DNA from: Alphaproteobacteria bacterium
GTDB lineage: Bacteria; Pseudomonadota; Alphaproteobacteria; Puniceispirillales; Puniceispirillaceae
DNA length: 64,000 nt
Reading direction: 5' to 3'
Assembly (NCBI GenBank): GCA_009920665.1
Contig: RFZL01000005.1
Span: forward strand, 1-64,000
Part shown: positions 1 through 64,000 of the stretch, piece after piece
Numbering within the stretch: position 1 is the stretch's first letter
Layout: each line of letters starts with the position of its first letter
Position numbers and translations under genes: made by a program
The notes under the pieces: model-generated
What the model saw: only the letters and a program-made list of their open reading frames with translations
Database searches by the model: none
What the model was told of the DNA's origin: nothing

Positions 1-567
1 TGAGCCTTCATCATCCGCCGCCATGGATGTGGTCACTGGCGCTGTGGTCGCCGGACTGGTTGTCGGGCTGGCCGCCGCTGTGACAGGCGGTGCCACGGTC
101 GGTGCCTCGGCAGTTCTCCCGTCAGATGTCCCGTCAGATGTTTGGGGGGCGCTGTCAGTCTCGATGGCCGGTGCGTTCGCCTCTTGGCTGTCATCCTGCG
201 TCCGGGACGATGTGTCCTCCGCCTCCTCACCGGCGGATGTGGGTGCCGGCCGGGTTGTCGGTGTGGCGGGTATGAGGGTGTCAGCCGCACCCACCATGTC
301 CGTATCGGGATTGCCAGAACTTGAATTGTTGGAATCCGGTTTGCCAGCATCTGAATTATTGGAATCGGGATTGGCGTCATCGGAGCCTGGCGCCCTTTCC
401 GCGCTGCTGGTGGCGGCAGTCTCGGGCGTAGCGCTCGCAAGCGGCGCCGGGGTGGTGGGTGGCACGACGTCCGGCACGACGTCCGGCATGGTCGTCAAAG
501 GCGGCGGCATCTGGCAGGAGGCAAGGCCGAGTGCCGTGATGGCGGGGATCAGAAGGGCAAACCGCAT
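1..567 (-). CDS. Lipoprotein, Ala/Pro/Thr/Ser-rich (3' part beyond the window)
   Basis: Reading the minus strand from ATG at 567 gives MRFALLIPAITALGLASCQM, a lipoprotein signal peptide with lipobox LASC, so Cys18 should be lipidated after export. The following 170 residues are low complexity, rich in Pro, Thr, Ala, Ser and acidic residues. They contain short internal repeats: DVVP twice, and a PDSNN unit twice. The frame is open through base 1 (189 codons), so the C-terminus lies outside the window and no folded domain is visible. Divergently placed from the PfkB kinase at 789. A spacer attached to an unseen C-terminal domain is likely, but function is unknown. The opposite strand is also open here, but reads as an Ala/Gly/Val-rich antisense frame. 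Confidence 0.7.
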   Translation of the reverse strand, partial: MRFALLIPAITALGLASCQMPPPLTTMPDVVPDVVPPTTPAPLASATPETAATSSAERAPGSDDANPDSNNSDAGKPDSNNSSSGNPDTDMVGAADTLIPATPTTRPAPTSAGEEAEDTSSRTQDDSQEANAPAIETDSAPQTSDGTSDGRTAEAPTVAPPVTAAASPTTSPATTAPVTTSMAADDEGS

Positions 568-788
568 AACAGGACAGACACCGGGGTTGAGGTTTATGCC
601 GGGCACCTTAGACCAGCCGATGGCATGAGGGCAAACCACTTTCCCGGGCCGGTTTCTTGGGGCCGCTTCACCGGACGCGCAGGCGCGGTCATCACACCTT
701 CCCGTCAAGGTCTTTGTTCTTGCCCCATCCCCGGCAATTCTCTACACCATCGATCGCCGTTTCCTGTGTCCAGCCTGTGAGGATGTTC

Positions 789-1775
789 ATGTCGTCGCGA
801 ATAGACGTACTTGCCGTCGGCAATGCCATTGTCGATATTTTTGCCTCTTGTGACGATGACTTCCTTGTCAGGCACAATGTTGGCAAGGGAATGATGAACC
901 TTGTCGATTCCGCGCAGTCGGCGGCGCTGTATGCGGCGATTGATGATCCGCGCGAGATTTCCGGCGGTTCGGCGGCGAACACGGCGGTCGGTATTGTCGC
1001 CCTTGGAGGAAAGGCCGGATTTTCCGGCCGAATCCATGATGACGAGCTTGGCCATAGCTTCATCCGCGACATTCATGATGCCGGCGTCCTCTTTGGTATG
1101 GCGCCGCAGATCAACGGATCGCCAACAGCATCCTCGATCATTCTGGTGTCGCCGGACGCCACACGGTCAATGAACACCCACCTTGGTGCCTGTATCGAGT
1201 TCGAGCCGGGGGATATCCGTCCGGAGGATGTCGAGTCGGCCGAGATCATCTATCTCGAGGGATATCTTTTCGATGCGCCGGCAGGGCCGGAAATTTTCGC
1301 TCACGCGGCAACGCTTGCCGCACGCCATGATGTGCGTGTCTCGCTGTCGTTGTCGGATCCCTGGTGCGCCGAGCGGCATCGCGAGGCGCTTGGCAGGTTT
1401 GTCCATGATCATGTCGATATTCTGTTCGCCAATGAACATGAAGCGGCCAGCCTGTGCGACAGCTCGACCGAGGCTGCGATGGTCACGCTCTGCGAACAGG
1501 TTGACGAGGCGATCATCACGCGCGGTGCCGATGGTGCCTTTGTCGGTCATGCGGGTGACCGCCATGATTTTCCGGCGCGCCCACAGGGCCGTGTTGTCGA
1601 CAGCACCGGCGCTGGTGATCTGTTCGCCGCCGGCTATCTCTATGGGCGCACAAACGGCTATGACGCGCGTCAGTCAGGCATCATCGCCAGCCTTGCCGCC
1701 GGCGAGGTGATCTCGCATGTCGGGGCGCGGCCGGAAGCGGATATCGCCGCGCTGGTCAGGGCCGAGGGTCTCTAG
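789..1775 (+). CDS. PfkB-family carbohydrate/nucleoside kinase (adenosine-kinase-like)
   Basis: ATP-dependent kinase of the ribokinase/PfkB fold, about 328 residues. The N-terminus reads MSSRIDVLAVGNAIVDIFA. A substrate-binding region GGSAANTAVG follows, and the C-terminal PfkB signature DSTGAGDLFAAGYL carries the catalytic Asp and the anion-hole GAGD. The ATG at 789 is preferred because TGAGG lies just upstream; the frame is open further upstream (from 657), but that extension is Arg/His/Pro-rich and unlike the family. Alphaproteobacterial proteins of this type are usually called adenosine kinase, but substrate cannot be read from the sequence. It converges on maeB, with 7 bp between the stop codons. 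Confidence 0.88.
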   Translation: MSSRIDVLAVGNAIVDIFASCDDDFLVRHNVGKGMMNLVDSAQSAALYAAIDDPREISGGSAANTAVGIVALGGKAGFSGRIHDDELGHSFIRDIHDAGVLFGMAPQINGSPTASSIILVSPDATRSMNTHLGACIEFEPGDIRPEDVESAEIIYLEGYLFDAPAGPEIFAHAATLAARHDVRVSLSLSDPWCAERHREALGRFVHDHVDILFANEHEAASLCDSSTEAAMVTLCEQVDEAIITRGADGAFVGHAGDRHDFPARPQGRVVDSTGAGDLFAAGYLYGRTNGYDARQSGIIASLAAGEVISHVGARPEADIAALVRAEGL

Positions 1776-1782
1776 ACCGGCT

Positions 1783-4047
1783 TCAGCGAAGCGCCTCATA
1801 GGCAGCCAGTGCGGCGGCCTGGACAAGGTCGTTGACCGAGGCGCCCATCTGGACGATCTGGAACGGCTTCTCGGCGCCAAGCATGATCGGGCCGATCACC
1901 GACCCCTCGGTCAGGTTCTGGATCAGCTCAAAGGAAATGTTGGCCGAGTGCAGTCCCGGCATCACGAGGATATTCGCCGGTCCGGACAGGCGGCAGAACG
2001 GGTAGCGCTGCTTCATCAGTTCGTAATCCAGCGCGACATCGGCCGACATTTCGCCGTCATATTCGAAATCCGGCTTGCGCTGGTCGAGGATCTCGATGGC
2101 ACGGCGCGCCTCGATGGTGATATCCGAATCCGGATTGCCGAATGTGGTGAAGGACAGCACCGCCACACGCGGTGTATGCCCCATCTGCCTGGCCTTGGCG
2201 GCGATCGCCTCGGCAATGTCGGCGATTTTTTCACCATCGGGGCGTTCATGAACCGACACATCGCCAATGAACACGGTCCGCCCGCGCGACACAATCATCG
2301 AGGTGGCCAGAAAGGTCTTGCCCTCGCGCGGTGAAATCACCCGCGTGACATGGTTGAAGCTTGGCATGAAGGATCTGGTCACGCCGGTCACCATCGCGTC
2401 GGCATGACCTTTCAGCACCATGCAGGCACAAAAGACATTGCGGTCGAGATTGACCATGCGCTGGCAGTCGCGCCGCAGCGCGCCCTTGCGCTGAAGCTTG
2501 TCATAGAGGAAATCGATATAATCCTCATTATGGTCGGATATCTTGGCGTTGGTGACCGGCAGATCCTCGGCGCCCTCGAGGCCAAGCCGCTCGACCGTCT
2601 CGCGGATCCGGTGCTCGCGCCCGACAAGGATAGGGTCGCCATATCCGGCATTGCGGAAGGCCAGCGCGGCGCGGATCACCTTCTCCTCCTCGCCTTCGGC
2701 GAAGACCACCCGCTTGCGGTTGGCGCTGATGCGGTCGAAAATCACCTGCAATGTCGAGGCGGTGGGATCGATCCTGGCCGATAGCTGGCGGCGATATTTC
2801 GCCAGATCCTTGATCGGCTTGCGTGCCACACCAGTCTTCATGGCGGCCTCGGCGACAGCCGATGACACCGCCGAGATCAGGCGCGGGTCGAACGGGGCCG
2901 GGATGATATATTCATTTCCATATTGCAGCATCTGCCCGCCATAGGCCTCGGCGACAGCGTCGGGAACATCCTCGCGGGCCAGCATCGCGATCGCCTCGGC
3001 GGCGGCGATCTTCATCTCCTCATTGATCTTGCTGGCACGTACATCAAGCGCGCCGCGAAAGATGTAGGGAAAGCCGAGGACATTGTTGACCTGGTTCGGA
3101 TAGTCCGAGCGCCCGGTGGCGATGATCGCGTCGGGCCGGACCTTCTTGGCCTCTTCCGGCATGATCTCCGGCACCGGGTTGGCCATGGCGAAAATGATCG
3201 GGCGATCGGCCATCGACCGTACCATCTTCGGGCTCAGCGCGCCGGCCACCGACAGGCCAAGAAACACGTCGGCCCCGACAAGGGCGTCCTCCAGCGTCCG
3301 CGCGTCGGTCGGCACGGCATGCGCCGACTTCCACTGGTTCATGGAGTCCTCGCGGCCCTGATAGATCACACCGCTGCGATCGACCAGTGTGACATTTTCA
3401 TGCGGCACGCCCATGGTCTTGATCAGCTCGACACAGGCGATTGACGCCGCGCCGGCGCCATTCGAGACAACCCTGATATCCTTCATTTCGCGGCCGGTGA
3501 TGTGCAGCGCGTTGATCAGGCCGGCGGCAGCGATGATGGCGGTACCATGCTGATCATCGTGAAACACCGGAATTTCCATCCGTTCGCGGAGCTGCTGTTC
3601 GATGATGAAACATTCCGGCGACTTGATATCCTCGAGATTGATACCGCCAAAGCTTGGTGCCAGCATGGCGACCGCCTCAACGAATTTTTCGGTGTCCCTT
3701 GTGTCCAGCTCGAGGTCGATACCATCAATGTCGGCAAATTTCTTGAACAGGACCGCCTTGCCCTCCATCACCGGTTTCGAGGCGGCGGCACCGATGTCGC
3801 CAAGGCCAAGCACCGCGGTGCCATTCGAAATGACGGCAATCAGATTGCCCTTGGCGGTGTAATCATAAGCAGTGTCGGGATCGGCCTCGATGGCGAGGCA
3901 GGGCGCGGCGACCCCCGGCGAATAGGCAAGCGACAGGTCGTGCTGGCTCATCAGCGGCTTGGTGGCCGTAATCTCGAGTTTGCCGGGACGCCCGTTGGCG
4001 TGGAAGCTGAGGGCTTCCTGGTCAAGCTTTGACTTTTTTCTGGTCAT
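1783..4047 (-). CDS. maeB: NADP-dependent malic enzyme with C-terminal phosphotransacetylase-like domain
   Basis: Oxidative decarboxylation of malate to pyruvate with reduction of NAD(P), an anaplerotic and gluconeogenic step in the cytosol. The 754-residue length matches the large MaeB/Dme/Tme class. The malic enzyme N-terminal domain (motif [12 protein letters not shown] near residue 40) and NAD(P)-binding domain ([16 protein letters not shown], about residue 190) occupy roughly residues 1-430. A phosphate acetyl/butyryltransferase-like domain fills about 430-754; in this class it is generally regulatory rather than catalytic. Cofactor preference (NAD versus NADP) is not decidable here. Divergent from mutS with 139 bp between starts, an arrangement also common in Rhizobiales. 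Confidence 0.96.
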
Positions 4048-4186
4048 GACACCGGTTATCTATTCTGTGAGGCTGATCTGCGCCCCTGGTCTGGAACTGC
4101 GAGGGGCCGAGCGCCGCCCGCGATTTGCGGTATAACATCACAAGTCTCGGACACCATCACGGTGTTGGGGGAATCAAGGGATAAAA

Positions 4187-6856
4187 ATGACGTCGCCAAT
4201 AACAACATCTGGCTCGGCAAAAGTAAAGTCGCCCACCCCGATGATTGCGCAATACATGCGGGTCAAGGAATCGCACCCTGATTCGCTGCTTTTCTACCGC
4301 ATGGGCGATTTCTACGAAATGTTCTTCGAGGATGCGGAGATCGGCGCGGCTGCGCTTGGCATCACCCTGACCAAGCGCGGCAGGAGCGACGGTGACGATA
4401 TTCCGATGTGCGGCGTGCCGGTGCATTCGGTTGACGGCTATCTGGCGCGTCTGATCGGTGCCGGTCACCGCGTCGCCATCTGCGAGCAGGTCGAGGACCC
4501 GGCAACACAGAAGCAACGCGGTGGCAAGGGGCCGCTGAAGCGTGAAGTGATCCGCATCCTGACACCCGGCACCCTGACCGAGGATGATCTTCTGCCACCG
4601 CGGGCCCATAATTATCTGGCGGCGCTTGGCCATGCCGGCGATGCCATGGCGGTTGCCTGGGCCGACATGTCGACCGGCGATGTCGCCGTTCAGGAGGTGG
4701 CACCGGATCGGCTTGAAGGATTGCTGGCCATGCTGGCACCGGCAGAACTGGTCGTGCCGGCCGGCGCTGACATACCCGATGGGGTTGCGGCACTTGGCCC
4801 CTGCCTGACCGAACAGGCGCCGTCGCTGTTTGATTCCGCCAGCGGCACGCGCGCGCTATGCGCCTATTACGGGGTGGCAAGTCTTGACGGCTTTGGCCAG
4901 TTCTCGCGGGCGATGGCTGCTGCTGCCGGCGCGCTGCTTGGCTATATCGAACTGACCCAGAAGGGCAATATGCCCCGCCTCCGGCCGATCCAGGCGATCA
5001 CCGAATCCGGCTACATGGAAATCGACCAGGCCACCCGCCGGTCGCTTGAAATCACCCGCACACTGTCCGGCGAGGTGAGGGGCAGCCTGCTGGCGGCGAT
5101 CGACCTGACCGTGAGTTCCGCCGGTGGCCGGCTTCTGGCCGCGCGCATCGGGGCCCCGCTGGCGGTGCGCGAGGCGATCATGAACCGGCTTGATCTGGTC
5201 AGCTGGTATCATGACCGGCCATCACTCTGTGACGAGCTTCGCGGCATGATGAAGGGCCAGCCCGATATCGACCGCGCGCTGTCGCGCCTGTCGATGGGGC
5301 ATGGCGGTCCGCGCGACCTGCAGGCTCTGTCACAGGCGCTGACCATGGCCTCGGACCTTGTCGGGACGGCGACGCGGGCGCACGGGCTTGGCGACCTCGC
5401 CGAGCTTGCGGCGCTTCATGATGCTGTCATGGCACCGGTGAAACTGGCATCCGACCTGGCACCGGCGCTGGCTGACGAGCTGCCCCTGCTGGCGCGCGAT
5501 GGCGGGTTTGTGCGCGGTGGCTTTGATGTGTCGCTTGATGAGCTTCGCGCGCTTCGTGATGAAAGCCGCCGGCTGATCGCCGCCTTACAGCACCGCTATT
5601 GCGAGGCCACCGGAATCGCCTCGCTGAAGGTCAAGCATAACAACGTCCTTGGTTATCACGTCGATGTCCGCAGCACGCATGCCGAAAAGCTGATGCAGGA
5701 TGAGCAGTTCATTCACCGCCAGACGACGGCGCAGACAGTGCGCTTCACAACCACCGAGCTTGCCGAGCTTGAACGCGACCTGTCGACCGCCGCCGACCGG
5801 GCGCTGGCGCGCGAGCTGGAGATTTTCGAGAGTCTGCGGGCAAAGGCGCTTGCCGAGGCGGACCAGCTTGGCGCGGCGGCGCGGGCACTGGCGGCAATCG
5901 ATGTGGCGATGGCATCGGCGGCGTTGGCGCAGAAGCGGAATTTCTGCCGTCCCGAGATACGCGATGATCTGAGTTTCGAGATCGTGCGTGGCCGCCATCC
6001 GGTGATCGAGACCATGCTGTCCGGCGGCGACAGCTTCATCCCGAATGATTGCGGGCTTGGCGCGGCGGGCGAGATCTGGCTTGTCACCGGCCCCAACATG
6101 GCTGGCAAATCTACCTTTCTGCGGCAGAATGCGCATATCGCGATCATGGCGCAGGCCGGTCTGTTCGTGCCGGCCGAGACGGCATCCATCGGGGTGATCG
6201 ACAGGATTTTCAGCCGCGTCGGCGCGGCAGACGATCTGGCGCGAGGCCGGTCGACCTTCATGGTCGAGATGGTCGAGACAGCGGCGATCCTGAACCGGGC
6301 AACCGAACGGTCCTTTGTGATTCTTGACGAGATCGGGCGCGGAACCGCAACCTATGACGGGCTGGCGATTGCCTGGGCGTCGCTGGAGCATCTTCATCAG
6401 GCCAACCGCTGCCGGACGCTGTTCGCAACGCATTACCACGAACTGACCAATCTGCGTCATGACCTCGAACGGCTGTCATGCCATTCGATGAAGGTACGGG
6501 AATGGCAAGGTGAGATCATTTTCCTGCACCAGGTCATCGATGGCGCGGCCGACCGCTCCTATGGTGTTCATGTGGCACGGCTTGCCGGTCTGCCGCCGCA
6601 GGTGATTGCGCGCGCGCAGACCCTGCTTGCCGAGATGGAGGCAGGCGGGCATGGCGTCATCGATGCCGAGCGGCTTGCCGCCGAACTGCCTCTTTTCACC
6701 CGGGATTTCGCCGCCGCGCCTGTGCCTGTCGAGGACCCGGTGCGAAAGCGGATCGAGACCATCAACCCCGACATGCTGGCGCCGCGCGAGGCATTGGAGC
6801 TATTATACGAGCTTCGCGATCTCCTGCGCGCGCCGGCTGATGACACCGAAGGATGA
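4187..6856 (+). CDS. mutS: DNA mismatch repair protein MutS
   Basis: Recognises base mismatches and small loops and starts repair with MutL. The 889-residue length is normal. The N-terminal mismatch-binding domain carries the Phe-X-Glu motif in YRMGDFYEMF (about residues 38-47). The C-terminal ABC-type ATPase has Walker A GPNMAGKST and Walker B FVILDEIGRGT, followed by the helix-turn-helix dimerisation region. ATG 4187 gives the usual short tail before the mismatch domain. First gene of a rightward run with glnD (19-bp gap) and murJ. No MutL is present in the window. Confidence 0.98.
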   Translation: MTSPITTSGSAKVKSPTPMIAQYMRVKESHPDSLLFYRMGDFYEMFFEDAEIGAAALGITLTKRGRSDGDDIPMCGVPVHSVDGYLARLIGAGHRVAICEQVEDPATQKQRGGKGPLKREVIRILTPGTLTEDDLLPPRAHNYLAALGHAGDAMAVAWADMSTGDVAVQEVAPDRLEGLLAMLAPAELVVPAGADIPDGVAALGPCLTEQAPSLFDSASGTRALCAYYGVASLDGFGQFSRAMAAAAGALLGYIELTQKGNMPRLRPIQAITESGYMEIDQATRRSLEITRTLSGEVRGSLLAAIDLTVSSAGGRLLAARIGAPLAVREAIMNRLDLVSWYHDRPSLCDELRGMMKGQPDIDRALSRLSMGHGGPRDLQALSQALTMASDLVGTATRAHGLGDLAELAALHDAVMAPVKLASDLAPALADELPLLARDGGFVRGGFDVSLDELRALRDESRRLIAALQHRYCEATGIASLKVKHNNVLGYHVDVRSTHAEKLMQDEQFIHRQTTAQTVRFTTTELAELERDLSTAADRALARELEIFESLRAKALAEADQLGAAARALAAIDVAMASAALAQKRNFCRPEIRDDLSFEIVRGRHPVIETMLSGGDSFIPNDCGLGAAGEIWLVTGPNMAGKSTFLRQNAHIAIMAQAGLFVPAETASIGVIDRIFSRVGAADDLARGRSTFMVEMVETAAILNRATERSFVILDEIGRGTATYDGLAIAWASLEHLHQANRCRTLFATHYHELTNLRHDLERLSCHSMKVREWQGEIIFLHQVIDGAADRSYGVHVARLAGLPPQVIARAQTLLAEMEAGGHGVIDAERLAAELPLFTRDFAAAPVPVEDPVRKRIETINPDMLAPREALELLYELRDLLRAPADDTEG

Positions 6857-6875
6857 CATGCATGGGTGATGGGGC

Positions 6876-9671
6876 ATGAATGGGAATGCCGCAATGGCCG
6901 CGGCTGCCGGCAGCAGCCGGATCAAACAATGGCGCCAATGGATCCAGCCGCTTGAGGCGGCGCTTGCCGCGGGCGTGCCACCGCTTGACGATGCGTCGCT
7001 GCGGCAGGTGGCTGATGAGCTGAAGACGGCGGATGACAGGACGTTCCGGACCGCGCTGCTGGAAGCGGCACGGGTGGCGCATGCGGCGATGAAAGCCAGG
7101 CTTGCCGATGAGCTGGCGGCCGGACGCGACGGCGCGGTCTATGTCGGCCGCCACTCGCTTGGCATGGATCATCTGCTGGCCAGTCTTCTCGAGATTCTTG
7201 GCGGGCGCCATGAGGCGGCCGGGGTCGCGCTTGTCGCCGTTGGCGGATATGGACGCGGCGAGCTGGCCCCCAACTCCGATATCGATCTTCTGTTTCTGAC
7301 CGCACGCGACAGTGATCGCGCCGCCGATATTGTTGTCGAGGCGCTGCTGTATCTGCTGTGGGATCTGGGGTTGAAGATCGGCCATGCCAAGCGGACGGTG
7401 GCTGACACCATCCGGGCCTCGCGTGAGGACCAGACGATTCTGACCGGTCTCATTGAAATGCGCTTCGTGGCTGGCGACCGGCCGCTGGCAACCAAGCTCG
7501 ACCGGGCGTTCCGGCAGGAGGTGGCGCGCCTGAAACCGGTTGATTTTGTCGATGCCAAGCTTCAGGAGCGCGACCAGCGTCATGACCGTCATGGCGCGAC
7601 GCGCTATGTCGTCGAGCCGAATATCAAGGAGGGCAAGGGCGGGCTTCGTGATCTTCATACGCTGTTCTGGATCGCGAAATTCGCCTATCGGGCCGACAGC
7701 ATCATCGACATTGTCGAGAAAGGCATTCTGCGCGAAAGCGAGGCACGCCGCTTTGCCGCCGCGCAGCGGTTTCTCTGGACTGTCAGATGCCATCTTCATA
7801 TCCGGTCGGGCCGCCCCGAGGAGCGGCTGGATTTCGACGCCCAAATGGCGATCGCCCCGCTAATGGGCTTTGCCTCGCGCGGCGGCATGCGTGATGTCGA
7901 ACGTTTCATGAAACGCTATTATCTGGCGGCGCGCGATGTCGGAAACCTCACCCGTATCATTTGCGCGTCGATGGAAACCGATTTCCGCAAGCGCCGCCTT
8001 GGCTGGGCGGCCGATTTCCGTGGTCGCCAGGATTTCGGGCATTTTCGCATCCGGTCCGGGCGGGTCAATCTCGACCCCGAGCTGATGTTTCGTGATGCGC
8101 CGCTGCGGATGCTGGAAATATTTCATCTGGCACTGGACCAGAAAGCCGACATTCACCCGCAGGCGCTGCAGCGGATCACGCGTGGCCTCCATGCGCTTGG
8201 CGACGCCACGCGGGATGACCCGCGGGCGGCCGAGGAATTCCTTGCCATTCTGACATCGAAACACAATCCCGAACGCGTGCTCCGCCTGATGAATGAGAGC
8301 GGCGTGCTGGGCCGCTTCCTTCCCGATTTCGGCAAGATCGTCGCGATGATGCAGTTCGACATGTATCACAGCTACACTGTCGACGAGCATACCATTCAGG
8401 TCATCGGCATCCTCCACCAGATCGAGAATGGCGGTCTTGCCAAGACGGCACCGGTGGCGACCGCGGTGATGCCGGAAATCGAGTCGCGCCGGGCCCTGTT
8501 CGTGGCGGCCCTGCTGCATGACATCGCCAAGGGCCGGGATGGCGATCATTCCGAGCTTGGCGCCGCGCTGGCCTTGGAGCTGTGTCCGCGGCTCGGCCTC
8601 ACGCCGGAGGAAACCGAAACGGTGAGCTGGCTGGTACGTCACCATCTGCTGATGAGCAAGACGGCCTTTCGCTATGATCTGAACGATCCCAAGACGATTG
8701 ATGATTTTGCCGCCATCGTGCAGTCACCGGAACGGCTGAAATTGTTACTGATTCTCACCGTGGCGGATATTCGCGGTGTCGGGCCCACGGTCTGGAACGG
8801 GTGGAAGGCGGCGCTGATGCGCGACCTCTATTATCAGAGCGATGCGGTGCTGCGCGGCGCCGATGCAAGCGTGATCGCCGACAGCAGCGCCGAGGAGGCG
8901 CGCGAGAAGGCGCGGGCCGGCCTGCCATCATGGTCGGATGAGGATTTCGCCATCCATGCGGCGCGCCTGCCACGGAACTACTGGACCGGATTCGATACCG
9001 CAATGCATGTGAGGCATGCCGAGCTGAGCCAAAGCTTTCGCGAGCTTGACGTGCCGCTGCTGGTCGATTTCCGGCAGGTGGCCGACCGCAAGGTGACCGA
9101 ACTGACGCTGCTGACGGTTGACGATGCCGGGCTGTTCTCGCGTGTTGCCGGCGCGGTGGCGGGGCATGGCATCAACATTATTGGCGCGCGGATCACGACC
9201 TGCAGCGACGGCACGGTCCTCGATGTGTTCCAGCTGCAGACAACAGGGAATGAACTGGTCGAGGATTCGCGCCTTCTGGGGCGGCTGAAGGGAAGCATCG
9301 ATTCGGCGGTCACCGGGACGCTGCGCCCGCAGGCAGCGCTTCGCGAACGCTGGCAGAGCCTGCCGGCGCGGGTGCGACGTCTGCCGGTACCCTCGCGGGT
9401 GATCCTATCGAACAGGATCAGCTCCACCCACACTGTCATCGAGGTCAATGGACGCGATTTCCCGGGCCTGCTCCACCGGCTGACGCACACGCTTGCCGAT
9501 CTTGGCCTGCAGATTCAGACGGCCACCGTGTCGACCTATGGCGAACGCGTTGTCGATGTGTTCTATGTGAAGGATCTGTTCGGTCTTCAGATCCATAATC
9601 AGGCGCGACTCGACACCATCCGCGACCGGCTGCTGGCGGTGTTCGAGCAGCTTGACGAGGCGGCGGCATGA
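6876..9671 (+). CDS. glnD: Bifunctional PII uridylyltransferase / uridylyl-removing enzyme
   Basis: Primary nitrogen sensor: uridylylates PII proteins when glutamine is low and removes UMP when it is high. The 931 residues show, in order, the nucleotidyltransferase domain with GGYGRGEL and NSDIDLLF (about 122-140), the linker, an HD phosphohydrolase domain with ALLHDIAKGRDGDHSE, and two C-terminal ACT domains that bind glutamine (one beginning near ELTLLTVDDAGLFSRV, the second near VIEVNGRDFPGLLHRL). Key Asp and His residues are intact, so both activities are expected. The last 4 nt overlap murJ (ATGA), which indicates translational coupling. No glnB or glnK is in the window. Confidence 0.98.
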   Translation: MNGNAAMAAAAGSSRIKQWRQWIQPLEAALAAGVPPLDDASLRQVADELKTADDRTFRTALLEAARVAHAAMKARLADELAAGRDGAVYVGRHSLGMDHLLASLLEILGGRHEAAGVALVAVGGYGRGELAPNSDIDLLFLTARDSDRAADIVVEALLYLLWDLGLKIGHAKRTVADTIRASREDQTILTGLIEMRFVAGDRPLATKLDRAFRQEVARLKPVDFVDAKLQERDQRHDRHGATRYVVEPNIKEGKGGLRDLHTLFWIAKFAYRADSIIDIVEKGILRESEARRFAAAQRFLWTVRCHLHIRSGRPEERLDFDAQMAIAPLMGFASRGGMRDVERFMKRYYLAARDVGNLTRIICASMETDFRKRRLGWAADFRGRQDFGHFRIRSGRVNLDPELMFRDAPLRMLEIFHLALDQKADIHPQALQRITRGLHALGDATRDDPRAAEEFLAILTSKHNPERVLRLMNESGVLGRFLPDFGKIVAMMQFDMYHSYTVDEHTIQVIGILHQIENGGLAKTAPVATAVMPEIESRRALFVAALLHDIAKGRDGDHSELGAALALELCPRLGLTPEETETVSWLVRHHLLMSKTAFRYDLNDPKTIDDFAAIVQSPERLKLLLILTVADIRGVGPTVWNGWKAALMRDLYYQSDAVLRGADASVIADSSAEEAREKARAGLPSWSDEDFAIHAARLPRNYWTGFDTAMHVRHAELSQSFRELDVPLLVDFRQVADRKVTELTLLTVDDAGLFSRVAGAVAGHGINIIGARITTCSDGTVLDVFQLQTTGNELVEDSRLLGRLKGSIDSAVTGTLRPQAALRERWQSLPARVRRLPVPSRVILSNRISSTHTVIEVNGRDFPGLLHRLTHTLADLGLQIQTATVSTYGERVVDVFYVKDLFGLQIHNQARLDTIRDRLLAVFEQLDEAAA

Positions 9672-11230
9672 CTGGGCGGCCCCGCCGACAGCCCCGTCGG
9701 CAACCCCGCGCACAGCCATTGGCGCGGGCGTTCCGCCAGATCAGCGGACTGACAGGCGTCAGCCGCCTTCTCGGCTTTGCGCGCGACGTCACCTTTGCCA
9801 CTTTCCTTGGCGCCGGGCCGGCGGCAGACGCCTTTCTCGTTGCGCTGAAACTGCCGAACATGTTCCGCCGCCTGACGGCCGAGGGCGCCATGGCCAACGC
9901 TTTTGTGCCAGCCTTCACCGCGGCGCGCCAGGAAGATGGCGAGCCGGCGGCGATGACGCTTGCCGGCGAGGTGCAGACAACGCTGACTGTCACACTGTGC
10001 CTCGTGGTCGGGCTGGCCGAGATTTTCATGCCGGCGGTGGTGGCGGTCATCGCCCCGGGATTTGCCGACACACCGGCGCGGATGGAGGCGGCGATCGCCC
10101 TTGGGCGTGTCACCTTCCCCTATCTGCCGATAATCTCGCTCGTCGCCTTCTGGGCGGCCATCGCCAACGCCAACCAGCGTTTCATGGTGGCGGCGGCCAT
10201 GCCGCTGATCTTCAATCTGTGCCTCATTGGCGGTGCGCTTGTCATCCCGGTGGCCAGCGGCTGGCTGGCGGTCGAGCGCGCGATGCCACTGGCGGCGGCG
10301 CTGCTCTGTGCCGGGGCCTTGCAGCTAGTCGTAATGGCGGCACTGTTGCGGCGCCACCGGATCATGCCGGCCTGGTGTCTGCCGCGTTTCGGGGTCGCCG
10401 CGCGGGCGATGTGGCGCCAGTTCGGCATCGCCTCGGCCGGCGCGGTGGTGATGCAGATCAATCTGATCATCGACCTTGTGCTGGCGTCGCTGCTGACGGT
10501 GGGAGCGATTTCCTGGCTCTATTTCGCCGACCGGGTGGCGCAGTTGCCGCTTGGGATCTTCGGGATTGCCCTTGGCACCGCCCTGTTGCCACGTCTGTCA
10601 TCACAGTTTCGCAGCGGTGATCTTGACGCGGCGCGGTCCTCATTGTCCGAGGCGCTGCTGTTTGCGGCCTTTCTGGTGATTCCGGCGACTGTCGCGCTGG
10701 TCGCCATCGCGCCGCAGATTGTCGGCGGGCTGTTCCGCTATGGCGCCTTCAGTGCTGCTGATGCCGCGGCAAGCGCCGCCGCGCTGACGGCCTATGCCAT
10801 CGGCATGCCGGCGCATATCATGGTGAAGATCCTGCAGCCGGCTTTCTACGCCACCGCCCGCCCGGGATATGTGCTGAAAGTGTCGATTGTGGCTGTCATC
10901 ACCAATCTGTCACTGTCGCTGTCGCTGATGCCTGTCCTCGGGCATGTCGGGCTGGCGCTGGCCACCTCGTTGTCCGGCATGGTGGCCGCCGGTGCTTTGA
11001 CGGTTCGTCTTCTGCGGGATGGGCATATGGGCGTTCCCGCCCCAATGGTTATCGCGCGCATCTGTGGGGCGACAATGGTGATGCTGGCAGTGCTTCTGCT
11101 GGCCCGCGGATGGATTGCCACATGGCCCGCGATTGGCCTTCTTGCCACGTTGGTGGCCGCTGGTGGCGCGGCGTATCTGGCAGTGGCATTCATGCTTCGC
11201 GCTGTTCCAAGGCAGCTGCTTCGCCGCTGA
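9668..11230 (+). CDS. murJ: Lipid II flippase MurJ (MviN)
   Basis: Integral inner-membrane MATE-like protein that flips lipid II to the periplasmic face for peptidoglycan synthesis. The 520 residues are mostly hydrophobic, consistent with about 14 membrane helices after an Arg-rich cytoplasmic tail. The family N-terminal signature is clear: TGVSRLLGFARD, then PNMFRRLTAEGAMANAFVPAF. Start ATG 9668 overlaps the glnD stop as ATGA. The glnD-murJ-trpS order is a familiar alphaproteobacterial arrangement; coupling of a nitrogen sensor to a wall flippase is probably historical rather than functional. Confidence 0.97.
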   Translation: MTGRPRRQPRRQPRAQPLARAFRQISGLTGVSRLLGFARDVTFATFLGAGPAADAFLVALKLPNMFRRLTAEGAMANAFVPAFTAARQEDGEPAAMTLAGEVQTTLTVTLCLVVGLAEIFMPAVVAVIAPGFADTPARMEAAIALGRVTFPYLPIISLVAFWAAIANANQRFMVAAAMPLIFNLCLIGGALVIPVASGWLAVERAMPLAAALLCAGALQLVVMAALLRRHRIMPAWCLPRFGVAARAMWRQFGIASAGAVVMQINLIIDLVLASLLTVGAISWLYFADRVAQLPLGIFGIALGTALLPRLSSQFRSGDLDAARSSLSEALLFAAFLVIPATVALVAIAPQIVGGLFRYGAFSAADAAASAAALTAYAIGMPAHIMVKILQPAFYATARPGYVLKVSIVAVITNLSLSLSLMPVLGHVGLALATSLSGMVAAGALTVRLLRDGHMGVPAPMVIARICGATMVMLAVLLLARGWIATWPAIGLLATLVAAGGAAYLAVAFMLRAVPRQLLRR

Positions 11231-11320
11231 GCACCCGCTTGGGCTTGACCGCAACCCGTGCTGCCATCATAACGCAGGCTGATCTTTCAACAGCGCGGCT
11301 CCAGGGAACGCCATCCGATC

Positions 11321-12367
11321 ATGACGATTGTCCAGCCCATGCCAGAAAATCGACCGGCAGACCGGATTTTCTCGGGCATCCAGCCGACCGGTAACCTCCA
11401 CCTTGGCAATTATCTCGGCGCGATCCGCAACTGGGTGACGCTGCAGGACAGTTTTGAGTCGATCTACTGCGTTGTCGATCTGCACGCCATCACCGTGCCG
11501 CAGGACCCGCAGCAGCTGCGCCAGAGCACGCGCGAGGTGACGGCAAGCCTGATCGCCGCCGGTATTTCGCCGCAGCGCTCGGTCCTGTTCAACCAGTCAC
11601 GTGTACCGCAGCATTCCCAGCTTGCCTGGATTTTCAACTGTGTGGCGCGCCTCGGCTGGCTGAACAGAATGACCCAGTTCAAGGAAAAGGCCGGCAAGAA
11701 CCGCGAGAACGCCACGGTCGGGCTGTTCGCCTATCCGACCCTGATGGCGGCCGATATCCTGGCCTACCGCGCGACCCATGTGCCGGTTGGCGAGGACCAG
11801 AAGCAGCATCTGGAGCTGACCCGCGACATCGCGCAATCCTTCAATATGAATTACGGCGTGGAGTTCTTTCCACTTCCCGAACCACAGATTTTCGGCAGCG
11901 CGACGCGGGTGATGAGCCTTCGCGACGGCAGCTCGAAAATGAGCAAATCCGAGGCGTCGGACAATTCCCGGATTAATCTGACCGATGATGACGATCTGAT
12001 CGCGCAGAAAATTCGCAAGGCGAAAACCGATCCGGACGCCTTGCCATCAGAGGCCGAAGGGCTTGCAGGCCGGCCGGAGGCGCAGAATCTCGTCGGCATT
12101 TATGCGGCCCTTGCCGACAGCGATGTCGAGACGGTGCTGCGGGATTTCGGGGGCCGCGGCTTTGGTGATTTCAAGCCAGCGCTTGCTGAGCTGGCTGTCG
12201 CGAAACTGTCCCCGATGGGCCAGGAGATGCGCCGGTTGCTGGCCAATCCCGGCGATATCGACGCCGTTCTTGATGATGGCGCGGCACGTGCCGAGGCCAT
12301 CGCTGCCCCGATTATTGAGCAGGTGAACGAGATTGTCGGGTTTCTCGGGCCGGTTGGCCGGCGCTGA
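11321..12367 (+). CDS. trpS: Tryptophanyl-tRNA synthetase
   Basis: Class I aminoacyl-tRNA synthetase that charges tRNA-Trp. The 348-residue length is typical for bacterial TrpRS. The HIGH-like motif is TGNLHLGNY near residue 25 and the KMSKS loop is SKMSKSE near residue 205, so both ATP-binding signatures are intact. The 90-bp gap after murJ may hold its own promoter, but I could not define one. Confidence 0.98.
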
Positions 12368-12411
12368 GCCCCCTACTGTACCGGTGGCGGTGCTGGCGGA
12401 CAAAAATTTCC

Positions 12412-12434
12412 CACATTTCGACCATTGAAATGTG
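12412..12434. promoter_or_regulatory. 23-bp palindrome upstream of nfuA (candidate operator)
   Basis: CACATTTC (12412-12419) and GAAATGTG (12427-12434) form a perfect 8-bp inverted repeat with a 7-nt spacer. There is no T-run after it, so it is not a terminator. It lies in the 209-bp gap between trpS and nfuA, next to a TTGAAA hexamer (12425-12430) and a TGCTATTGT stretch (12433-12441) that could be promoter elements. The regulator is not identifiable from sequence. Confidence 0.5.
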
Positions 12435-12491
12435 CTATTGTTAATGAAATATCCAGCCGTATCGGCACTCATGGCCGGAACGACGATGGTG

Positions 12492-12523
12492 GCTCAGGAT
12501 TTTGCCCAGCTCAGGATTTTGCC
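12492..12523. repeat. Two perfect 15-bp direct repeats, 17-bp period
   Basis: GCTCAGGATTTTGCC occurs at 12492-12506 and again at 12509-12523, separated by CA. The pair sits in the nfuA leader, between the 23-bp palindrome and the gene. It may be a recent slippage duplication or part of a leader structure. Confidence 0.8.
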
Positions 12524-12576
12524 TCAGGTGATGCCCGTTCCGGCAGATGCCGCAGATGCAAAAAGGACAGACAGAC

Positions 12577-13131
12577 ATGTTCATTCAGACGCAGGATACG
12601 CCGAACCCGGCAACCCTCAAATTTATTCCCGGCGTGCCGGTGATGGATAGTGGCACGGCCGATTATCCGGCGGCCGACAGCGCCGCCAACTCGCCGCTGG
12701 CACGTCGCCTTTTTCAGGTTGACGGCGTCAGGGGGGTGTTTCTGGGCGGCGATTTCGTTGCCGTCACCAAGGAAGAGCAGCTTGACTGGTTCGCGCTGAA
12801 ACCGTCCATTCTGGCCGGAATCATGGAGCATTACGCCTCCGGCATGCCGGTTGTCGAACAGGCCGATGCCGGCACTGAATTGGTGGATGAGGATGAAGAC
12901 GAGATCGTGACGCAGATCAAGCAACTCCTCGATACACGTGTCAGGCCTGCCGTTGCCATGGATGGCGGCGATATTGTGTTCCAGGGATTTGATGACGGCG
13001 TTGTGACCCTGCAGATGCGGGGTGCCTGCCAGGGATGCCCAAGTTCGACCGCGACCCTGAAAATGGGAATCGAGAACATGTTGCGGCATTATATCCCTGA
13101 TGTGCGTGAGGTTCGCGCCGCGGATTTTTAG
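12577..13131 (+). CDS. nfuA: Fe-S cluster carrier/scaffold protein of the NfuA/NifU type
   Basis: Assembles and delivers Fe-S clusters to client enzymes. The N-terminal Nfu domain begins FIQTQDTPNPATLKFIPG. After an acidic linker (VDEDEDE, about 103-109), the C-terminal NifU domain holds the cluster-binding CxxC at Cys151 and Cys154 (GACQGCPSS). ATG 12577 (184 residues) is preferred over the frame-open ATG at 12547 because homologous N-termini start at this Met. Clients in this window include MiaB, which needs two clusters. The 23-bp palindrome and direct repeats upstream suggest specific control. Confidence 0.95.
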   Translation: MFIQTQDTPNPATLKFIPGVPVMDSGTADYPAADSAANSPLARRLFQVDGVRGVFLGGDFVAVTKEEQLDWFALKPSILAGIMEHYASGMPVVEQADAGTELVDEDEDEIVTQIKQLLDTRVRPAVAMDGGDIVFQGFDDGVVTLQMRGACQGCPSSTATLKMGIENMLRHYIPDVREVRAADF

Positions 13132-13196
13132 ACCCCGGCCGACGCCGCTAATCTTTCCGTGAAATTCGTCCCGTGAAATTCGTCAATGGATGAGCC

Positions 13197-14408
13197 GTGT
13201 CTCAGACATCCGGAAGTGCCATCAAAGACACCCACCTTCTTCGCGCTGCGATGCTGTTCATGGTGCTTGGGCTCATCGGGCCGGGGCTGTTTCAGCTGAA
13301 GCCGCCACAATGGTTTGATGAATCCGGCGATGCCGGGAATCTGGAAATGGCCAGGCCGGCGATGGCGCCACCGAAAATATTACCTGAAGACGCACCGCCG
13401 CCTGAAAAGCCGGTGCGCGAGCCTGTGTTGTCCCCGCCGCCGGTGACGGAACCGGCAACGCCGCCAAGTATCATCGCCGCGGTGCCTGACAGCAATGTTT
13501 TACCAAAAACGGCACCCAAAACTGTACCAACAACCGCGCAGCCAACCGCGCAGCCAACCACGCAGCCAACCGCACAGCCGGAACAGCCTGCCATAGCCGC
13601 GCGGAAAGCGCGGCCAGAGCCGACGCCGGAGGTTGCCGCCAAGACCGAAACACCGCCGCCGCAGAGCAGGATGACGGCCTCACTTGCCCCGCGCACGGCC
13701 AAGCTTCCGGCGATCCCGAATCGGCCCTCCACGCCGCTGATGGTCAGCCGTGATTTCGCCAAGCAGATCCCGGAGTCACATGTCGGACTGCCGGTCAAAC
13801 GTCAGAAAGAGAGCTTCATTGCGATGACGCTGCCGCTGATCCTGGCGGCGAATGAGGAAATTTTGCAGCGCCGCAGGGCGATCGAGCGGGCGGTGTCGCG
13901 TGATGATCAGGCGACATTGAAGCGTTGGGCGCGGCTGTATCGGATCGAACCCGAAGGCCTCCCGCTTGCCGAGATCGAGAGGCAGTTGCTGCTACGCGCC
14001 GATCTTGTTCCGGTGTCATTGGCGCTGGCGCAGGCGGCCATGGAATCGGGGTGGGGCACCTCGCGGTTCGCGCTGCAGGGGAACGCGCTGTTCGGTCAAT
14101 GGGCCTGGCAGAAGGATGCCGGGCTGAAGCCGGCGCGCGCCTCCAACAGCCAGGCGGTGGTCCGCAGCTTTCCCAACCTTTTCGGGTCGGTGCGGGCCTA
14201 TATGCATAATCTGAACACGCATCCCCGATATGCCGCGTTCCGCGCGCGGCGGCATCTGCTACGCGGGCGAACACAGGCCGATCTCGGATATCAGCTGTCA
14301 AATTTCCTTGATGGCTATGCCGAGATTGGCGAGGCCTATGTCGCCAAGCTGAAGACGCTGATCCGGTCGAATGAATTCGGACAGTATGAGGCGGCGACAC
14401 TTCGCTGA
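13197..14408 (+). CDS. Membrane-anchored Bax-like glucosaminidase-domain protein
   Basis: Probable peptidoglycan hydrolase. A membrane segment near the N-terminus (about residues 17-34, AAMLFMVLGLIGPGLFQL) is followed by a Pro-rich linker of about 150 residues with an irregular QPTAQPTTQPTAQP run. The C-terminal half is a glucosaminidase domain related to E. coli Bax and FlgJ, with QAAMESGWGTSRFA carrying the expected catalytic Glu and later GNALFGQWAW. The start is GTG 13197; no in-frame ATG precedes it. Two copies of a 15-bp repeat begin at the stop codon. Exact cleavage specificity is not known. Confidence 0.85.
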   Translation: MSQTSGSAIKDTHLLRAAMLFMVLGLIGPGLFQLKPPQWFDESGDAGNLEMARPAMAPPKILPEDAPPPEKPVREPVLSPPPVTEPATPPSIIAAVPDSNVLPKTAPKTVPTTAQPTAQPTTQPTAQPEQPAIAARKARPEPTPEVAAKTETPPPQSRMTASLAPRTAKLPAIPNRPSTPLMVSRDFAKQIPESHVGLPVKRQKESFIAMTLPLILAANEEILQRRRAIERAVSRDDQATLKRWARLYRIEPEGLPLAEIERQLLLRADLVPVSLALAQAAMESGWGTSRFALQGNALFGQWAWQKDAGLKPARASNSQAVVRSFPNLFGSVRAYMHNLNTHPRYAAFRARRHLLRGRTQADLGYQLSNFLDGYAEIGEAYVAKLKTLIRSNEFGQYEAATLR

Positions 14409-14435
14409 CCGCCGGGCTGATGACCGCCGGGCTGA
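14406..14435. repeat. Perfect tandem 15-bp duplication starting at a stop codon
   Basis: TGACCGCCGGGCTGA is repeated head to tail at 14406-14420 and 14421-14435, followed by another TGAC. The first TGA is the stop of the glucosaminidase gene. Probably replication slippage in the gap between two convergent genes. Confidence 0.9.
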
Positions 14436-14451
14436 TGACTGGCAACCGCGG

Positions 14452-15471
14452 CTATTCGGTCAGAAACTGCCGGCCGAACCAGCGCCACCGCCCGTCCGGA
14501 CCCGGCATCGTGCAATTGACCCGCGCGCGCTTGCCGACAAGCGGTCCCGGCAATCTGATTTCGGCGCGCCGCCCGATGATGGCGACATCAAGCTTTCCAT
14601 ATTTGCTGTTGAAACACCGAAGCTGGCGTTCCTGGTCCATATCCGGTGCCAATGTGAAGCCATAGAGCGGGGGATTTTCTTTCAGCACGACATCTTCTGG
14701 CACAATCTCGCTGACCTTCAATGGCAGGCCGTTGATCGCCAGCTCAAGCCGTTCGCGGTTGCCATATTGTTCGTTCATCGCGAAACGTGGCAATTCGTAG
14801 AATCCGTCATATCCATGGGCGACGCCGGAATTCTGGCCGAAGGCAGCCACGAAACCGACGGTCTTCACAAGCTCGACCACATCGAGATTATATTCGCCAT
14901 ACGGATAGGCAAACAGGGTCGGACGAATGCCAAGCTCGGCAAGGAAACGCTCATTGCTGACCCGGAGTTCCTCGCGATTGGCCTCGATCGATGTCCGGTG
15001 CATATGTGGATGGGTCTGTGTCTGGCTGCCAATGCCGAATCCGGCTGCCTGCCATTCGCGAATCTGGTCCCAGCTCATATAGTTGCGATGATTGCGGTCG
15101 ACCGGGCGGGTGGCGATGAACAGGGTGGCATGGAACCCGCGCTCCTTCAGCCGTGGCATTGCCTCTTCATAGACTGACAGATAGGCGTCATCGATGGTGA
15201 TCGCCACGGTGCGGTCCGGAACCGGCTTGCCAGCCTGAAGATGGCTGACGATCTCTTCAAGCGGCCAGACGGAATAAGGGCCACTGGCGAGAATTTCGAG
15301 ATGTTCCTCGAATTGTGCGATCCGCACATTGGTGCTCGGATATTGGTCCTCACCAAACCTGTGATACATGAGAATGGTTGCATGGTCGGCGGCGCGCGCC
15401 GCGGCGGTGGCGAGGATGGCGGCCAGAAGCAGCGGCAATAGGGACAGACGTGGTACAACAGGCATGAACAT
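14452..15471 (-). CDS. Secreted polysaccharide deacetylase-family protein with altered metal motif
   Basis: A signal peptide (MFMPVVPRLSLLPLLLAAIL, cleavage likely after ARA near residue 27) precedes a NodB-homology domain. Motif 1 is TIDDAY (about 92-97), where TFDDG is usual. Motif 2 reads GSQTQTHP (149-155), where the family normally has a metal-binding His at the position of Gln150; His154 is kept. Deacetylation of a surface or wall polysaccharide is the family role, but loss of one of three metal ligands makes activity uncertain. ATG 15471 was chosen; ATG 15465 and GTG 15474 are alternatives. It converges on the wall-hydrolase gene. Confidence 0.85.
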   Translation of the reverse strand: MFMPVVPRLSLLPLLLAAILATAAARAADHATILMYHRFGEDQYPSTNVRIAQFEEHLEILASGPYSVWPLEEIVSHLQAGKPVPDRTVAITIDDAYLSVYEEAMPRLKERGFHATLFIATRPVDRNHRNYMSWDQIREWQAAGFGIGSQTQTHPHMHRTSIEANREELRVSNERFLAELGIRPTLFAYPYGEYNLDVVELVKTVGFVAAFGQNSGVAHGYDGFYELPRFAMNEQYGNRERLELAINGLPLKVSEIVPEDVVLKENPPLYGFTLAPDMDQERQLRCFNSKYGKLDVAIIGRRAEIRLPGPLVGKRARVNCTMPGPDGRWRWFGRQFLTE

Positions 15472-15643
15472 CACAGGTCGGGGCCGGGGCAGGTTGATGA
15501 AGCGTCCACCATACTGTGCTAGACATTGTCCGGCCAGAGGCAGTTTGCTCTGATCGGGGCTTTATGGGCCGCCAGTGATGGCTGCCATCGCCGGGGCGTC
15601 ATGAATTGTCGGCCAGGATGCCGGAAAGGGTCTGTTTTTTGCC

Positions 15644-16390
15644 ATGTCTGTGTTGCCGGATGAAGCTGTGATTCTCGCACTTGAAGCAAGTGCCGACCAG
15701 GCTTCGGCCGCAATCTGGCGCGCCGATGGCCGGCACTGGCAGGAGGTGCATGCGGCGCGGCATGGCCATGCTGCCGTGGTGACCGAGCTGGCCCGCCGGG
15801 TGATGGAACAGGCCGGGGTGACGGCCACCTCTTTGACCCATATTGCCGCCGGTCGCGGCCCCGGATCATTCACCGGCATCAGGGTTGCCCTTGCGGGGGC
15901 AAAGGGATTCGCGCTTGCCAGCGGCGGCGCCGGGATCGGCATCTCCTGTCTCGCCGCGATGGAACATGCAGTGCGTCTCCATCGGCCTGAATACGGCGAA
16001 CGCCGCCTTCTTGCTACCGCCGATACGCGCCGTGGCAGTTATTTCTGCCAGATATTCGACCCGGCCCTCGACCCAGCCCTTGAAACCGCGCGGTCCATTC
16101 AGGACGTCACCCCCGAGAGCGGGCAGCAGACGCCGGAGGACTGGCAGGGCGCGGTGGTGATCGGGCCCGGCGCAGCCGCATTTGTGGCCGCCTTTCCGGA
16201 TCGTGCCATGATGGCACTTCAGGATGTGCCGCCGGTCGACGCCCTGCAAATTGCCGAGCTTGCCGCGCATCGTCTCCGGACAGGCCTTGCCGCGGAACGC
16301 CTGACGCCGCTCTATGTGGCGCCGGCCTTTCTGGGGCCAGCACTGTCGCGGCCGGTGGATCCGGCTTCTGGCGGTGCCGCCGGGTCGTGA
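15644..16390 (+). CDS. tsaB: tRNA threonylcarbamoyladenosine biosynthesis protein TsaB
   Basis: ASKHA-fold partner of TsaD and TsaE in making the universal t6A37 modification of ANN-decoding tRNAs. The 248 residues begin with the family pattern ILALEASADQASAAIW and contain GRGPGSFTGIRVALAGAKGFA, the TsaB hallmark. It is 15 nt upstream of rimI and in the same reading frame. The tsaB-rimI pairing is widely conserved. TsaD and TsaE are not in the window. Confidence 0.95.
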   Translation: MSVLPDEAVILALEASADQASAAIWRADGRHWQEVHAARHGHAAVVTELARRVMEQAGVTATSLTHIAAGRGPGSFTGIRVALAGAKGFALASGGAGIGISCLAAMEHAVRLHRPEYGERRLLATADTRRGSYFCQIFDPALDPALETARSIQDVTPESGQQTPEDWQGAVVIGPGAAAFVAAFPDRAMMALQDVPPVDALQIAELAAHRLRTGLAAERLTPLYVAPAFLGPALSRPVDPASGGAAGS

Positions 16391-16405
16391 TCGGGTGGTG
16401 ATCAG

Positions 16406-16858
16406 GTGGTGATCAGGGAGATCAAGGAGGCTGATCTTGACGCCATCGCCGACATCGAGGTGGCCGCCTTTTCCCGTCCGCTGACGCGTGATGATCTTGT
16501 GTCACTCTATCAGAAGCCTGTCTTTCGGGGATTCCTGCTGGCGCCGGATGACGGCCTGCCGGCATGCTATGCGCTGTTTCTGACCGCGGGTGGCGCGGCC
16601 GATCTGGTCTCGACAGCCACCGCCGCGCATGCCCGGCGGCGCGGATACGCAATGCGGCTTTTGCGCGAATCACTGTACCGGCTTGCGGTGGATGCTGTCA
16701 CGCTCGAGGTGGCGGTCGACAATGCAGGGGCGTTGGCGTTGTATGCGGGCCTTGGCTTCGACGAGGTGGGGCGGCGTCCCGACTATTACCGGCGTCCGGG
16801 TGGCCGTGTTGACGCCCTGATCCTGCGATGGCGGCCGGTGCCGCAGGGTTCGGCTTGA
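16406..16858 (+). CDS. rimI: RimI-like GNAT N-acetyltransferase
   Basis: GNAT fold of 150 residues. RimI acetylates the N-terminal Ala of ribosomal protein S18 and sometimes other proteins. The acetyl-CoA site appears as TAAHARRRGYAMRLL (about 72-86), a variant of the Q/R-x-x-G-x-G/A loop, and VAVDNAGALALYAGLGF is the typical C-terminal GNAT element. GTG 16406 (or GTG 16409) is the only plausible start after the tsaB stop. Position beside tsaB supports RimI over a generic acetyltransferase, though substrate is inferred. Confidence 0.88.
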   Translation: MVIREIKEADLDAIADIEVAAFSRPLTRDDLVSLYQKPVFRGFLLAPDDGLPACYALFLTAGGAADLVSTATAAHARRRGYAMRLLRESLYRLAVDAVTLEVAVDNAGALALYAGLGFDEVGRRPDYYRRPGGRVDALILRWRPVPQGSA

Positions 16859-16912
16859 CCCGTGCCGTCGACCGGCATAGAAAAGCCCGGAAAATATTCA
16901 GGCTCCTTTGGA

Positions 16913-16942
16913 TTTTTCTTGAGAGAAAACCCCCAAGAAAAA
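16913..16942. repeat. AT-rich inverted repeat between rimI and miaB
   Basis: TTTTTCTTG (16913-16921) and CAAGAAAAA (16934-16942) are perfect 9-bp arms around a 12-nt loop. The stem has few G-C pairs and no distinct U-tail, so it is a weak terminator candidate; a regulatory site for miaB is as likely. Confidence 0.5.
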
Positions 16943-16993
16943 ACATATGAGAGAACACGCCTGAATGTGAACTGCCGGAAAAGAGCTGCGATC

Positions 16994-18331
16994 GTGTCAA
17001 AGAAACTGTTCATCAAGACCTACGGGTGCCAGATGAATGTCTATGATTCGGACCGCATGACCGATGTTCTGGCACCGCTTGGCTACAGCACCACGACGAC
17101 CGCTGATGGCGCCGACATGGTGATCCTGAACACCTGTCATATTCGTGAAAAGGCCTCGGAAAAGGTATTTTCCGAACTTGGCCGGTTGCGGATGATGAAG
17201 GACCGCGCACGCGATCAGGAAGGGCGCCATGTGGCGATTGCGGTTGCCGGCTGTGTGGCGCAGGCCGAGGGCGAGGAAATCACCCGCCGCGCGCCATGGG
17301 TCGATATTGTTGTCGGGCCGCAGACCTATCATCGGCTTCCCGAACTGGTCAGCAAAATCGATCCGGGCGCGCGCCAGCGGGTGATCGACACCGAGTTTCC
17401 CGAAGAGGTCAAGTTCGACCAGCTTCCCGGCGAGCATGCCCCGCGTGGGCCGGCGGCATTCCTGTCCGTGCAGGAGGGATGCGACAAATTCTGCGCGTTC
17501 TGCGTTGTTCCCTACACGCGGGGTGCCGAATTCTCGCGGCCGGTTGCCGGAATCCTCGAAGAAGCGCGCCGCCTCGTCGCTGCCGGCACCTGTGAGTTGA
17601 CGCTGCTTGGCCAGAACGTCAACGCCTATCATGGCGCGGCACCTGACGGTGGCACCTGGAGTCTGGCCCGCCTGGTCCGCGAGCTTGCCGAGATTGACGG
17701 TCTGGCGCGCATCCGCTACACCACCTCGCACCCGCTGGACATGGAAGAGGATCTGATCCTCGCGCATCGCGATGTACCCAGCCTGATGCCCTATCTGCAC
17801 CTTCCGGTGCAGTCCGGGTCGGACCGTATCCTTGCCGCGATGAATCGCCGCCATACTCATGATGTCTATCTGCGGGTGCTTGACAGGCTTCGTGCCGTGC
17901 GGCCGGATATCGCATTTTCCGGTGATTTCATTGTTGGTTTCCCCGGCGAGACAGACCGTGATTTCGCCGAGACGCTGGCCCTTGTCGACAAGGTTGGCTA
18001 TGCCTCGGCATATTCCTTCAAATACAGCCCGCGACCCGGCACTCCGGCGGCCAATGCGTCAGAACAGGTGCCGGAGGATGTCAAGGCGGACCGGCTCGAG
18101 GCGCTGCAGCAACTGCTGAATGCCCAGCAGCTGGCTTTCAACAAGGCAAGCGAGGGCAAGGTGATGGATGTGCTGATCGAGCGTCGCGGCGGCCGGCCCG
18201 GACAGGTGGCCGGGCGCAGCCCCTACATGCAGGCAGTCAATCTTGCGGCAGGCGAGGACCTGGTTGGCAGCATCATTTCCTGCCGCGTGACCGAGGCCAG
18301 GCAGAACAGTGTCGTCGGGGCGGTCGCATGA
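16994..18331 (+). CDS. miaB: tRNA-2-methylthio-N6-dimethylallyladenosine synthase
   Basis: Radical-SAM methylthiotransferase that converts i6A37 to ms2i6A37 in tRNA, using two 4Fe-4S clusters. The three N-terminal cluster cysteines are in YGCQMN, NTCHIRE and AGCVAQ; the radical-SAM CxxxCxxC is CDKFCAFC in [20 protein letters not shown]-terminal TRAM domain follows. GTG 16994 gives [15 protein letters not shown], matching the family start; the open frame upstream to 16862 is not family-like. 445 residues. Only 4 nt separate it from phoH, the first gene of a phoH-ybeY-corC-lnt run. Confidence 0.96.
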
Positions 18332-18335
18332 CCGA

Positions 18336-19304
18336 ATGCGCGTGGTAAAGGCGGTGAAATCCACCTCCATTCGCATGGAATTCGAGGATAATGGCACGCT
18401 TGCGCGCCTGACCGGCGAGCACAACCAGAATCTCGCGCGTCTTGAAACAGAGCTCGATGTCTCGCTCGACAGTTTCGGTAACAGCATCACCGTGTCCGGC
18501 CCGTCCGCGGCGGTGAAGACGGCGCGCCGCGCGCTTGAGGATATCTACCGGCAGCTTGGCAGCGGTGCACAGGTTCCCGAAGATGGATCGCTGATCAGTG
18601 ACGCGTTGCGCTGGGTCGCGGCCGGCGATGCCGCTGCTGATGCCGGTCAGGGCAAGGGCGTTGAGACATGGCGCAAGAAAATCATCGCCAAGACGCCGGG
18701 ACAGGCCGCCTATCTTGATCTTCTTCGCAAGCGCGAGGTGGTGTTCGGCCTTGGCCCCGCCGGTACCGGCAAGACCTATATGGCGGTGGCAAAGGCGGTT
18801 GAGTCTCTGAAAAAACGCGAGATCGAGAGGATTGTGCTGTCGCGTCCGGCCGTTGAGGCTGGCGAGCGGCTCGGCTTTCTTCCCGGTGACATGAAGGAAA
18901 AGGTCGATCCGTATCTGCGCCCGCTCTACGACGCGCTCTATGACATGATGCCGGCCGACAAGGTCGAGCGCATGCTTGTCAGTGGCGAGATCGAGATCGC
19001 CCCGCTTGCCTTCATGCGTGGGCGAACACTCAGCGCTTCCTACGTCATCATCGACGAGGCACAGAACACAACACCGGTACAGATGAAGATGGTGCTGACA
19101 CGCCTCGGTCAGGATTCGCGCATGGTCATCACCGGCGATCTCAGCCAGATCGACCTTCCCGATGGCCAGCCATCCGGCCTTGCCGATGCTGTTGGGCGGC
19201 TTGACAATGTCGAGGGTGTGGGGATCAAACACCTGTCGGGCAAGGATGTTGTGAGGCATCCGGTGGTGGCGCGAATCCTCAACGCCTATGAAAGCGACAG
19301 CTGA
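18336..19304 (+). CDS. phoH: PhoH-family ATPase (YbeZ)
   Basis: Cytosolic P-loop ATPase, about 322 residues, that in other bacteria works with YbeY in rRNA maturation and ribosome quality control. Walker A is GPAGTGKTYMAV and Walker B is YVIIDEAQN. The N-terminal part (GEHNQNLARLETELDVSL) resembles a KH-like RNA-binding segment. ATG 18336 lies 4 nt after the miaB stop; an in-frame GTG at 18309 would overlap miaB. Adjacent ybeY supports the ribosome-linked role. Confidence 0.94.
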   Translation: MRVVKAVKSTSIRMEFEDNGTLARLTGEHNQNLARLETELDVSLDSFGNSITVSGPSAAVKTARRALEDIYRQLGSGAQVPEDGSLISDALRWVAAGDAAADAGQGKGVETWRKKIIAKTPGQAAYLDLLRKREVVFGLGPAGTGKTYMAVAKAVESLKKREIERIVLSRPAVEAGERLGFLPGDMKEKVDPYLRPLYDALYDMMPADKVERMLVSGEIEIAPLAFMRGRTLSASYVIIDEAQNTTPVQMKMVLTRLGQDSRMVITGDLSQIDLPDGQPSGLADAVGRLDNVEGVGIKHLSGKDVVRHPVVARILNAYESDS

Positions 19305-19345
19305 AACAAGCAAGCCACTGGACAGATGGCGCAAAATCAGTCCAA

Positions 19346-20011
19346 ATGGAGTTCCGGCGCATGACGCCGACAGACCTGCAAGGAGCCGCAGAAGTTACTG
19401 GCATGATCACGATGCCCCTGGAGCCTGACAGTCCGGACCCGGACCCTCTCTCATCCGAACAATGGCAGACCGGTGGCGGCAGCCATCTGGATTTGGTCAT
19501 CGACCGGCATATATGGCCGGACGATGTGATTGACGCTGTCCGTCCGTCACTGGTTCGGGCAACGGATATCGCCTGCGAGATCTTCGACTGGCCGCGGCTG
19601 GAGGTGGGAGCATTGCTCGGCGGAGACGGGCGGATCCGGGATCTCAATCTGCGGTTTCGCGGCAAGGATGCGCCGACAAATGTGCTGTCCTTCCCGTCAG
19701 GCGATGACGGCGTGATGATGGAAGCAACCGACGGCGGTTCTGGCGCGATGGATACGGCCAGGCTGGCGCCGGGTGAAATCGCCATTGCCTGGGAAACGGT
19801 GCGCCGCGAGGCGGCGCGGGAATCAAAGAGCATTCATGACCATCTGACACATTTGTGGGTTCATGGTCTGCTGCATCTGATGGGGCATGACCACGAGACC
19901 GATGATGAGGCTGACTGCATGGAAGCTGGCGAGATCCGTGTTCTGGAGAGGCTTGGCATCGCCAACCCCTATGCCCGGCCCGCAGATGAGCCGGCCGGGG
20001 AGACAGCGTGA
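19346..20011 (+). CDS. ybeY: Endoribonuclease YbeY (rRNA maturation factor)
   Basis: Zinc-dependent single-strand endoribonuclease needed for 16S rRNA 3' end processing and 70S quality control. The metal site HGLLHLMGHDHETDDEAD (about 174-191) contains the three His of the HGxLHLxGxDH motif. The core RDLNLRFRGKDAPTNVLSFP is intact. At 221 residues it is longer than E. coli YbeY (155) because of a 45-residue N-terminal extension; start ATG 19346 is the first in frame, and a later start at Met20 or Met23 is possible. The stop overlaps the corC start. Confidence 0.94.
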   Translation: MEFRRMTPTDLQGAAEVTGMITMPLEPDSPDPDPLSSEQWQTGGGSHLDLVIDRHIWPDDVIDAVRPSLVRATDIACEIFDWPRLEVGALLGGDGRIRDLNLRFRGKDAPTNVLSFPSGDDGVMMEATDGGSGAMDTARLAPGEIAIAWETVRREAARESKSIHDHLTHLWVHGLLHLMGHDHETDDEADCMEAGEIRVLERLGIANPYARPADEPAGETA

Positions 20012-20856
20012 TGGTACGCACGCTGCTTGCCAAACTGTTTCCAGCGCTGAATCCTCCGGCGTCACGGCGCGACGAGCTGGAAAACCTGCTTGCCGTGCCG
20101 TCCGCCGACATGGCGAGTTTCGATCCGCATGAGGAAGCGCTTCTTCGCAATATTCTGGGCCTTCAGGACCTGAATGCGTCGGATGTGATGATTCCCCGCG
20201 CCGACATCGTTTCGGTCAGCATGGCGGAGAGCTTTTCCGAGATTATCGCGCAGATGACAGCGGCGAATCACAGCCGCCTTCCGGTGCGGCGCGAAACCCT
20301 CGATGACATTGCCGGCATCATCCATATCAAGGATGTGTTTGCGCATCTTCATGCCGGCAAGGCACCCGATATCGGCACGTTGTTGCGGCCGGCGCTGTTT
20401 GTCGCGCCGACCATCAGGCTCCTTGATCTGCTGCATGAGATGCGACTGCGCCGCCGCCATCTGGCGCTGGTGGTTGATGAATTCGGCGGTGTCGACGGGC
20501 TGATCACCATCGAGGACCTTGTCGAGGAGATTGTCGGCGAAATCGAGGATGAGCACGACCAGACAGTACAACCGCAGATGACCTTCAATGAGGATGGCAC
20601 GATTCTGGCCGAGGCACGGCTCGAGGTGAAGGAGCTTGAAACCCTCACCGGGCGCTTGCTTGAGGATGATGACCGCGACGAGATTGACACGCTTGGCGGC
20701 CTTGTTTGCGCTGTTGCCGGCCGCGTACCGGGCCGCGGTGAGGTGGTGCGCCATCCGTCAGGTCTGCAGTTCGAGGTGGTCGAGGGTGATCCGCGGCGGC
20801 TGGCATTGCTGAAGATTCGCGGTGTCTCGCGGCAACCGCAAAACATTGGTGACTGA
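20011..20856 (+). CDS. corC: CBS-domain protein, CorC/HlyC family
   Basis: About 281 residues: a pair of CBS domains (from MIPRADIVSVS near residue 65 to GLITIEDLVEEIVGEI near residue 175) that bind adenosine nucleotides, then the CorC_HlyC C-terminal domain. There is no DUF21 membrane domain, so this is the soluble class, historically linked to Mg/Co efflux with CorA. ATG 20011 overlaps the ybeY stop by one base (TGATG); GTG 20008 also fits. Position between ybeY and lnt is conserved in many proteobacteria. Confidence 0.93.
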   Translation: MVRTLLAKLFPALNPPASRRDELENLLAVPSADMASFDPHEEALLRNILGLQDLNASDVMIPRADIVSVSMAESFSEIIAQMTAANHSRLPVRRETLDDIAGIIHIKDVFAHLHAGKAPDIGTLLRPALFVAPTIRLLDLLHEMRLRRRHLALVVDEFGGVDGLITIEDLVEEIVGEIEDEHDQTVQPQMTFNEDGTILAEARLEVKELETLTGRLLEDDDRDEIDTLGGLVCAVAGRVPGRGEVVRHPSGLQFEVVEGDPRRLALLKIRGVSRQPQNIGD

Positions 20857-22369
20857 CGCATTGGTGACCGAGGGCCGTTGGCCCTGGCGGCATCTTGCCA
20901 TTGCCCTTGTGGCCGGCGCGGCAGCCTCGCTCTCATTGCCGCCATTTGGTCTTGTGCCGCTGATTATGGCTCTGGCGGTGCCGGCCGTGATGCTGGCCCG
21001 CGCGGACTCGATGATCGGGGCGGGTCTGATCGCCGCCGCCGCAGGCTTTGGCTGGTTTCTGGCCTCACTCTGGTGGATTTCACTGTCAATGGTGACCGGG
21101 GCGACCGGCCACTGGCCATTGATTCCCCTTCCCTTGTTCGGCATTCCGGCGCTCCTGGCCCTGTTCTGGCTGCCGGCAGGGCTGTTGGCACACCGGTTTG
21201 GCCGGGCACCGCTGGCGCGGCTGTTGCTGTTCGTGGCGATGCTGTCACTGTGCGAGTGGGCGCGTGGCCATGTCGCCACAGGGTTCCCGTGGAACGCGCC
21301 CGGATATCTGTTTTCGGCGCATCTGTCGCTGCTGCAGATAGCGGCGTTTCTTGGGCTTTACGGCCTGACACTGCTGGCGCTTCTCTGGGCCATGGCGCCA
21401 GCGCTCTGGTGGCTTGGCTGGCGGCGGCTGGCGGCTGTCACATTCCTTATCGTGCCGCTGGCAGCGCTTGCCGGAATGGCGCGGCTGGCGGATCTGCCGC
21501 CAGAGGCTGAGGATGCGTTGCCGAAAAAGGTCCGGATTGTGCAGCCGGCGGTCCCGCAACATGAAAAATGGGACCGGACGCTTCGCCCCGGCCATCTGCA
21601 GAGGCTGACATCCCTGTCACGCGACGCCCATCCAATTCCGCAGCTGGTGATCTGGCCTGAAACCGCCTTTGCCGGCCTTCTTGATCGCGAGGCGGCGCTG
21701 CTTCGCGAGACCAGCTGGCAGGTCTTGCCATTCGATGGCTGGCTGATCACCGGCGTACCGCGGTTTGATTCGCAGGACCGGCTGTTCAATGCCGCCGCGC
21801 TGATCACCCCGCAGGGCCGCATCGAGGCGCTATATGACAAGCGCCGGCTTGTACCTTTCGGTGAGTATGTGCCGTTTCGGCGCTTTCTTCCCTTCGCCGA
21901 CGCTCTCGCCGGGCCAACCGATTTTTCACCGGCTGACAGCAACAGGCTGTTCACCCTGCCGCATTACGGCCATCTGCAGCTGTTGATCTGCTACGAAACA
22001 TTGTTTCCGGGGGATGTTGTATCTGCCGGGCCGCGTCCTGACATGCTGGTCAATCTGACGAATGACGCCTGGTTTGGCCGCACGCCGGGGCCGTGGCAGC
22101 ATCTGGCACAGGCCCGCATGCGGGCGGTCGAGGAGGGCATCCCGATGATCCGGGTGGCCAATACCGGTATCAGTGCCGGTTTCGATGGTGCGGGGCGGAA
22201 GCTTGGCGAAATCGGTCTTGGCGAGACAGGCTTTCTGGATGTGGAAGTGCCGCCGTCACTGTCGCCGACTGTCTATGTGCGGTGGCGGGAGGCTGGATTT
22301 CTGATGCTGCTTGTCATGCTTGCCGGTATCGTCATCTGCCTTGACCGGGGCAGGCCGATGAGGCAGTAG
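20849..22369 (+). CDS. lnt: Apolipoprotein N-acyltransferase
   Basis: Inner-membrane enzyme that adds the third acyl chain to lipoproteins, needed for sorting to the outer membrane. The N-terminal half is a bundle of hydrophobic helices; the C-terminal half is a periplasmic nitrilase domain with the catalytic triad visible as Glu in WPETAF, Lys in [12 protein letters not shown] and Cys in [10 protein letters not shown]. The start is uncertain: GTG 20849 (used here), GTG 20864 or GTG 20822 are in frame, all near or overlapping the corC end. Its substrates would include the lipoproteins at 1-567 and 57280. Confidence 0.95.
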
Positions 22370-22398
22370 AGCAGACATCAAAAAAACTGGAGATAAAT

Positions 22399-23574
<1,176 letters not shown>

Positions 23575-23601
23575 GGGGGCCGGCATTCCGGCGCCAGTAC
23601 G

Positions 23602-24318
23602 ATGACCAGGCCCGAAGGTAACGATCCCGATTTCCAGGGCCCCCATTCCCGTGGCCTCCATTTCTATGGGCGCCGCAAGGGGCGGAAGCTCCGCACGACA
23701 ATGCAGGGGCTGCTCGACGGGCGTCTTCCAACGCTGCGTTACGATCCGGCCGCGGCACCGGTTGTGCAGTTCAGTCATTCGCCCGATGACATATTTCTCG
23801 AAATCGGCTTTGGTGGCGGCGAGAATCTGGCAGCTGTCGCGGCGGCGCGCCCGGATGCCGGCTTCATCGGTGCCGAGCCCTTTATCAACGGGGTTGCAAG
23901 CCTGCTTCGTCATATTGAGGATCAGGCGCTGTCCAACATCCGGATCTGGGACGATGATGTGCGCCTGATTCTGGCTGGCATGCCGGAGGCCTGCCTTGCC
24001 GGTGCCTATGTGCTGTTTCCCGATCCCTGGCCGAAACGCCGCCATGCGGCGCGGCGGATCCTTGCCCCCGCCGTGCTGGATGAGCTGGCACGGCTGATCC
24101 GGCCGGAGGGCAGCCTTGTCCTGGCAAGCGATCATCCGGTGGCGAAGTCCTGGCTTCTCCAGGCGGCCTGCTCGCACCCCGATTTCCGTTGGACCGCGCG
24201 CCGGCCGGCGGACTGGCGCGCGCGGCCACAGGCACTGGTGCCGACCCGTTATATGAAGAAGGCGGAGCGAGAATCCCGCATCCCGAACTGGTTTCTGTTT
24301 GAACGCAAGCGGGGGTGA
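23602..24318 (+). CDS. trmB: tRNA (guanine-N7-)-methyltransferase
   Basis: Methylates G46 in the variable loop of many tRNAs using SAM. 238 residues of class I Rossmann methyltransferase: the SAM site LEIGFGGGENL (about 68-78) and the family motif YVLFPDPWPKRRHAARR. The C-terminal substrate region TRYMKKAERESR is also present. Located 27 bp after metK, consistent with co-transcription; transcription probably stops at the hairpin at 24460. Confidence 0.96.
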   Translation: MTRPEGNDPDFQGPHSRGLHFYGRRKGRKLRTTMQGLLDGRLPTLRYDPAAAPVVQFSHSPDDIFLEIGFGGGENLAAVAAARPDAGFIGAEPFINGVASLLRHIEDQALSNIRIWDDDVRLILAGMPEACLAGAYVLFPDPWPKRRHAARRILAPAVLDELARLIRPEGSLVLASDHPVAKSWLLQAACSHPDFRWTARRPADWRARPQALVPTRYMKKAERESRIPNWFLFERKRG

Positions 24319-24400
24319 AGTGCCGTTCTGACTTACCGTTCTGACCGGCTGGACTGATTTGGATTTCTGTTTCGGGGTTCCGGCATGGGTCGCTTCGCCC

Positions 24401-24429
24401 TTGCCTTGCCGCCGGCAACCGATTATATA
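24401..24429 (+). promoter_or_regulatory. Candidate sigma-70 promoter of the rimP-nusA-infB operon
   Basis: TTGCCT (24401-24406) and TATATA (24424-24429) are separated by 17 bp, close to sigma-70 spacing. Transcription would begin near 24436, about 25 nt before a short terminator hairpin and 120 nt before rimP. Confidence 0.5.
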
Positions 24430-24459
24430 CAACCTAACAACATACTGTCGCTTCAGATG

Positions 24460-24482
24460 GTGGGCCGCTGGCCCACTTTTTT
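24460..24482 (+). terminator. Intrinsic terminator / rimP leader attenuator
   Basis: GTGGGCC (24460-24466), loop GCT, GGCCCAC (24470-24476), then six T: a textbook Rho-independent terminator. It lies downstream of a likely promoter and only 72 nt before rimP, so besides ending trmB transcripts it can act as an attenuator. A putative alphaproteobacterial rimP leader of this kind is described in Rfam. CTTCAG (24451-24456) and CTGAAG (24488-24493) flank the hairpin and could extend or compete with it. Confidence 0.8.
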
Positions 24483-24554
24483 ATTGCCTGAAGATCTGGT
24501 CACGTCCGGCGCCGCCGGACACGGATTTGATGGCGGAAACGGGTAGATCGGACA

Positions 24555-25046
24555 TTGGTCGAATCACGGGTCAGCCAGATCATTGAAGATGCGGTGGACG
24601 ATCTTGGCTTCCATCTCGTCAGGGTGCGGTATTCCGGCGCGAAGACCGGCCGCAGCCAGCTTCAGATCATGGCCGAACCGAAGGAAGACCGCGACATGAC
24701 AGTCGAGGATTGCGAACAGCTGAGCCGGCACATCGCGGCTCTCCTCGATGTCGATGATCCGATCTCCAGCGCCTACACGCTCGAGGTCAGTTCGCCGGGA
24801 ATCGACCGGCCACTGACCCGTATCGAGGATTATGAACGCTTTGCCGGTGAGTTGGCGAAACTCACGCTCCGCTTCATGCTTGACGGGCGCAAGCGGTTCA
24901 ACGGGCGTCTTGGCGGTCTTGATGAGGATGGGAAGATCATCATCGAGACCAGTTTTGGCAGGTTCGCCTTTGCCTTTGAGGAGATTGATTCGGCGCGAAT
25001 CGATCCAGCTGAAATTCTGGCCCGTGAGGCGACCGCCAGGTCCTGA
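24555..25046 (+). CDS. rimP: Ribosome maturation factor RimP
   Basis: Assembly factor for the 30S subunit; binds early to help S12 join. 163 residues in the usual two-domain arrangement, with EVSSPGIDRPLT (about 76-87) as the family signature. The only in-frame start near the expected N-terminus is TTG 24555; the frame closes at a TGA at 24528, and there is no ATG or GTG between them. A weak start beneath an attenuator would keep RimP low relative to downstream NusA and IF2. First gene of rimP-nusA-ylxR-infB-rbfA-truB-rpsO-pnp. Confidence 0.95.
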   Translation: MVESRVSQIIEDAVDDLGFHLVRVRYSGAKTGRSQLQIMAEPKEDRDMTVEDCEQLSRHIAALLDVDDPISSAYTLEVSSPGIDRPLTRIEDYERFAGELAKLTLRFMLDGRKRFNGRLGGLDEDGKIIIETSFGRFAFAFEEIDSARIDPAEILAREATARS

Positions 25047-25098
25047 ACGGCAACATCTACACGTCCTGACGGACGCAACTGAGCAGGTAGAAGAAAAA

Positions 25099-26682
25099 AT
25101 GGATACATCATCGATCCCAGGGCTTGAGCTTATCCAGGTCGCCGACGTGGTGGCGCGTGAGAAATCGATTGATCGCGAAGAGGTCATGGTGGCCATGGAA
25201 GAGGCCATCCAGAAGGCCGGCCGTGCCAAATACGGGCTGGACCGCGACATCCGCGCGATGATCGACCGGAAGAGCGGCGCCATCACCCTTGAACGCTGGA
25301 TCGAGGTTGTCGAGGAAGTCGAGGATGACGCCACGCAGATGAGTGTCGATGAAGGCGCCAGGCAGACGCCGCCGCTGGCGGTTGGTGAATTCTGGCGCCA
25401 ACCCCTGCCCCCCATCGAGTTCGGCCGCATTGCTGCGCAGACGGCCAAGCAGGTCATCTCGCAGAAAGTCCGCGATGCCGAGCGGGCACGCCAGTATGAG
25501 GAGTACAAGGACCGGGTGGGCGAGATCGTTGTCGGCACGGTGAAACGCGCCGAGAGCTATTCCATCACGGTTGATCTTGGCCGCGCCGAGGCGGTGATCC
25601 GCCGCGAGGAGATGATCCCGCGCGAGAACCTGCGTCAGGGCGACCGGGTGCGGGCCTATATCATCGATGTTCGTGAAGAACCGCGCGGTCCGCAGATTTT
25701 CCTGTCGCGTGCCTGCAACGAATTCATGGCCAAGCTGTTCACCCAGGAAGTGCCGGAAATCTATGACGGCATCATCGAGATCAAGGGCGTTGCCCGCGAG
25801 GCCGGAAGCCGGGCCAAGATCACCGTGCTGTCGAAGGACCCGGGAATCGACCCGGTCGGTGCCTGTGTCGGCATGCGGGGCAGCCGTGTACAGGCGGTTG
25901 TCGGAGAATTGCAGGGCGAGAAGGTCGAGATCATCCCCTATACCGAGGATCCTGCCTCCTTCGTCGTCAACGCGCTGGCACCCGCCGAGGTCGCCAAGGT
26001 GGTGATGGATGAGGTGGCAAGCCGCATGGAAGTCGTCGTTCCGGACGACCAGCTCAGCCTTGCCATCGGCCGGCGTGGCCAGAATGTTCGCCTCGCCTCG
26101 CAATTGTCGGGCTGGTACATCGACATTCTGACCGAGGCCGAGGAATCAGAGCGCCGCCAGGAGGAGTTCCGCACCCGCTCGGCACGCTTCATCGAGGCGC
26201 TGAACATCGATGATGTCATCGCCCATCTTCTTGTTGCCGAAGGTTTCGTTCTGCCCGAGGAAATCGCCGAGACCCCGATCGAGGAACTGTCAACGATCCA
26301 GGGTTTTGATGAATCGATTGCCGATGAACTGCAGACTCGCGCTGTCGAGTTTGTCGAGCGTGAATCACAGCGGATCAATGAGGCGCTGGACGCGCTTAAG
26401 GTTGCCGATGATCTCCGCAACTTCGAATATATCAGCCTCGGCATGATGCTGAAGCTTGCCGAGAACGGCGTTGTCACGCTTGACGATCTTGCCGATCTCG
26501 ACAGTGACGAGCTTGTCGCACTGTTGTCGGAGCATGGGCTGGAGGATGATACCGAGGCAGGCGACATCATCATGGCCGCACGTGCACACTGGTTTGATGA
26601 CGAGGATGCCGAGGCGGCAGAGATGCCGGCCGGTGACGCCGAGGCCGATGCTGGTTCCGGCGACGCGCCGGCGGCAAGCTAG
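25099..26682 (+). CDS. nusA: Transcription termination/antitermination factor NusA
   Basis: RNA polymerase-associated factor controlling pausing, termination and rRNA antitermination. 527 residues: N-terminal RNAP-binding domain, S1 domain ([20 protein letters not shown]), two KH domains (including [19 protein letters not shown]), then acidic C-terminal helix-hairpin-helix repeats ([18 protein letters not shown] and [18 protein letters not shown]). ATG 25099 gives the family N-terminus; an open frame runs upstream through rimP and is not real. NusA downstream of rimP is near-universal in proteobacteria. Confidence 0.97.
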
Positions 26683-26703
26683 TACGATGGTCCGGAGGAA
26701 CGC

Positions 26704-27285
26704 ATGGCCGAGCGCACCTGCATCCTGTCCGGCAAGAGCTTGCCACGTGACCGGCTGATCCGGTTCGTTGCCGGCCCTGAGGGGCATGCTGTCGTCGATC
26801 TGGCGGAAAGGCTGCCCGGTCGTGGTGCCTGGATCGAGCTGAGTGCCGACAGCCTGCGCCGGGCCGATGACAGGAAATTGCTGAACCGGCGGATTGGTGC
26901 CGGGTTTCAGGATGCCGAAAGCGACATCACGCAGATTGCCGCGATGCTGAGGGCGCGGGCCATTGCTACTGCTGGTATGGCGCGCCGCGCCGGCTGTGTG
27001 GTTGGTGGTGCGGGAAAACTGGCTGCCGAGGCTGCCGGTTTTGTTGGGCTGCTTGCCGCACCTGACGCTTCGGAGCGGGAATTCCGACGTCTGTCCTCGC
27101 GGCTTGCCGTCGACTGGACAAGCCGCAGCCTGGACGCCGGGGAACTCGGCCGGATCTTCGGCCGCGACAGCCTTGCCTTTGTCGGTGTTCGTGTTGGCAG
27201 GGCACCAAAATTGGCGGAGACACTCCGTCTTGAGTTGATGCGCATGGAGGCCTTTTCTGTGTCTTCGGCTTGTCAGGCACGGTGA
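26704..27285 (+). CDS. YlxR-domain RNA-binding protein fused to an L7Ae-like domain
   Basis: 193 residues. The N-terminal YlxR/DUF448 domain (RTCILSGKSLPRDRLIRFV to RGAWIEL) is an RNA-binding fold always found near nusA-infB; in Firmicutes the family (RnpM) modulates RNase P. The second half (RARAIATAGMARRAGCVVGG onward) resembles the L7Ae/L30e kink-turn fold. This two-domain form is common in Alphaproteobacteria. The GC-rich gap before it is 21 bp. Confidence 0.88.
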   Translation: MAERTCILSGKSLPRDRLIRFVAGPEGHAVVDLAERLPGRGAWIELSADSLRRADDRKLLNRRIGAGFQDAESDITQIAAMLRARAIATAGMARRAGCVVGGAGKLAAEAAGFVGLLAAPDASEREFRRLSSRLAVDWTSRSLDAGELGRIFGRDSLAFVGVRVGRAPKLAETLRLELMRMEAFSVSSACQAR

Positions 27286-27371
27286 TACCGGTGTATCACC
27301 TTGCGCATATGGGCGATGGGATGTGCGACACGCATTGCGGCGCACGCCAATTGCCAGGAAAGGGTTCGTAA

Positions 27372-29933
27372 ATGAGCGACGAGAGCGGAAAATCCAAGAA
27401 GCTCAGCCTGTCCGGTGGTGGCAAGCTGACCCTTGGCGGAATCGAGGCGGGGGCGATGCGCGCCAATGCAGGTGGCGCCGGACGTCGTACCGTCCAGGTC
27501 GAGGTGCGCCGCAAGCGCGCGCCAGCCGCACCGCATCGCGCGACGACGCCGAAGGCGGAGCCTGTTGCCGCGCCGCCACCACCCGAAGCCGTGCCGGCGG
27601 AACCCGTCGAAGCAACGGAAGACCGGCTGACTGCGCAGGAACGTGCCGCCCGTGTTCGGGCGCTTCAGGAAGGCATGAAAAAGCCTGCGCCGGTCGATGA
27701 TGCACAGCCTGCCGGTGACGCGGATGTGGCATCTGACGCGCCAGCGGCGGAAGCGCCGCCCGAGGTGCCGGCCGCGCCGCTTGATCCGGCTGAGGCGCGC
27801 CGAGCCGCCGAGCTTGCCGAGCTGAAGGAAATCGAAGCCGAGGAAGAGCGTCGCCGCGATGAAGAGGCGCGCAAACATTCCGAGGCAAATGCCCGCCGCG
27901 CCGCTGCCGCGAATGTCACGGCACCGGCCGCGCCGACGCCTGCTGGACCGTCAACAGCCGACGCCCCGGGCCGCCGTCGCCGTCATGTTGAGGAAATTCC
28001 CTCGCGCCGGCCGGCCGCGCCGCGCCGTGACGGAGCCGGTCGCCGGCAGTCCGGCAAGATGACCATTACCCAGGCGCTGTCAGGCGATGAACAGCGGCGT
28101 CAGCGTTCGCTGGCCTCGGTCCGCCGGCAGCGCGAGAAGGCGCGGATGCGTGATGACCAGCCGCAGGTCAAGCAGGTTCGCGATGTTGTGATCCCGGACA
28201 CCATCTCGGTGGCGGAATTCGCCAATCGGATGGCCGAGCGGACCGCCGATGTGGTCAAGGAACTGATGAAGCTAGGCGTGATGGCGACGGCCGCGCAGAC
28301 AATTGATGGCGAGACCGCCGAGCTGGTCGCGCAGGAATTTGGCCACCGTGTGCAGCGAGTGTCCGAGTCCGATGTCGAGATCGGGCTCGATGGTGAGGAG
28401 GACGAGGCCGCCAGCCTGAAGCCACGGCCGCCGATCGTCACCGTGATGGGCCATGTCGACCATGGCAAGACGAGCCTTCTCGACGCCATTCGTCAGACCG
28501 ATGTCGCGGCGGGCGAATCCGGCGGCATCACCCAGCATATAGGCGCCTATCAGATCAAGACGCCGGGCGGCAATGCGATCACCTTCATTGACACGCCGGG
28601 CCATGAGGCCTTTACCGAGATGCGCTCGCGCGGGGCGAACATCACCGATATCGTCATCCTGGTCGTTGCGGCCGATGATTCTGTCATGCAGCAGACCGTC
28701 GAGGCGATCAATCACGCCAAGGCCGCCGGCTGTCCGGTGATTGTCGCGGTGAATAAATGTGACAAGCCCGAGGCGGACCCGAAGCGGGTGCGGAACGATC
28801 TTCTGCAGCATGAGATCATCACCGAGGAATATGGCGGCGATGTTTTGTGTGTCGATGTCTCGGCGATCACCGGCCAGGGGCTCGACAAGCTCGAGGAAGC
28901 CATCATGCTTCAGGCCGAACTGCTTGAACTCACCGCCAATCCGGACCGCGCCGCCAGCGGCGTTGTCGTCGAGGCGAAGGTCGAGCGTGGCCGTGGGTCG
29001 GTGGCCACTCTGCTGGTTCAGAAAGGAACACTGAAGCTTGGTGATATCTTTGTGGTCGGCGCCGAGAGTGGCCGTGTGCGTGCACTTCTCGATGATCGTG
29101 GCAAGAACCTGAAAACCGCCGGACCGGGTCGGCCGGTCGAGATTCTTGGCCTGAACGGCACGCCGATGGCCGGTGACAATTGTGTTGTTGTCGAATCCGA
29201 GGCACGGGCCCGCGAGATCGCCGAATACCGCACGCGCCAGATCAAGGAGCGCGAGGCTGCCCGCGGCGCCCGCGGGTCGGTCGAACAGATGCTGTCGGCG
29301 ATCGCCGCCGGCGAGGCCGAGGAATTGCCGGTTGTCATCAAGACCGACGTTCATGGTTCGCTGGAAGCCATTCGCGTGGCGCTGGAAAAACTTGGCACCG
29401 ACCAGGTGAAGGTACGGATCCTGTCCGCCGGTGTCGGCGCGATCAGTGAATCCGACATTTCGCTCTCCACGGCGTCGAATGCCATTGTCATCGGCTTCAA
29501 TGTCCGCGCCATTCCGCAGGCGCGTGACCTTGCCAAGCGCGACGGCGTCGAGATCCGCTATCATTCGATCATCTATGAGCTGATCGACGAGGTGAAGGCG
29601 GCGATGGGCGGCCTGCTCAGCCCGGACACTCAGGAGGACTTCATCGGCTATGCCGAGATTCGCCAGGTCTTCGGCGTGTCGAAGATCGGCAAGGTGGCCG
29701 GCTGTATGGTAACCGAGGGCATCATCAAGCGGGGCTGCAAGGTGCGCCTGCTTCGTGACAATGTCGTGATCCATGAAGGTTCGCTGAAAACGCTGCGGCG
29801 CTTCAAGGACGAGGTCAAGGAAGTGCGCGAAGGATTCGAATGTGGCATAGGGTTCGAGAATTACTCGGACATCCAGGAAGGCGACATGATCGAATGTTTC
29901 GAGCTTCGTGAAGTGGCCCGTACGCTCGACTGA
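27372..29933 (+). CDS. infB: Translation initiation factor IF-2
   Basis: GTPase that positions initiator tRNA on the 30S subunit. The 853 residues start with a long basic, Ala/Pro/Arg-rich N-terminal region with a charged coiled-coil-like stretch ([19 protein letters not shown]). The GTPase core follows: G1 [10 protein letters not shown]3 DTPGHEAF, G4 NKCD, then the C-terminal fMet-tRNA binding domains. ATG 27372 follows a GGAAAGGG sequence. Internal starts giving shorter IF2 isoforms are known in E. coli but cannot be judged here. Confidence 0.98.
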
Positions 29934-29963
29934 TCCGTCGCTGTCCGCGACAATGAGGACATC

Positions 29964-30350
29964 ATGGCTGGAAAATCGAAGCGGGCTGCCGCCAACATGC
30001 CATCACAGCGCCAACTCCGTGTTGGCGAGATGCTGCGCCACGCGCTGTCGGACATTCTGACCCGCGATACGTTCTTCGACCCCGATCTTGACGGGGTGTC
30101 GGTCACCATTTCCGAGATCTCCGTCAGCCCCGACCTGTCGAATGCCCGCGTCTATACGATGCCGCTTGGCGGCGAGCGCAGCGATACCGTGCTGCCGGCG
30201 CTGAACCGGCTGGCACCGGTGCTGCAGCGCGAGGTGGCCGGCCGGGTGCATCTGCGCCGTGTGCCACGGCTGAAATTCCTGCTTGATGACAGTTTCGAGA
30301 ATGCCGCGCGGCTGAATGTCGTTTTCAACAGCATCCGCAGCGACGACTGA
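29964..30350 (+). CDS. rbfA: Ribosome-binding factor A
   Basis: Cold-shock-related 30S maturation factor that binds the 5' helix of 16S rRNA. 128 residues with a KH-like fold: QRQLRVGEMLRHALSDIL at the N-terminus and VTISEISVSPDLSNARVY in the centre. Lies 30 bp after infB and 12 bp before truB. Confidence 0.96.
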   Translation: MAGKSKRAAANMPSQRQLRVGEMLRHALSDILTRDTFFDPDLDGVSVTISEISVSPDLSNARVYTMPLGGERSDTVLPALNRLAPVLQREVAGRVHLRRVPRLKFLLDDSFENAARLNVVFNSIRSDD

Positions 30351-30362
30351 GCCCCGGGGCCG

Positions 30363-31301
30363 ATGGCGTCGCGCAAGGGCAATCCCGTTCACGGCTGGGT
30401 GATCCTTGACAAGCCGGAGGGGCTCAGCTCGTCGCGCGCTGTCGGGATTGTGCGGCGCGTCTTTGCCGCCGCCAAGGCCGGCCATGGCGGCACGCTCGAC
30501 CCGCTGGCCACCGGAATCCTGCCGATCGCGCTTGGCGAGGCGACGAAAACGGTGTCCTTCGCCATGCAGGGCGCCAAATCCTACAGTTTCACATTGAGTT
30601 TCGGCGTGCAGACAACGACGGATGACCGCGAGGGAAGCGCTGTCGCGACGTCGGATGTGCGGCCGACGCGTGATGAAATTGCCGCGATCCTGCCGCGCTT
30701 TACCGGCAGTATCGACCAGCGACCGCCTATCTTCTCGGCGATCAAGATCGATGGCGCGCGGGCCTATGACATCGCCCGCAAGGCGGTGGCGGACGGGCTC
30801 GACACGCTGCCAGAGCTGGCGCCGCGCCCGGTCGAGATCGAACGGCTGGAGTTGCAGGACGTGACCGATGACAGTGCCAGCTTCTTTGTCGCCTGCGGCA
30901 AGGGTACCTATATCCGCTCGCTGGCCCGCGATATCGCGCTGGCACTGGGCAGCGCCGGACATGTCAGCCGGTTGCGGCGGCTGTCGGTCGGCCCGTTTCG
31001 CGAAGCCGACGCGATTTCGCTGGCTTTTTTGGAGGAGCTGGAGCATAGTGCCGCCGCTTTCGAGCATCTGAAGCCCGTTACGAGTGCGCTGGACGACATC
31101 CCGGCGTTGCCCGTATCGGCGGACGAGGCGGCAAAACTCCGTCACGGTCAGACACTGCCGGCGCCTGGCCCTTCGGCCGCGGCGCGCTTTCGGGAAGTGG
31201 CGATGACCGGCACCGGGGTGGCGTTGTGCGGCGATGATCCGGTGGCGCTTGTCACGGTGACGGCCGGCCAGCTGCAGCCGCTTCGTGTTTTCAATCTCTG
31301 A
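30363..31301 (+). CDS. truB: tRNA pseudouridine(55) synthase
   Basis: Makes pseudouridine 55 in the T-loop of all elongator tRNAs. 312 residues. The catalytic Asp is in GHGGTLDPLATGILPIA (about residues 40-56), and GWVILDKPEGLSS is the N-terminal family signature. The C-terminal part contains the usual PUA-related extension. Just downstream of rbfA in the conserved order. Confidence 0.97.
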   Translation: MASRKGNPVHGWVILDKPEGLSSSRAVGIVRRVFAAAKAGHGGTLDPLATGILPIALGEATKTVSFAMQGAKSYSFTLSFGVQTTTDDREGSAVATSDVRPTRDEIAAILPRFTGSIDQRPPIFSAIKIDGARAYDIARKAVADGLDTLPELAPRPVEIERLELQDVTDDSASFFVACGKGTYIRSLARDIALALGSAGHVSRLRRLSVGPFREADAISLAFLEELEHSAAAFEHLKPVTSALDDIPALPVSADEAAKLRHGQTLPAPGPSAAARFREVAMTGTGVALCGDDPVALVTVTAGQLQPLRVFNL

Positions 31302-31343
31302 CCCGCCGGCCCTTGGCCGCCGGGGAAACCAAAGGAGGTTTCG

Positions 31344-31613
31344 ATGTCGATTACGAATGAACGCAAGGCCGAACTCATCAAGGAATTCGGCAAATCGGAA
31401 ACAGATTCGGGCTCGGCCGCCGTACAGGTCGCCATCCTGACCGAACGGATCGTCAACCTGACCGAGCATCTGAAGACGCACAAGAAGGATTTCGGCTCGC
31501 GCCGTGGCCTGCTGTCGATGGTCGGCCAGCGCCGCAACCTTCTCGACTACATCAAGAAGGGCGATGAAGGCGCGTATAAGGCGTTGATCGGCCGTCTCGG
31601 GCTGCGCCGCTAA
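31344..31613 (+). CDS. rpsO: 30S ribosomal protein S15
   Basis: Primary 16S rRNA-binding protein of the central platform. 89 residues, exactly the family length: [17 protein letters not shown] at the start, and the rRNA contact region [20 protein letters not shown] strong Shine-Dalgarno AAAGGAGG (31331-31338) precedes ATG 31344. In E. coli S15 represses its own mRNA; a similar site is not obvious here. Followed by a terminator and then pnp. Confidence 0.98.
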
Positions 31614-31650
31614 TCCGCGTGACACCTTCGGGTATACACGCCTGATATCA

Positions 31651-31680
31651 GGCCCGGCGGCCAGCGCTGCCGGGCCTTCT
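31651..31680 (+). terminator. Intrinsic terminator after rpsO
   Basis: GGCCCGGC (31651-31658) and GCCGGGCC (31669-31676) form an 8-bp G-C stem with a 10-nt loop, followed by TTCTT. It would end most transcripts of the rimP-rpsO operon; the imperfect T-tract may allow read-through into pnp. Confidence 0.8.
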
Positions 31681-31955
31681 TCATGGCCATTATCGGCGCG
31701 GATATTTCTTGTTTGCTTTTTGGTCTGACGCATGTCACAAAAGCGCCGAACAGGAGACCAGACAAAAACGCCGGGGCCCATAGATGATGGCGCGGGGGCC
31801 CAAAAGACCGACTCCGCGGACCGAGCGGCGGTCATCCCCCCAAGCACATCCACGAACCCATTTCCTGTAGCTGACGCACGGCCATGAACGGCTTGTGCGG
31901 CGGTCATGTTCATTTAACGGGTCCGGCATTGTGATGATGAAAGAGATACACAACG
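31681..31955 (+). other. Long pnp leader without a gene
   Basis: The 342-bp gap between rpsO and pnp holds the rpsO terminator and about 275 nt of leader. I see no coding frame with a family signature. It contains two GGGCCC palindromes (within 31770-31805) able to pair around a 14-nt spacer, and a GACCG/CGGTC pair further on. In enterobacteria a pnp leader stem-loop is cut by RNase III for autoregulation; the same role here is plausible but unproven. Confidence 0.4.
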
Positions 31956-34064
31956 ATGTTCAAGATTTTCCGCAAAGAGCTTGACTGGAACGGCACCCCG
32001 CTTGTTCTGGAAACCGGCAAGGTTGCCCGTCAAGCCGATGGCGCGGTGATGGTCAGCCTTGGCGAGACCACCGTCCTCTGTACCGCCGTGGCGGCGCACA
32101 GCCCGCGGCCGGGACAGGATTTTTTCCCGCTGACGGTCAACTACCAGGAAAAGGCGTTTGCCGCCGGCAAGATCCCGGGCGGCTTCTTCAAGCGTGAAGG
32201 GCGGCCATCCGAGAATGAAACGCTGGTCAGCCGTCTGATCGACCGGCCGATCCGGCCGCTCTTCCCGTCCTCCTTCAAATGCGAGACACAGGTGATCTGT
32301 ACCGTGCTGGCGCATGATATGGAGAACAACCCCGATATCGCCGCGATGGTCGGTGCCTCGGCGGCGCTGTGCCTGTCAGGCGTGCCGTTCTTCGGCCCGA
32401 TTGCGGCGGCGCGAGTTGGCTGGATCGACGGCGCCTATGTCCTCAACCCGACCGTGGCGCAGATGGAGGAAACCGATCTCGACCTTGTCGTTGCCGGCAC
32501 GCATGAAGGCGTGCTGATGGTTGAATCCGAAGCCCAGGAGCTGTCCGAGGAGGTCATGCTCGGGGCGGTCAATTTCGGCCATGACGCGATGAAGCCGGTC
32601 CTCGACGCTATCATCGAGCTTGCCGAGAACTGTGCCAAGGAGCCGCGCCCGCTTCCCGAGGAGCCAGCAGAGGCGGCAGAAATTCAGGGCGTCATTGACG
32701 GTTTCGACAAGAAATTCGCTGCCGCCTACCAGATCGCCGACAAGACCGAGCGCCAGGCGGCGCTTGGCGAGGTCCGCACCGAGATCAAGGAAAAGCTCGG
32801 CGATGATTATGACGGCGTTCTCGTCGGCAGCCTGATCAAGGGCAAGGAAGCCGATGTCGTTCGTGGCTCGATCCTGAAGACCGGATCGCGTATTGACGGC
32901 CGTGATACCAAGACGGTCCGGCAGATTGTTGCCGAGGCCGGCTTCCTGCCGCGTGCCCATGGCTCGGCGCTGTTCACGCGCGGCGAGACGCAGGCGATGG
33001 TTGTCGCCACGCTCGGTACCGGCCAGGACGAGCAGATCATCGACGCGCTTGTCGGTGAAAGCCGCTCGAACTTCATGCTGCATTACAACTTCCCGCCCTA
33101 CTCGGTCGGTGAGGCTGGCCGTGTCGGTTCGCCCGGACGTCGCGAGATCGGCCATGGCAAGCTTGCCTGGCGGGCCCTGCGTCCACTGCTGCCTGGCAAG
33201 GAGGATTTCCCCTACACGGTGCGGCTCGTCTCCGAGATCACCGAATCGAACGGCTCATCCTCGATGGCCACGGTCTGTGGCGGGTCGCTGGCGCTGATGG
33301 ATGCCGGTGTGCCGGTTGACCGCCCGGTGGCGGGCATCGCCATGGGCCTGATCAAGGAAGGTGACGATTACGCGGTGCTGTCGGATATCCTTGGTGACGA
33401 GGATCATCTTGGTGACATGGACTTCAAGGTGGCCGGGTCCGAGGCCGGGATCACCTCGTTGCAGATGGATATCAAGATCACCTCGATCACGCCGGAAATC
33501 ATGGAGATCGCGCTCGATCAGGCCAAGGATGGCCGTCTCCACATCCTCGGCGAGATGTCGAAGGCCCTGACCTCGGCCCGTGACGGGCTGGCGGACAGTG
33601 CGCCGAAGATCACCACGCTGAGCATTCCGGTTGACAAGATCCGCGATATCATCGGCCCGGGTGGCAAGATCATCCGCGAGATCTGCGAGACCACCGGCGC
33701 CAAGATCGATATCGATGATGATGGCACCGTCAAGGTGGCGGCTGTCACCGGTGCCTCCGGCGAGGCGGCGGTGGCCCGCATCAGGGACATTGTCGCCGAG
33801 CCCGAGCTTGGCGTGATCTATAACGGCACCGTCGTCAAGACCGTGGATTTTGGCGCCTTCGTCAATTTCCTCGGAGCCAAGGACGGGCTTGTCCATATCT
33901 CCGAACTGCAGAACGGCCGGACCGAAAAGACGACCGATATCTGCAAGGAAGGCGACACGGTCAAGGTCAAGGTCATCGGCTTTGATGACCGCGGCAAGGT
34001 CAAGCTGTCGATGAAGCGTGTCGATCAGGAGACCGGCGACGATCTCGAGGCTGCCGAGGCGTAA
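31956..34064 (+). CDS. pnp: Polyribonucleotide nucleotidyltransferase (PNPase)
   Basis: 3'-5' phosphorolytic exoribonuclease and core of RNA-decay complexes. 702 residues: two RNase PH domains (the first around [20 protein letters not shown], the second around [19 protein letters not shown]), then a KH domain ([20 protein letters not shown]) and an S1 domain ([20 protein letters not shown]). ATG 31956. Ends at a strong terminator (34093-34120) before the convergent fab genes. Confidence 0.98.
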
Positions 34065-34092
34065 ACCCGCCCCGCCCCTCCGCATATGCGAA

Positions 34093-34120
34093 CGCGCGCC
34101 CTCGCCGGCGCGCGTTTTTT
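34093..34120 (+). terminator. Intrinsic terminator after pnp
   Basis: CGCGCGCC (34093-34100), 6-nt loop, GGCGCGCG (34107-34114), then six T. A strong Rho-independent terminator between pnp and the convergent fabI. Confidence 0.92.
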
Positions 34121-34169
34121 GTTGCGCGGGATACGTGCCTGCAATTCGATCTGCCAGGTTGCTTGTGGG

Positions 34170-34976
34170 TCAGTCCTCGGCTTCCGGCGGTACGGCCACG
34201 GTATTGAAGCCGCCATCGACGAAATGCACTTCGCCGGTGACGCCCGATGACAGGTCGGACACCAGATACAGGCCGGACCGGCCAACCTCGGAGATGTCGG
34301 GATTGCGGCGCAGCGGCGCGCTGTCCTCGGCGTGGCGGTAGATATGCCGTGCGCCGGTGATGGCCGCGCCGGCCAGCGTCTTCATCGGCCCCGCCGACAG
34401 CGCGTTGACGCGGATATTCTGCCCGCCGAGATCGACCGCCAGGTAGCGCACCGAGCTTTCCAGCGCCGCCTTGGCAACGCCCATGACATTGTAGTTCGGT
34501 GAAATCCGCTGCGCGCCGATATAGCTGAGGGTCAGCAGCGCCCCGCCATCCGGCATCATGCCGCGTGCTGCCTGCGCCACCTCGGTGAAGGAAAAGGCCG
34601 ACACCATCATCGTGTCGATGAAATTCTGGCGGCTGGTATTGAAATAGGCGCCCTTCAGTTCGGACTTGTCGGAAAAGGCCAGCGCGTGGACAACGAAATC
34701 GACGCTGGACCAGTGACCGGCAAGCCAGTCGAAGGCGTTGGCGACAGCGCCCTCCTCGGCCACGTCACATTCGACCATCAGATCCGACCCCACCGATTCG
34801 GCCAGCGGGCGAAGCCTCTTGCCGAACCCCTCCATCTGGTAGGTGAAGGCAAGCTCGGCACCGGCCTCGGCGGCGGCGGCGGCGATTCCCCAGGCGCTGG
34901 ACCGCTCATTGGCGACACCCATGATCAGCCCGCGCTTGCCGGCAAGAATGCCCCCGGCCACTCCAGACGTCCCCAT
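34170..34976 (-). CDS. fabI: Enoyl-[acyl-carrier-protein] reductase (NADH)
   Basis: Final reduction step of each type II fatty acid elongation cycle; a short-chain dehydrogenase. About 268 residues. The N-terminal cofactor segment is GKRGLIMGVANERSSAWGIA, and the catalytic Tyr-x6-Lys is in PNYNVMGVAKAALE. ATG 34976 gives the family start; the longer open frame overlaps fabB. One base separates it from the fabB stop, so the genes are co-translated. Order on the minus strand: fabA, fabB, fabI. Confidence 0.96.
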   Translation of the reverse strand: MGTSGVAGGILAGKRGLIMGVANERSSAWGIAAAAAEAGAELAFTYQMEGFGKRLRPLAESVGSDLMVECDVAEEGAVANAFDWLAGHWSSVDFVVHALAFSDKSELKGAYFNTSRQNFIDTMMVSAFSFTEVAQAARGMMPDGGALLTLSYIGAQRISPNYNVMGVAKAALESSVRYLAVDLGGQNIRVNALSAGPMKTLAGAAITGARHIYRHAEDSAPLRRNPDISEVGRSGLYLVSDLSSGVTGEVHFVDGGFNTVAVPPEAED

Positions 34977-34977
34977 G

Positions 34978-36210
34978 TCAGACCTTCCGCAAAGCCAGTG
35001 TGGCGTTGGTGCCGCCGAACCCGAAGGAGTTCGAGAGCGCCAGCCTGATATCGGCATTATCGACCCGTGTGGTGGGCACCGGAATGTCGCCGATGGCCGG
35101 GTCCGGCGTCTCGATATTGGCTGAGGCGGCGATGAAGCCTTCCTGCATCATGATCAGCGTATAGATGGCCTCCTGCACACCGGTCGCGCCAAGCGAGTGG
35201 CCGGTCAGTGATTTGGTTGAGGTCACCGTCGGCAGATAGCCGCGCGGGCCGAACACCTCGCGCACCGCGTCCAGCTCCTTGACGTCGCCAACCGGTGTCG
35301 AGGTGCCATGCGCGTTGATGTAATCGACCTGTTCGGCAATCGGCGTGCCGTCGAAACCGGCCAGTGCCAGTTCCATGCAGCGGACCGCGCCTTCACCTGA
35401 TGGCGCGACCATGTCGTGCCCGTCCGAATTCGCGCCATAGCCGGCAATCTCGGCATAGATTTTTGCTCCGCGGGCCAGCGCATGCTCCATATCCTCGACC
35501 ACGACCATGCCGCCACCGCCGGCGATGACGAAACCGTCGCGGTCGGCATCATAGGCGCGCGACGCGCGTTCCGGCGTGTCGTTATATTTCGAGGACATGG
35601 CGCCCATCGCGTCGAACAACACCGACAGCGTCCAGTGAAGCTCCTCACCGCCGCCGGCAAAGACGATGTCCTGGCTGCCATTGCGAATGGAGTCGACAGC
35701 CGAGGAAATGCAATGCGCCGAAGTCGAGCAGGCCGAGGTGATCGAGAAATTCAGCCCCTTGATCTTGAAGAAGGTGGCGATACAGGCCGACACGGTGGAG
35801 GACATGCAGCGTGGCACCATATAGGGGCCGACGCGCTTCGGGCCCTTTTCGCGGGTGACGTCGAAGGCCTGCATCATATTGGCTGTCGAGGGACCGCCGG
35901 AACCGGCAATCAGCCCGGTGCGTGGGTTCGACACCTGATCCTCGCCAAGGCCGGAATCGGCGATGGCCTGTTCCATGGCCAGCACCGCATAGGCAGCGCC
36001 GTCCCCCATGAAACGAAGCTGCTTGCGGTCAATATGCTCGGCTATGTCCATCTTGACGGTGCCGTGGATCTGGCTTCGGAAACCAAGCTCGGCATATTCC
36101 GGCGCATGGACGATTCCCGAACGGCCCTCGCGCAGCGAGTCCGTGACCTCGGCGACATTGTTGCCGATCGAGGATACGATACCGATACCGGTGATGGCGA
36201 CGCGGCGCAT
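34978..36210 (-). CDS. fabB: 3-oxoacyl-[acyl-carrier-protein] synthase I
   Basis: Condensing enzyme that elongates unsaturated intermediates made by FabA. 410 residues of thiolase fold with catalytic Cys161 in [10 protein letters not shown], and His residues in [11 protein letters not shown] and [11 protein letters not shown], the C-H-H set expected for KAS I/II. Two bases separate it from fabA. The fabA-fabB pair marks the anaerobic unsaturated-fatty-acid pathway, giving cis-vaccenate type membranes. Confidence 0.97.
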
Positions 36211-36212
36211 GA

Positions 36213-36731
36213 TCAGGCCTCCTCTGGCTTGAACAGGCCGACACGAATGTCGTTGGCCTCGAAAACGGTCTCGCCGTCGCAGATGACGCGGCCATCGGCG
36301 ATGCCCATGACGAGCCGCCGCATGATCACCCGCTTCATGTCGATCTCATAGCGGACAAGCTTGTTTGTCGGCAGGATCTGGCCGGTGAATTTCACCTCGC
36401 CAACCGACAGGGCGCGCCCCCGCCCCTCGCCACCGGCCCAGCCGAGGAAAAACCCGACAAGCTGCCACAGCGCATCCATGCCAAGGCATCCCGGCATCAC
36501 CGGATCGCCCTCGAAATGGCAGGGGAAGAACCACAGCTCGGGGTTCAGGTCAAATTCCGAGATGATTTGTCCCTTGCCATGCGCGCCGCCGGTATCATTG
36601 ATCTCGGTGATGCGGTCGCACATCAGCATTGGCGGCAGCGGCAGTTGCGGATTGCCGGGCCCGAAAAGCTCGCCCTTTGCGCAGGCGATGAGTTCGTCGT
36701 AACTAAAGGCGTTCTGCTGCAGTGGCGGCAT
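36213..36731 (-). CDS. fabA: 3-hydroxydecanoyl-ACP dehydratase/isomerase
   Basis: Introduces the double bond at the C10 stage of fatty acid synthesis. 172 residues, the normal length, with the hot-dog-fold motif [22 protein letters not shown] split here as [13 protein letters not shown] (catalytic His) and CLGMDALWQ (catalytic Asp). ATG 36731 ([14 protein letters not shown]) is the family start; an open frame extends upstream but is not family-like. Divergent from irr, an order seen in many Alphaproteobacteria. Confidence 0.97.
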
Positions 36732-36917
36732 GTGGTCTGTCCCCGATGTGAAGTGATACCGAAATCTGTGGGGCCATCTGCCCGTGGGCATTCGGCAGAG
36801 GATTCGTGGCCGCCGACGGTCATCCATCCTCCATGACCATGCCGCCAACAGGTCTCCAAAAAAGCACGAAACGGCCTCTGAGGCCAAGGATTATTGACAA
36901 CAGATGACCAAGCAAGC

Positions 36918-37376
36918 ATGTTTCTTTGCACGATGGTTGAAGTGATCGGGAATGACAGTCACGCGCAAGGCGACACGGTACTGGCACAGCGCCTTCGCGA
37001 CGCTGGCCTGCGGCCGACCCGCCAGCGTCTGCTGATCGCCGAACTGCTGCTTGATGGCCGGCACCGCCATGTATCCGCCGACAGCCTGGCCCGCGAAATT
37101 CGCGATACCGGTACACATATGGCCGGCGGCACCGTCTACAACACGCTGAACCAGTTCACCGAGGCCGGTTTGCTACGCCGCGTCACCATCCATAATGAAT
37201 GCAGCGTGTTCGACACGAATACCGACCATCACCACCATTTCTATGATGCCGAGCGCGACCAGCTGATCGATATTCCGGCTGACGCGGTTACGCTGGCCTC
37301 GCTTCCCGGCGCGCCTGACGGCCACGCCATCCGGTCGGTCGATGTGCTGATCCATATTTCGCCGCGTGACGATTGA
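36918..37376 (+). CDS. irr: Iron response regulator Irr (Fur family)
   Basis: Fur-superfamily repressor/activator that in Alphaproteobacteria responds to haem status rather than to Fe2+. About 152 residues: winged-helix DNA-binding domain (LRDAGLRPTRQRLLIAELL, AGGTVYNTLNQFTEAGLL) and dimer domain with the histidine cluster TDHHHHFYDAE typical of Irr. The C-terminal CxxC zinc pairs of classical Fur are absent. The start is uncertain: ATG 36918, ATG 36933 and TTG 36894 are in frame; a TTGACA hexamer at 36894-36899 could be a -35 element, which would favour 36933. An Irr-box-like palindrome lies downstream, before katG. Confidence 0.9.
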   Translation: MFLCTMVEVIGNDSHAQGDTVLAQRLRDAGLRPTRQRLLIAELLLDGRHRHVSADSLAREIRDTGTHMAGGTVYNTLNQFTEAGLLRRVTIHNECSVFDTNTDHHHHFYDAERDQLIDIPADAVTLASLPGAPDGHAIRSVDVLIHISPRDD

Positions 37377-37428
37377 GAGCTCGCCGTCATCATCGCCGGA
37401 CAGGGCGCGTTGATGTGACAAAAATAGA

Positions 37429-37451
37429 CAGTTTAAAGTCATTCCAAACTG
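37429..37451. promoter_or_regulatory. Candidate Irr box (ICE-like palindrome) upstream of katG
   Basis: The core 37432-37448 reads TTTAAAG-TCA-TTCCAAA, a 7-3-7 layout matching 11 of 14 arm positions of the rhizobial ICE consensus TTTAGAA-N3-TTCTAAA. CAG and CTG outside it extend the symmetry to 23 bp. It lies 96 bp before the katG start and 53 bp after irr. Confidence 0.45.
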
Positions 37452-37525
37452 CTTGATTTTGCGCGGAACGCTCCATACCATCAGAACAGGTTTCACGCCC
37501 GGTATGCCGGGCATTATGGCGGTGA

Positions 37526-39739
<2,214 letters not shown>

Positions 39740-39768
39740 CATCTGTTGGCACAGGAATATATCCGGGA

Positions 39769-39799
39769 CGGCGCCGCGGCATGATCGCGGCGCCGTTTT
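39769..39799 (+). terminator. Intrinsic terminator after katG
   Basis: CGGCGCCGCG (39769-39778), 7-nt loop, CGCGGCGCCG (39786-39795), then TTTT. A 10-bp perfect G-C stem; strong terminator 29 bp after katG, facing the convergent SH3 gene. Confidence 0.9.
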
Positions 39800-39847
39800 C
39801 CTTTGTAGGCCTATTATGTTTTGTGAGGTCTTCTTATGTCGTCGGGC

Positions 39848-40414
39848 CTAATTCAGAACCTCGCCCTCGATCAGGCCCCAGAGCGAGGTGCGGGACACCC
39901 AGCCGCGAATATCGCCGGCGGCCACCCGGCACCATTGGGTCGGGCAGGATTGCAGCTCCAGCAGCGCGTTGCGTTCGGCAACCGCGACCAGACCGGCACC
40001 GTCATCAGCCTCGGTATAGAGGCGCGCCGAGCTTGTTGTCACAAGCACCATCCGTTTCAGCGATACCACCGAATGATGCATCCAGCCGGTCGTCCCGTCA
40101 TGGTCGACAACCTTGCGCCACACGCCGAATTCGGCCTCGACCCGCAGCGGCAGCCCGGTTTTTCGGTAGTGCCAGAGAATCGGATATTCGGTTCCCGGCC
40201 CGGCCCGCATGTTCACATTGTCGGATTTCAGCGTGACAAAGCGTGGCACCGGCAGGCCGCTGCCGCGAACGGTCAGCCGGATTTCACCGGAATCATCGGC
40301 GGCAAGGGCGGGGGCGACAGCATGCTGTCCCCCGATACCGCTGACGGCACCGAGAAGCGGCAGACACAGAAGTGGTAAAAGGAGCCTGGCGACAGGTCGA
40401 AAAGATTTTTTCAT
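39848..40414 (-). CDS. Exported SH3-domain protein
   Basis: 188 residues. A basic N-terminus and hydrophobic stretch (KKSFRPVARLLLPLLCLPLL) ending near APALA-AD indicates a Sec signal peptide. The mature part contains a bacterial SH3-like domain (VNMRAGPGTEYPILWHYRKT, then WRKVVDHDGTTGWMHHSVV) and a second degenerate copy (ARLYTEADDG to WCRVAAGDIRGWVSR). Such domains often bind wall peptides. Members of this family are frequently found beside a 2-hydroxyacid dehydrogenase gene, as here. No enzymatic domain is visible. Confidence 0.88.
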   Translation of the reverse strand: MKKSFRPVARLLLPLLCLPLLGAVSGIGGQHAVAPALAADDSGEIRLTVRGSGLPVPRFVTLKSDNVNMRAGPGTEYPILWHYRKTGLPLRVEAEFGVWRKVVDHDGTTGWMHHSVVSLKRMVLVTTSSARLYTEADDGAGLVAVAERNALLELQSCPTQWCRVAAGDIRGWVSRTSLWGLIEGEVLN

Positions 40415-40463
40415 CGGTCTCTTGTTCTGATAAGGTCACAGGGATTGAAATATCACGGCATTG

Positions 40464-40482
40464 TCCCCCGTTGATCGGGGGA
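40464..40482. repeat. G/C-rich hairpin in a divergent promoter region
   Basis: TCCCCCG (40464-40470), loop TTGAT, CGGGGGA (40476-40482): a perfect 7-bp stem. No T-run follows. It sits in the 132-bp gap between the SH3 gene and the dehydrogenase gene, so an operator or mRNA-leader hairpin is more likely than a terminator. Confidence 0.6.
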
Positions 40483-40546
40483 TATAGTAGGATGTTTTCC
40501 CGGACCATGCCACACATCCGGGGGCCGCGCTGAAAGAGTGCAAGGA

Positions 40547-41533
40547 ATGACCCAGAAGAAGCCCGTCGTCTTTCTGACCCGAAAGCTGCCAGACTCGACC
40601 GAAACCCGGATGCGCGAGCTGTTTGACGCGCGGCTCAATGAAAGTGACGCACCGCTGTCGGCCGACGCGTTGCGCGCCATCGTCAAGGAAGCCGATGTTC
40701 TGGTGCCGACGGTCACCGACAGGATCGATGCCGATTTGATCGAGGCCGCCGGTGACCAGCTGAAACTCATTGCTTCCTTTGGCACCGGGGTCGACCATAT
40801 CGATCTTGCCGCCGCCCGCGCCCGCGGTATCACTGTCACCAATACGCCGGGCGTGCTGACCGAGGACACGGCCGATGTGGCGCTGGCGCTGATGCTGGCG
40901 GTGCCGCGGCGGATTGCCGAGGGGGACAAGCGGGCCCGCTCGGGTGCGTGGACCGGCTGGTCGCCGACCGGCATGCTTGGTCACCGGATCAATGGCAAGC
41001 GCCTTGGCATCATCGGGATGGGGCGGATCGGGTCCGCCGTGGCGCGCCGGGCAAGGGGTTTCGGGCTCAGCATCCATTACCATAACCGCAAACCGGTGCA
41101 TCCCGAGACCGAGGCCGAGCTTGAGGCGACCTACTGGGAATCGCTGGATCAGATGCTCAGCCGGGTCGATATTGTCTCGGTGAACTGTCCACATACCCCG
41201 GCCACCAGCGGATTGCTGAACCGCGAGCGGCTGGAGCTGATGCAGCCATCGGCCTATCTGGTCAACACCTCGCGCGGTGAGGTGGTCGATGAGGCGGCAC
41301 TTGCCGAGCTTCTGGCAAGCCGCCATATCGCCGGCGCCGGCCTCGATGTCTATGCCGACGAGCCGAACATCACGCCGGCGCTGATGACGTTGCCGAATGT
41401 CGTGCTGCTGCCGCATATCGGATCGGCAACGATCGAGGGCCGTCTTGAAATGGGCGACAAGGTGATCATCAATATCCAGACTTTCTGGGATGGCCATGCG
41501 CCGCGTGACCGCGTGATCGAGGCGATGCTCTAG
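40547..41533 (+). CDS. D-2-hydroxyacid dehydrogenase (glyoxylate reductase-like)
   Basis: NAD(P)-dependent oxidoreductase, about 328 residues. Rossmann motif GMGRIGSAVARRARGFG; catalytic Arg in NTSRGEVVDE, Glu in DVYADEPNI, and His in LLPHIGSATIE. The pattern is closest to the glyoxylate/hydroxypyruvate reductase branch, which would link to photorespiratory-type or glycine/serine metabolism; substrate is inferred. ATG 40547 is preferred; an in-frame GTG lies 9 nt upstream. Divergent from the SH3 protein gene. Confidence 0.93.
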   Translation: MTQKKPVVFLTRKLPDSTETRMRELFDARLNESDAPLSADALRAIVKEADVLVPTVTDRIDADLIEAAGDQLKLIASFGTGVDHIDLAAARARGITVTNTPGVLTEDTADVALALMLAVPRRIAEGDKRARSGAWTGWSPTGMLGHRINGKRLGIIGMGRIGSAVARRARGFGLSIHYHNRKPVHPETEAELEATYWESLDQMLSRVDIVSVNCPHTPATSGLLNRERLELMQPSAYLVNTSRGEVVDEAALAELLASRHIAGAGLDVYADEPNITPALMTLPNVVLLPHIGSATIEGRLEMGDKVIINIQTFWDGHAPRDRVIEAML

Positions 41534-41570
41534 GTATAGGACGCTTACGGGACCCAGACTCTTTCGGGTA

Positions 41571-42332
41571 TCAAACGCTCTGGCCGCCGCAGGTGTTGCA
41601 GTCATTGCGTCGTGAGGTGCTGATTTCCATGAAACCGCCACCACGCGCATCGAACAGCAGCAGCCGGCCGGTCTGTTTGCCGCCGGTGCCAAGGACCCAG
41701 TTTACCGCTTCCAGCGCCTGGAGTGCGCCGATTACGCCGGTAACTGGGCCGAGAATGCCGGCCTCCGAACATCCCGGCGCCTGCTGTGCGTCCGGCATGT
41801 CGGGAAACACGCAGCGGAAACAGGGCGAGTCGGGCGTGCCGGTATGGAACAGCGACAGCTGCCCCTCGCTTCGCACGGCGCCGCCAAAGACCAGCGGTGT
41901 TCCGGTGCGCCAGGCGGCATCACCAAGAAGATAGCGGGTCGCGACATTGTCCGAACAGTCGATGACAAGATCATGCGATGACAGAAGCTCATCCACATTG
42001 TCGACATCAAGACGTTCTCGGCGCGGCGTAATCTCGATGCCGGGGTTCAGCGCGGCGGCGGCGGCGGCGGCGCGCGCGACCTTCGGGGTGCCGATGCTTG
42101 CCGTTATGTGCAGGATCTGCCGGTTCAGGTTGGTCAGTTCGACCGTCTCGTCATCCATAATGGTGATGTGACCGACCCCGGCCGCGGCAAGGTAGAAAAT
42201 CACCGGCGAGCCAAGCCCGCCCGCACCGACAACCAGCATGCGGGCCGCCAGCAACCGTTCCTGACCGTCCTCGCCGACATCCGGCATGATGACCTGACGG
42301 GCATAGCGTTCGAGATCCGCATCATTCAGCAT
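41571..42332 (-). CDS. moeB: HesA/MoeB/ThiF-family adenylyltransferase
   Basis: E1-like enzyme that adenylates the C-terminal Gly of a small sulfur-carrier protein (MoaD for molybdopterin, ThiS for thiamine). About 253 residues. Nucleotide-binding motif VVGAGGLGSPVIFYLAAAGVG; catalytic Asp region LVIDCSDNVATR; zinc ligands as two CxxC pairs in CFRC and CNTC. No rhodanese domain. ATG 42332 is 4 bp after the dut stop; the longer open frame overlaps dut. MoeB versus ThiF cannot be settled without neighbours: no moa or thi genes are nearby. Confidence 0.9.
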   Translation of the reverse strand: MLNDADLERYARQVIMPDVGEDGQERLLAARMLVVGAGGLGSPVIFYLAAAGVGHITIMDDETVELTNLNRQILHITASIGTPKVARAAAAAAALNPGIEITPRRERLDVDNVDELLSSHDLVIDCSDNVATRYLLGDAAWRTGTPLVFGGAVRSEGQLSLFHTGTPDSPCFRCVFPDMPDAQQAPGCSEAGILGPVTGVIGALQALEAVNWVLGTGGKQTGRLLLFDARGGGFMEISTSRRNDCNTCGGQSV

Positions 42333-42336
42333 CGGC

Positions 42337-42783
42337 TCATACCCCCGTCGATCCAAATCCGCCATCGCCGCGGTCGGTGGCATCCAGCCTGTCAACGCGC
42401 GCAAGCCTTGCCTGAATGACCGGTGCCACAACCATCTGCGCAATCCGCATGCCGCGGCTGACGGTGAAAGGCGACTCGCCAAGATTGATCAGGATGATCT
42501 TGACCTCGCCGCGATAGTCACTGTCGATGGTCCCTGGCGCATTGGCAACTGTGACCCCGTGCCGCAAGGCCAGGCCGGAGCGCGGCCTGATCTGTACCTC
42601 ATGGCCGTCCGGCACCGCCATGGCAAGCCCGGTCGGCACGGCATGCCGCGCCCCGGGCGCGATCACGATATCGGAGTCGATGGCGGCGGCGATATCCATG
42701 CCGGCGGCGCCGGGGCTTTCATAGGCGGGAAGTTTCAGATCGCCGAAATGCGGCAGGGTCTGGACGGACAGGGTGACACTCAT
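42337..42783 (-). CDS. dut: Deoxyuridine 5'-triphosphate nucleotidohydrolase
   Basis: Trimeric dUTPase: hydrolyses dUTP, keeping uracil out of DNA and supplying dUMP for thymidylate. About 148 residues with the five motifs: [38 protein letters not shown] and the C-terminal [13 protein letters not shown] 42783 overlaps the coaBC stop (ATGA). The coaBC-dut pair is common in bacteria. Confidence 0.97.
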
Positions 42784-44216
42784 GCGAACTGCGCCTCGAT
42801 CCGTGTGACCAGCCTGTCGGCAAGCGCCACTTTTGACATCTGCGGCCACATTTCGGATTCATTGCCGGTGATGAGAGTGGCGCTGTTGTCATCGCTGCCG
42901 AAGACCGGTTTGCCGTCGGCGTCGGAAATCATGTTGGCGACAATCCAGTCACATCCCTTGCGCGCCAGCTTCGCCATCGCGGTTTCCTGCAGGTCCGCCG
43001 CCTCGGCGGCGAAGCCGACAACAAGCCGTGGCCGGCTGGCATGGGTGGCGAGATGGCGCAGAATGTCCGGGTTTTCGGCAAGCGACAATATTGGCGGCTG
43101 GCCATCCCCGGTTTTCTTGATCTTGCCTTCCGGTATGCCGGTGACACGCCAGTCGGCGACAGCAGCAGCGCAGACGGCAAGATCGGCCGGCAGGGCGGCC
43201 TCGCAGGCTGACAGCATGTCACGCGCCGTTTCGACCGGCACCAGTTCGACATCCTGCGGCGCCGGAATCGCCACTGGCCCGCTGACAAGCGTCACCCGTG
43301 CGCCGCGGCTGGCCAGCGCGGCGGCAATGGCGTGGCCCTGCTTGCCGGATGACCGGTTGGCGATGAAGCGGACGGCATCGATCGGCTCGACAGTCGGGCC
43401 CGAGGTCACGATGGCGTGGCGGCCGGCAAGCGGGCTGCTTGCTGGCCTGCCGGCGGCAAGGTCAAGATGGTGCAGGGCGGCACTGACAATGGCGTCCGGT
43501 TCACTCAGCCTGCCGGTGCCCTCCTCGCCGCAGGCCATATCGCCGGCGGCCGGGCCAACAAACTGCACGTCGCGACCGCGAAGCCGGTTCAGATTGTCCT
43601 GCGTCGCCGGATGGGCCCACATCGCCGGGTTCATCGCCGGCGCCATCAGCACCGGCGCGTCGGTCGCCAGCAGGATGGTTGTGGCCAGATCGTCCGCCAG
43701 CCCGTTCGCCGCCCGCGCCATCAGATTGGCTGTCGCCGGTGCGACCAGTACGAGATCGGCCTCGCGGGCCAGCCGGATATGGCCCATCTCGGCCTCGTCG
43801 GTCAGCGAGAACAGATCGGTGAAGGTCTTGTTCGCTGTCAGGGCGGACAGGCTGAGCGGGGTGACGAATTCCCGGGCGCCGCGGGTCATCACACCGGTGA
43901 CCGTCACATCGTGATCCTGCAGGCGGCGCGCCACTTCGAGCGCCTTGTAGGCGGCGATGCCGCCGCCCACGACCAGCAGCACGCGGCGGCGAGCTGTGAT
44001 GTCGGTCTCCTCCGGATCGGCAAGCACAAGGCTTCCCGGGTCGATCTGCCAGCCGCGCGCGCGCAGGGCTTCGCAGACAGGCGCGTGGGCGCGCTGTGGC
44101 AGCGCTCCCCTCGCAAGGTAATTGCTGATGGCGCTGGGGCCGACCCCGAGAAGGTCCTGCAACGCCTGCCGCCCGCCAAGCGCGGTGATGATGGCGGAAA
44201 GCTCACGGTTTTTCAT
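42780..44216 (-). CDS. coaBC: CoaBC with an N-terminal helix-turn-helix domain
   Basis: Bifunctional phosphopantothenoylcysteine synthetase/decarboxylase of CoA biosynthesis, 478 residues. CoaC part from about residue 76: [17 protein letters not shown] flavin region, His in [15 protein letters not shown], and Cys in [13 protein letters not shown]. CoaB part from about residue 260: [21 protein letters not shown], and Lys in KIKKTGDG. Residues 1-70 are extra: [22 protein letters not shown] reads as a Cro/YdaS-type helix-turn-helix. ATG 44216 (MKNRELS) is the start, with GAGA upstream. Phased 10-bp repeats lie 15 bp before it. Overlaps dut by 4 nt. Confidence 0.94.
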
Positions 44217-44230
44217 ATTGATTCTCAATT

Positions 44231-44260
44231 TGTGAATTTATATGAATTTATGTGAAAACA
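44231..44260. repeat. Three phased 10-bp direct repeats upstream of coaBC
   Basis: TGTGAATTTA (44231-44240), TATGAATTTA (44241-44250) and TGTGAAAACA (44251-44260) follow each other at one DNA turn. They cover the 31-bp gap before coaBC and the ubiB stop. The AT-rich sequence stands out against its surroundings. A candidate operator for the DNA-binding domain on CoaBC, by inference only. Confidence 0.6.
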
Positions 44261-45759
44261 GCGACAAAGGCAACCGCAAGTGCCAGCATTGCTGTCACAA
44301 AGGGCCATGCGCTTTTGCTGGGCATCGGGGCCGGTTCGTGGCGCGTCTCGAATGCGTTCAGGATGCGCGGCAGCCGTGCCATCAGCATCATCGCCTCCTC
44401 GAACAGATCCTCGGCCCGTTTGGCCAGGCTTGCCTGGTCCTGCATCCACTGGCTGGCAAGCGGGCGTGCCAGCATCCACATATTGGCCTCTGGGTTCAGC
44501 TGGCGCGCCACGCCTTCGGCCATCATCATGGTTTTCTGCAGTAGGTTGAATTGTGGCTGCACGTCGATGGCAAAGCGGCTCGACAGCTGAAAGATCTGCC
44601 CGAGAACGGTGCCAAGCGATACATCGCCAAGCGGTTTGCCCATAACCGGCTCGGCGACGGCGCGGATCGATTGCGCGAAGGGCGCCAGCGGCACATTCTC
44701 GCCCAGCATGCCGGCATCGGCATGCAGCCGCGCCACCGCGTCATAATCGCGGTCGATCATCGCTGTCAGAAGCCGCGCCAGAAACAGCCGGTCGGCGAAA
44801 TCCAGATGCCCCATGATGCCGAAATCGATCGGCACCAGCGTGCCATTGGCGGCAATGAAGATATTGCCTGGATGCATGTCGGCATGAAAGAATCCGTCGC
44901 GGAACACCTGGTTGAAGAAACAGCGCGCCGCGGTTTCGGTGATCCGTTCGATATCATGACCGGCCGCCGTCAGGGCATCGACATCGTCAATCCGGATTCC
45001 CTCGATCCATTCGATCACCAGCATCGCGGTGGTCGTATGTTCGAGATCGACCTGCGGGACATGGATGCCCTCATCCTCCGCCATGTTGTCGGCAAGCTTG
45101 CCGGCCGCCGCTGCCTCAAGCCGAAGATCGAGCTCGATATCCGAAATCTGCGTGAACTGGTCCACCGCGGTGACAAGTTTCAGTCGCTGCAGGTTTGGCG
45201 CCAGCCATTCAAGAATGCGCGCCAGTGAATAGAACAGCGTGGTGTCGGACTGCATGCGCCGCCTGATCCCGGGCCGCAGCAGTTTCACCGCCACCTGCCG
45301 ACCATCGACAAGTTCGGCATAATGCACCTGCGCGATCGAGGCCGCCGCCACCGGCACATCGTCAAAGCGGCGGAAGATCTCGGCAAGTGGCCGGCCTGCC
45401 TCGCTGGCCACCTGGCGGCGCGCCAGATCGGGCCCGAAGGCTGGCAGGCGATCCTGAAGAAGGCTCAGCGAATGCGCCATCTGTGGCCCGATGAGATCGG
45501 CCCGCGTCGACAATGCCTGGCCGAATTTGATGAAGCCGGGGCCAAGCCTGATCAGCGCCTCGGCAAGCGCACTGCCAGCATCAAGCCGCGCGCCGCGCGA
45601 CCGGATCAACCTGTCGACAAGCGAACAGAGCCGCCGCATCCAGCCCGGCAGCAGCGTGATTTGTGCCATATGACCAAGCGTGCCGGCCCGGCCAAGATGC
45701 CAGGCAATCACCGGCAGGCGCAGCATGGCCAGAATGATCTGCCATCCGGACGCGCGCAT
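44248..45759 (-). CDS. ubiB: Ubiquinone biosynthesis protein kinase-like UbiB
   Basis: Atypical kinase/ATPase (ABC1/ADCK family) needed for aerobic ubiquinone synthesis. About 503 residues. Signature elements: the KxGQ motif in GPGFIKFGQALSTR, the Ala-rich loop AAASIAQVH, DMHPGNIF and PIDFGIMG. A C-terminal hydrophobic segment (WPFVTAMLALAVAFVAVF) anchors it in the membrane. ATG 45759 overlaps the ubiE stop by one base and has GGAAG upstream; ATG 45774 is an alternative. Operon: ubiE-ubiB-coaBC-dut-moeB on the minus strand. Confidence 0.96.
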   Translation of the reverse strand: MRASGWQIILAMLRLPVIAWHLGRAGTLGHMAQITLLPGWMRRLCSLVDRLIRSRGARLDAGSALAEALIRLGPGFIKFGQALSTRADLIGPQMAHSLSLLQDRLPAFGPDLARRQVASEAGRPLAEIFRRFDDVPVAAASIAQVHYAELVDGRQVAVKLLRPGIRRRMQSDTTLFYSLARILEWLAPNLQRLKLVTAVDQFTQISDIELDLRLEAAAAGKLADNMAEDEGIHVPQVDLEHTTTAMLVIEWIEGIRIDDVDALTAAGHDIERITETAARCFFNQVFRDGFFHADMHPGNIFIAANGTLVPIDFGIMGHLDFADRLFLARLLTAMIDRDYDAVARLHADAGMLGENVPLAPFAQSIRAVAEPVMGKPLGDVSLGTVLGQIFQLSSRFAIDVQPQFNLLQKTMMMAEGVARQLNPEANMWMLARPLASQWMQDQASLAKRAEDLFEEAMMLMARLPRILNAFETRHEPAPMPSKSAWPFVTAMLALAVAFVAVFT

Positions 45760-46535
45760 CAGTCGAGCTTCCATCCTGAATGGATGCAGGCAATGCCGGC
45801 CGACATCCGCCGCACCCGCACCTGTGCAAAGCCGGCCCCGGCGAACATGTCGGCCAGAACCTCCGGTGTCGGGAAGGTGCGGATCGATTCCACCAGATAG
45901 CGATAGCTGTCGCCATCGCCGGCGACAATCTGACCAAGCCGCGGCAGGACATTGAATGACCAGGAATCATAGGCCCGCGCCAGCATCTCGTTGCTCACCT
46001 GCGAGAATTCAAGGCACAGGAAGCGTCCCCCCGGCCGCAGAATCCGATGCGCCTCAGCCAGTGCCGCCTCGCGATTGGTGACATTGCGGAGCCCGAAGGC
46101 GATGGTCACGACATCGGCGCTGGCGGCCGCGAAGGGCAATGCCTCCGCATTGCCCACACACCAGGTCAGCCGGTCGGCAAGCTTGCCAAGATCGCGCCGC
46201 CCGCGCCCGGCCGCCAGCATCGATTCATTGATGTCGGTGACCGCCGCGCTGCCGCCACCGGCTTTCAGGAATCGCAGGCTGATATCGCCGGTACCGCCGG
46301 CCAGATCGACAAGATGCTGATAGGGCTGCGGGGCCATCCAGTCGACCATTGCGGCCTTCCACAGCCGGTGCACGCCACCGCTCATCAGATCATTCATGAT
46401 GTCATAGCGGGTCGCCACCGAATCGAATACATCGCGGACCAGCCCGGCCTTTTCCGTACGGCGTACCGTGCGAAATCCGAAATCGATATTCTCGTCCCCG
46501 AAATCAGATGCCGGGGGCGTTTGACGCTGGCTCAT
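45759..46535 (-). CDS. ubiE: Ubiquinone/menaquinone biosynthesis C-methyltransferase
   Basis: SAM-dependent methylation of the 2-polyprenyl-6-methoxy-benzoquinol ring. 258 residues with SAM motif [16 protein letters not shown] and the family signatures [17 protein letters not shown] and [20 protein letters not shown]. Translationally coupled to ubiB. Divergent from mutM, as in many Alphaproteobacteria. Confidence 0.97.
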
Positions 46536-46702
46536 GCTGACCGGTCCATAATCTGTCGCGACGGCTCTTCCGTCAGGGGGTTTTCCGGCTATGCTGGCGC
46601 CGGATAGAGTTTCGCTTCATGTGATACACGAAAATACGTCTGAAGGACCGAATATAATGTCGCGACCCGCCATCAACCAGACCGACGCCGTAACGGTGCG
46701 CC

Positions 46703-47524
46703 ATGCCTGAGCTTCCCGAGGTCGAGACCGTGCGCCGGGCGCTGGTGCCGGCAATGGAGGGGCGCCGTATCAGCAACGCCTATATTGGGCGGCCGGATCT
46801 GCGCTGGCCGTTGCCGGACAATCTGGCGGCGCGGCTGACCGGCCGCATGGTGGGGCCACTTTCCAGACGTGGCAAGTTCCTGCTGGTGTCGCTTGACGGT
46901 GACGAGACGATGCTGATGCATCTCGGCATGTCGGGGTCGGTGCGGATTCATCACAAAAGGCCCGCCATCGGCAGGCATGATCATATGGTTCTGGAAATGG
47001 CAGGGGCGGCCGCGCCGGCCTGGATTGTCTTCAACGACCCGCGCCGGTTTGGCTGGATCGATTTGTTCGGCGACGGCACCCACCCGATGCTGGCCGGCAT
47101 GGGGCCGGAACCGCTTGGCAATGAATTCTCGGCGGCAACGCTGATGGACGGGCTGGCGGCGCGGCGCGGTCCGGTGAAGACAGCGCTTCTTGATCAGCGA
47201 CTTGTTGCAGGAATCGGCAATATCTATGCCTGCGAGGCGCTGTTCGGTGCCGGCATATCGCCGCGGCGGCGGAGCTATACCATTCGCCGGCAGCGCGCCG
47301 ACCGGCTTGCCGCCGCGATCAAGGATGTCCTTGTGCGGGCCATCGAGGATGGTGGCACCAGCCTTCGCGATCATGTCCAGCCCGGCGGTGAAATCGGTTA
47401 TTTCGTACAGCGTCTGTCGGTCTATGGGCGTGCTGGCGCGCCCTGCCACAGCTGTGGCACCCCCATCCGCAGCCTTGTGCAGTCCGGGCGGAGCAGTTTT
47501 TACTGTCCCGGCTGCCAGCGCTGA
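46703..47524 (+). CDS. mutM: Formamidopyrimidine-DNA glycosylase
   Basis: Base-excision repair of 8-oxoguanine and formamidopyrimidines. 273 residues. The N-terminal [14 protein letters not shown] provides the catalytic Pro1 (after Met removal) and Glu2; a Lys in SRRGKFLL contacts DNA. H2TH region NIYACEALF follows, and the zinc finger at the end is CHSC...CPGC. Start fixed by the obligatory MPELPEVE. Divergent from ubiE with 167 bp between. Confidence 0.98.
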
Positions 47525-47538
47525 GGTAGCCTGAGCCG

Positions 47539-47955
47539 ATGTCATACCTGTCCTTGAAATCGATGCCGAATTCCCGCCGCTCGCTGTCAGCGCTGCTTTG
47601 CTCCGCACTACTTTTTGCCGCCATCACATTTGCCGCCATCGCATTTGGCGGCTCCGCCCTGCGCGCGCAAAGCCCGCAGCAGCAATGGGTTGGCGACCTG
47701 CCGATCATGGCCGGCATGACCATCGAACCGGAGCTCGGTTTCGCCTTTGATTCGCCCGGGGGCCGGATTGTCCTTGTCTTTGCGTCATCATCAACCGACA
47801 CCGAGGGCGTGTTGGCCTATTATAATGACGCGCTGTCCAGCCTTGGCTGGGTTGGATCCGACGGCAGTTGGGAGCGGGGCGGTGAAAGCCTTGGCCTGGC
47901 ACAGGTCGACACATCGGTGGGACGCCTATGGCGGATCCGGTTGAGCCCGCGCTGA
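47539..47955 (+). CDS. Small exported protein of unknown function
   Basis: 138 residues. A hydrophobic segment (ALLCSALLFAAITFAAIAF) ending in ALRAQ indicates a cleaved signal peptide. The mature domain of about 100 residues (WVGDLPIMAGMTIEPELGFAFDS to GRLWRIRLSP) looks compact and mixed alpha/beta, with a YYNDALSSLGW segment resembling short periplasmic proteins of unknown function. Starts 14 bp after mutM and is probably co-transcribed; a later start at 47563 is possible. In many Rhizobiales an enoyl-CoA hydratase gene occupies this place between mutM and rpsT. Confidence 0.8.
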   Translation: MSYLSLKSMPNSRRSLSALLCSALLFAAITFAAIAFGGSALRAQSPQQQWVGDLPIMAGMTIEPELGFAFDSPGGRIVLVFASSSTDTEGVLAYYNDALSSLGWVGSDGSWERGGESLGLAQVDTSVGRLWRIRLSPR

Positions 47956-48053
47956 GGTAGGGTAACAGCGCCTTTTCCGGTGCAAAACCGCTTGACGAAG
48001 CTGCGGAAATCAGCGATACACCGCTCCGCAACTGAAATTGACAGGATGGTCCG

Positions 48054-48320
48054 ATGGCCAATCATATTTCTGCCAAGAAGCGGATCCGCCGCAACGCGCG
48101 TCGCGCAGCCATCAATGGCGCCCGCATGAGCCGTATCCGCACCTTCGTGAAAAAGGTCGAAGCGGCGATTGACAGTGGCGACGCCGAGGGTGCCCGCACG
48201 GCCCTGCGCATCGCGCAGCCGGAAATCCAGCGCGGTGTGACACGCGGCGTCTTGCACCGCAACACCGCCTCGCGCAAGATTTCCCGTCTTGCCGCCCGTG
48301 TAAAGGCTGTCGCTGCCTGA
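48054..48320 (+). CDS. rpsT: 30S ribosomal protein S20
   Basis: Binds 16S rRNA early in 30S assembly. 88 residues, family length: [17 protein letters not shown] then [19 protein letters not shown]. Highly basic helical bundle. Followed by a good terminator and then the dnaA region; rpsT upstream of dnaA is usual in Alphaproteobacteria. Confidence 0.98.
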
Positions 48321-48348
48321 CGCAGCCGCCCGAATCGCCTGAAATCCA

Positions 48349-48378
48349 ACGCCCGTCCGCTTGCGGCCGGGCGTTTTT
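48349..48378 (+). terminator. Intrinsic terminator after rpsT
   Basis: ACGCCCG (48349-48355) and CGGGCGT (48368-48374) form the stem, with an inner CGC/GCG extension in the loop, followed by a run of five T (48374-48378). It isolates rpsT from dnaA. Confidence 0.85.
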
Positions 48379-48710
48379 CGTTGGTGCCTGCGGTTGGTGC
48401 GGTGTCTGCGATGCGTGGCGTGGGCCGGGGTGACAGGTGAACTTGGCTGGTGATGTTGAGATGAAATGTCATGCAACACCGATTCGGGCACTGAAATTTT
48501 TCACTTTCATATCCTGTCGCCCGTGCTGAGCGCCGCTGGCTGTCAATAGAAATATCTGCAACAGGCATGGCTTTATTTGCTGTTTGGGCCTTCTGACCAT
48601 CTTGCGCAGATCGATCGCCAGCAAGTAATGTCGAGCCAAGGTCGCTGACGTCGACCGGCTTGAATATTATTCATGCACAAATATGGTTCATGCATACGGG
48701 GGCACGCTGC
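48379..48710. other. Gene-free region upstream of dnaA
   Basis: About 330 bp without a plausible coding frame. The last 50 bp are AT-richer and hold two copies of TTCATGCA, 17 bp apart (48670-48677, 48687-48694); the first is part of TCATGCACA (48671-48679), one mismatch from the DnaA-box pattern TTWTNCACA. No perfect DnaA box or 13-mer cluster is seen, so this looks like a dnaA promoter region rather than a full origin. Confidence 0.4.
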
Positions 48711-50141
48711 ATGTCAGGCAGACAATATCCAGAGCAGTCTGACAGCAAGCCGATCCAGCCGGACATGCCGGCCACCGATTCAACAGTGGCGACAACGGAC
48801 AGCGCCGCGGCGGGCGGTGATGCCTGGGAACGGGTGACCATGCGCATGCGCCAGGACATCGGCGAGGCGGCGTGGCGGAACTGGATCAAGCCGCTGCGGG
48901 TCAGCCGGCTCGAGGATGGCACGCTGACTCTCGAGGCCAGCTCGATGTTGGCGCGCGAGCGGGTGACCAGCCAGTATGCCGACAGGCTGCGGGTGATTTC
49001 CGCGGCCGAGTACGGCACCGTTCGCAAGGTCGAGATCAGCCTTGCCAGCCATCAGGCACCACGTATGTCGCAGCAGAAGCGCGCGCCATCCACGGCCGGG
49101 GCGGCGGCCGGCGCGCCACTTGGTGCCGGGCTCGACCCGCGGTACACCTTTGCCAATTTTGTCGTCGGCAAGCCGAACGAGCTGGCCTTCGCGGTCGCCC
49201 GCCGGACGGCCGAATCCGCGACCGTCGCCTTCAACCCGCTGTTCCTCTATGGCGGTGTCGGGCTGGGCAAGACACATCTGATGCATGCCATCGCCTGGCA
49301 TATCCGCGAACAGGATCCCAGCCGGAATGTCGTCTATCTGTCGGCCGAGAAATTCATGTACCGGTTCGTGCAGGCGCTGCGGTTCCGCGATACCATGTCG
49401 TTCAAGGAGCAGTTCCGTTCCGTCGACGTGCTGATGATCGACGATGTGCAGTTCATCAGCGGCAAGGATTCAACGCAGGAGGAGTTTTTCCACACCTTCA
49501 ACGCGCTGGTCGAGGATGGCCGCCAGGTGATTGTGTCGGCCGACAAGTCACCGACCGATCTTGAGGGGCTCGAGGAGCGGCTTCGCTCACGCCTGGGATG
49601 GGGCATGGTGGCCGACATCCACCCCGCCGATTACGAATTGCGGCTTGGTATCCTGCAGGCCAAGGCCGAACGGGCCCGCATTGCCGTACCGGACAAGGTG
49701 CTGGAGTTCCTCGCGCACCGGATCTCGAGCAATGTACGCGAACTCGAGGGGGCGCTGACCCGAATCGCCGCGCATGCCAGCCTTGTTGGCCGCGAGATCA
49801 CCATCGACAGCGCCGCCGAGCTGCTGTCCGACCTCCTGCGGGCCAGCAGCCGCCAGGTCAGCATCGACGAGATCCAGAAACGTGTCGCGGCGCATTATGA
49901 TGTGCGGGTGGCCGAGATGTTTTCCGCCAGGCGGGCCCGCAATGTCGCCCGCCCACGGCAGGTTGCGATGTATCTGGCGAAGACCCTGACATCCTTTTCC
50001 TATCCGGAAATTGGCCGCCAGTTCGGAGGCCGCGACCACACCACGGTGATGCATGCCGTGCGGACAATCGAGGGTCTTGTCGGCAGTGACAATCGGATTG
50101 CCGAGGATGTCCAGCTGCTGCGCTCGCTAATTGCCAGCTAG
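48711..50141 (+). CDS. dnaA: Chromosomal replication initiator protein DnaA
   Basis: AAA+ initiator that opens oriC. About 476 residues: N-terminal domain I (WERVTMRMRQDIGEAAWRNWIKPL) , a variable linker, AAA+ core with Walker A GGVGLGKTHLMHA and Walker B VLMIDDVQFI, and the C-terminal DNA-binding domain with the signature GRDHTTVMHAVRTIE. The start is uncertain: ATG 48711, ATG 48690 and TTG 48660 are in frame; 48711 has GGGGG upstream and is used here. Heads the dnaA-dnaN-recF-gyrB cluster. Confidence 0.97.
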   Translation: MSGRQYPEQSDSKPIQPDMPATDSTVATTDSAAAGGDAWERVTMRMRQDIGEAAWRNWIKPLRVSRLEDGTLTLEASSMLARERVTSQYADRLRVISAAEYGTVRKVEISLASHQAPRMSQQKRAPSTAGAAAGAPLGAGLDPRYTFANFVVGKPNELAFAVARRTAESATVAFNPLFLYGGVGLGKTHLMHAIAWHIREQDPSRNVVYLSAEKFMYRFVQALRFRDTMSFKEQFRSVDVLMIDDVQFISGKDSTQEEFFHTFNALVEDGRQVIVSADKSPTDLEGLEERLRSRLGWGMVADIHPADYELRLGILQAKAERARIAVPDKVLEFLAHRISSNVRELEGALTRIAAHASLVGREITIDSAAELLSDLLRASSRQVSIDEIQKRVAAHYDVRVAEMFSARRARNVARPRQVAMYLAKTLTSFSYPEIGRQFGGRDHTTVMHAVRTIEGLVGSDNRIAEDVQLLRSLIAS

Positions 50142-50360
50142 GCTCTGATTTCTCCGCTTTTTTCAATCATTTGCCATCTGTCTTCCGGCGTTGGTCAACA
50201 TGCCGCCAATGTCAATATTTTGGTGCTTGTTTGAATTTGTCATGCTATATTTTGTGGTCAATCGCACCTTGCGGGGCGCAAAAGGCTGCTGACAGGCGCG
50301 CTGGCGCTGGCGACAGGCGGCAAATCCCGCAGGGTCCGGTCAACAGAGAAGAGACAGCCC

Positions 50361-51464
50361 ATGAAATTCACCATTGATCGCATCAGCCTTCTGCGGCCGC
50401 TCGGGCAGGTGCAATCCGTCGTCGAACGTCGCAACACAATTCCGATCCTTGCCAATGTCGTCCTGCAGGCGGCAGATGGCGCCCTGTCGATGACCGCCAC
50501 CGACATGGATATGGATATTGCCACGCAGGTCGAATGCGCGGTGGCGACGGCCGGCACCACCACCGTTTCGGCGCATCTTCTCTATGATATTGTTCGCAAG
50601 CTTCCCGAGGGCGCCGAGGTCGAGGTGGCCGTCGCTGACGGGCATGCGATGATCAGCGCCGGCAGATCGAATTTCCGCCTGCCAACGCTGCCGGTCGAGG
50701 ATTTTCCGGCGATCAGCGTCGGCGAGATGCCGGACGCGTTCATGCTGACCGCCGCCGACATGCGCGACATGATCGACGCCACCCGCTTTGCGATCTCCAC
50801 CGAGGAGACAAGATATTACCTGAACGGTATCTATCTCCACAAATCGGACCAGGGCGATCTGTGCGCTGTCGCCACTGACGGCCACAGGCTGGCGCTGACG
50901 CGTCAGGGACTTCCTGCCGGCGCGACCGGCATGCCCTCGATCATCGTGCCGCGCAAGGCGGTGACCGAACTTCGCAAGCTGCTTGATGATTTCGAGGGTG
51001 AGGTCGGTGTGGCGCTGTCGGACACCCGCGCCGAATTCAGCATCGCGACGGTGAAGCTTCGGACCAAGCTTATCGACGGAACCTTCCCCGATTACACACG
51101 GGTGATCCCGCGCGGCAATGACCGTATCATGCAGGTGGATGCGGCCAGCTTCTCGGCCGCGGTTGACCGGGTGTCGACGATCTCGTCCGAAAAATCACGC
51201 TCGATCAAGATGCGGCTGCAACCCGGCATGCTGACCCTTTCGGCCAGCAGCACCGATGCCTCGAGCGCGGATGAGGACATCGAGGTCAGCTATGATGGTG
51301 CCGAAATGGAGATTGGCTTCAATGCGCGCTATCTCCTCGATATCGCGTCGCAGGTCGAGAGCGATACCATCGAATTCGCCCTTGCCGACCAGGGATCGCC
51401 AAGCCTGGTGCGCGCACCGGGTGACGAGGCGACCCTGTTCGTTCTGATGCCGATGCGGGTGTGA
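50361..51464 (+). CDS. dnaN: DNA polymerase III beta sliding clamp
   Basis: Ring-shaped processivity factor. 367 residues in three homologous clamp domains; N-terminus MKFTIDRISLLRPLGQVQSVVERRNTIPIL matches the family, as does the C-terminal VLMPMRV. The gap after dnaA (219 bp) has no gene and no clear DnaA boxes. ATG 50361 has GAGAAGAGA upstream. Confidence 0.98.
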   Translation: MKFTIDRISLLRPLGQVQSVVERRNTIPILANVVLQAADGALSMTATDMDMDIATQVECAVATAGTTTVSAHLLYDIVRKLPEGAEVEVAVADGHAMISAGRSNFRLPTLPVEDFPAISVGEMPDAFMLTAADMRDMIDATRFAISTEETRYYLNGIYLHKSDQGDLCAVATDGHRLALTRQGLPAGATGMPSIIVPRKAVTELRKLLDDFEGEVGVALSDTRAEFSIATVKLRTKLIDGTFPDYTRVIPRGNDRIMQVDAASFSAAVDRVSTISSEKSRSIKMRLQPGMLTLSASSTDASSADEDIEVSYDGAEMEIGFNARYLLDIASQVESDTIEFALADQGSPSLVRAPGDEATLFVLMPMRV

Positions 51465-51483
51465 GCGGTTCTTGACGGTCCTG

Positions 51484-52638
51484 ATGGAAAGACAGCAGGT
51501 GGCGCCGGGCCGGCAGGCCGAGGCCCAGCTGACGTCTCTGTCGCTGCAGGACTTCCGCAATTATGCCGACTGCCGGGTGATGATCGATGCGCCGAATGTG
51601 CTGCTCCTTGGTGAGAATGGCGCCGGCAAGACCAACCTGATGGAAGCAGTGTCATTGCTGGCCCCGGGCCGCGGTCTGCGCAGCGCCCGCGCCGAGCATC
51701 TGCCACGCCAGCGAAGCGGTGCTGACCAGTGGGCCGTCGCGGCCGACCTTCTTACGGCCGGTGAAAAGACCCGTGTCGGCACCGGCGTGCCGGCCGACAG
51801 TGACAGCGGCCGCCGGATCATGCGGCGAGACGGCGAGACGGTGTCGCAGACCGAGATTGGCAGGCTGTTTTCGGTATCGTGGCTGACACCGCGCATGGAT
51901 GGCATCTTCATCGACAGCCCGGGCGCGCGCCGGCGCTTCCTCGACCGGTTGGTGATTGCCTTTGACGCGGCGCATATCGGGCGCACGAACCGCTATGAAA
52001 AGCTGCTTCGCGAACGTGGTGCGCTGCTTGCCGAGGGCCGTGCGGATGAGGCTTGGGTCAGCGCCATCGAGGCCAGTCTTGCCGAGTCCGCCATTGCCGT
52101 GACCGCGGCGCGGCAGGCCCTGATTGCCGATCTGAACGCCGAGGCGGCGGCAGGATGGTTTGATTTTCCCGGCGTCAGGCTGGCGCTTGATGGCACGGTC
52201 GAGAACTGGCTTGCCGAAGGTGCGGCATTGCAGGCCGAGGACAGGTTCATCGCCGTGGCGCGGACACGCCGGATGGCCGGTGATCCGGCGCTTGCTGGCC
52301 CCCATTCCAGTGATCTGACCGCAGTCAACAGCCATACAGACGCGCCGGCGCATCTGGCCTCGACCGGCCAGCAGAAGGCATTGCTGATTGCCGTGGTGCT
52401 GGCGCATGCACGCCTGCAGGCGCGCCGGCTTGGCCGCCCGCCATTGCTGCTGCTTGACGATGTTGTAGCGCATCTTGACGTGGCCCGCCGCGCCGCGCTG
52501 TTCGAGGCTGTTGGCGCGGTTGGCACGCAGGCCTGGTTCAGCGGCACCGACCGGGATGATTTTGAAGGACTTGACGCCCAGTCACTGTCGATATCGGCGG
52601 ATGACGGGACGGCCAGCATAACGCAGTCGGAGGAATGA
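51484..52638 (+). CDS. recF: DNA replication and repair protein RecF
   Basis: ABC/SMC-like ATPase that helps load RecA at single-strand gaps. About 384 residues. Walker A GENGAGKTNLMEAV, signature STGQQKALL, and Walker B LLLLDDVVAHLD are intact. ATG 51484 lies 19 bp after dnaN; a TTG 12 nt upstream is in frame. Stops 3 bp before gyrB, so recF and gyrB are likely co-translated. Confidence 0.96.
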   Translation: MERQQVAPGRQAEAQLTSLSLQDFRNYADCRVMIDAPNVLLLGENGAGKTNLMEAVSLLAPGRGLRSARAEHLPRQRSGADQWAVAADLLTAGEKTRVGTGVPADSDSGRRIMRRDGETVSQTEIGRLFSVSWLTPRMDGIFIDSPGARRRFLDRLVIAFDAAHIGRTNRYEKLLRERGALLAEGRADEAWVSAIEASLAESAIAVTAARQALIADLNAEAAAGWFDFPGVRLALDGTVENWLAEGAALQAEDRFIAVARTRRMAGDPALAGPHSSDLTAVNSHTDAPAHLASTGQQKALLIAVVLAHARLQARRLGRPPLLLLDDVVAHLDVARRAALFEAVGAVGTQAWFSGTDRDDFEGLDAQSLSISADDGTASITQSEE

Positions 52639-55089
<2,451 letters not shown>

Positions 55090-55099
55090 AGCCGGGTAG

Positions 55100-56452
55100 A
55101 TGGCTATCGAGCCGCAATCCACCGAACGCAAATGGTCGGACACACCGGCCATACGTACATTCATGCAACCGCGTGAGCGGCGTGGCAGCCCCCCCGGCAC
55201 GATGGATGCCCGCCTGATCCTGAACATCCGCTGGCTGGCACTGGCCGGTCAGCTTTTCGCCCTTCTTTTCACCTTTCTTGGTCTGGAAATCCAAATTCCG
55301 ATCGGGCCGGCATTGTTCGTGATCGGCCTTTCGGTGGCGATGAATGTCTGGCAGACACGCCTCACGATGATCCTGGAGAGGGGCCGCAACCAGAGCTTTC
55401 CGGCGCTGATCTTCGACGTCATTCAGCTGTCGGCGCTTCTCTATTTCACCGGCGGCCTGTTGAACCCCTTTGCCGTGCTTCTGCTGTCGCCTGTCGTGGT
55501 GTCGGCAACATTGCTTCGCCGCCGCGAAACATTACAGCTGATCGCCCTTGTCGCGGGGTGCGTCAGCTTTCTGGTGTTCTTCAATTATCCGTTGCCGGTC
55601 GATGATTTGCGGGCGGCGAATCCTGATCTTTATCTCATCGGCCTGTGGATGGCGCTTGTTCTGTCAGCCACTTTCATCGGCATCTATACATGGTGGATCG
55701 CCTCGCGCGCGCGACGTCTTGATGAAGCGCTGTCCGAGGCGCGGCTGGCCCTCGCCGCAGAGCAACAGGCAGCAGCGCTTGGCACATTGGCAACGGCGGC
55801 GGCACACCGGCTGGGATCCCCGCTGAACACGATCACGGTGATTGGCCATGAATTGGCACGCGACATTACCGACGATGATCCGCTCTATGAGGATGTGATG
55901 CTGCTCCGCGCCGAGATCGAGCGTTGCCGGGTCATTCTTGGTGAACTTGATGATTACCAGTCGGCAGAATCGCTCGATCTTGAAACGCCGGTGCCCTTGT
56001 CGGGACTGATCGAGGAAATCCTCGATAGCCGGCTTGAGGATGGCGCCGCTTCCTTCACCATCGATTTCGACGAGAGATCGGCAGTGCCCATGCCGCTTGT
56101 CAGGCGTGGACCGGAATTGATGCACGCGCTGGAGGATCTGCTCAGCAATGCGCGTGATTTCGCCAGAACCAAGGTCAGCATCATGATCCGCTGCACGGTT
56201 CAGGATGTGATTGTGACGATAAATGATGACGGCCCGGGCTTTCCGGCCGGGGTGCTGGCACGGATCGGTGCGCCCTGGAACAGCTCGCGTCGGGGAGAGG
56301 GCGCGCATCGGGGTTTGGGTATTTTTATCGCCAGCACCTTGATTGAGTCACTTGGTGGCTCAATATTATACGGGAATGCGAAGACCGGTGGCGGTGAGGT
56401 GAAGGTTCACCTGCCACTCGATTCAGTGGCGGCAGACGGTCTGCCCGCGTAA
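55100..56452 (+). CDS. regB: Redox-sensing histidine kinase of the RegB/PrrB/ActS type
   Basis: Membrane sensor kinase that controls respiration, carbon and nitrogen fixation genes by redox state in other Alphaproteobacteria. 450 residues with about six membrane helices (roughly 37-200). The quinone-binding heptad GGLLNPF is at 118-124, and the redox cysteine is Cys276 in IERCRVIL. The H-box reads AAAHRLGSPL (His236), where the family has HELGTPL. The ATP-binding domain has LSNARDFA and DDGPGFP motifs. No senC gene is nearby. Downstream partner regA follows after 50 bp. Confidence 0.92.
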   Translation: MAIEPQSTERKWSDTPAIRTFMQPRERRGSPPGTMDARLILNIRWLALAGQLFALLFTFLGLEIQIPIGPALFVIGLSVAMNVWQTRLTMILERGRNQSFPALIFDVIQLSALLYFTGGLLNPFAVLLLSPVVVSATLLRRRETLQLIALVAGCVSFLVFFNYPLPVDDLRAANPDLYLIGLWMALVLSATFIGIYTWWIASRARRLDEALSEARLALAAEQQAAALGTLATAAAHRLGSPLNTITVIGHELARDITDDDPLYEDVMLLRAEIERCRVILGELDDYQSAESLDLETPVPLSGLIEEILDSRLEDGAASFTIDFDERSAVPMPLVRRGPELMHALEDLLSNARDFARTKVSIMIRCTVQDVIVTINDDGPGFPAGVLARIGAPWNSSRRGEGAHRGLGIFIASTLIESLGGSILYGNAKTGGGEVKVHLPLDSVAADGLPA

Positions 56453-56502
56453 CCGACCGGTGTAGTGAGCCTTTTTAGCGAGCCTTTGTAGTGAGATAGT
56501 GC

Positions 56503-57033
56503 GTGACCGACAATTCGCTGTTGATCCTTGATGATGATGCGCCCCTTCGCACCCGCCTGCGCCGCGCCATGGAGTCCCGTGGGTTCGAGGTGATGGATGC
56601 CGGGTCTGTCGCGGAAGGCATCGATATCGTTCGCAAGACGCCGCCGGCCTATGCTGTTCTCGACATGAAACTGGAAGATGGCAGTGGTCTGAGCCTCGTG
56701 TCCGAATTGCGTGCCAAACGTGCGGAATGCCGGATCGTCATGCTGACCGGCTTCGGCAATATCGCGACGGCGGTGGCGGCTGTCAAAGCCGGTGCTCTTG
56801 ATTATCTCCCGAAACCCGCCGACCCGGACAGTATCGCCGCGACCCTTCGCCATACCGGCGACGGCATGCCGCCACCACCACAGGACCCGATGAGCGCGGA
56901 CCGCGTCCGTTGGGAACATATCCAGCGCGTTTATGAGCAATGCGGTCGCAACGTCTCCGAAACAGCACGGCGGCTTCGCATGCATCGCCGCACACTGCAG
57001 CGCATTCTCAGCAAGCACGCACCACGCGCCTGA
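56503..57033 (+). CDS. regA: Response regulator of the RegA/PrrA/ActR type
   Basis: Two-component transcription factor, 176 residues. Receiver domain with phosphoacceptor Asp54 (AVLDMKLEDG), acidic pocket LILDDDAP and conserved Lys in YLPKPAD; a Pro linker (MPPPPQ); and a Fis-type helix-turn-helix (NVSETARRLRMHRRTLQRILSK). Start is GTG 56503. Paired with the kinase just upstream; would carry the redox signal to target promoters. The spacer between the two genes has interleaved short repeats (56461-56495). Confidence 0.95.
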   Translation: MTDNSLLILDDDAPLRTRLRRAMESRGFEVMDAGSVAEGIDIVRKTPPAYAVLDMKLEDGSGLSLVSELRAKRAECRIVMLTGFGNIATAVAAVKAGALDYLPKPADPDSIAATLRHTGDGMPPPPQDPMSADRVRWEHIQRVYEQCGRNVSETARRLRMHRRTLQRILSKHAPRA

Positions 57034-57279
57034 AGGCCGGCGTCCCGCCGGTCTCCCGCCCTGCCTGACCCATCGCTCCCCGCGGTTTTTCGGCATCATA
57101 CCTGTTGTGATCCGCATGGCGCTCATGATCAGATGATTTGATCGCGGACGCCCGAGGCAATCTCTCAAAATGCGCGAAAGGCGGGTTTACGTTTTATGTT
57201 GAATCACCCTAAAATCCGGCGCTTCGGGAATGTATGAGACGTTCCTGCCTGCATCAGGTTGTGGTTGGGGGTGCGAAAC

Positions 57280-57636
57280 ATGTCGCTTCGAATAACAGCG
57301 GTCGTCACAATCGGCCTGTATGGGCCGGTCCTGGCCGCCTGCATGCCGGACATTGGTGTGAAGCCGCAAACCGATACCGCCACGATTGATCCCGAACCGG
57401 AGCGGGCTGTTGCCGTACAACCTGCCGAAGCGACGGTTGAACAGATAGCACCGCCACCGCTTGTCTATTCCTGGGACACCGGCTTTTCCACTTTTTTGTC
57501 ACCACCGATCGAGGTGCGTCGTCTGGCGCGTGATGACTGTATGGCCGCCGGGTATGAAATTGCCACGGTCGCAACAATGGCGCTTGATGGCAGCACGGCC
57601 ACGGCGACCTTTATCTGTCGCGGCGATTTCGAGTAG
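57280..57636 (+). CDS. Small lipoprotein of unknown function
   Basis: About 118 residues starting MSLRITAVVTIGLYGPVLAACMP, a lipoprotein signal with lipobox LAAC. A Pro/Glu-rich spacer (about 25-60) leads to a short C-terminal domain containing two Cys (DDCMAAGYEI and TFICRGDF), which could form a disulfide. ATG 57280 is preferred to an in-frame start at 57259. No recognised family. Sits alone between regA and the aldo-keto reductase. Confidence 0.78.
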   Translation: MSLRITAVVTIGLYGPVLAACMPDIGVKPQTDTATIDPEPERAVAVQPAEATVEQIAPPPLVYSWDTGFSTFLSPPIEVRRLARDDCMAAGYEIATVATMALDGSTATATFICRGDFE

Positions 57637-57663
57637 AATTCCTGCACTGTGATTCTTTACATT

Positions 57664-57681
57664 GGAACCGGTGACGGTTCC
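57664..57681 (+). repeat. Hairpin with GNRA-type loop
   Basis: GGAACCG (57664-57670), loop GTGA, CGGTTCC (57675-57681). Perfect 7-bp stem closed by a GNRA-class tetraloop, without a T-run. Located after the lipoprotein gene, before the aldo-keto reductase; may stabilise the 3' end of the lipoprotein mRNA. Confidence 0.6.
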
Positions 57682-57768
57682 GGGTTGCTGTTGCGCGACC
57701 CGAGCCTGTCTCCTCCGGCACCTTGCCCGGTGCTGACATTCGAACGCTGACATCTGATTGGATCTGAC

Positions 57769-58773
57769 ATGAAAACAAGACGACTTGGAACTTCCGGCCC
57801 GCTGATTTCCGCCATTGGCTATGGCGCGATGTCCTTTACCGATTTCTACGGGACGACAGACGAGTCGCAGTCGCATGCCGTTCTGGCGGCGGCGCTTGAT
57901 GAAGGCATTACGCATATTGATACCTCGAATGCCTACGGCCCGCATCGGTCGGAAGCTGCCATTGGCAGTTTTCTCGCCAAACAGGGAAACCGGCGCCATG
58001 ATCTTTTTTCCATCGCGACGAAGGCCGGTATCACCAAGGACCCTGACACCGGCGCACGCACCTACAACAATTCGGCGGCGCATCTCGAGGCCGAGCTTGA
58101 CGGGTCGCTGGCGCGGCTTGGCGTTGACCGTGTCGACCTTTTCTATGTCCATCGTCGTGATGCCGCGACGCCCATTGAAGAGGTGACAGAGACACTTGCC
58201 GGCCTGATCAGGAAAGGCAAGATTGGTGGCTTCGGCTATTCTGAAATCGCGCCTTCCTCATTGCGCCGGGCCAACGCCGTGCATCCGGTAATGGCGGTGC
58301 AGTCCGAATATTCGCTGGCCGTGCGTTATCCCGAGCTTGGACTGGTCCAGACCACGGCCGAGCTTGGAACAGCACTTGTCGCTTTCTCGCCGGTCGGCCG
58401 TTCGCTGCTGACGGACAAGCCGCATTCGGCTGAAAAAGCCGCCGAGTTGCCGTTCCTGAAGGTCAATCCACGGTTTCAGGAGCCCAACCTTTCGGCCAAC
58501 ATTGCCGCCGGCGAGGCCTTTCGCCGCCTTGCCGCGGACATGGGAACATCCGCCGCCGCGCTGTCCATCGCCTGGCTGCTGCACCAGGGCGAGCATGTGA
58601 TTCCGATCCCGGGCACACGTTCGCCGGAGCATCTGCGCCAGCATTGCGAGGGCGCGCGGCTCGACCTCGACGCGGCGGCGCTGGCGGCCATTGACGCGGC
58701 GCTTCCGGTTGGCTGGGCGCATGGCGACCGCTATTCGGTGGCACAGTGGGACGGCCCCGAGAAATATTGCTGA
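57769..58773 (+). CDS. Aldo-keto reductase
   Basis: NADPH-dependent carbonyl reductase with TIM-barrel fold, 334 residues. The catalytic tetrad can be placed: Asp and Tyr in THIDTSNAYGPHRSE, Lys in IATKAG, and His in LFYVHRRD. The C-terminal cofactor region is VIPIPGTRSPEHLRQH. Closest in pattern to the AKR13/YajO-like branch. Substrate unknown. The next gene starts directly after its stop, so they form an operon. Confidence 0.93.
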   Translation: MKTRRLGTSGPLISAIGYGAMSFTDFYGTTDESQSHAVLAAALDEGITHIDTSNAYGPHRSEAAIGSFLAKQGNRRHDLFSIATKAGITKDPDTGARTYNNSAAHLEAELDGSLARLGVDRVDLFYVHRRDAATPIEEVTETLAGLIRKGKIGGFGYSEIAPSSLRRANAVHPVMAVQSEYSLAVRYPELGLVQTTAELGTALVAFSPVGRSLLTDKPHSAEKAAELPFLKVNPRFQEPNLSANIAAGEAFRRLAADMGTSAAALSIAWLLHQGEHVIPIPGTRSPEHLRQHCEGARLDLDAAALAAIDAALPVGWAHGDRYSVAQWDGPEKYC

Positions 58774-59529
58774 ATGACCAAGGGGGAAGGCGGCAGGACA
58801 GAACGGCGCCGGGCGGTTGATCTTGGTCAGCCTGTTGCCGGCTGGACAGGCGCTGCGGTCCCGGCCCGGCAACCCATGGTCGGTCATCATTGCCGGCTGG
58901 AACCGCTTCGGATGGATCATGCGGCCGGGCTTCACGCCGCCTTCAGAACCGACAGCGATGATGTGGTCTGGGACTGGCTGCCCTATGGCCCGTTCGATGA
59001 CATAACAGGGTTTGAGGCGTTTCTCGAGGCAAGCTGCCTCGGCATGGATCCGATGTTCCATACCATCATCGACCTTGCCAGTGACAGGCCGGTCGGGATG
59101 GCAAGCTATCTTCGCCCCGATCCGGTGAATGGTGTCATCGAGGTCGGGCATATCAATTTCTCGCCGCTGATGCAGCGCCGGCCGTTGGCCACTGAATCGA
59201 TGTATCTGATGATGCGCCGGGTTTTTCTGGAGTGGGGGTATCGTCGCTATGAATGGAAGTGCAACAATCTGAATGCCCGTTCCAAGGCCGCCGCCATCAG
59301 GCTCGGCTTTTCCTATGAGGGGCTGTTCCGGCAGGCCGCCGTGGTCAAGGGCCATAACCGTGACACCGCCTGGTTTTCGATCCTCGACAGCGAATGGCCG
59401 GTCGTCGCGGCGGCCTTCGAGGCCTGGCTTGCACCGGACAATTTCGATTCCGGGGGCCGGCAACGGCGCGGCCTTGCTGACATCCGTCACCAGCTTGGTG
59501 CGGACATGTCAGGCCCGTCACAGTCATGA
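58774..59529 (+). CDS. GNAT-family acetyltransferase (RimJ/RimL-like)
   Basis: 251 residues. The acetyltransferase core runs from HHCRLEPLRMDHAAGLHAAF to the C-terminal NARSKAAAIRLGFSYEGLF, the typical RimL-like GNAT ending with WFSIL after it. The basic first 30 residues are not part of the fold, and a downstream start (Met35) is possible. ATG 58774 immediately follows the stop of the aldo-keto reductase. Substrate unknown; many relatives acetylate amino groups of small molecules or toxins. Confidence 0.88.
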   Translation: MTKGEGGRTERRRAVDLGQPVAGWTGAAVPARQPMVGHHCRLEPLRMDHAAGLHAAFRTDSDDVVWDWLPYGPFDDITGFEAFLEASCLGMDPMFHTIIDLASDRPVGMASYLRPDPVNGVIEVGHINFSPLMQRRPLATESMYLMMRRVFLEWGYRRYEWKCNNLNARSKAAAIRLGFSYEGLFRQAAVVKGHNRDTAWFSILDSEWPVVAAAFEAWLAPDNFDSGGRQRRGLADIRHQLGADMSGPSQS

Positions 59530-59637
59530 CCCCGCCGCCCATCAACCGCCAGATGCGGCCTCTTGAACGGGGCATGCTTGTGCCGGCCAGTGCGATTCTG
59601 CCTGGCATGCTGAACAAAGTCAGTCGCTGACCTTTTG

Positions 59638-61110
59638 TTATACAGGCGGCCTGACGGCCGGGCTGGCTGGCGGATTGCCCGGCGCCGGATCGATGGGCAT
59701 GGTTGGCCCGCCGGTCACGCTCTCGAAAATCTGTGCCGCGGCCAGCAAGGCCGCCTCGCCGCGCGGCCGCCCGATCAGCTGGATGCCGATTGGCAGACCG
59801 CCCGGCCCTGGCCCCACCGGCACCGAAATGGCGGGCAGGCCTGTCGTTGTCGCGAGAAAGGCGAAGCGGAGCCAGTCCATATATCCCGGCAGATGATGCC
59901 CGTCGATGTCACTGACCCATTCCTCGGTTTGCAGGTGCGGCATGCACCCGACAGTCGGGCAGGCAAGAACATCAAAGGTTTGGAGAAAGCCCGCCATATT
60001 GTTGAAAATTGTGGTTCTGCCAAGCTGCGCATCGGCGATGTCGTCGGCTGTGAGGCCTCGCCCGAAAGCCATATTGTCCGCCAGTGTCTTTTTGAAATGA
60101 GATGAAATACTGTCCGGCACCTGTCTGGCCGTGATCGCCATGTCGAGCCCCCGAAGCGTGTAATAGATACGCGCAAGATCGGGCAGATCGGGACAGGCTT
60201 CCTCGATGTCCGCGCCGTGCCGTTCCATCTGGCCCAGAACACCGCGAAGATGTTCCAGAACCTCGGGGTTGGCTCTCGCCATTCCGTTGAAATCCGGCGA
60301 GAATCCGATCTTCAGCCTTGGCGATGCGTGAATGACCGCATCTTCGAAACTGCCGCCATCCGGGCCGGGATAGGATATCGGCAGATCGGGATTGAAACCG
60401 GCCATGGCGTCGAGGAACAGCGCGCAGTCGCGAACCGAGCGTGCCATCGGCCCCGGCACCCCCTCGGTAGCGAAACCGGCCGGGCCGGCGCTGGCGACCC
60501 GGCCCGGGCTTGGCCGTAGCCCGACAACACCGCAATAGCAAGCTGGCGTGCGAAGGCTGCCGCCATGATCGGAGCCGTGACTGAGCCAGACCTCGCCGGT
60601 TGCGAGCGAGGCTGCCGCGCCGCCGGACGACCCGCCTGCATTCAATGACCTGTTCCAGGGATTCAGCGTGGCACCGAACACATCGTTGAAGGTGTTGCCG
60701 CCGGCCCCCATTTCCGGCGTGTTTGTCTTGCCGATGACGATGCCGCCGCGCCTCTCCAGCCTTGTCACGAGTGGATCGCTGGTCTCCGGTACGAAATCGG
60801 CAAAACCGCGCGTGCCAAAGGTGGTGCGCACGCCCGCCACCATGGTCAGATCCTTGATCGCGATCGGCAGGCCGGCCAGTCCGCCGGCAATGTCGGGATG
60901 CTGCCGGTCAAGCCTGGTGGCGGCTTCATAGGCGCGGTCCGGACAGATGGTGGGCATGGCGTTGATGTCGGGCTCGACCGTCGCGATTCGCGCAAAGGCC
61001 GCATCGAGACAGTCACGCGGGCTGATCTGTCCCACCCGCAGCATGGCGATGACCTCATGCGCCTGCAGACGGCACAGATCCGGTCCGCTGAAGCTGTCCG
61101 ACGCCGTCAT
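59638..61110 (-). CDS. Amidase-signature hydrolase
   Basis: Hydrolyses C-N amide bonds with a Ser-Ser-Lys triad. About 490 residues. Lys in PIAIKDLTMVAGV, the cis-Ser in NAGGSSGGAAAS, and the nucleophile Ser in GSDHGGSLRTPA. No signal peptide. ATG 61110 is chosen because AGGGAGAC lies just upstream; the longer frame to 61200 is not family-like. Not GatA: there are no gatB/gatC neighbours and the sequence is closer to the broad amidase group. Convergent with the GNAT gene. Confidence 0.93.
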   Translation of the reverse strand: MTASDSFSGPDLCRLQAHEVIAMLRVGQISPRDCLDAAFARIATVEPDINAMPTICPDRAYEAATRLDRQHPDIAGGLAGLPIAIKDLTMVAGVRTTFGTRGFADFVPETSDPLVTRLERRGGIVIGKTNTPEMGAGGNTFNDVFGATLNPWNRSLNAGGSSGGAAASLATGEVWLSHGSDHGGSLRTPACYCGVVGLRPSPGRVASAGPAGFATEGVPGPMARSVRDCALFLDAMAGFNPDLPISYPGPDGGSFEDAVIHASPRLKIGFSPDFNGMARANPEVLEHLRGVLGQMERHGADIEEACPDLPDLARIYYTLRGLDMAITARQVPDSISSHFKKTLADNMAFGRGLTADDIADAQLGRTTIFNNMAGFLQTFDVLACPTVGCMPHLQTEEWVSDIDGHHLPGYMDWLRFAFLATTTGLPAISVPVGPGPGGLPIGIQLIGRPRGEAALLAAAQIFESVTGGPTMPIDPAPGNPPASPAVRPPV

Positions 61111-61216
61111 GACTTTTGTCTCCCTTGCTTGATTCTGCTGTAACCGGTCAGCCGGAGCGTCATGCTGGCATGGTGCCGGCGGCTTGTCGAGCCGATGCAT
61201 ATGGTGGAAGAAAGTG

Positions 61217-61286
61217 TGGTTAAATCACTGATAATGATTATTTATAGAATAAAATTTTATATATCTTAAAAATAGTAGTTTATAAT
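61217..61286. promoter_or_regulatory. AT-rich intergenic patch with Fur-like box and palindrome
   Basis: 60 of 70 bases are A or T, unlike the GC-rich surroundings. On the minus strand ATAATCATTATC (61230-61241) equals the right 12 bases of the classical 19-bp Fur box. A perfect 12-bp palindrome ATAAAATTTTAT lies at 61249-61260. It is in the 220-bp divergent gap between the amidase and the cyclic-nucleotide-binding gene. Confidence 0.4.
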
Positions 61287-61330
61287 GGCGCATTAATGGC
61301 CTGACCGGTTTATGACAGGAGGCAGGTGCG

Positions 61331-61744
61331 ATGAAGCTTGTGATGAATATGGTGCGCAAGCCCTTCAGGAAGGGCGATGTCATCTTTGAAAGCAGCGAGA
61401 GGAGTGATGAGCTCTACCTAATCCATACTGGCAAGGTCGAGATCAGGTCGCGTGAGGGGATGCTGCTGGCGATACTTGGCGAGGGTGAACTCTTTGGCGA
61501 GATGGCCTCCATCATGGGGGAACGTGAACGGACGGCGCGCGCCGTAACGGCCACCAATGCGGTGATCGACGTGATTGATGCCTCAACCATGCAGCGCAAG
61601 CTTGGCGAGGCTGACCCGGTGTTGTGGGCGTTGATCCGGAACCTGACGAACCGGCTTGCCGATGCCAATCAAATGAATGAGACGCAGTGGCAGCAGCTCA
61701 ATTTCTATCGGAGCCTGTCTCCCGAAGAGATCCAGAAACCCTGA
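61331..61744 (+). CDS. Single-domain cyclic-nucleotide-binding protein
   Basis: 137 residues forming one cNMP-binding (CAP_ED) domain: FRKGDVIFESSERSDELYLI, IHTGKVEIRS and the phosphate-binding cassette GELFGEMASIMGERERTARA. After the domain only about 25 residues remain, with no helix-turn-helix, kinase or channel part, so it is not a CRP/FNR regulator. It may act by protein contact. Whether cAMP, cGMP or nothing binds is unknown. Upstream lies the AT-rich patch. Confidence 0.85.
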   Translation: MKLVMNMVRKPFRKGDVIFESSERSDELYLIHTGKVEIRSREGMLLAILGEGELFGEMASIMGERERTARAVTATNAVIDVIDASTMQRKLGEADPVLWALIRNLTNRLADANQMNETQWQQLNFYRSLSPEEIQKP

Positions 61745-61929
61745 CCCATGCCCAAAGCCGGATTTATTGCCATCATCGGCAAATCCGGTGACTGGCCGGC
61801 CGGCCAAGAAATCTGCGGCTGACATGCGGTAAATTCGGTTCGCCATACCTACATAAAGGAACGTTGCCGGCGATGTTGCCGGTTCTGCGGGGTTCGCCCC
61901 GGCCCACCGCTATCCGGAAGGACGCAACC

Positions 61930-62514
61930 ATGGCCAATGACATGACGTTCGCGCAGCTCTTCACCGAGGCGCGCTCATATAAATTCTTTTCCGACAAGCC
62001 GGTCAGCGAAGATCAGCTTCGCGCGCTCTATGATGTGGCGAAATTCGCCCCGTCAGCATCGAATTCCTGCCCGATGCGGATCACTTTCGTGACCTCTCCG
62101 GATGGCAAGGAAAAGCTGCTCCAGGCGTCGATGCCGGGTAATGTGGAAAAGATCAAATCGGCCCCGGTGACCGCAATCATCGCCTATGACATGGCGTTCT
62201 TCGAGAATTATTCCCGTCTGGCGCCGCATATGGAAAGCCCGCCGAAGGAGGCCTCGCTGCCCGAGGCGGCGGTGGAGAAGCTGGCGCTGCGCAACAGCTC
62301 GCTGCAGGCCGGCTTCCTGATGACCGCGGCGCGCGGCATGGGGCTTGATTGCGGGCCGATGTCGGGTTTCAAGAATGCGGTTGTGGACGACCTTTTCTAT
62401 GCCGGCACGACATGGCGCTCCAACTTCCTGATCAATCTTGGCCATGGTGACGGCGAAAAACTCCATGGCCGTGCTGCCAGGCTTGATTTCGACGAGGCTT
62501 GTCAGATCGTCTGA
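61930..62514 (+). CDS. Nitroreductase-family protein, RutE-like
   Basis: FMN-dependent oxidoreductase, 194 residues, the size of RutE (malonic semialdehyde reductase of the pyrimidine Rut pathway). Family segments: FTEARSYKFFSDKPVSEDQL, FAPSASNSCPMRITFV and GLDCGPMSGF. ATG 61930 follows GGAAGGA. No other rut genes are visible, so the specific substrate is inferred only from similarity. Its last 13 bases overlap the end of the convergent dehydrogenase gene. Confidence 0.88.
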   Translation: MANDMTFAQLFTEARSYKFFSDKPVSEDQLRALYDVAKFAPSASNSCPMRITFVTSPDGKEKLLQASMPGNVEKIKSAPVTAIIAYDMAFFENYSRLAPHMESPPKEASLPEAAVEKLALRNSSLQAGFLMTAARGMGLDCGPMSGFKNAVVDDLFYAGTTWRSNFLINLGHGDGEKLHGRAARLDFDEACQIV

Positions 62515-63578
62515 GGCTGCGCCTGGAATTCCAGATTCCGGGCAGATACATCGAGGCCCAGAGATGCGGCCCCTGTGAGAAGGTCATCAAGAATTTTGGC
62601 TGGCAGGGCAATGCCGGTGCTGCGGGACGCTGTTTCATGTTGATGTTCCGGCTCGCCGGGATACAGGATTTCGGCAATACCATCCTGCGGCGCACTGGCC
62701 TTCCAGGACGCGATCATCGCCTGCATGTCGGCAAGAAACCCGTCCAGCGGGCGCAGGCTGGCAATGTCGATGGCGATCAGGAAATGACCGGCCCCGCTCC
62801 GCCTGTCGGCGATATAGGGGCCGGCGACCCGTTCGCCGAATTCGCCCCCCGACAACAGGCCGGACAGGACATCCATCATGGCTGACAGGCCGGCCCCCTT
62901 GTGGCCGGCCATCGGCAGCAATGTGCCGGCAATGGCTGCTGACGGGTCGGTGGTCGGCCGGCCGGTGCTGTCAAGCGCCCATCCGACGGGAAGGGCCTCG
63001 CCCTGTTCACGCGCCAGATATATCTTGCCGCGCGCCACAGCCGAATGTGCGAAGTCAAGAAGGTAGGGCACCGCCAGGCCGGTCGGCGCGGCCCAGCTTT
63101 GAGGATTGTTGCCAATCAGCTTCTCACGCCCACCCGCCGGCGGGATCGCCGGGCTGGCATTCGTCGCCAGAAAGCCGATCATGTTCTGCACCGCCAGCTG
63201 GCGAGTGAAATACATGGCGGTGCCGAAATGTCCGGAGTTGCGGATGCTGATCGCGGCGATGCCATATTGCCTGGCCCGCTCCATTGCCAGATCGACCGCC
63301 TTCTGCGCGACCTGCTGGCCGATACCGTCGCTGCCATCGAGTGCCAGAAGCGGGCCGGTATCGCTGATGATGCGCGGTGTCGTGTCAAGCCGGGTCGCGC
63401 CGCTTTCGATCCGGGCGCCATACCAGAAGGTTCGCATCACGCCATGCGAGGAGTGCCCCCACAGATCGGCTGCCACAAGCGTATCGGCAAGATGCGCCGC
63501 CATGTTGGCCGGCACATCCATCGCCAGATAGATATCGGTAATGAAGTTTCGCAGTCGGTCAGGGTCAATCCGTGGCAT
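62502..63578 (-). CDS. Malate/L-lactate dehydrogenase-family (Ldh2) oxidoreductase
   Basis: NAD(P)-dependent oxidoreductase of the non-Rossmann Ldh/YlbC/AllD family, about 358 residues. Typical motifs: NSGHFGTAMYFTRQ with the catalytic His, and GHKGAGLSAMMDVLSGLLSGG. Members act on malate, lactate, ureidoglycolate, sulfolactate or imino acids; the substrate here is unknown. ATG 63578 is preferred to the longer frame. Divergent from a glutamine-synthetase-family gene, with a palindrome between them; convergent overlap with the nitroreductase. Confidence 0.92.
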   Translation of the reverse strand: MPRIDPDRLRNFITDIYLAMDVPANMAAHLADTLVAADLWGHSSHGVMRTFWYGARIESGATRLDTTPRIISDTGPLLALDGSDGIGQQVAQKAVDLAMERARQYGIAAISIRNSGHFGTAMYFTRQLAVQNMIGFLATNASPAIPPAGGREKLIGNNPQSWAAPTGLAVPYLLDFAHSAVARGKIYLAREQGEALPVGWALDSTGRPTTDPSAAIAGTLLPMAGHKGAGLSAMMDVLSGLLSGGEFGERVAGPYIADRRSGAGHFLIAIDIASLRPLDGFLADMQAMIASWKASAPQDGIAEILYPGEPEHQHETASRSTGIALPAKILDDLLTGAASLGLDVSARNLEFQAQPQTI

Positions 63579-63634
63579 GGGCGCTCTTGTCTGCAGGACA
63601 GGCTGGTGATGCCAGTGTAACCTTATCAACATGT

Positions 63635-63651
63635 ATTTTCAGGTCGAAAAT
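63635..63651. promoter_or_regulatory. Palindrome in a divergent promoter region
   Basis: ATTTTC (63635-63640), spacer AGGTC, GAAAAT (63646-63651). A perfect 6-bp inverted repeat in the 143-bp gap between the Ldh-family and glutamine-synthetase-family genes, positioned to affect both. The regulator is unknown. Confidence 0.4.
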
Positions 63652-63721
63652 GTCTGGCGTCCCGGTGCTGACCGGCTAATCTGGAGGACAGACATATCGG
63701 AGTATCAACAGGGGGTTCGAA

Positions 63722-64000
63722 GTGACCATGGCGGGCAATATTTCGTTCGAGGATCTGAAATCGGAAACCGCGGCCGGCACGATCGATACGGTGCTTGCCT
63801 GTATCGTTGACATGCAGGGACGGCTTGCCGGTAAACGCTTCCATGCCGAGCATTTTGTCGAGAGCGCCTGGGAAGAGACGCATTGCTGCGATTATCTGCT
63901 GGCGACCGATCTCGAAATGGCGACGCCGGACGGCTATGAGGCGACGTCCTGGGAATCGGGCTATGGCGATTACATCATGAAGCCCGATCTTTCGACCCTG
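63722..64000 (+). CDS. Glutamine-synthetase-family protein (N-terminal part)
   Basis: The frame is open to the end of the window, so only 93 codons are seen. The translation includes CIVDMQGRLAGKRF, CCDYLLATDLEMATP and SGYGDYIMKPDLSTL, the N-terminal beta-grasp domain of the glutamine-synthetase superfamily in the form seen in GlnT/PuuA-like enzymes (gamma-glutamylation of amines) rather than housekeeping GlnA. GTG 63722 has a GGGGG about 8 nt upstream; ATG 63728 is also possible. Confidence 0.85.
   Translation, partial: MTMAGNISFEDLKSETAAGTIDTVLACIVDMQGRLAGKRFHAEHFVESAWEETHCCDYLLATDLEMATPDGYEATSWESGYGDYIMKPDLSTL

Follow-up and report, generated by a model that had tools for sequence, protein, structure and literature searches.

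The 170-bp gap between irr and katG in this alphaproteobacterium holds a candidate Irr box, and a box was found in all 53 loci of the order in which irr lies beside katG. Conservation, not palindromy, makes the box convincing. We consider it probable that it is an Irr operator (iron control element, ICE) of the katG promoter, at which haem-free Irr would repress katG until it is released by haem or peroxide; the conserved site suggests that katG is controlled in this order by Irr instead of OxyR, the usual peroxide sensor. Irr as the binder, repression as its effect and, from the analogy of studied Irr proteins, haem or peroxide as the signal are all what we infer.

The irr-katG locus and the box

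The window, the whole stretch of 64,000 nucleotides that was analysed, is part of contig G000:C149 of a 2.69 Mb source genome in 214 contigs, whose size and relatives point, as a guess, to a marine alphaproteobacterium of the SAR116 type. The first-pass annotation had placed an ICE-like palindrome between irr and the gene of a haem catalase, and both gene calls hold. The upstream open reading frame (36894..37376, forward strand) encodes a Fur-superfamily iron/haem response regulator with a Pfam FUR domain, which scores 159.3 bits with the NCBIfam IrrA model NF045678 (cut-off 150) and 149.0 bits with NF045677, below the cut-off of 170. Its start codon is uncertain (TTG at 36894, or ATG at 36918 or 36933). 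The haem-binding HxH motif is present (DTNTDHHHHFY); in many Irr proteins of the order HxH follows DTN in the stretch that was displayed, and in others the HxH displayed is an earlier one. The Cys-Pro haem regulatory motif, confined to the Bradyrhizobium subtype, was not seen in the N-terminal stretch of any listed Irr of the order, the window protein included, and according to excerpts of PMC3413700 the Rhodobacter Irr is likewise without it. The downstream gene (37547..39739, forward strand) is katG, encoding the haem catalase-peroxidase, with 1152.8 bits in TIGR00198 (cut-off 770). Divergent from irr lie fabI-fabB-fabA (34170..36743, reverse strand), of which fabA and fabB exceed their NCBIfam cut-offs and the best FabI matches of fabI stay below theirs; a fabA match adjoins irr in most of the order loci L002-L032. 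No Rfam match was found across 36000-40000.

Between the irr stop at 37376 and the katG ATG at 37547, the core TTTAAAG-TCA-TTCCAAA of 7-3-7 architecture occupies 37432..37448, enclosed by the outer 23-bp inverted repeat CAGTTT-N11-AAACTG (37429..37451). The core is situated in the katG promoter, as had been claimed, 4 nt 5' of the -35-like hexamer TTGATT (37453..37458, forward strand), which a spacer of 17 nt separates from the -10-like TACCAT (37476..37481, forward strand). A generic scan for sigma-70 promoters gave nothing in the gap at its stricter setting, and the katG promoter is therefore weak by consensus.

The element that had been described as an Irr-box-like palindrome was confirmed as real. 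As a palindrome it is ordinary: 8 of the 11 arm positions of the 23-bp repeat pair, and 190 23-mers of the window are equal or better, so that palindromy alone was rejected as evidence for a site. The ICE consensus is TTTAGAA-N3-TTCTAAA, from which the window box deviates at three of 14 positions, making it a weak ICE, and from which the consensus of the order loci, TTTAAAATCATTCTAAA, differs by a single mismatch. Scored with a profile of the order boxes that was built with the window site included, the box outscores every other 17-mer of the window, with 24.9 bits vs 9.8 for the next place. It also matches 15 of the 17 positions of a consensus drawn from 41 loci outside its own genus, a level not attained in any of 2000 shuffles of the intergenic region that holds it.

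Conservation within the order

Sixty-one genomes were sampled from the genus, family and order to which the window belongs; they are not independent of each other. An Irr/Fur match was obtained in 58 and, by reading of the match table, a close Irr in 55. In 53 of the 61, irr immediately precedes katG in the same orientation, and the box is present in every one of these 53 gaps. As to the other two genomes with close Irr, one stops at a contig edge (G019) and one has katG elsewhere (G037). Positions 2, 3, 6, 12, 15 and 16 of the box are invariant in all 53 loci. The consensus of the 41 loci outside the genus of the window was matched at 14-16 of 17 positions in all 12 gaps of that genus; with 2000 shuffles for each gap, no match of this quality arose. 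The weakest box of the order (G027, locus L053) has an 11/17 match. No clear covariation was seen between box variants and the recognition helix of Irr.

The placement relative to the promoter is conserved as well. A TTGA-type -35 lies 3' of the box in all 49 loci outside family f3, with a spacer of 4 nt in 40 loci, 5 nt in eight and 6 nt in one. In the four genomes of f3, one locus each, the box ATTAGAAT-N-ATTCTAAT is 3' of the -35 and reaches the -10, which is an operator position. Two f3 loci also show TTGAC 2 nt 3' of the box, taken for chance because another TTGAC lies 5' of it. The check that had been proposed for the element, conservation upstream of katG in relatives, thus came out in its favour: in the 53 order loci, in front of a katG distant from irr (G037) and in the class-wide enrichment described below.

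Relocation and loss of irr

In G037 katG is located about 230 kb from irr and still has the box upstream (TTTACACTCATTCTAAA, 22.1 bits), every other place in the 2.4-kb stretch scoring below zero. The Irr/Fur search of the 61 order genomes found no close irr in G022 and G028. In both (loci L110 and L109) pnp-fabI-fabB-fabA is followed directly on one contig by the SH3-domain gene and those after it, the genes that adjoin katG in the window, with neither irr nor katG in between. It is a clean loss or move of two genes, and katG is found elsewhere in both genomes. The box at katG is degraded in G028 and still fair in G022 (20.2 bits) despite the absence of a close irr, so loss of irr goes with decay of the box in one of the two cases. 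Four further genomes (G026, G031, G036 and G044), which have no irr or Fur only, also have no fabA matches and are incomplete.

ICE sites before katG across the class

The class sample comprised 385 genomes, with katG in 139 and Irr (at E 1e-14) in 240. Outside the order, 120 katG promoters of 500 nt each were examined, originating from 112 of the 134 katG-bearing genomes as counted from the table; those omitted include matches without a katG start. With up to two mismatches allowed, an ICE precedes katG in 30 of the 91 promoters of irr-bearing genomes vs one of the 29 of irr-less ones (Fisher 6e-4), and with three mismatches in 37/91 vs 2/29. At two mismatches the reversed ICE matched none of the 120 promoters, and 22 of 6000 shuffles gave a match. 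The association of ICE with irr gave p 0.024 in a rank test and a median p of 0.011 when one promoter per family was taken; 20 of the 48 irr-bearing families have at least one ICE. In the family of the sole irr-less genome with an ICE (G427), irr is present in the other members that were sampled (G147, G259 and G350). Adjacency of irr and katG outside the order is seen from the coordinates of the class matches in G377, G346 and G371. In G187 (L116) the order is reversed, with katG first, irr about 150 nt downstream and a box in the katG promoter. L117 (G069) and L306 (G202) each have a tandem of two ICE-like boxes, spaced by about 30 nt, upstream of katG.

A named set of 80 katG loci had no ICE at two mismatches in its 14 alphaproteobacterial or 65 other loci, one locus being too short; this set is a negative control for the ICE and adds no positive.

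Proposed mechanism and alternative explanations

According to the model that we favour, haem-free Irr made from the upstream gene would, when haem is short, bind the box against the -35 hexamer and keep katG low. With haem at hand, or after oxidation of haem-Irr by peroxide, Irr would leave or be degraded and katG would be transcribed, and KatG would therefore be made when its cofactor is available and its substrate is present. Irr is described as binding the ICE in its haem-free form, with repression or activation depending on the position of the ICE (PMC7762939, in part; also PMC5587712, in part), and Bradyrhizobium Irr as being degraded upon exposure to H2O2 (PMC4902296, in part, citing earlier work). 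In Rhodobacter sphaeroides Irr binds two promoters, that of mbfA, where transcription starts within the box, and that of the haem peroxidase gene ccpA, which is expressed at a higher level without irr under iron limitation (excerpts of PMC3413700). The same excerpts report no binding of Rhodobacter Irr to the katE promoter, and this counts against the explanation. Further points against an Irr operator are the weak ICE of the window itself, the fair box of irr-less G022, the 61 of 91 class katG promoters of irr-bearing genomes in which the ICE is absent at two mismatches, and the 0/14 among the named alphaproteobacterial loci.

An unlikely but serious alternative is that Irr binds the box as an activator that contacts RNA polymerase from about -48, with katG highest at low haem or iron. 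The centre of the box just 5' of the -35, the near-constant spacing and the weak promoter hexamers would fit this, and Irr is reported to act in both ways by ICE position (PMC7762939 and PMC5587712, both in part). Against it, the four f3 genomes have the box of this very gene 3' of the -35, a position suited to blocking, and four of the 30 class ICE sites are likewise just 3' of a -35-like hexamer (seven are just 5' of one and 19 are unclear). Production of a haem enzyme under haem shortage would also be hard to explain. A box that abuts the -35 in most loci of the order and reaches the -10 in f3 seems to suit repression best.

Much less probable is that the box is bound by another factor, for example the other Fur-type protein of the genome (G000:C2:108149-108499). 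The genome does have two FUR-domain genes, and Fur is reported as a direct regulator of katG in Magnetospirillum gryphiswaldense (PMC5459824, in part), but the box matches the Irr consensus, is associated with irr across the class and adjoins irr in 53 genomes.

Control by OxyR, with the palindrome being incidental, we find barely credible in this order. OxyR controls katG in Caulobacter, as the title of a work referenced in PMC11475020 indicates, and 32 of the 120 class promoters have an oxyR-like gene in divergent orientation to katG. The NCBIfam OxyR model at E 1e-40, however, found no match in any of the 61 order genomes, and as a control it matched six of the 14 named genomes, Caulobacter included; a diverged OxyR below this threshold is possible in the order. 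OxyR alone, named by the first-pass annotation as the competing regulator, is weakened here because no OxyR was found in these 61 genomes. The conserved box argues against it as well, and at the katG promoters of the class the ICE and a divergent oxyR tend to avoid each other: among the irr-bearing ones a divergent oxyR-like frame accompanies two of the 30 promoters with an ICE vs 27 of the 61 without (p 1.5e-4; median 0.011 with one promoter per family). The motif that defined these frames was fixed after the translations had been viewed, as a first LysR regular expression matched none, and a few of the frames caught by it are not clearly LysR. Similarly improbable is a plain UP-like promoter part with no regulator. 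That the stretch is A/T-rich and abuts the -35 would fit this, but its conservation is two-armed with a TTT..TTC..AAA pattern, the element is 3' of the -35 in f3 and it is enriched in the irr-bearing genomes of the class sample.

Number of boxes per genome

The strict pattern TTTRRAAYCATTYYAAA, with one mismatch allowed, was searched in 25 chosen genomes of the order. It matched 21 katG sites and 16 other places vs 19 matches of the reversed control pattern (as counted from the table), and hence no excess of boxes beyond katG is seen at this stringency; a wider regulon gains no support, and weaker additional sites may exist. In the genome of the window the katG site is the sole match. Six of the 16 other places were inspected: four are inside reading frames of at least 100 aa, one is between frames (L074) and one is just 5' of a frame (L094). 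The latter box, TTTGAAACGATTCCAAA (L094 1501-1517; G018:C1:239858), is inside a short frame and precedes a 177-aa frame, which by its look we take to encode an MntR-type regulator. A further box, TTCAAAATCATTCTAAA (G046:C199:5189-5205), borders on the second of the Fur-type matches in its genome. Looser patterns were discarded: in the window's own genome one matched three places vs four for its control, and across the 61 genomes one was swamped by A/T-rich genomes.

Autoregulation of irr through a box of its own was also rejected for the order in general. By profile score, a strong box before irr occurs only in G059 (27.5 bits), and the best place before irr in the window scores below zero. 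In G059 boxes without a pattern mismatch flank irr, one before irr (G059:C14:83402-83418) and one before katG (83837-83853), as if irr might also be autoregulated in that species.

Relation to known systems

The Irr/ICE systems of rhizobia and Rhodobacter share with this locus an IrrA-type protein, a 7-3-7 box and a haem-iron enzyme as the target, and the box at ccpA of R. sphaeroides is comparably placed, about 40 nt before the start (PMC3413700, in part). They differ in that rhizobial Irr controls many genes, whereas in this order the target is the adjacent katG, with no excess of further boxes in the 25 genomes. Putative Irr sites before catalase-peroxidase genes were found by Rodionov in 2006, as told in part of a 2008 paper (PMC2464607). 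These predictions concern the same regulator family and kind of target, the likeness being one of description and not of compared sites or species, and Irr control of katG is thus already a printed prediction. Neither the pairing of irr with katG in this order nor its fixed spacing nor the alternation of ICE and oxyR was met in the literature searched, which did not extend to the 2006 site tables.

The FurA-katG pair of actinobacteria is a known counterpart of such an arrangement. There too a Fur-superfamily gene immediately precedes katG in the same orientation and presumably controls it (PMC2464607, in part). The order differs in having a regulator of Irr and not Fur type and a separate katG promoter that carries the box; a strong box before the regulator gene, by profile score, is limited to G059. 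With the OxyR-katG systems of other alphaproteobacteria a peroxide-linked control of katG would be shared, the difference being that no OxyR was found in this order.

Taken jointly, and more tentatively than the operator itself, Irr, once a global iron regulator, could have shrunk in this OxyR-less marine order to a switch with its neighbour katG as nearly the sole target, a haem-read functional replacement of OxyR/PerR, and katG could be under Irr or OxyR across the alphaproteobacteria as two alternative schemes; we regard this as a possibility that we would not yet call likely. Control of katG by Irr would by itself explain how catalase-peroxidase is regulated in probably marine bacteria without OxyR and would tie the production of a haem enzyme to the supply of haem. 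The alternation of ICE and oxyR offers a testable rule for the controller of katG in a new alphaproteobacterial genome.
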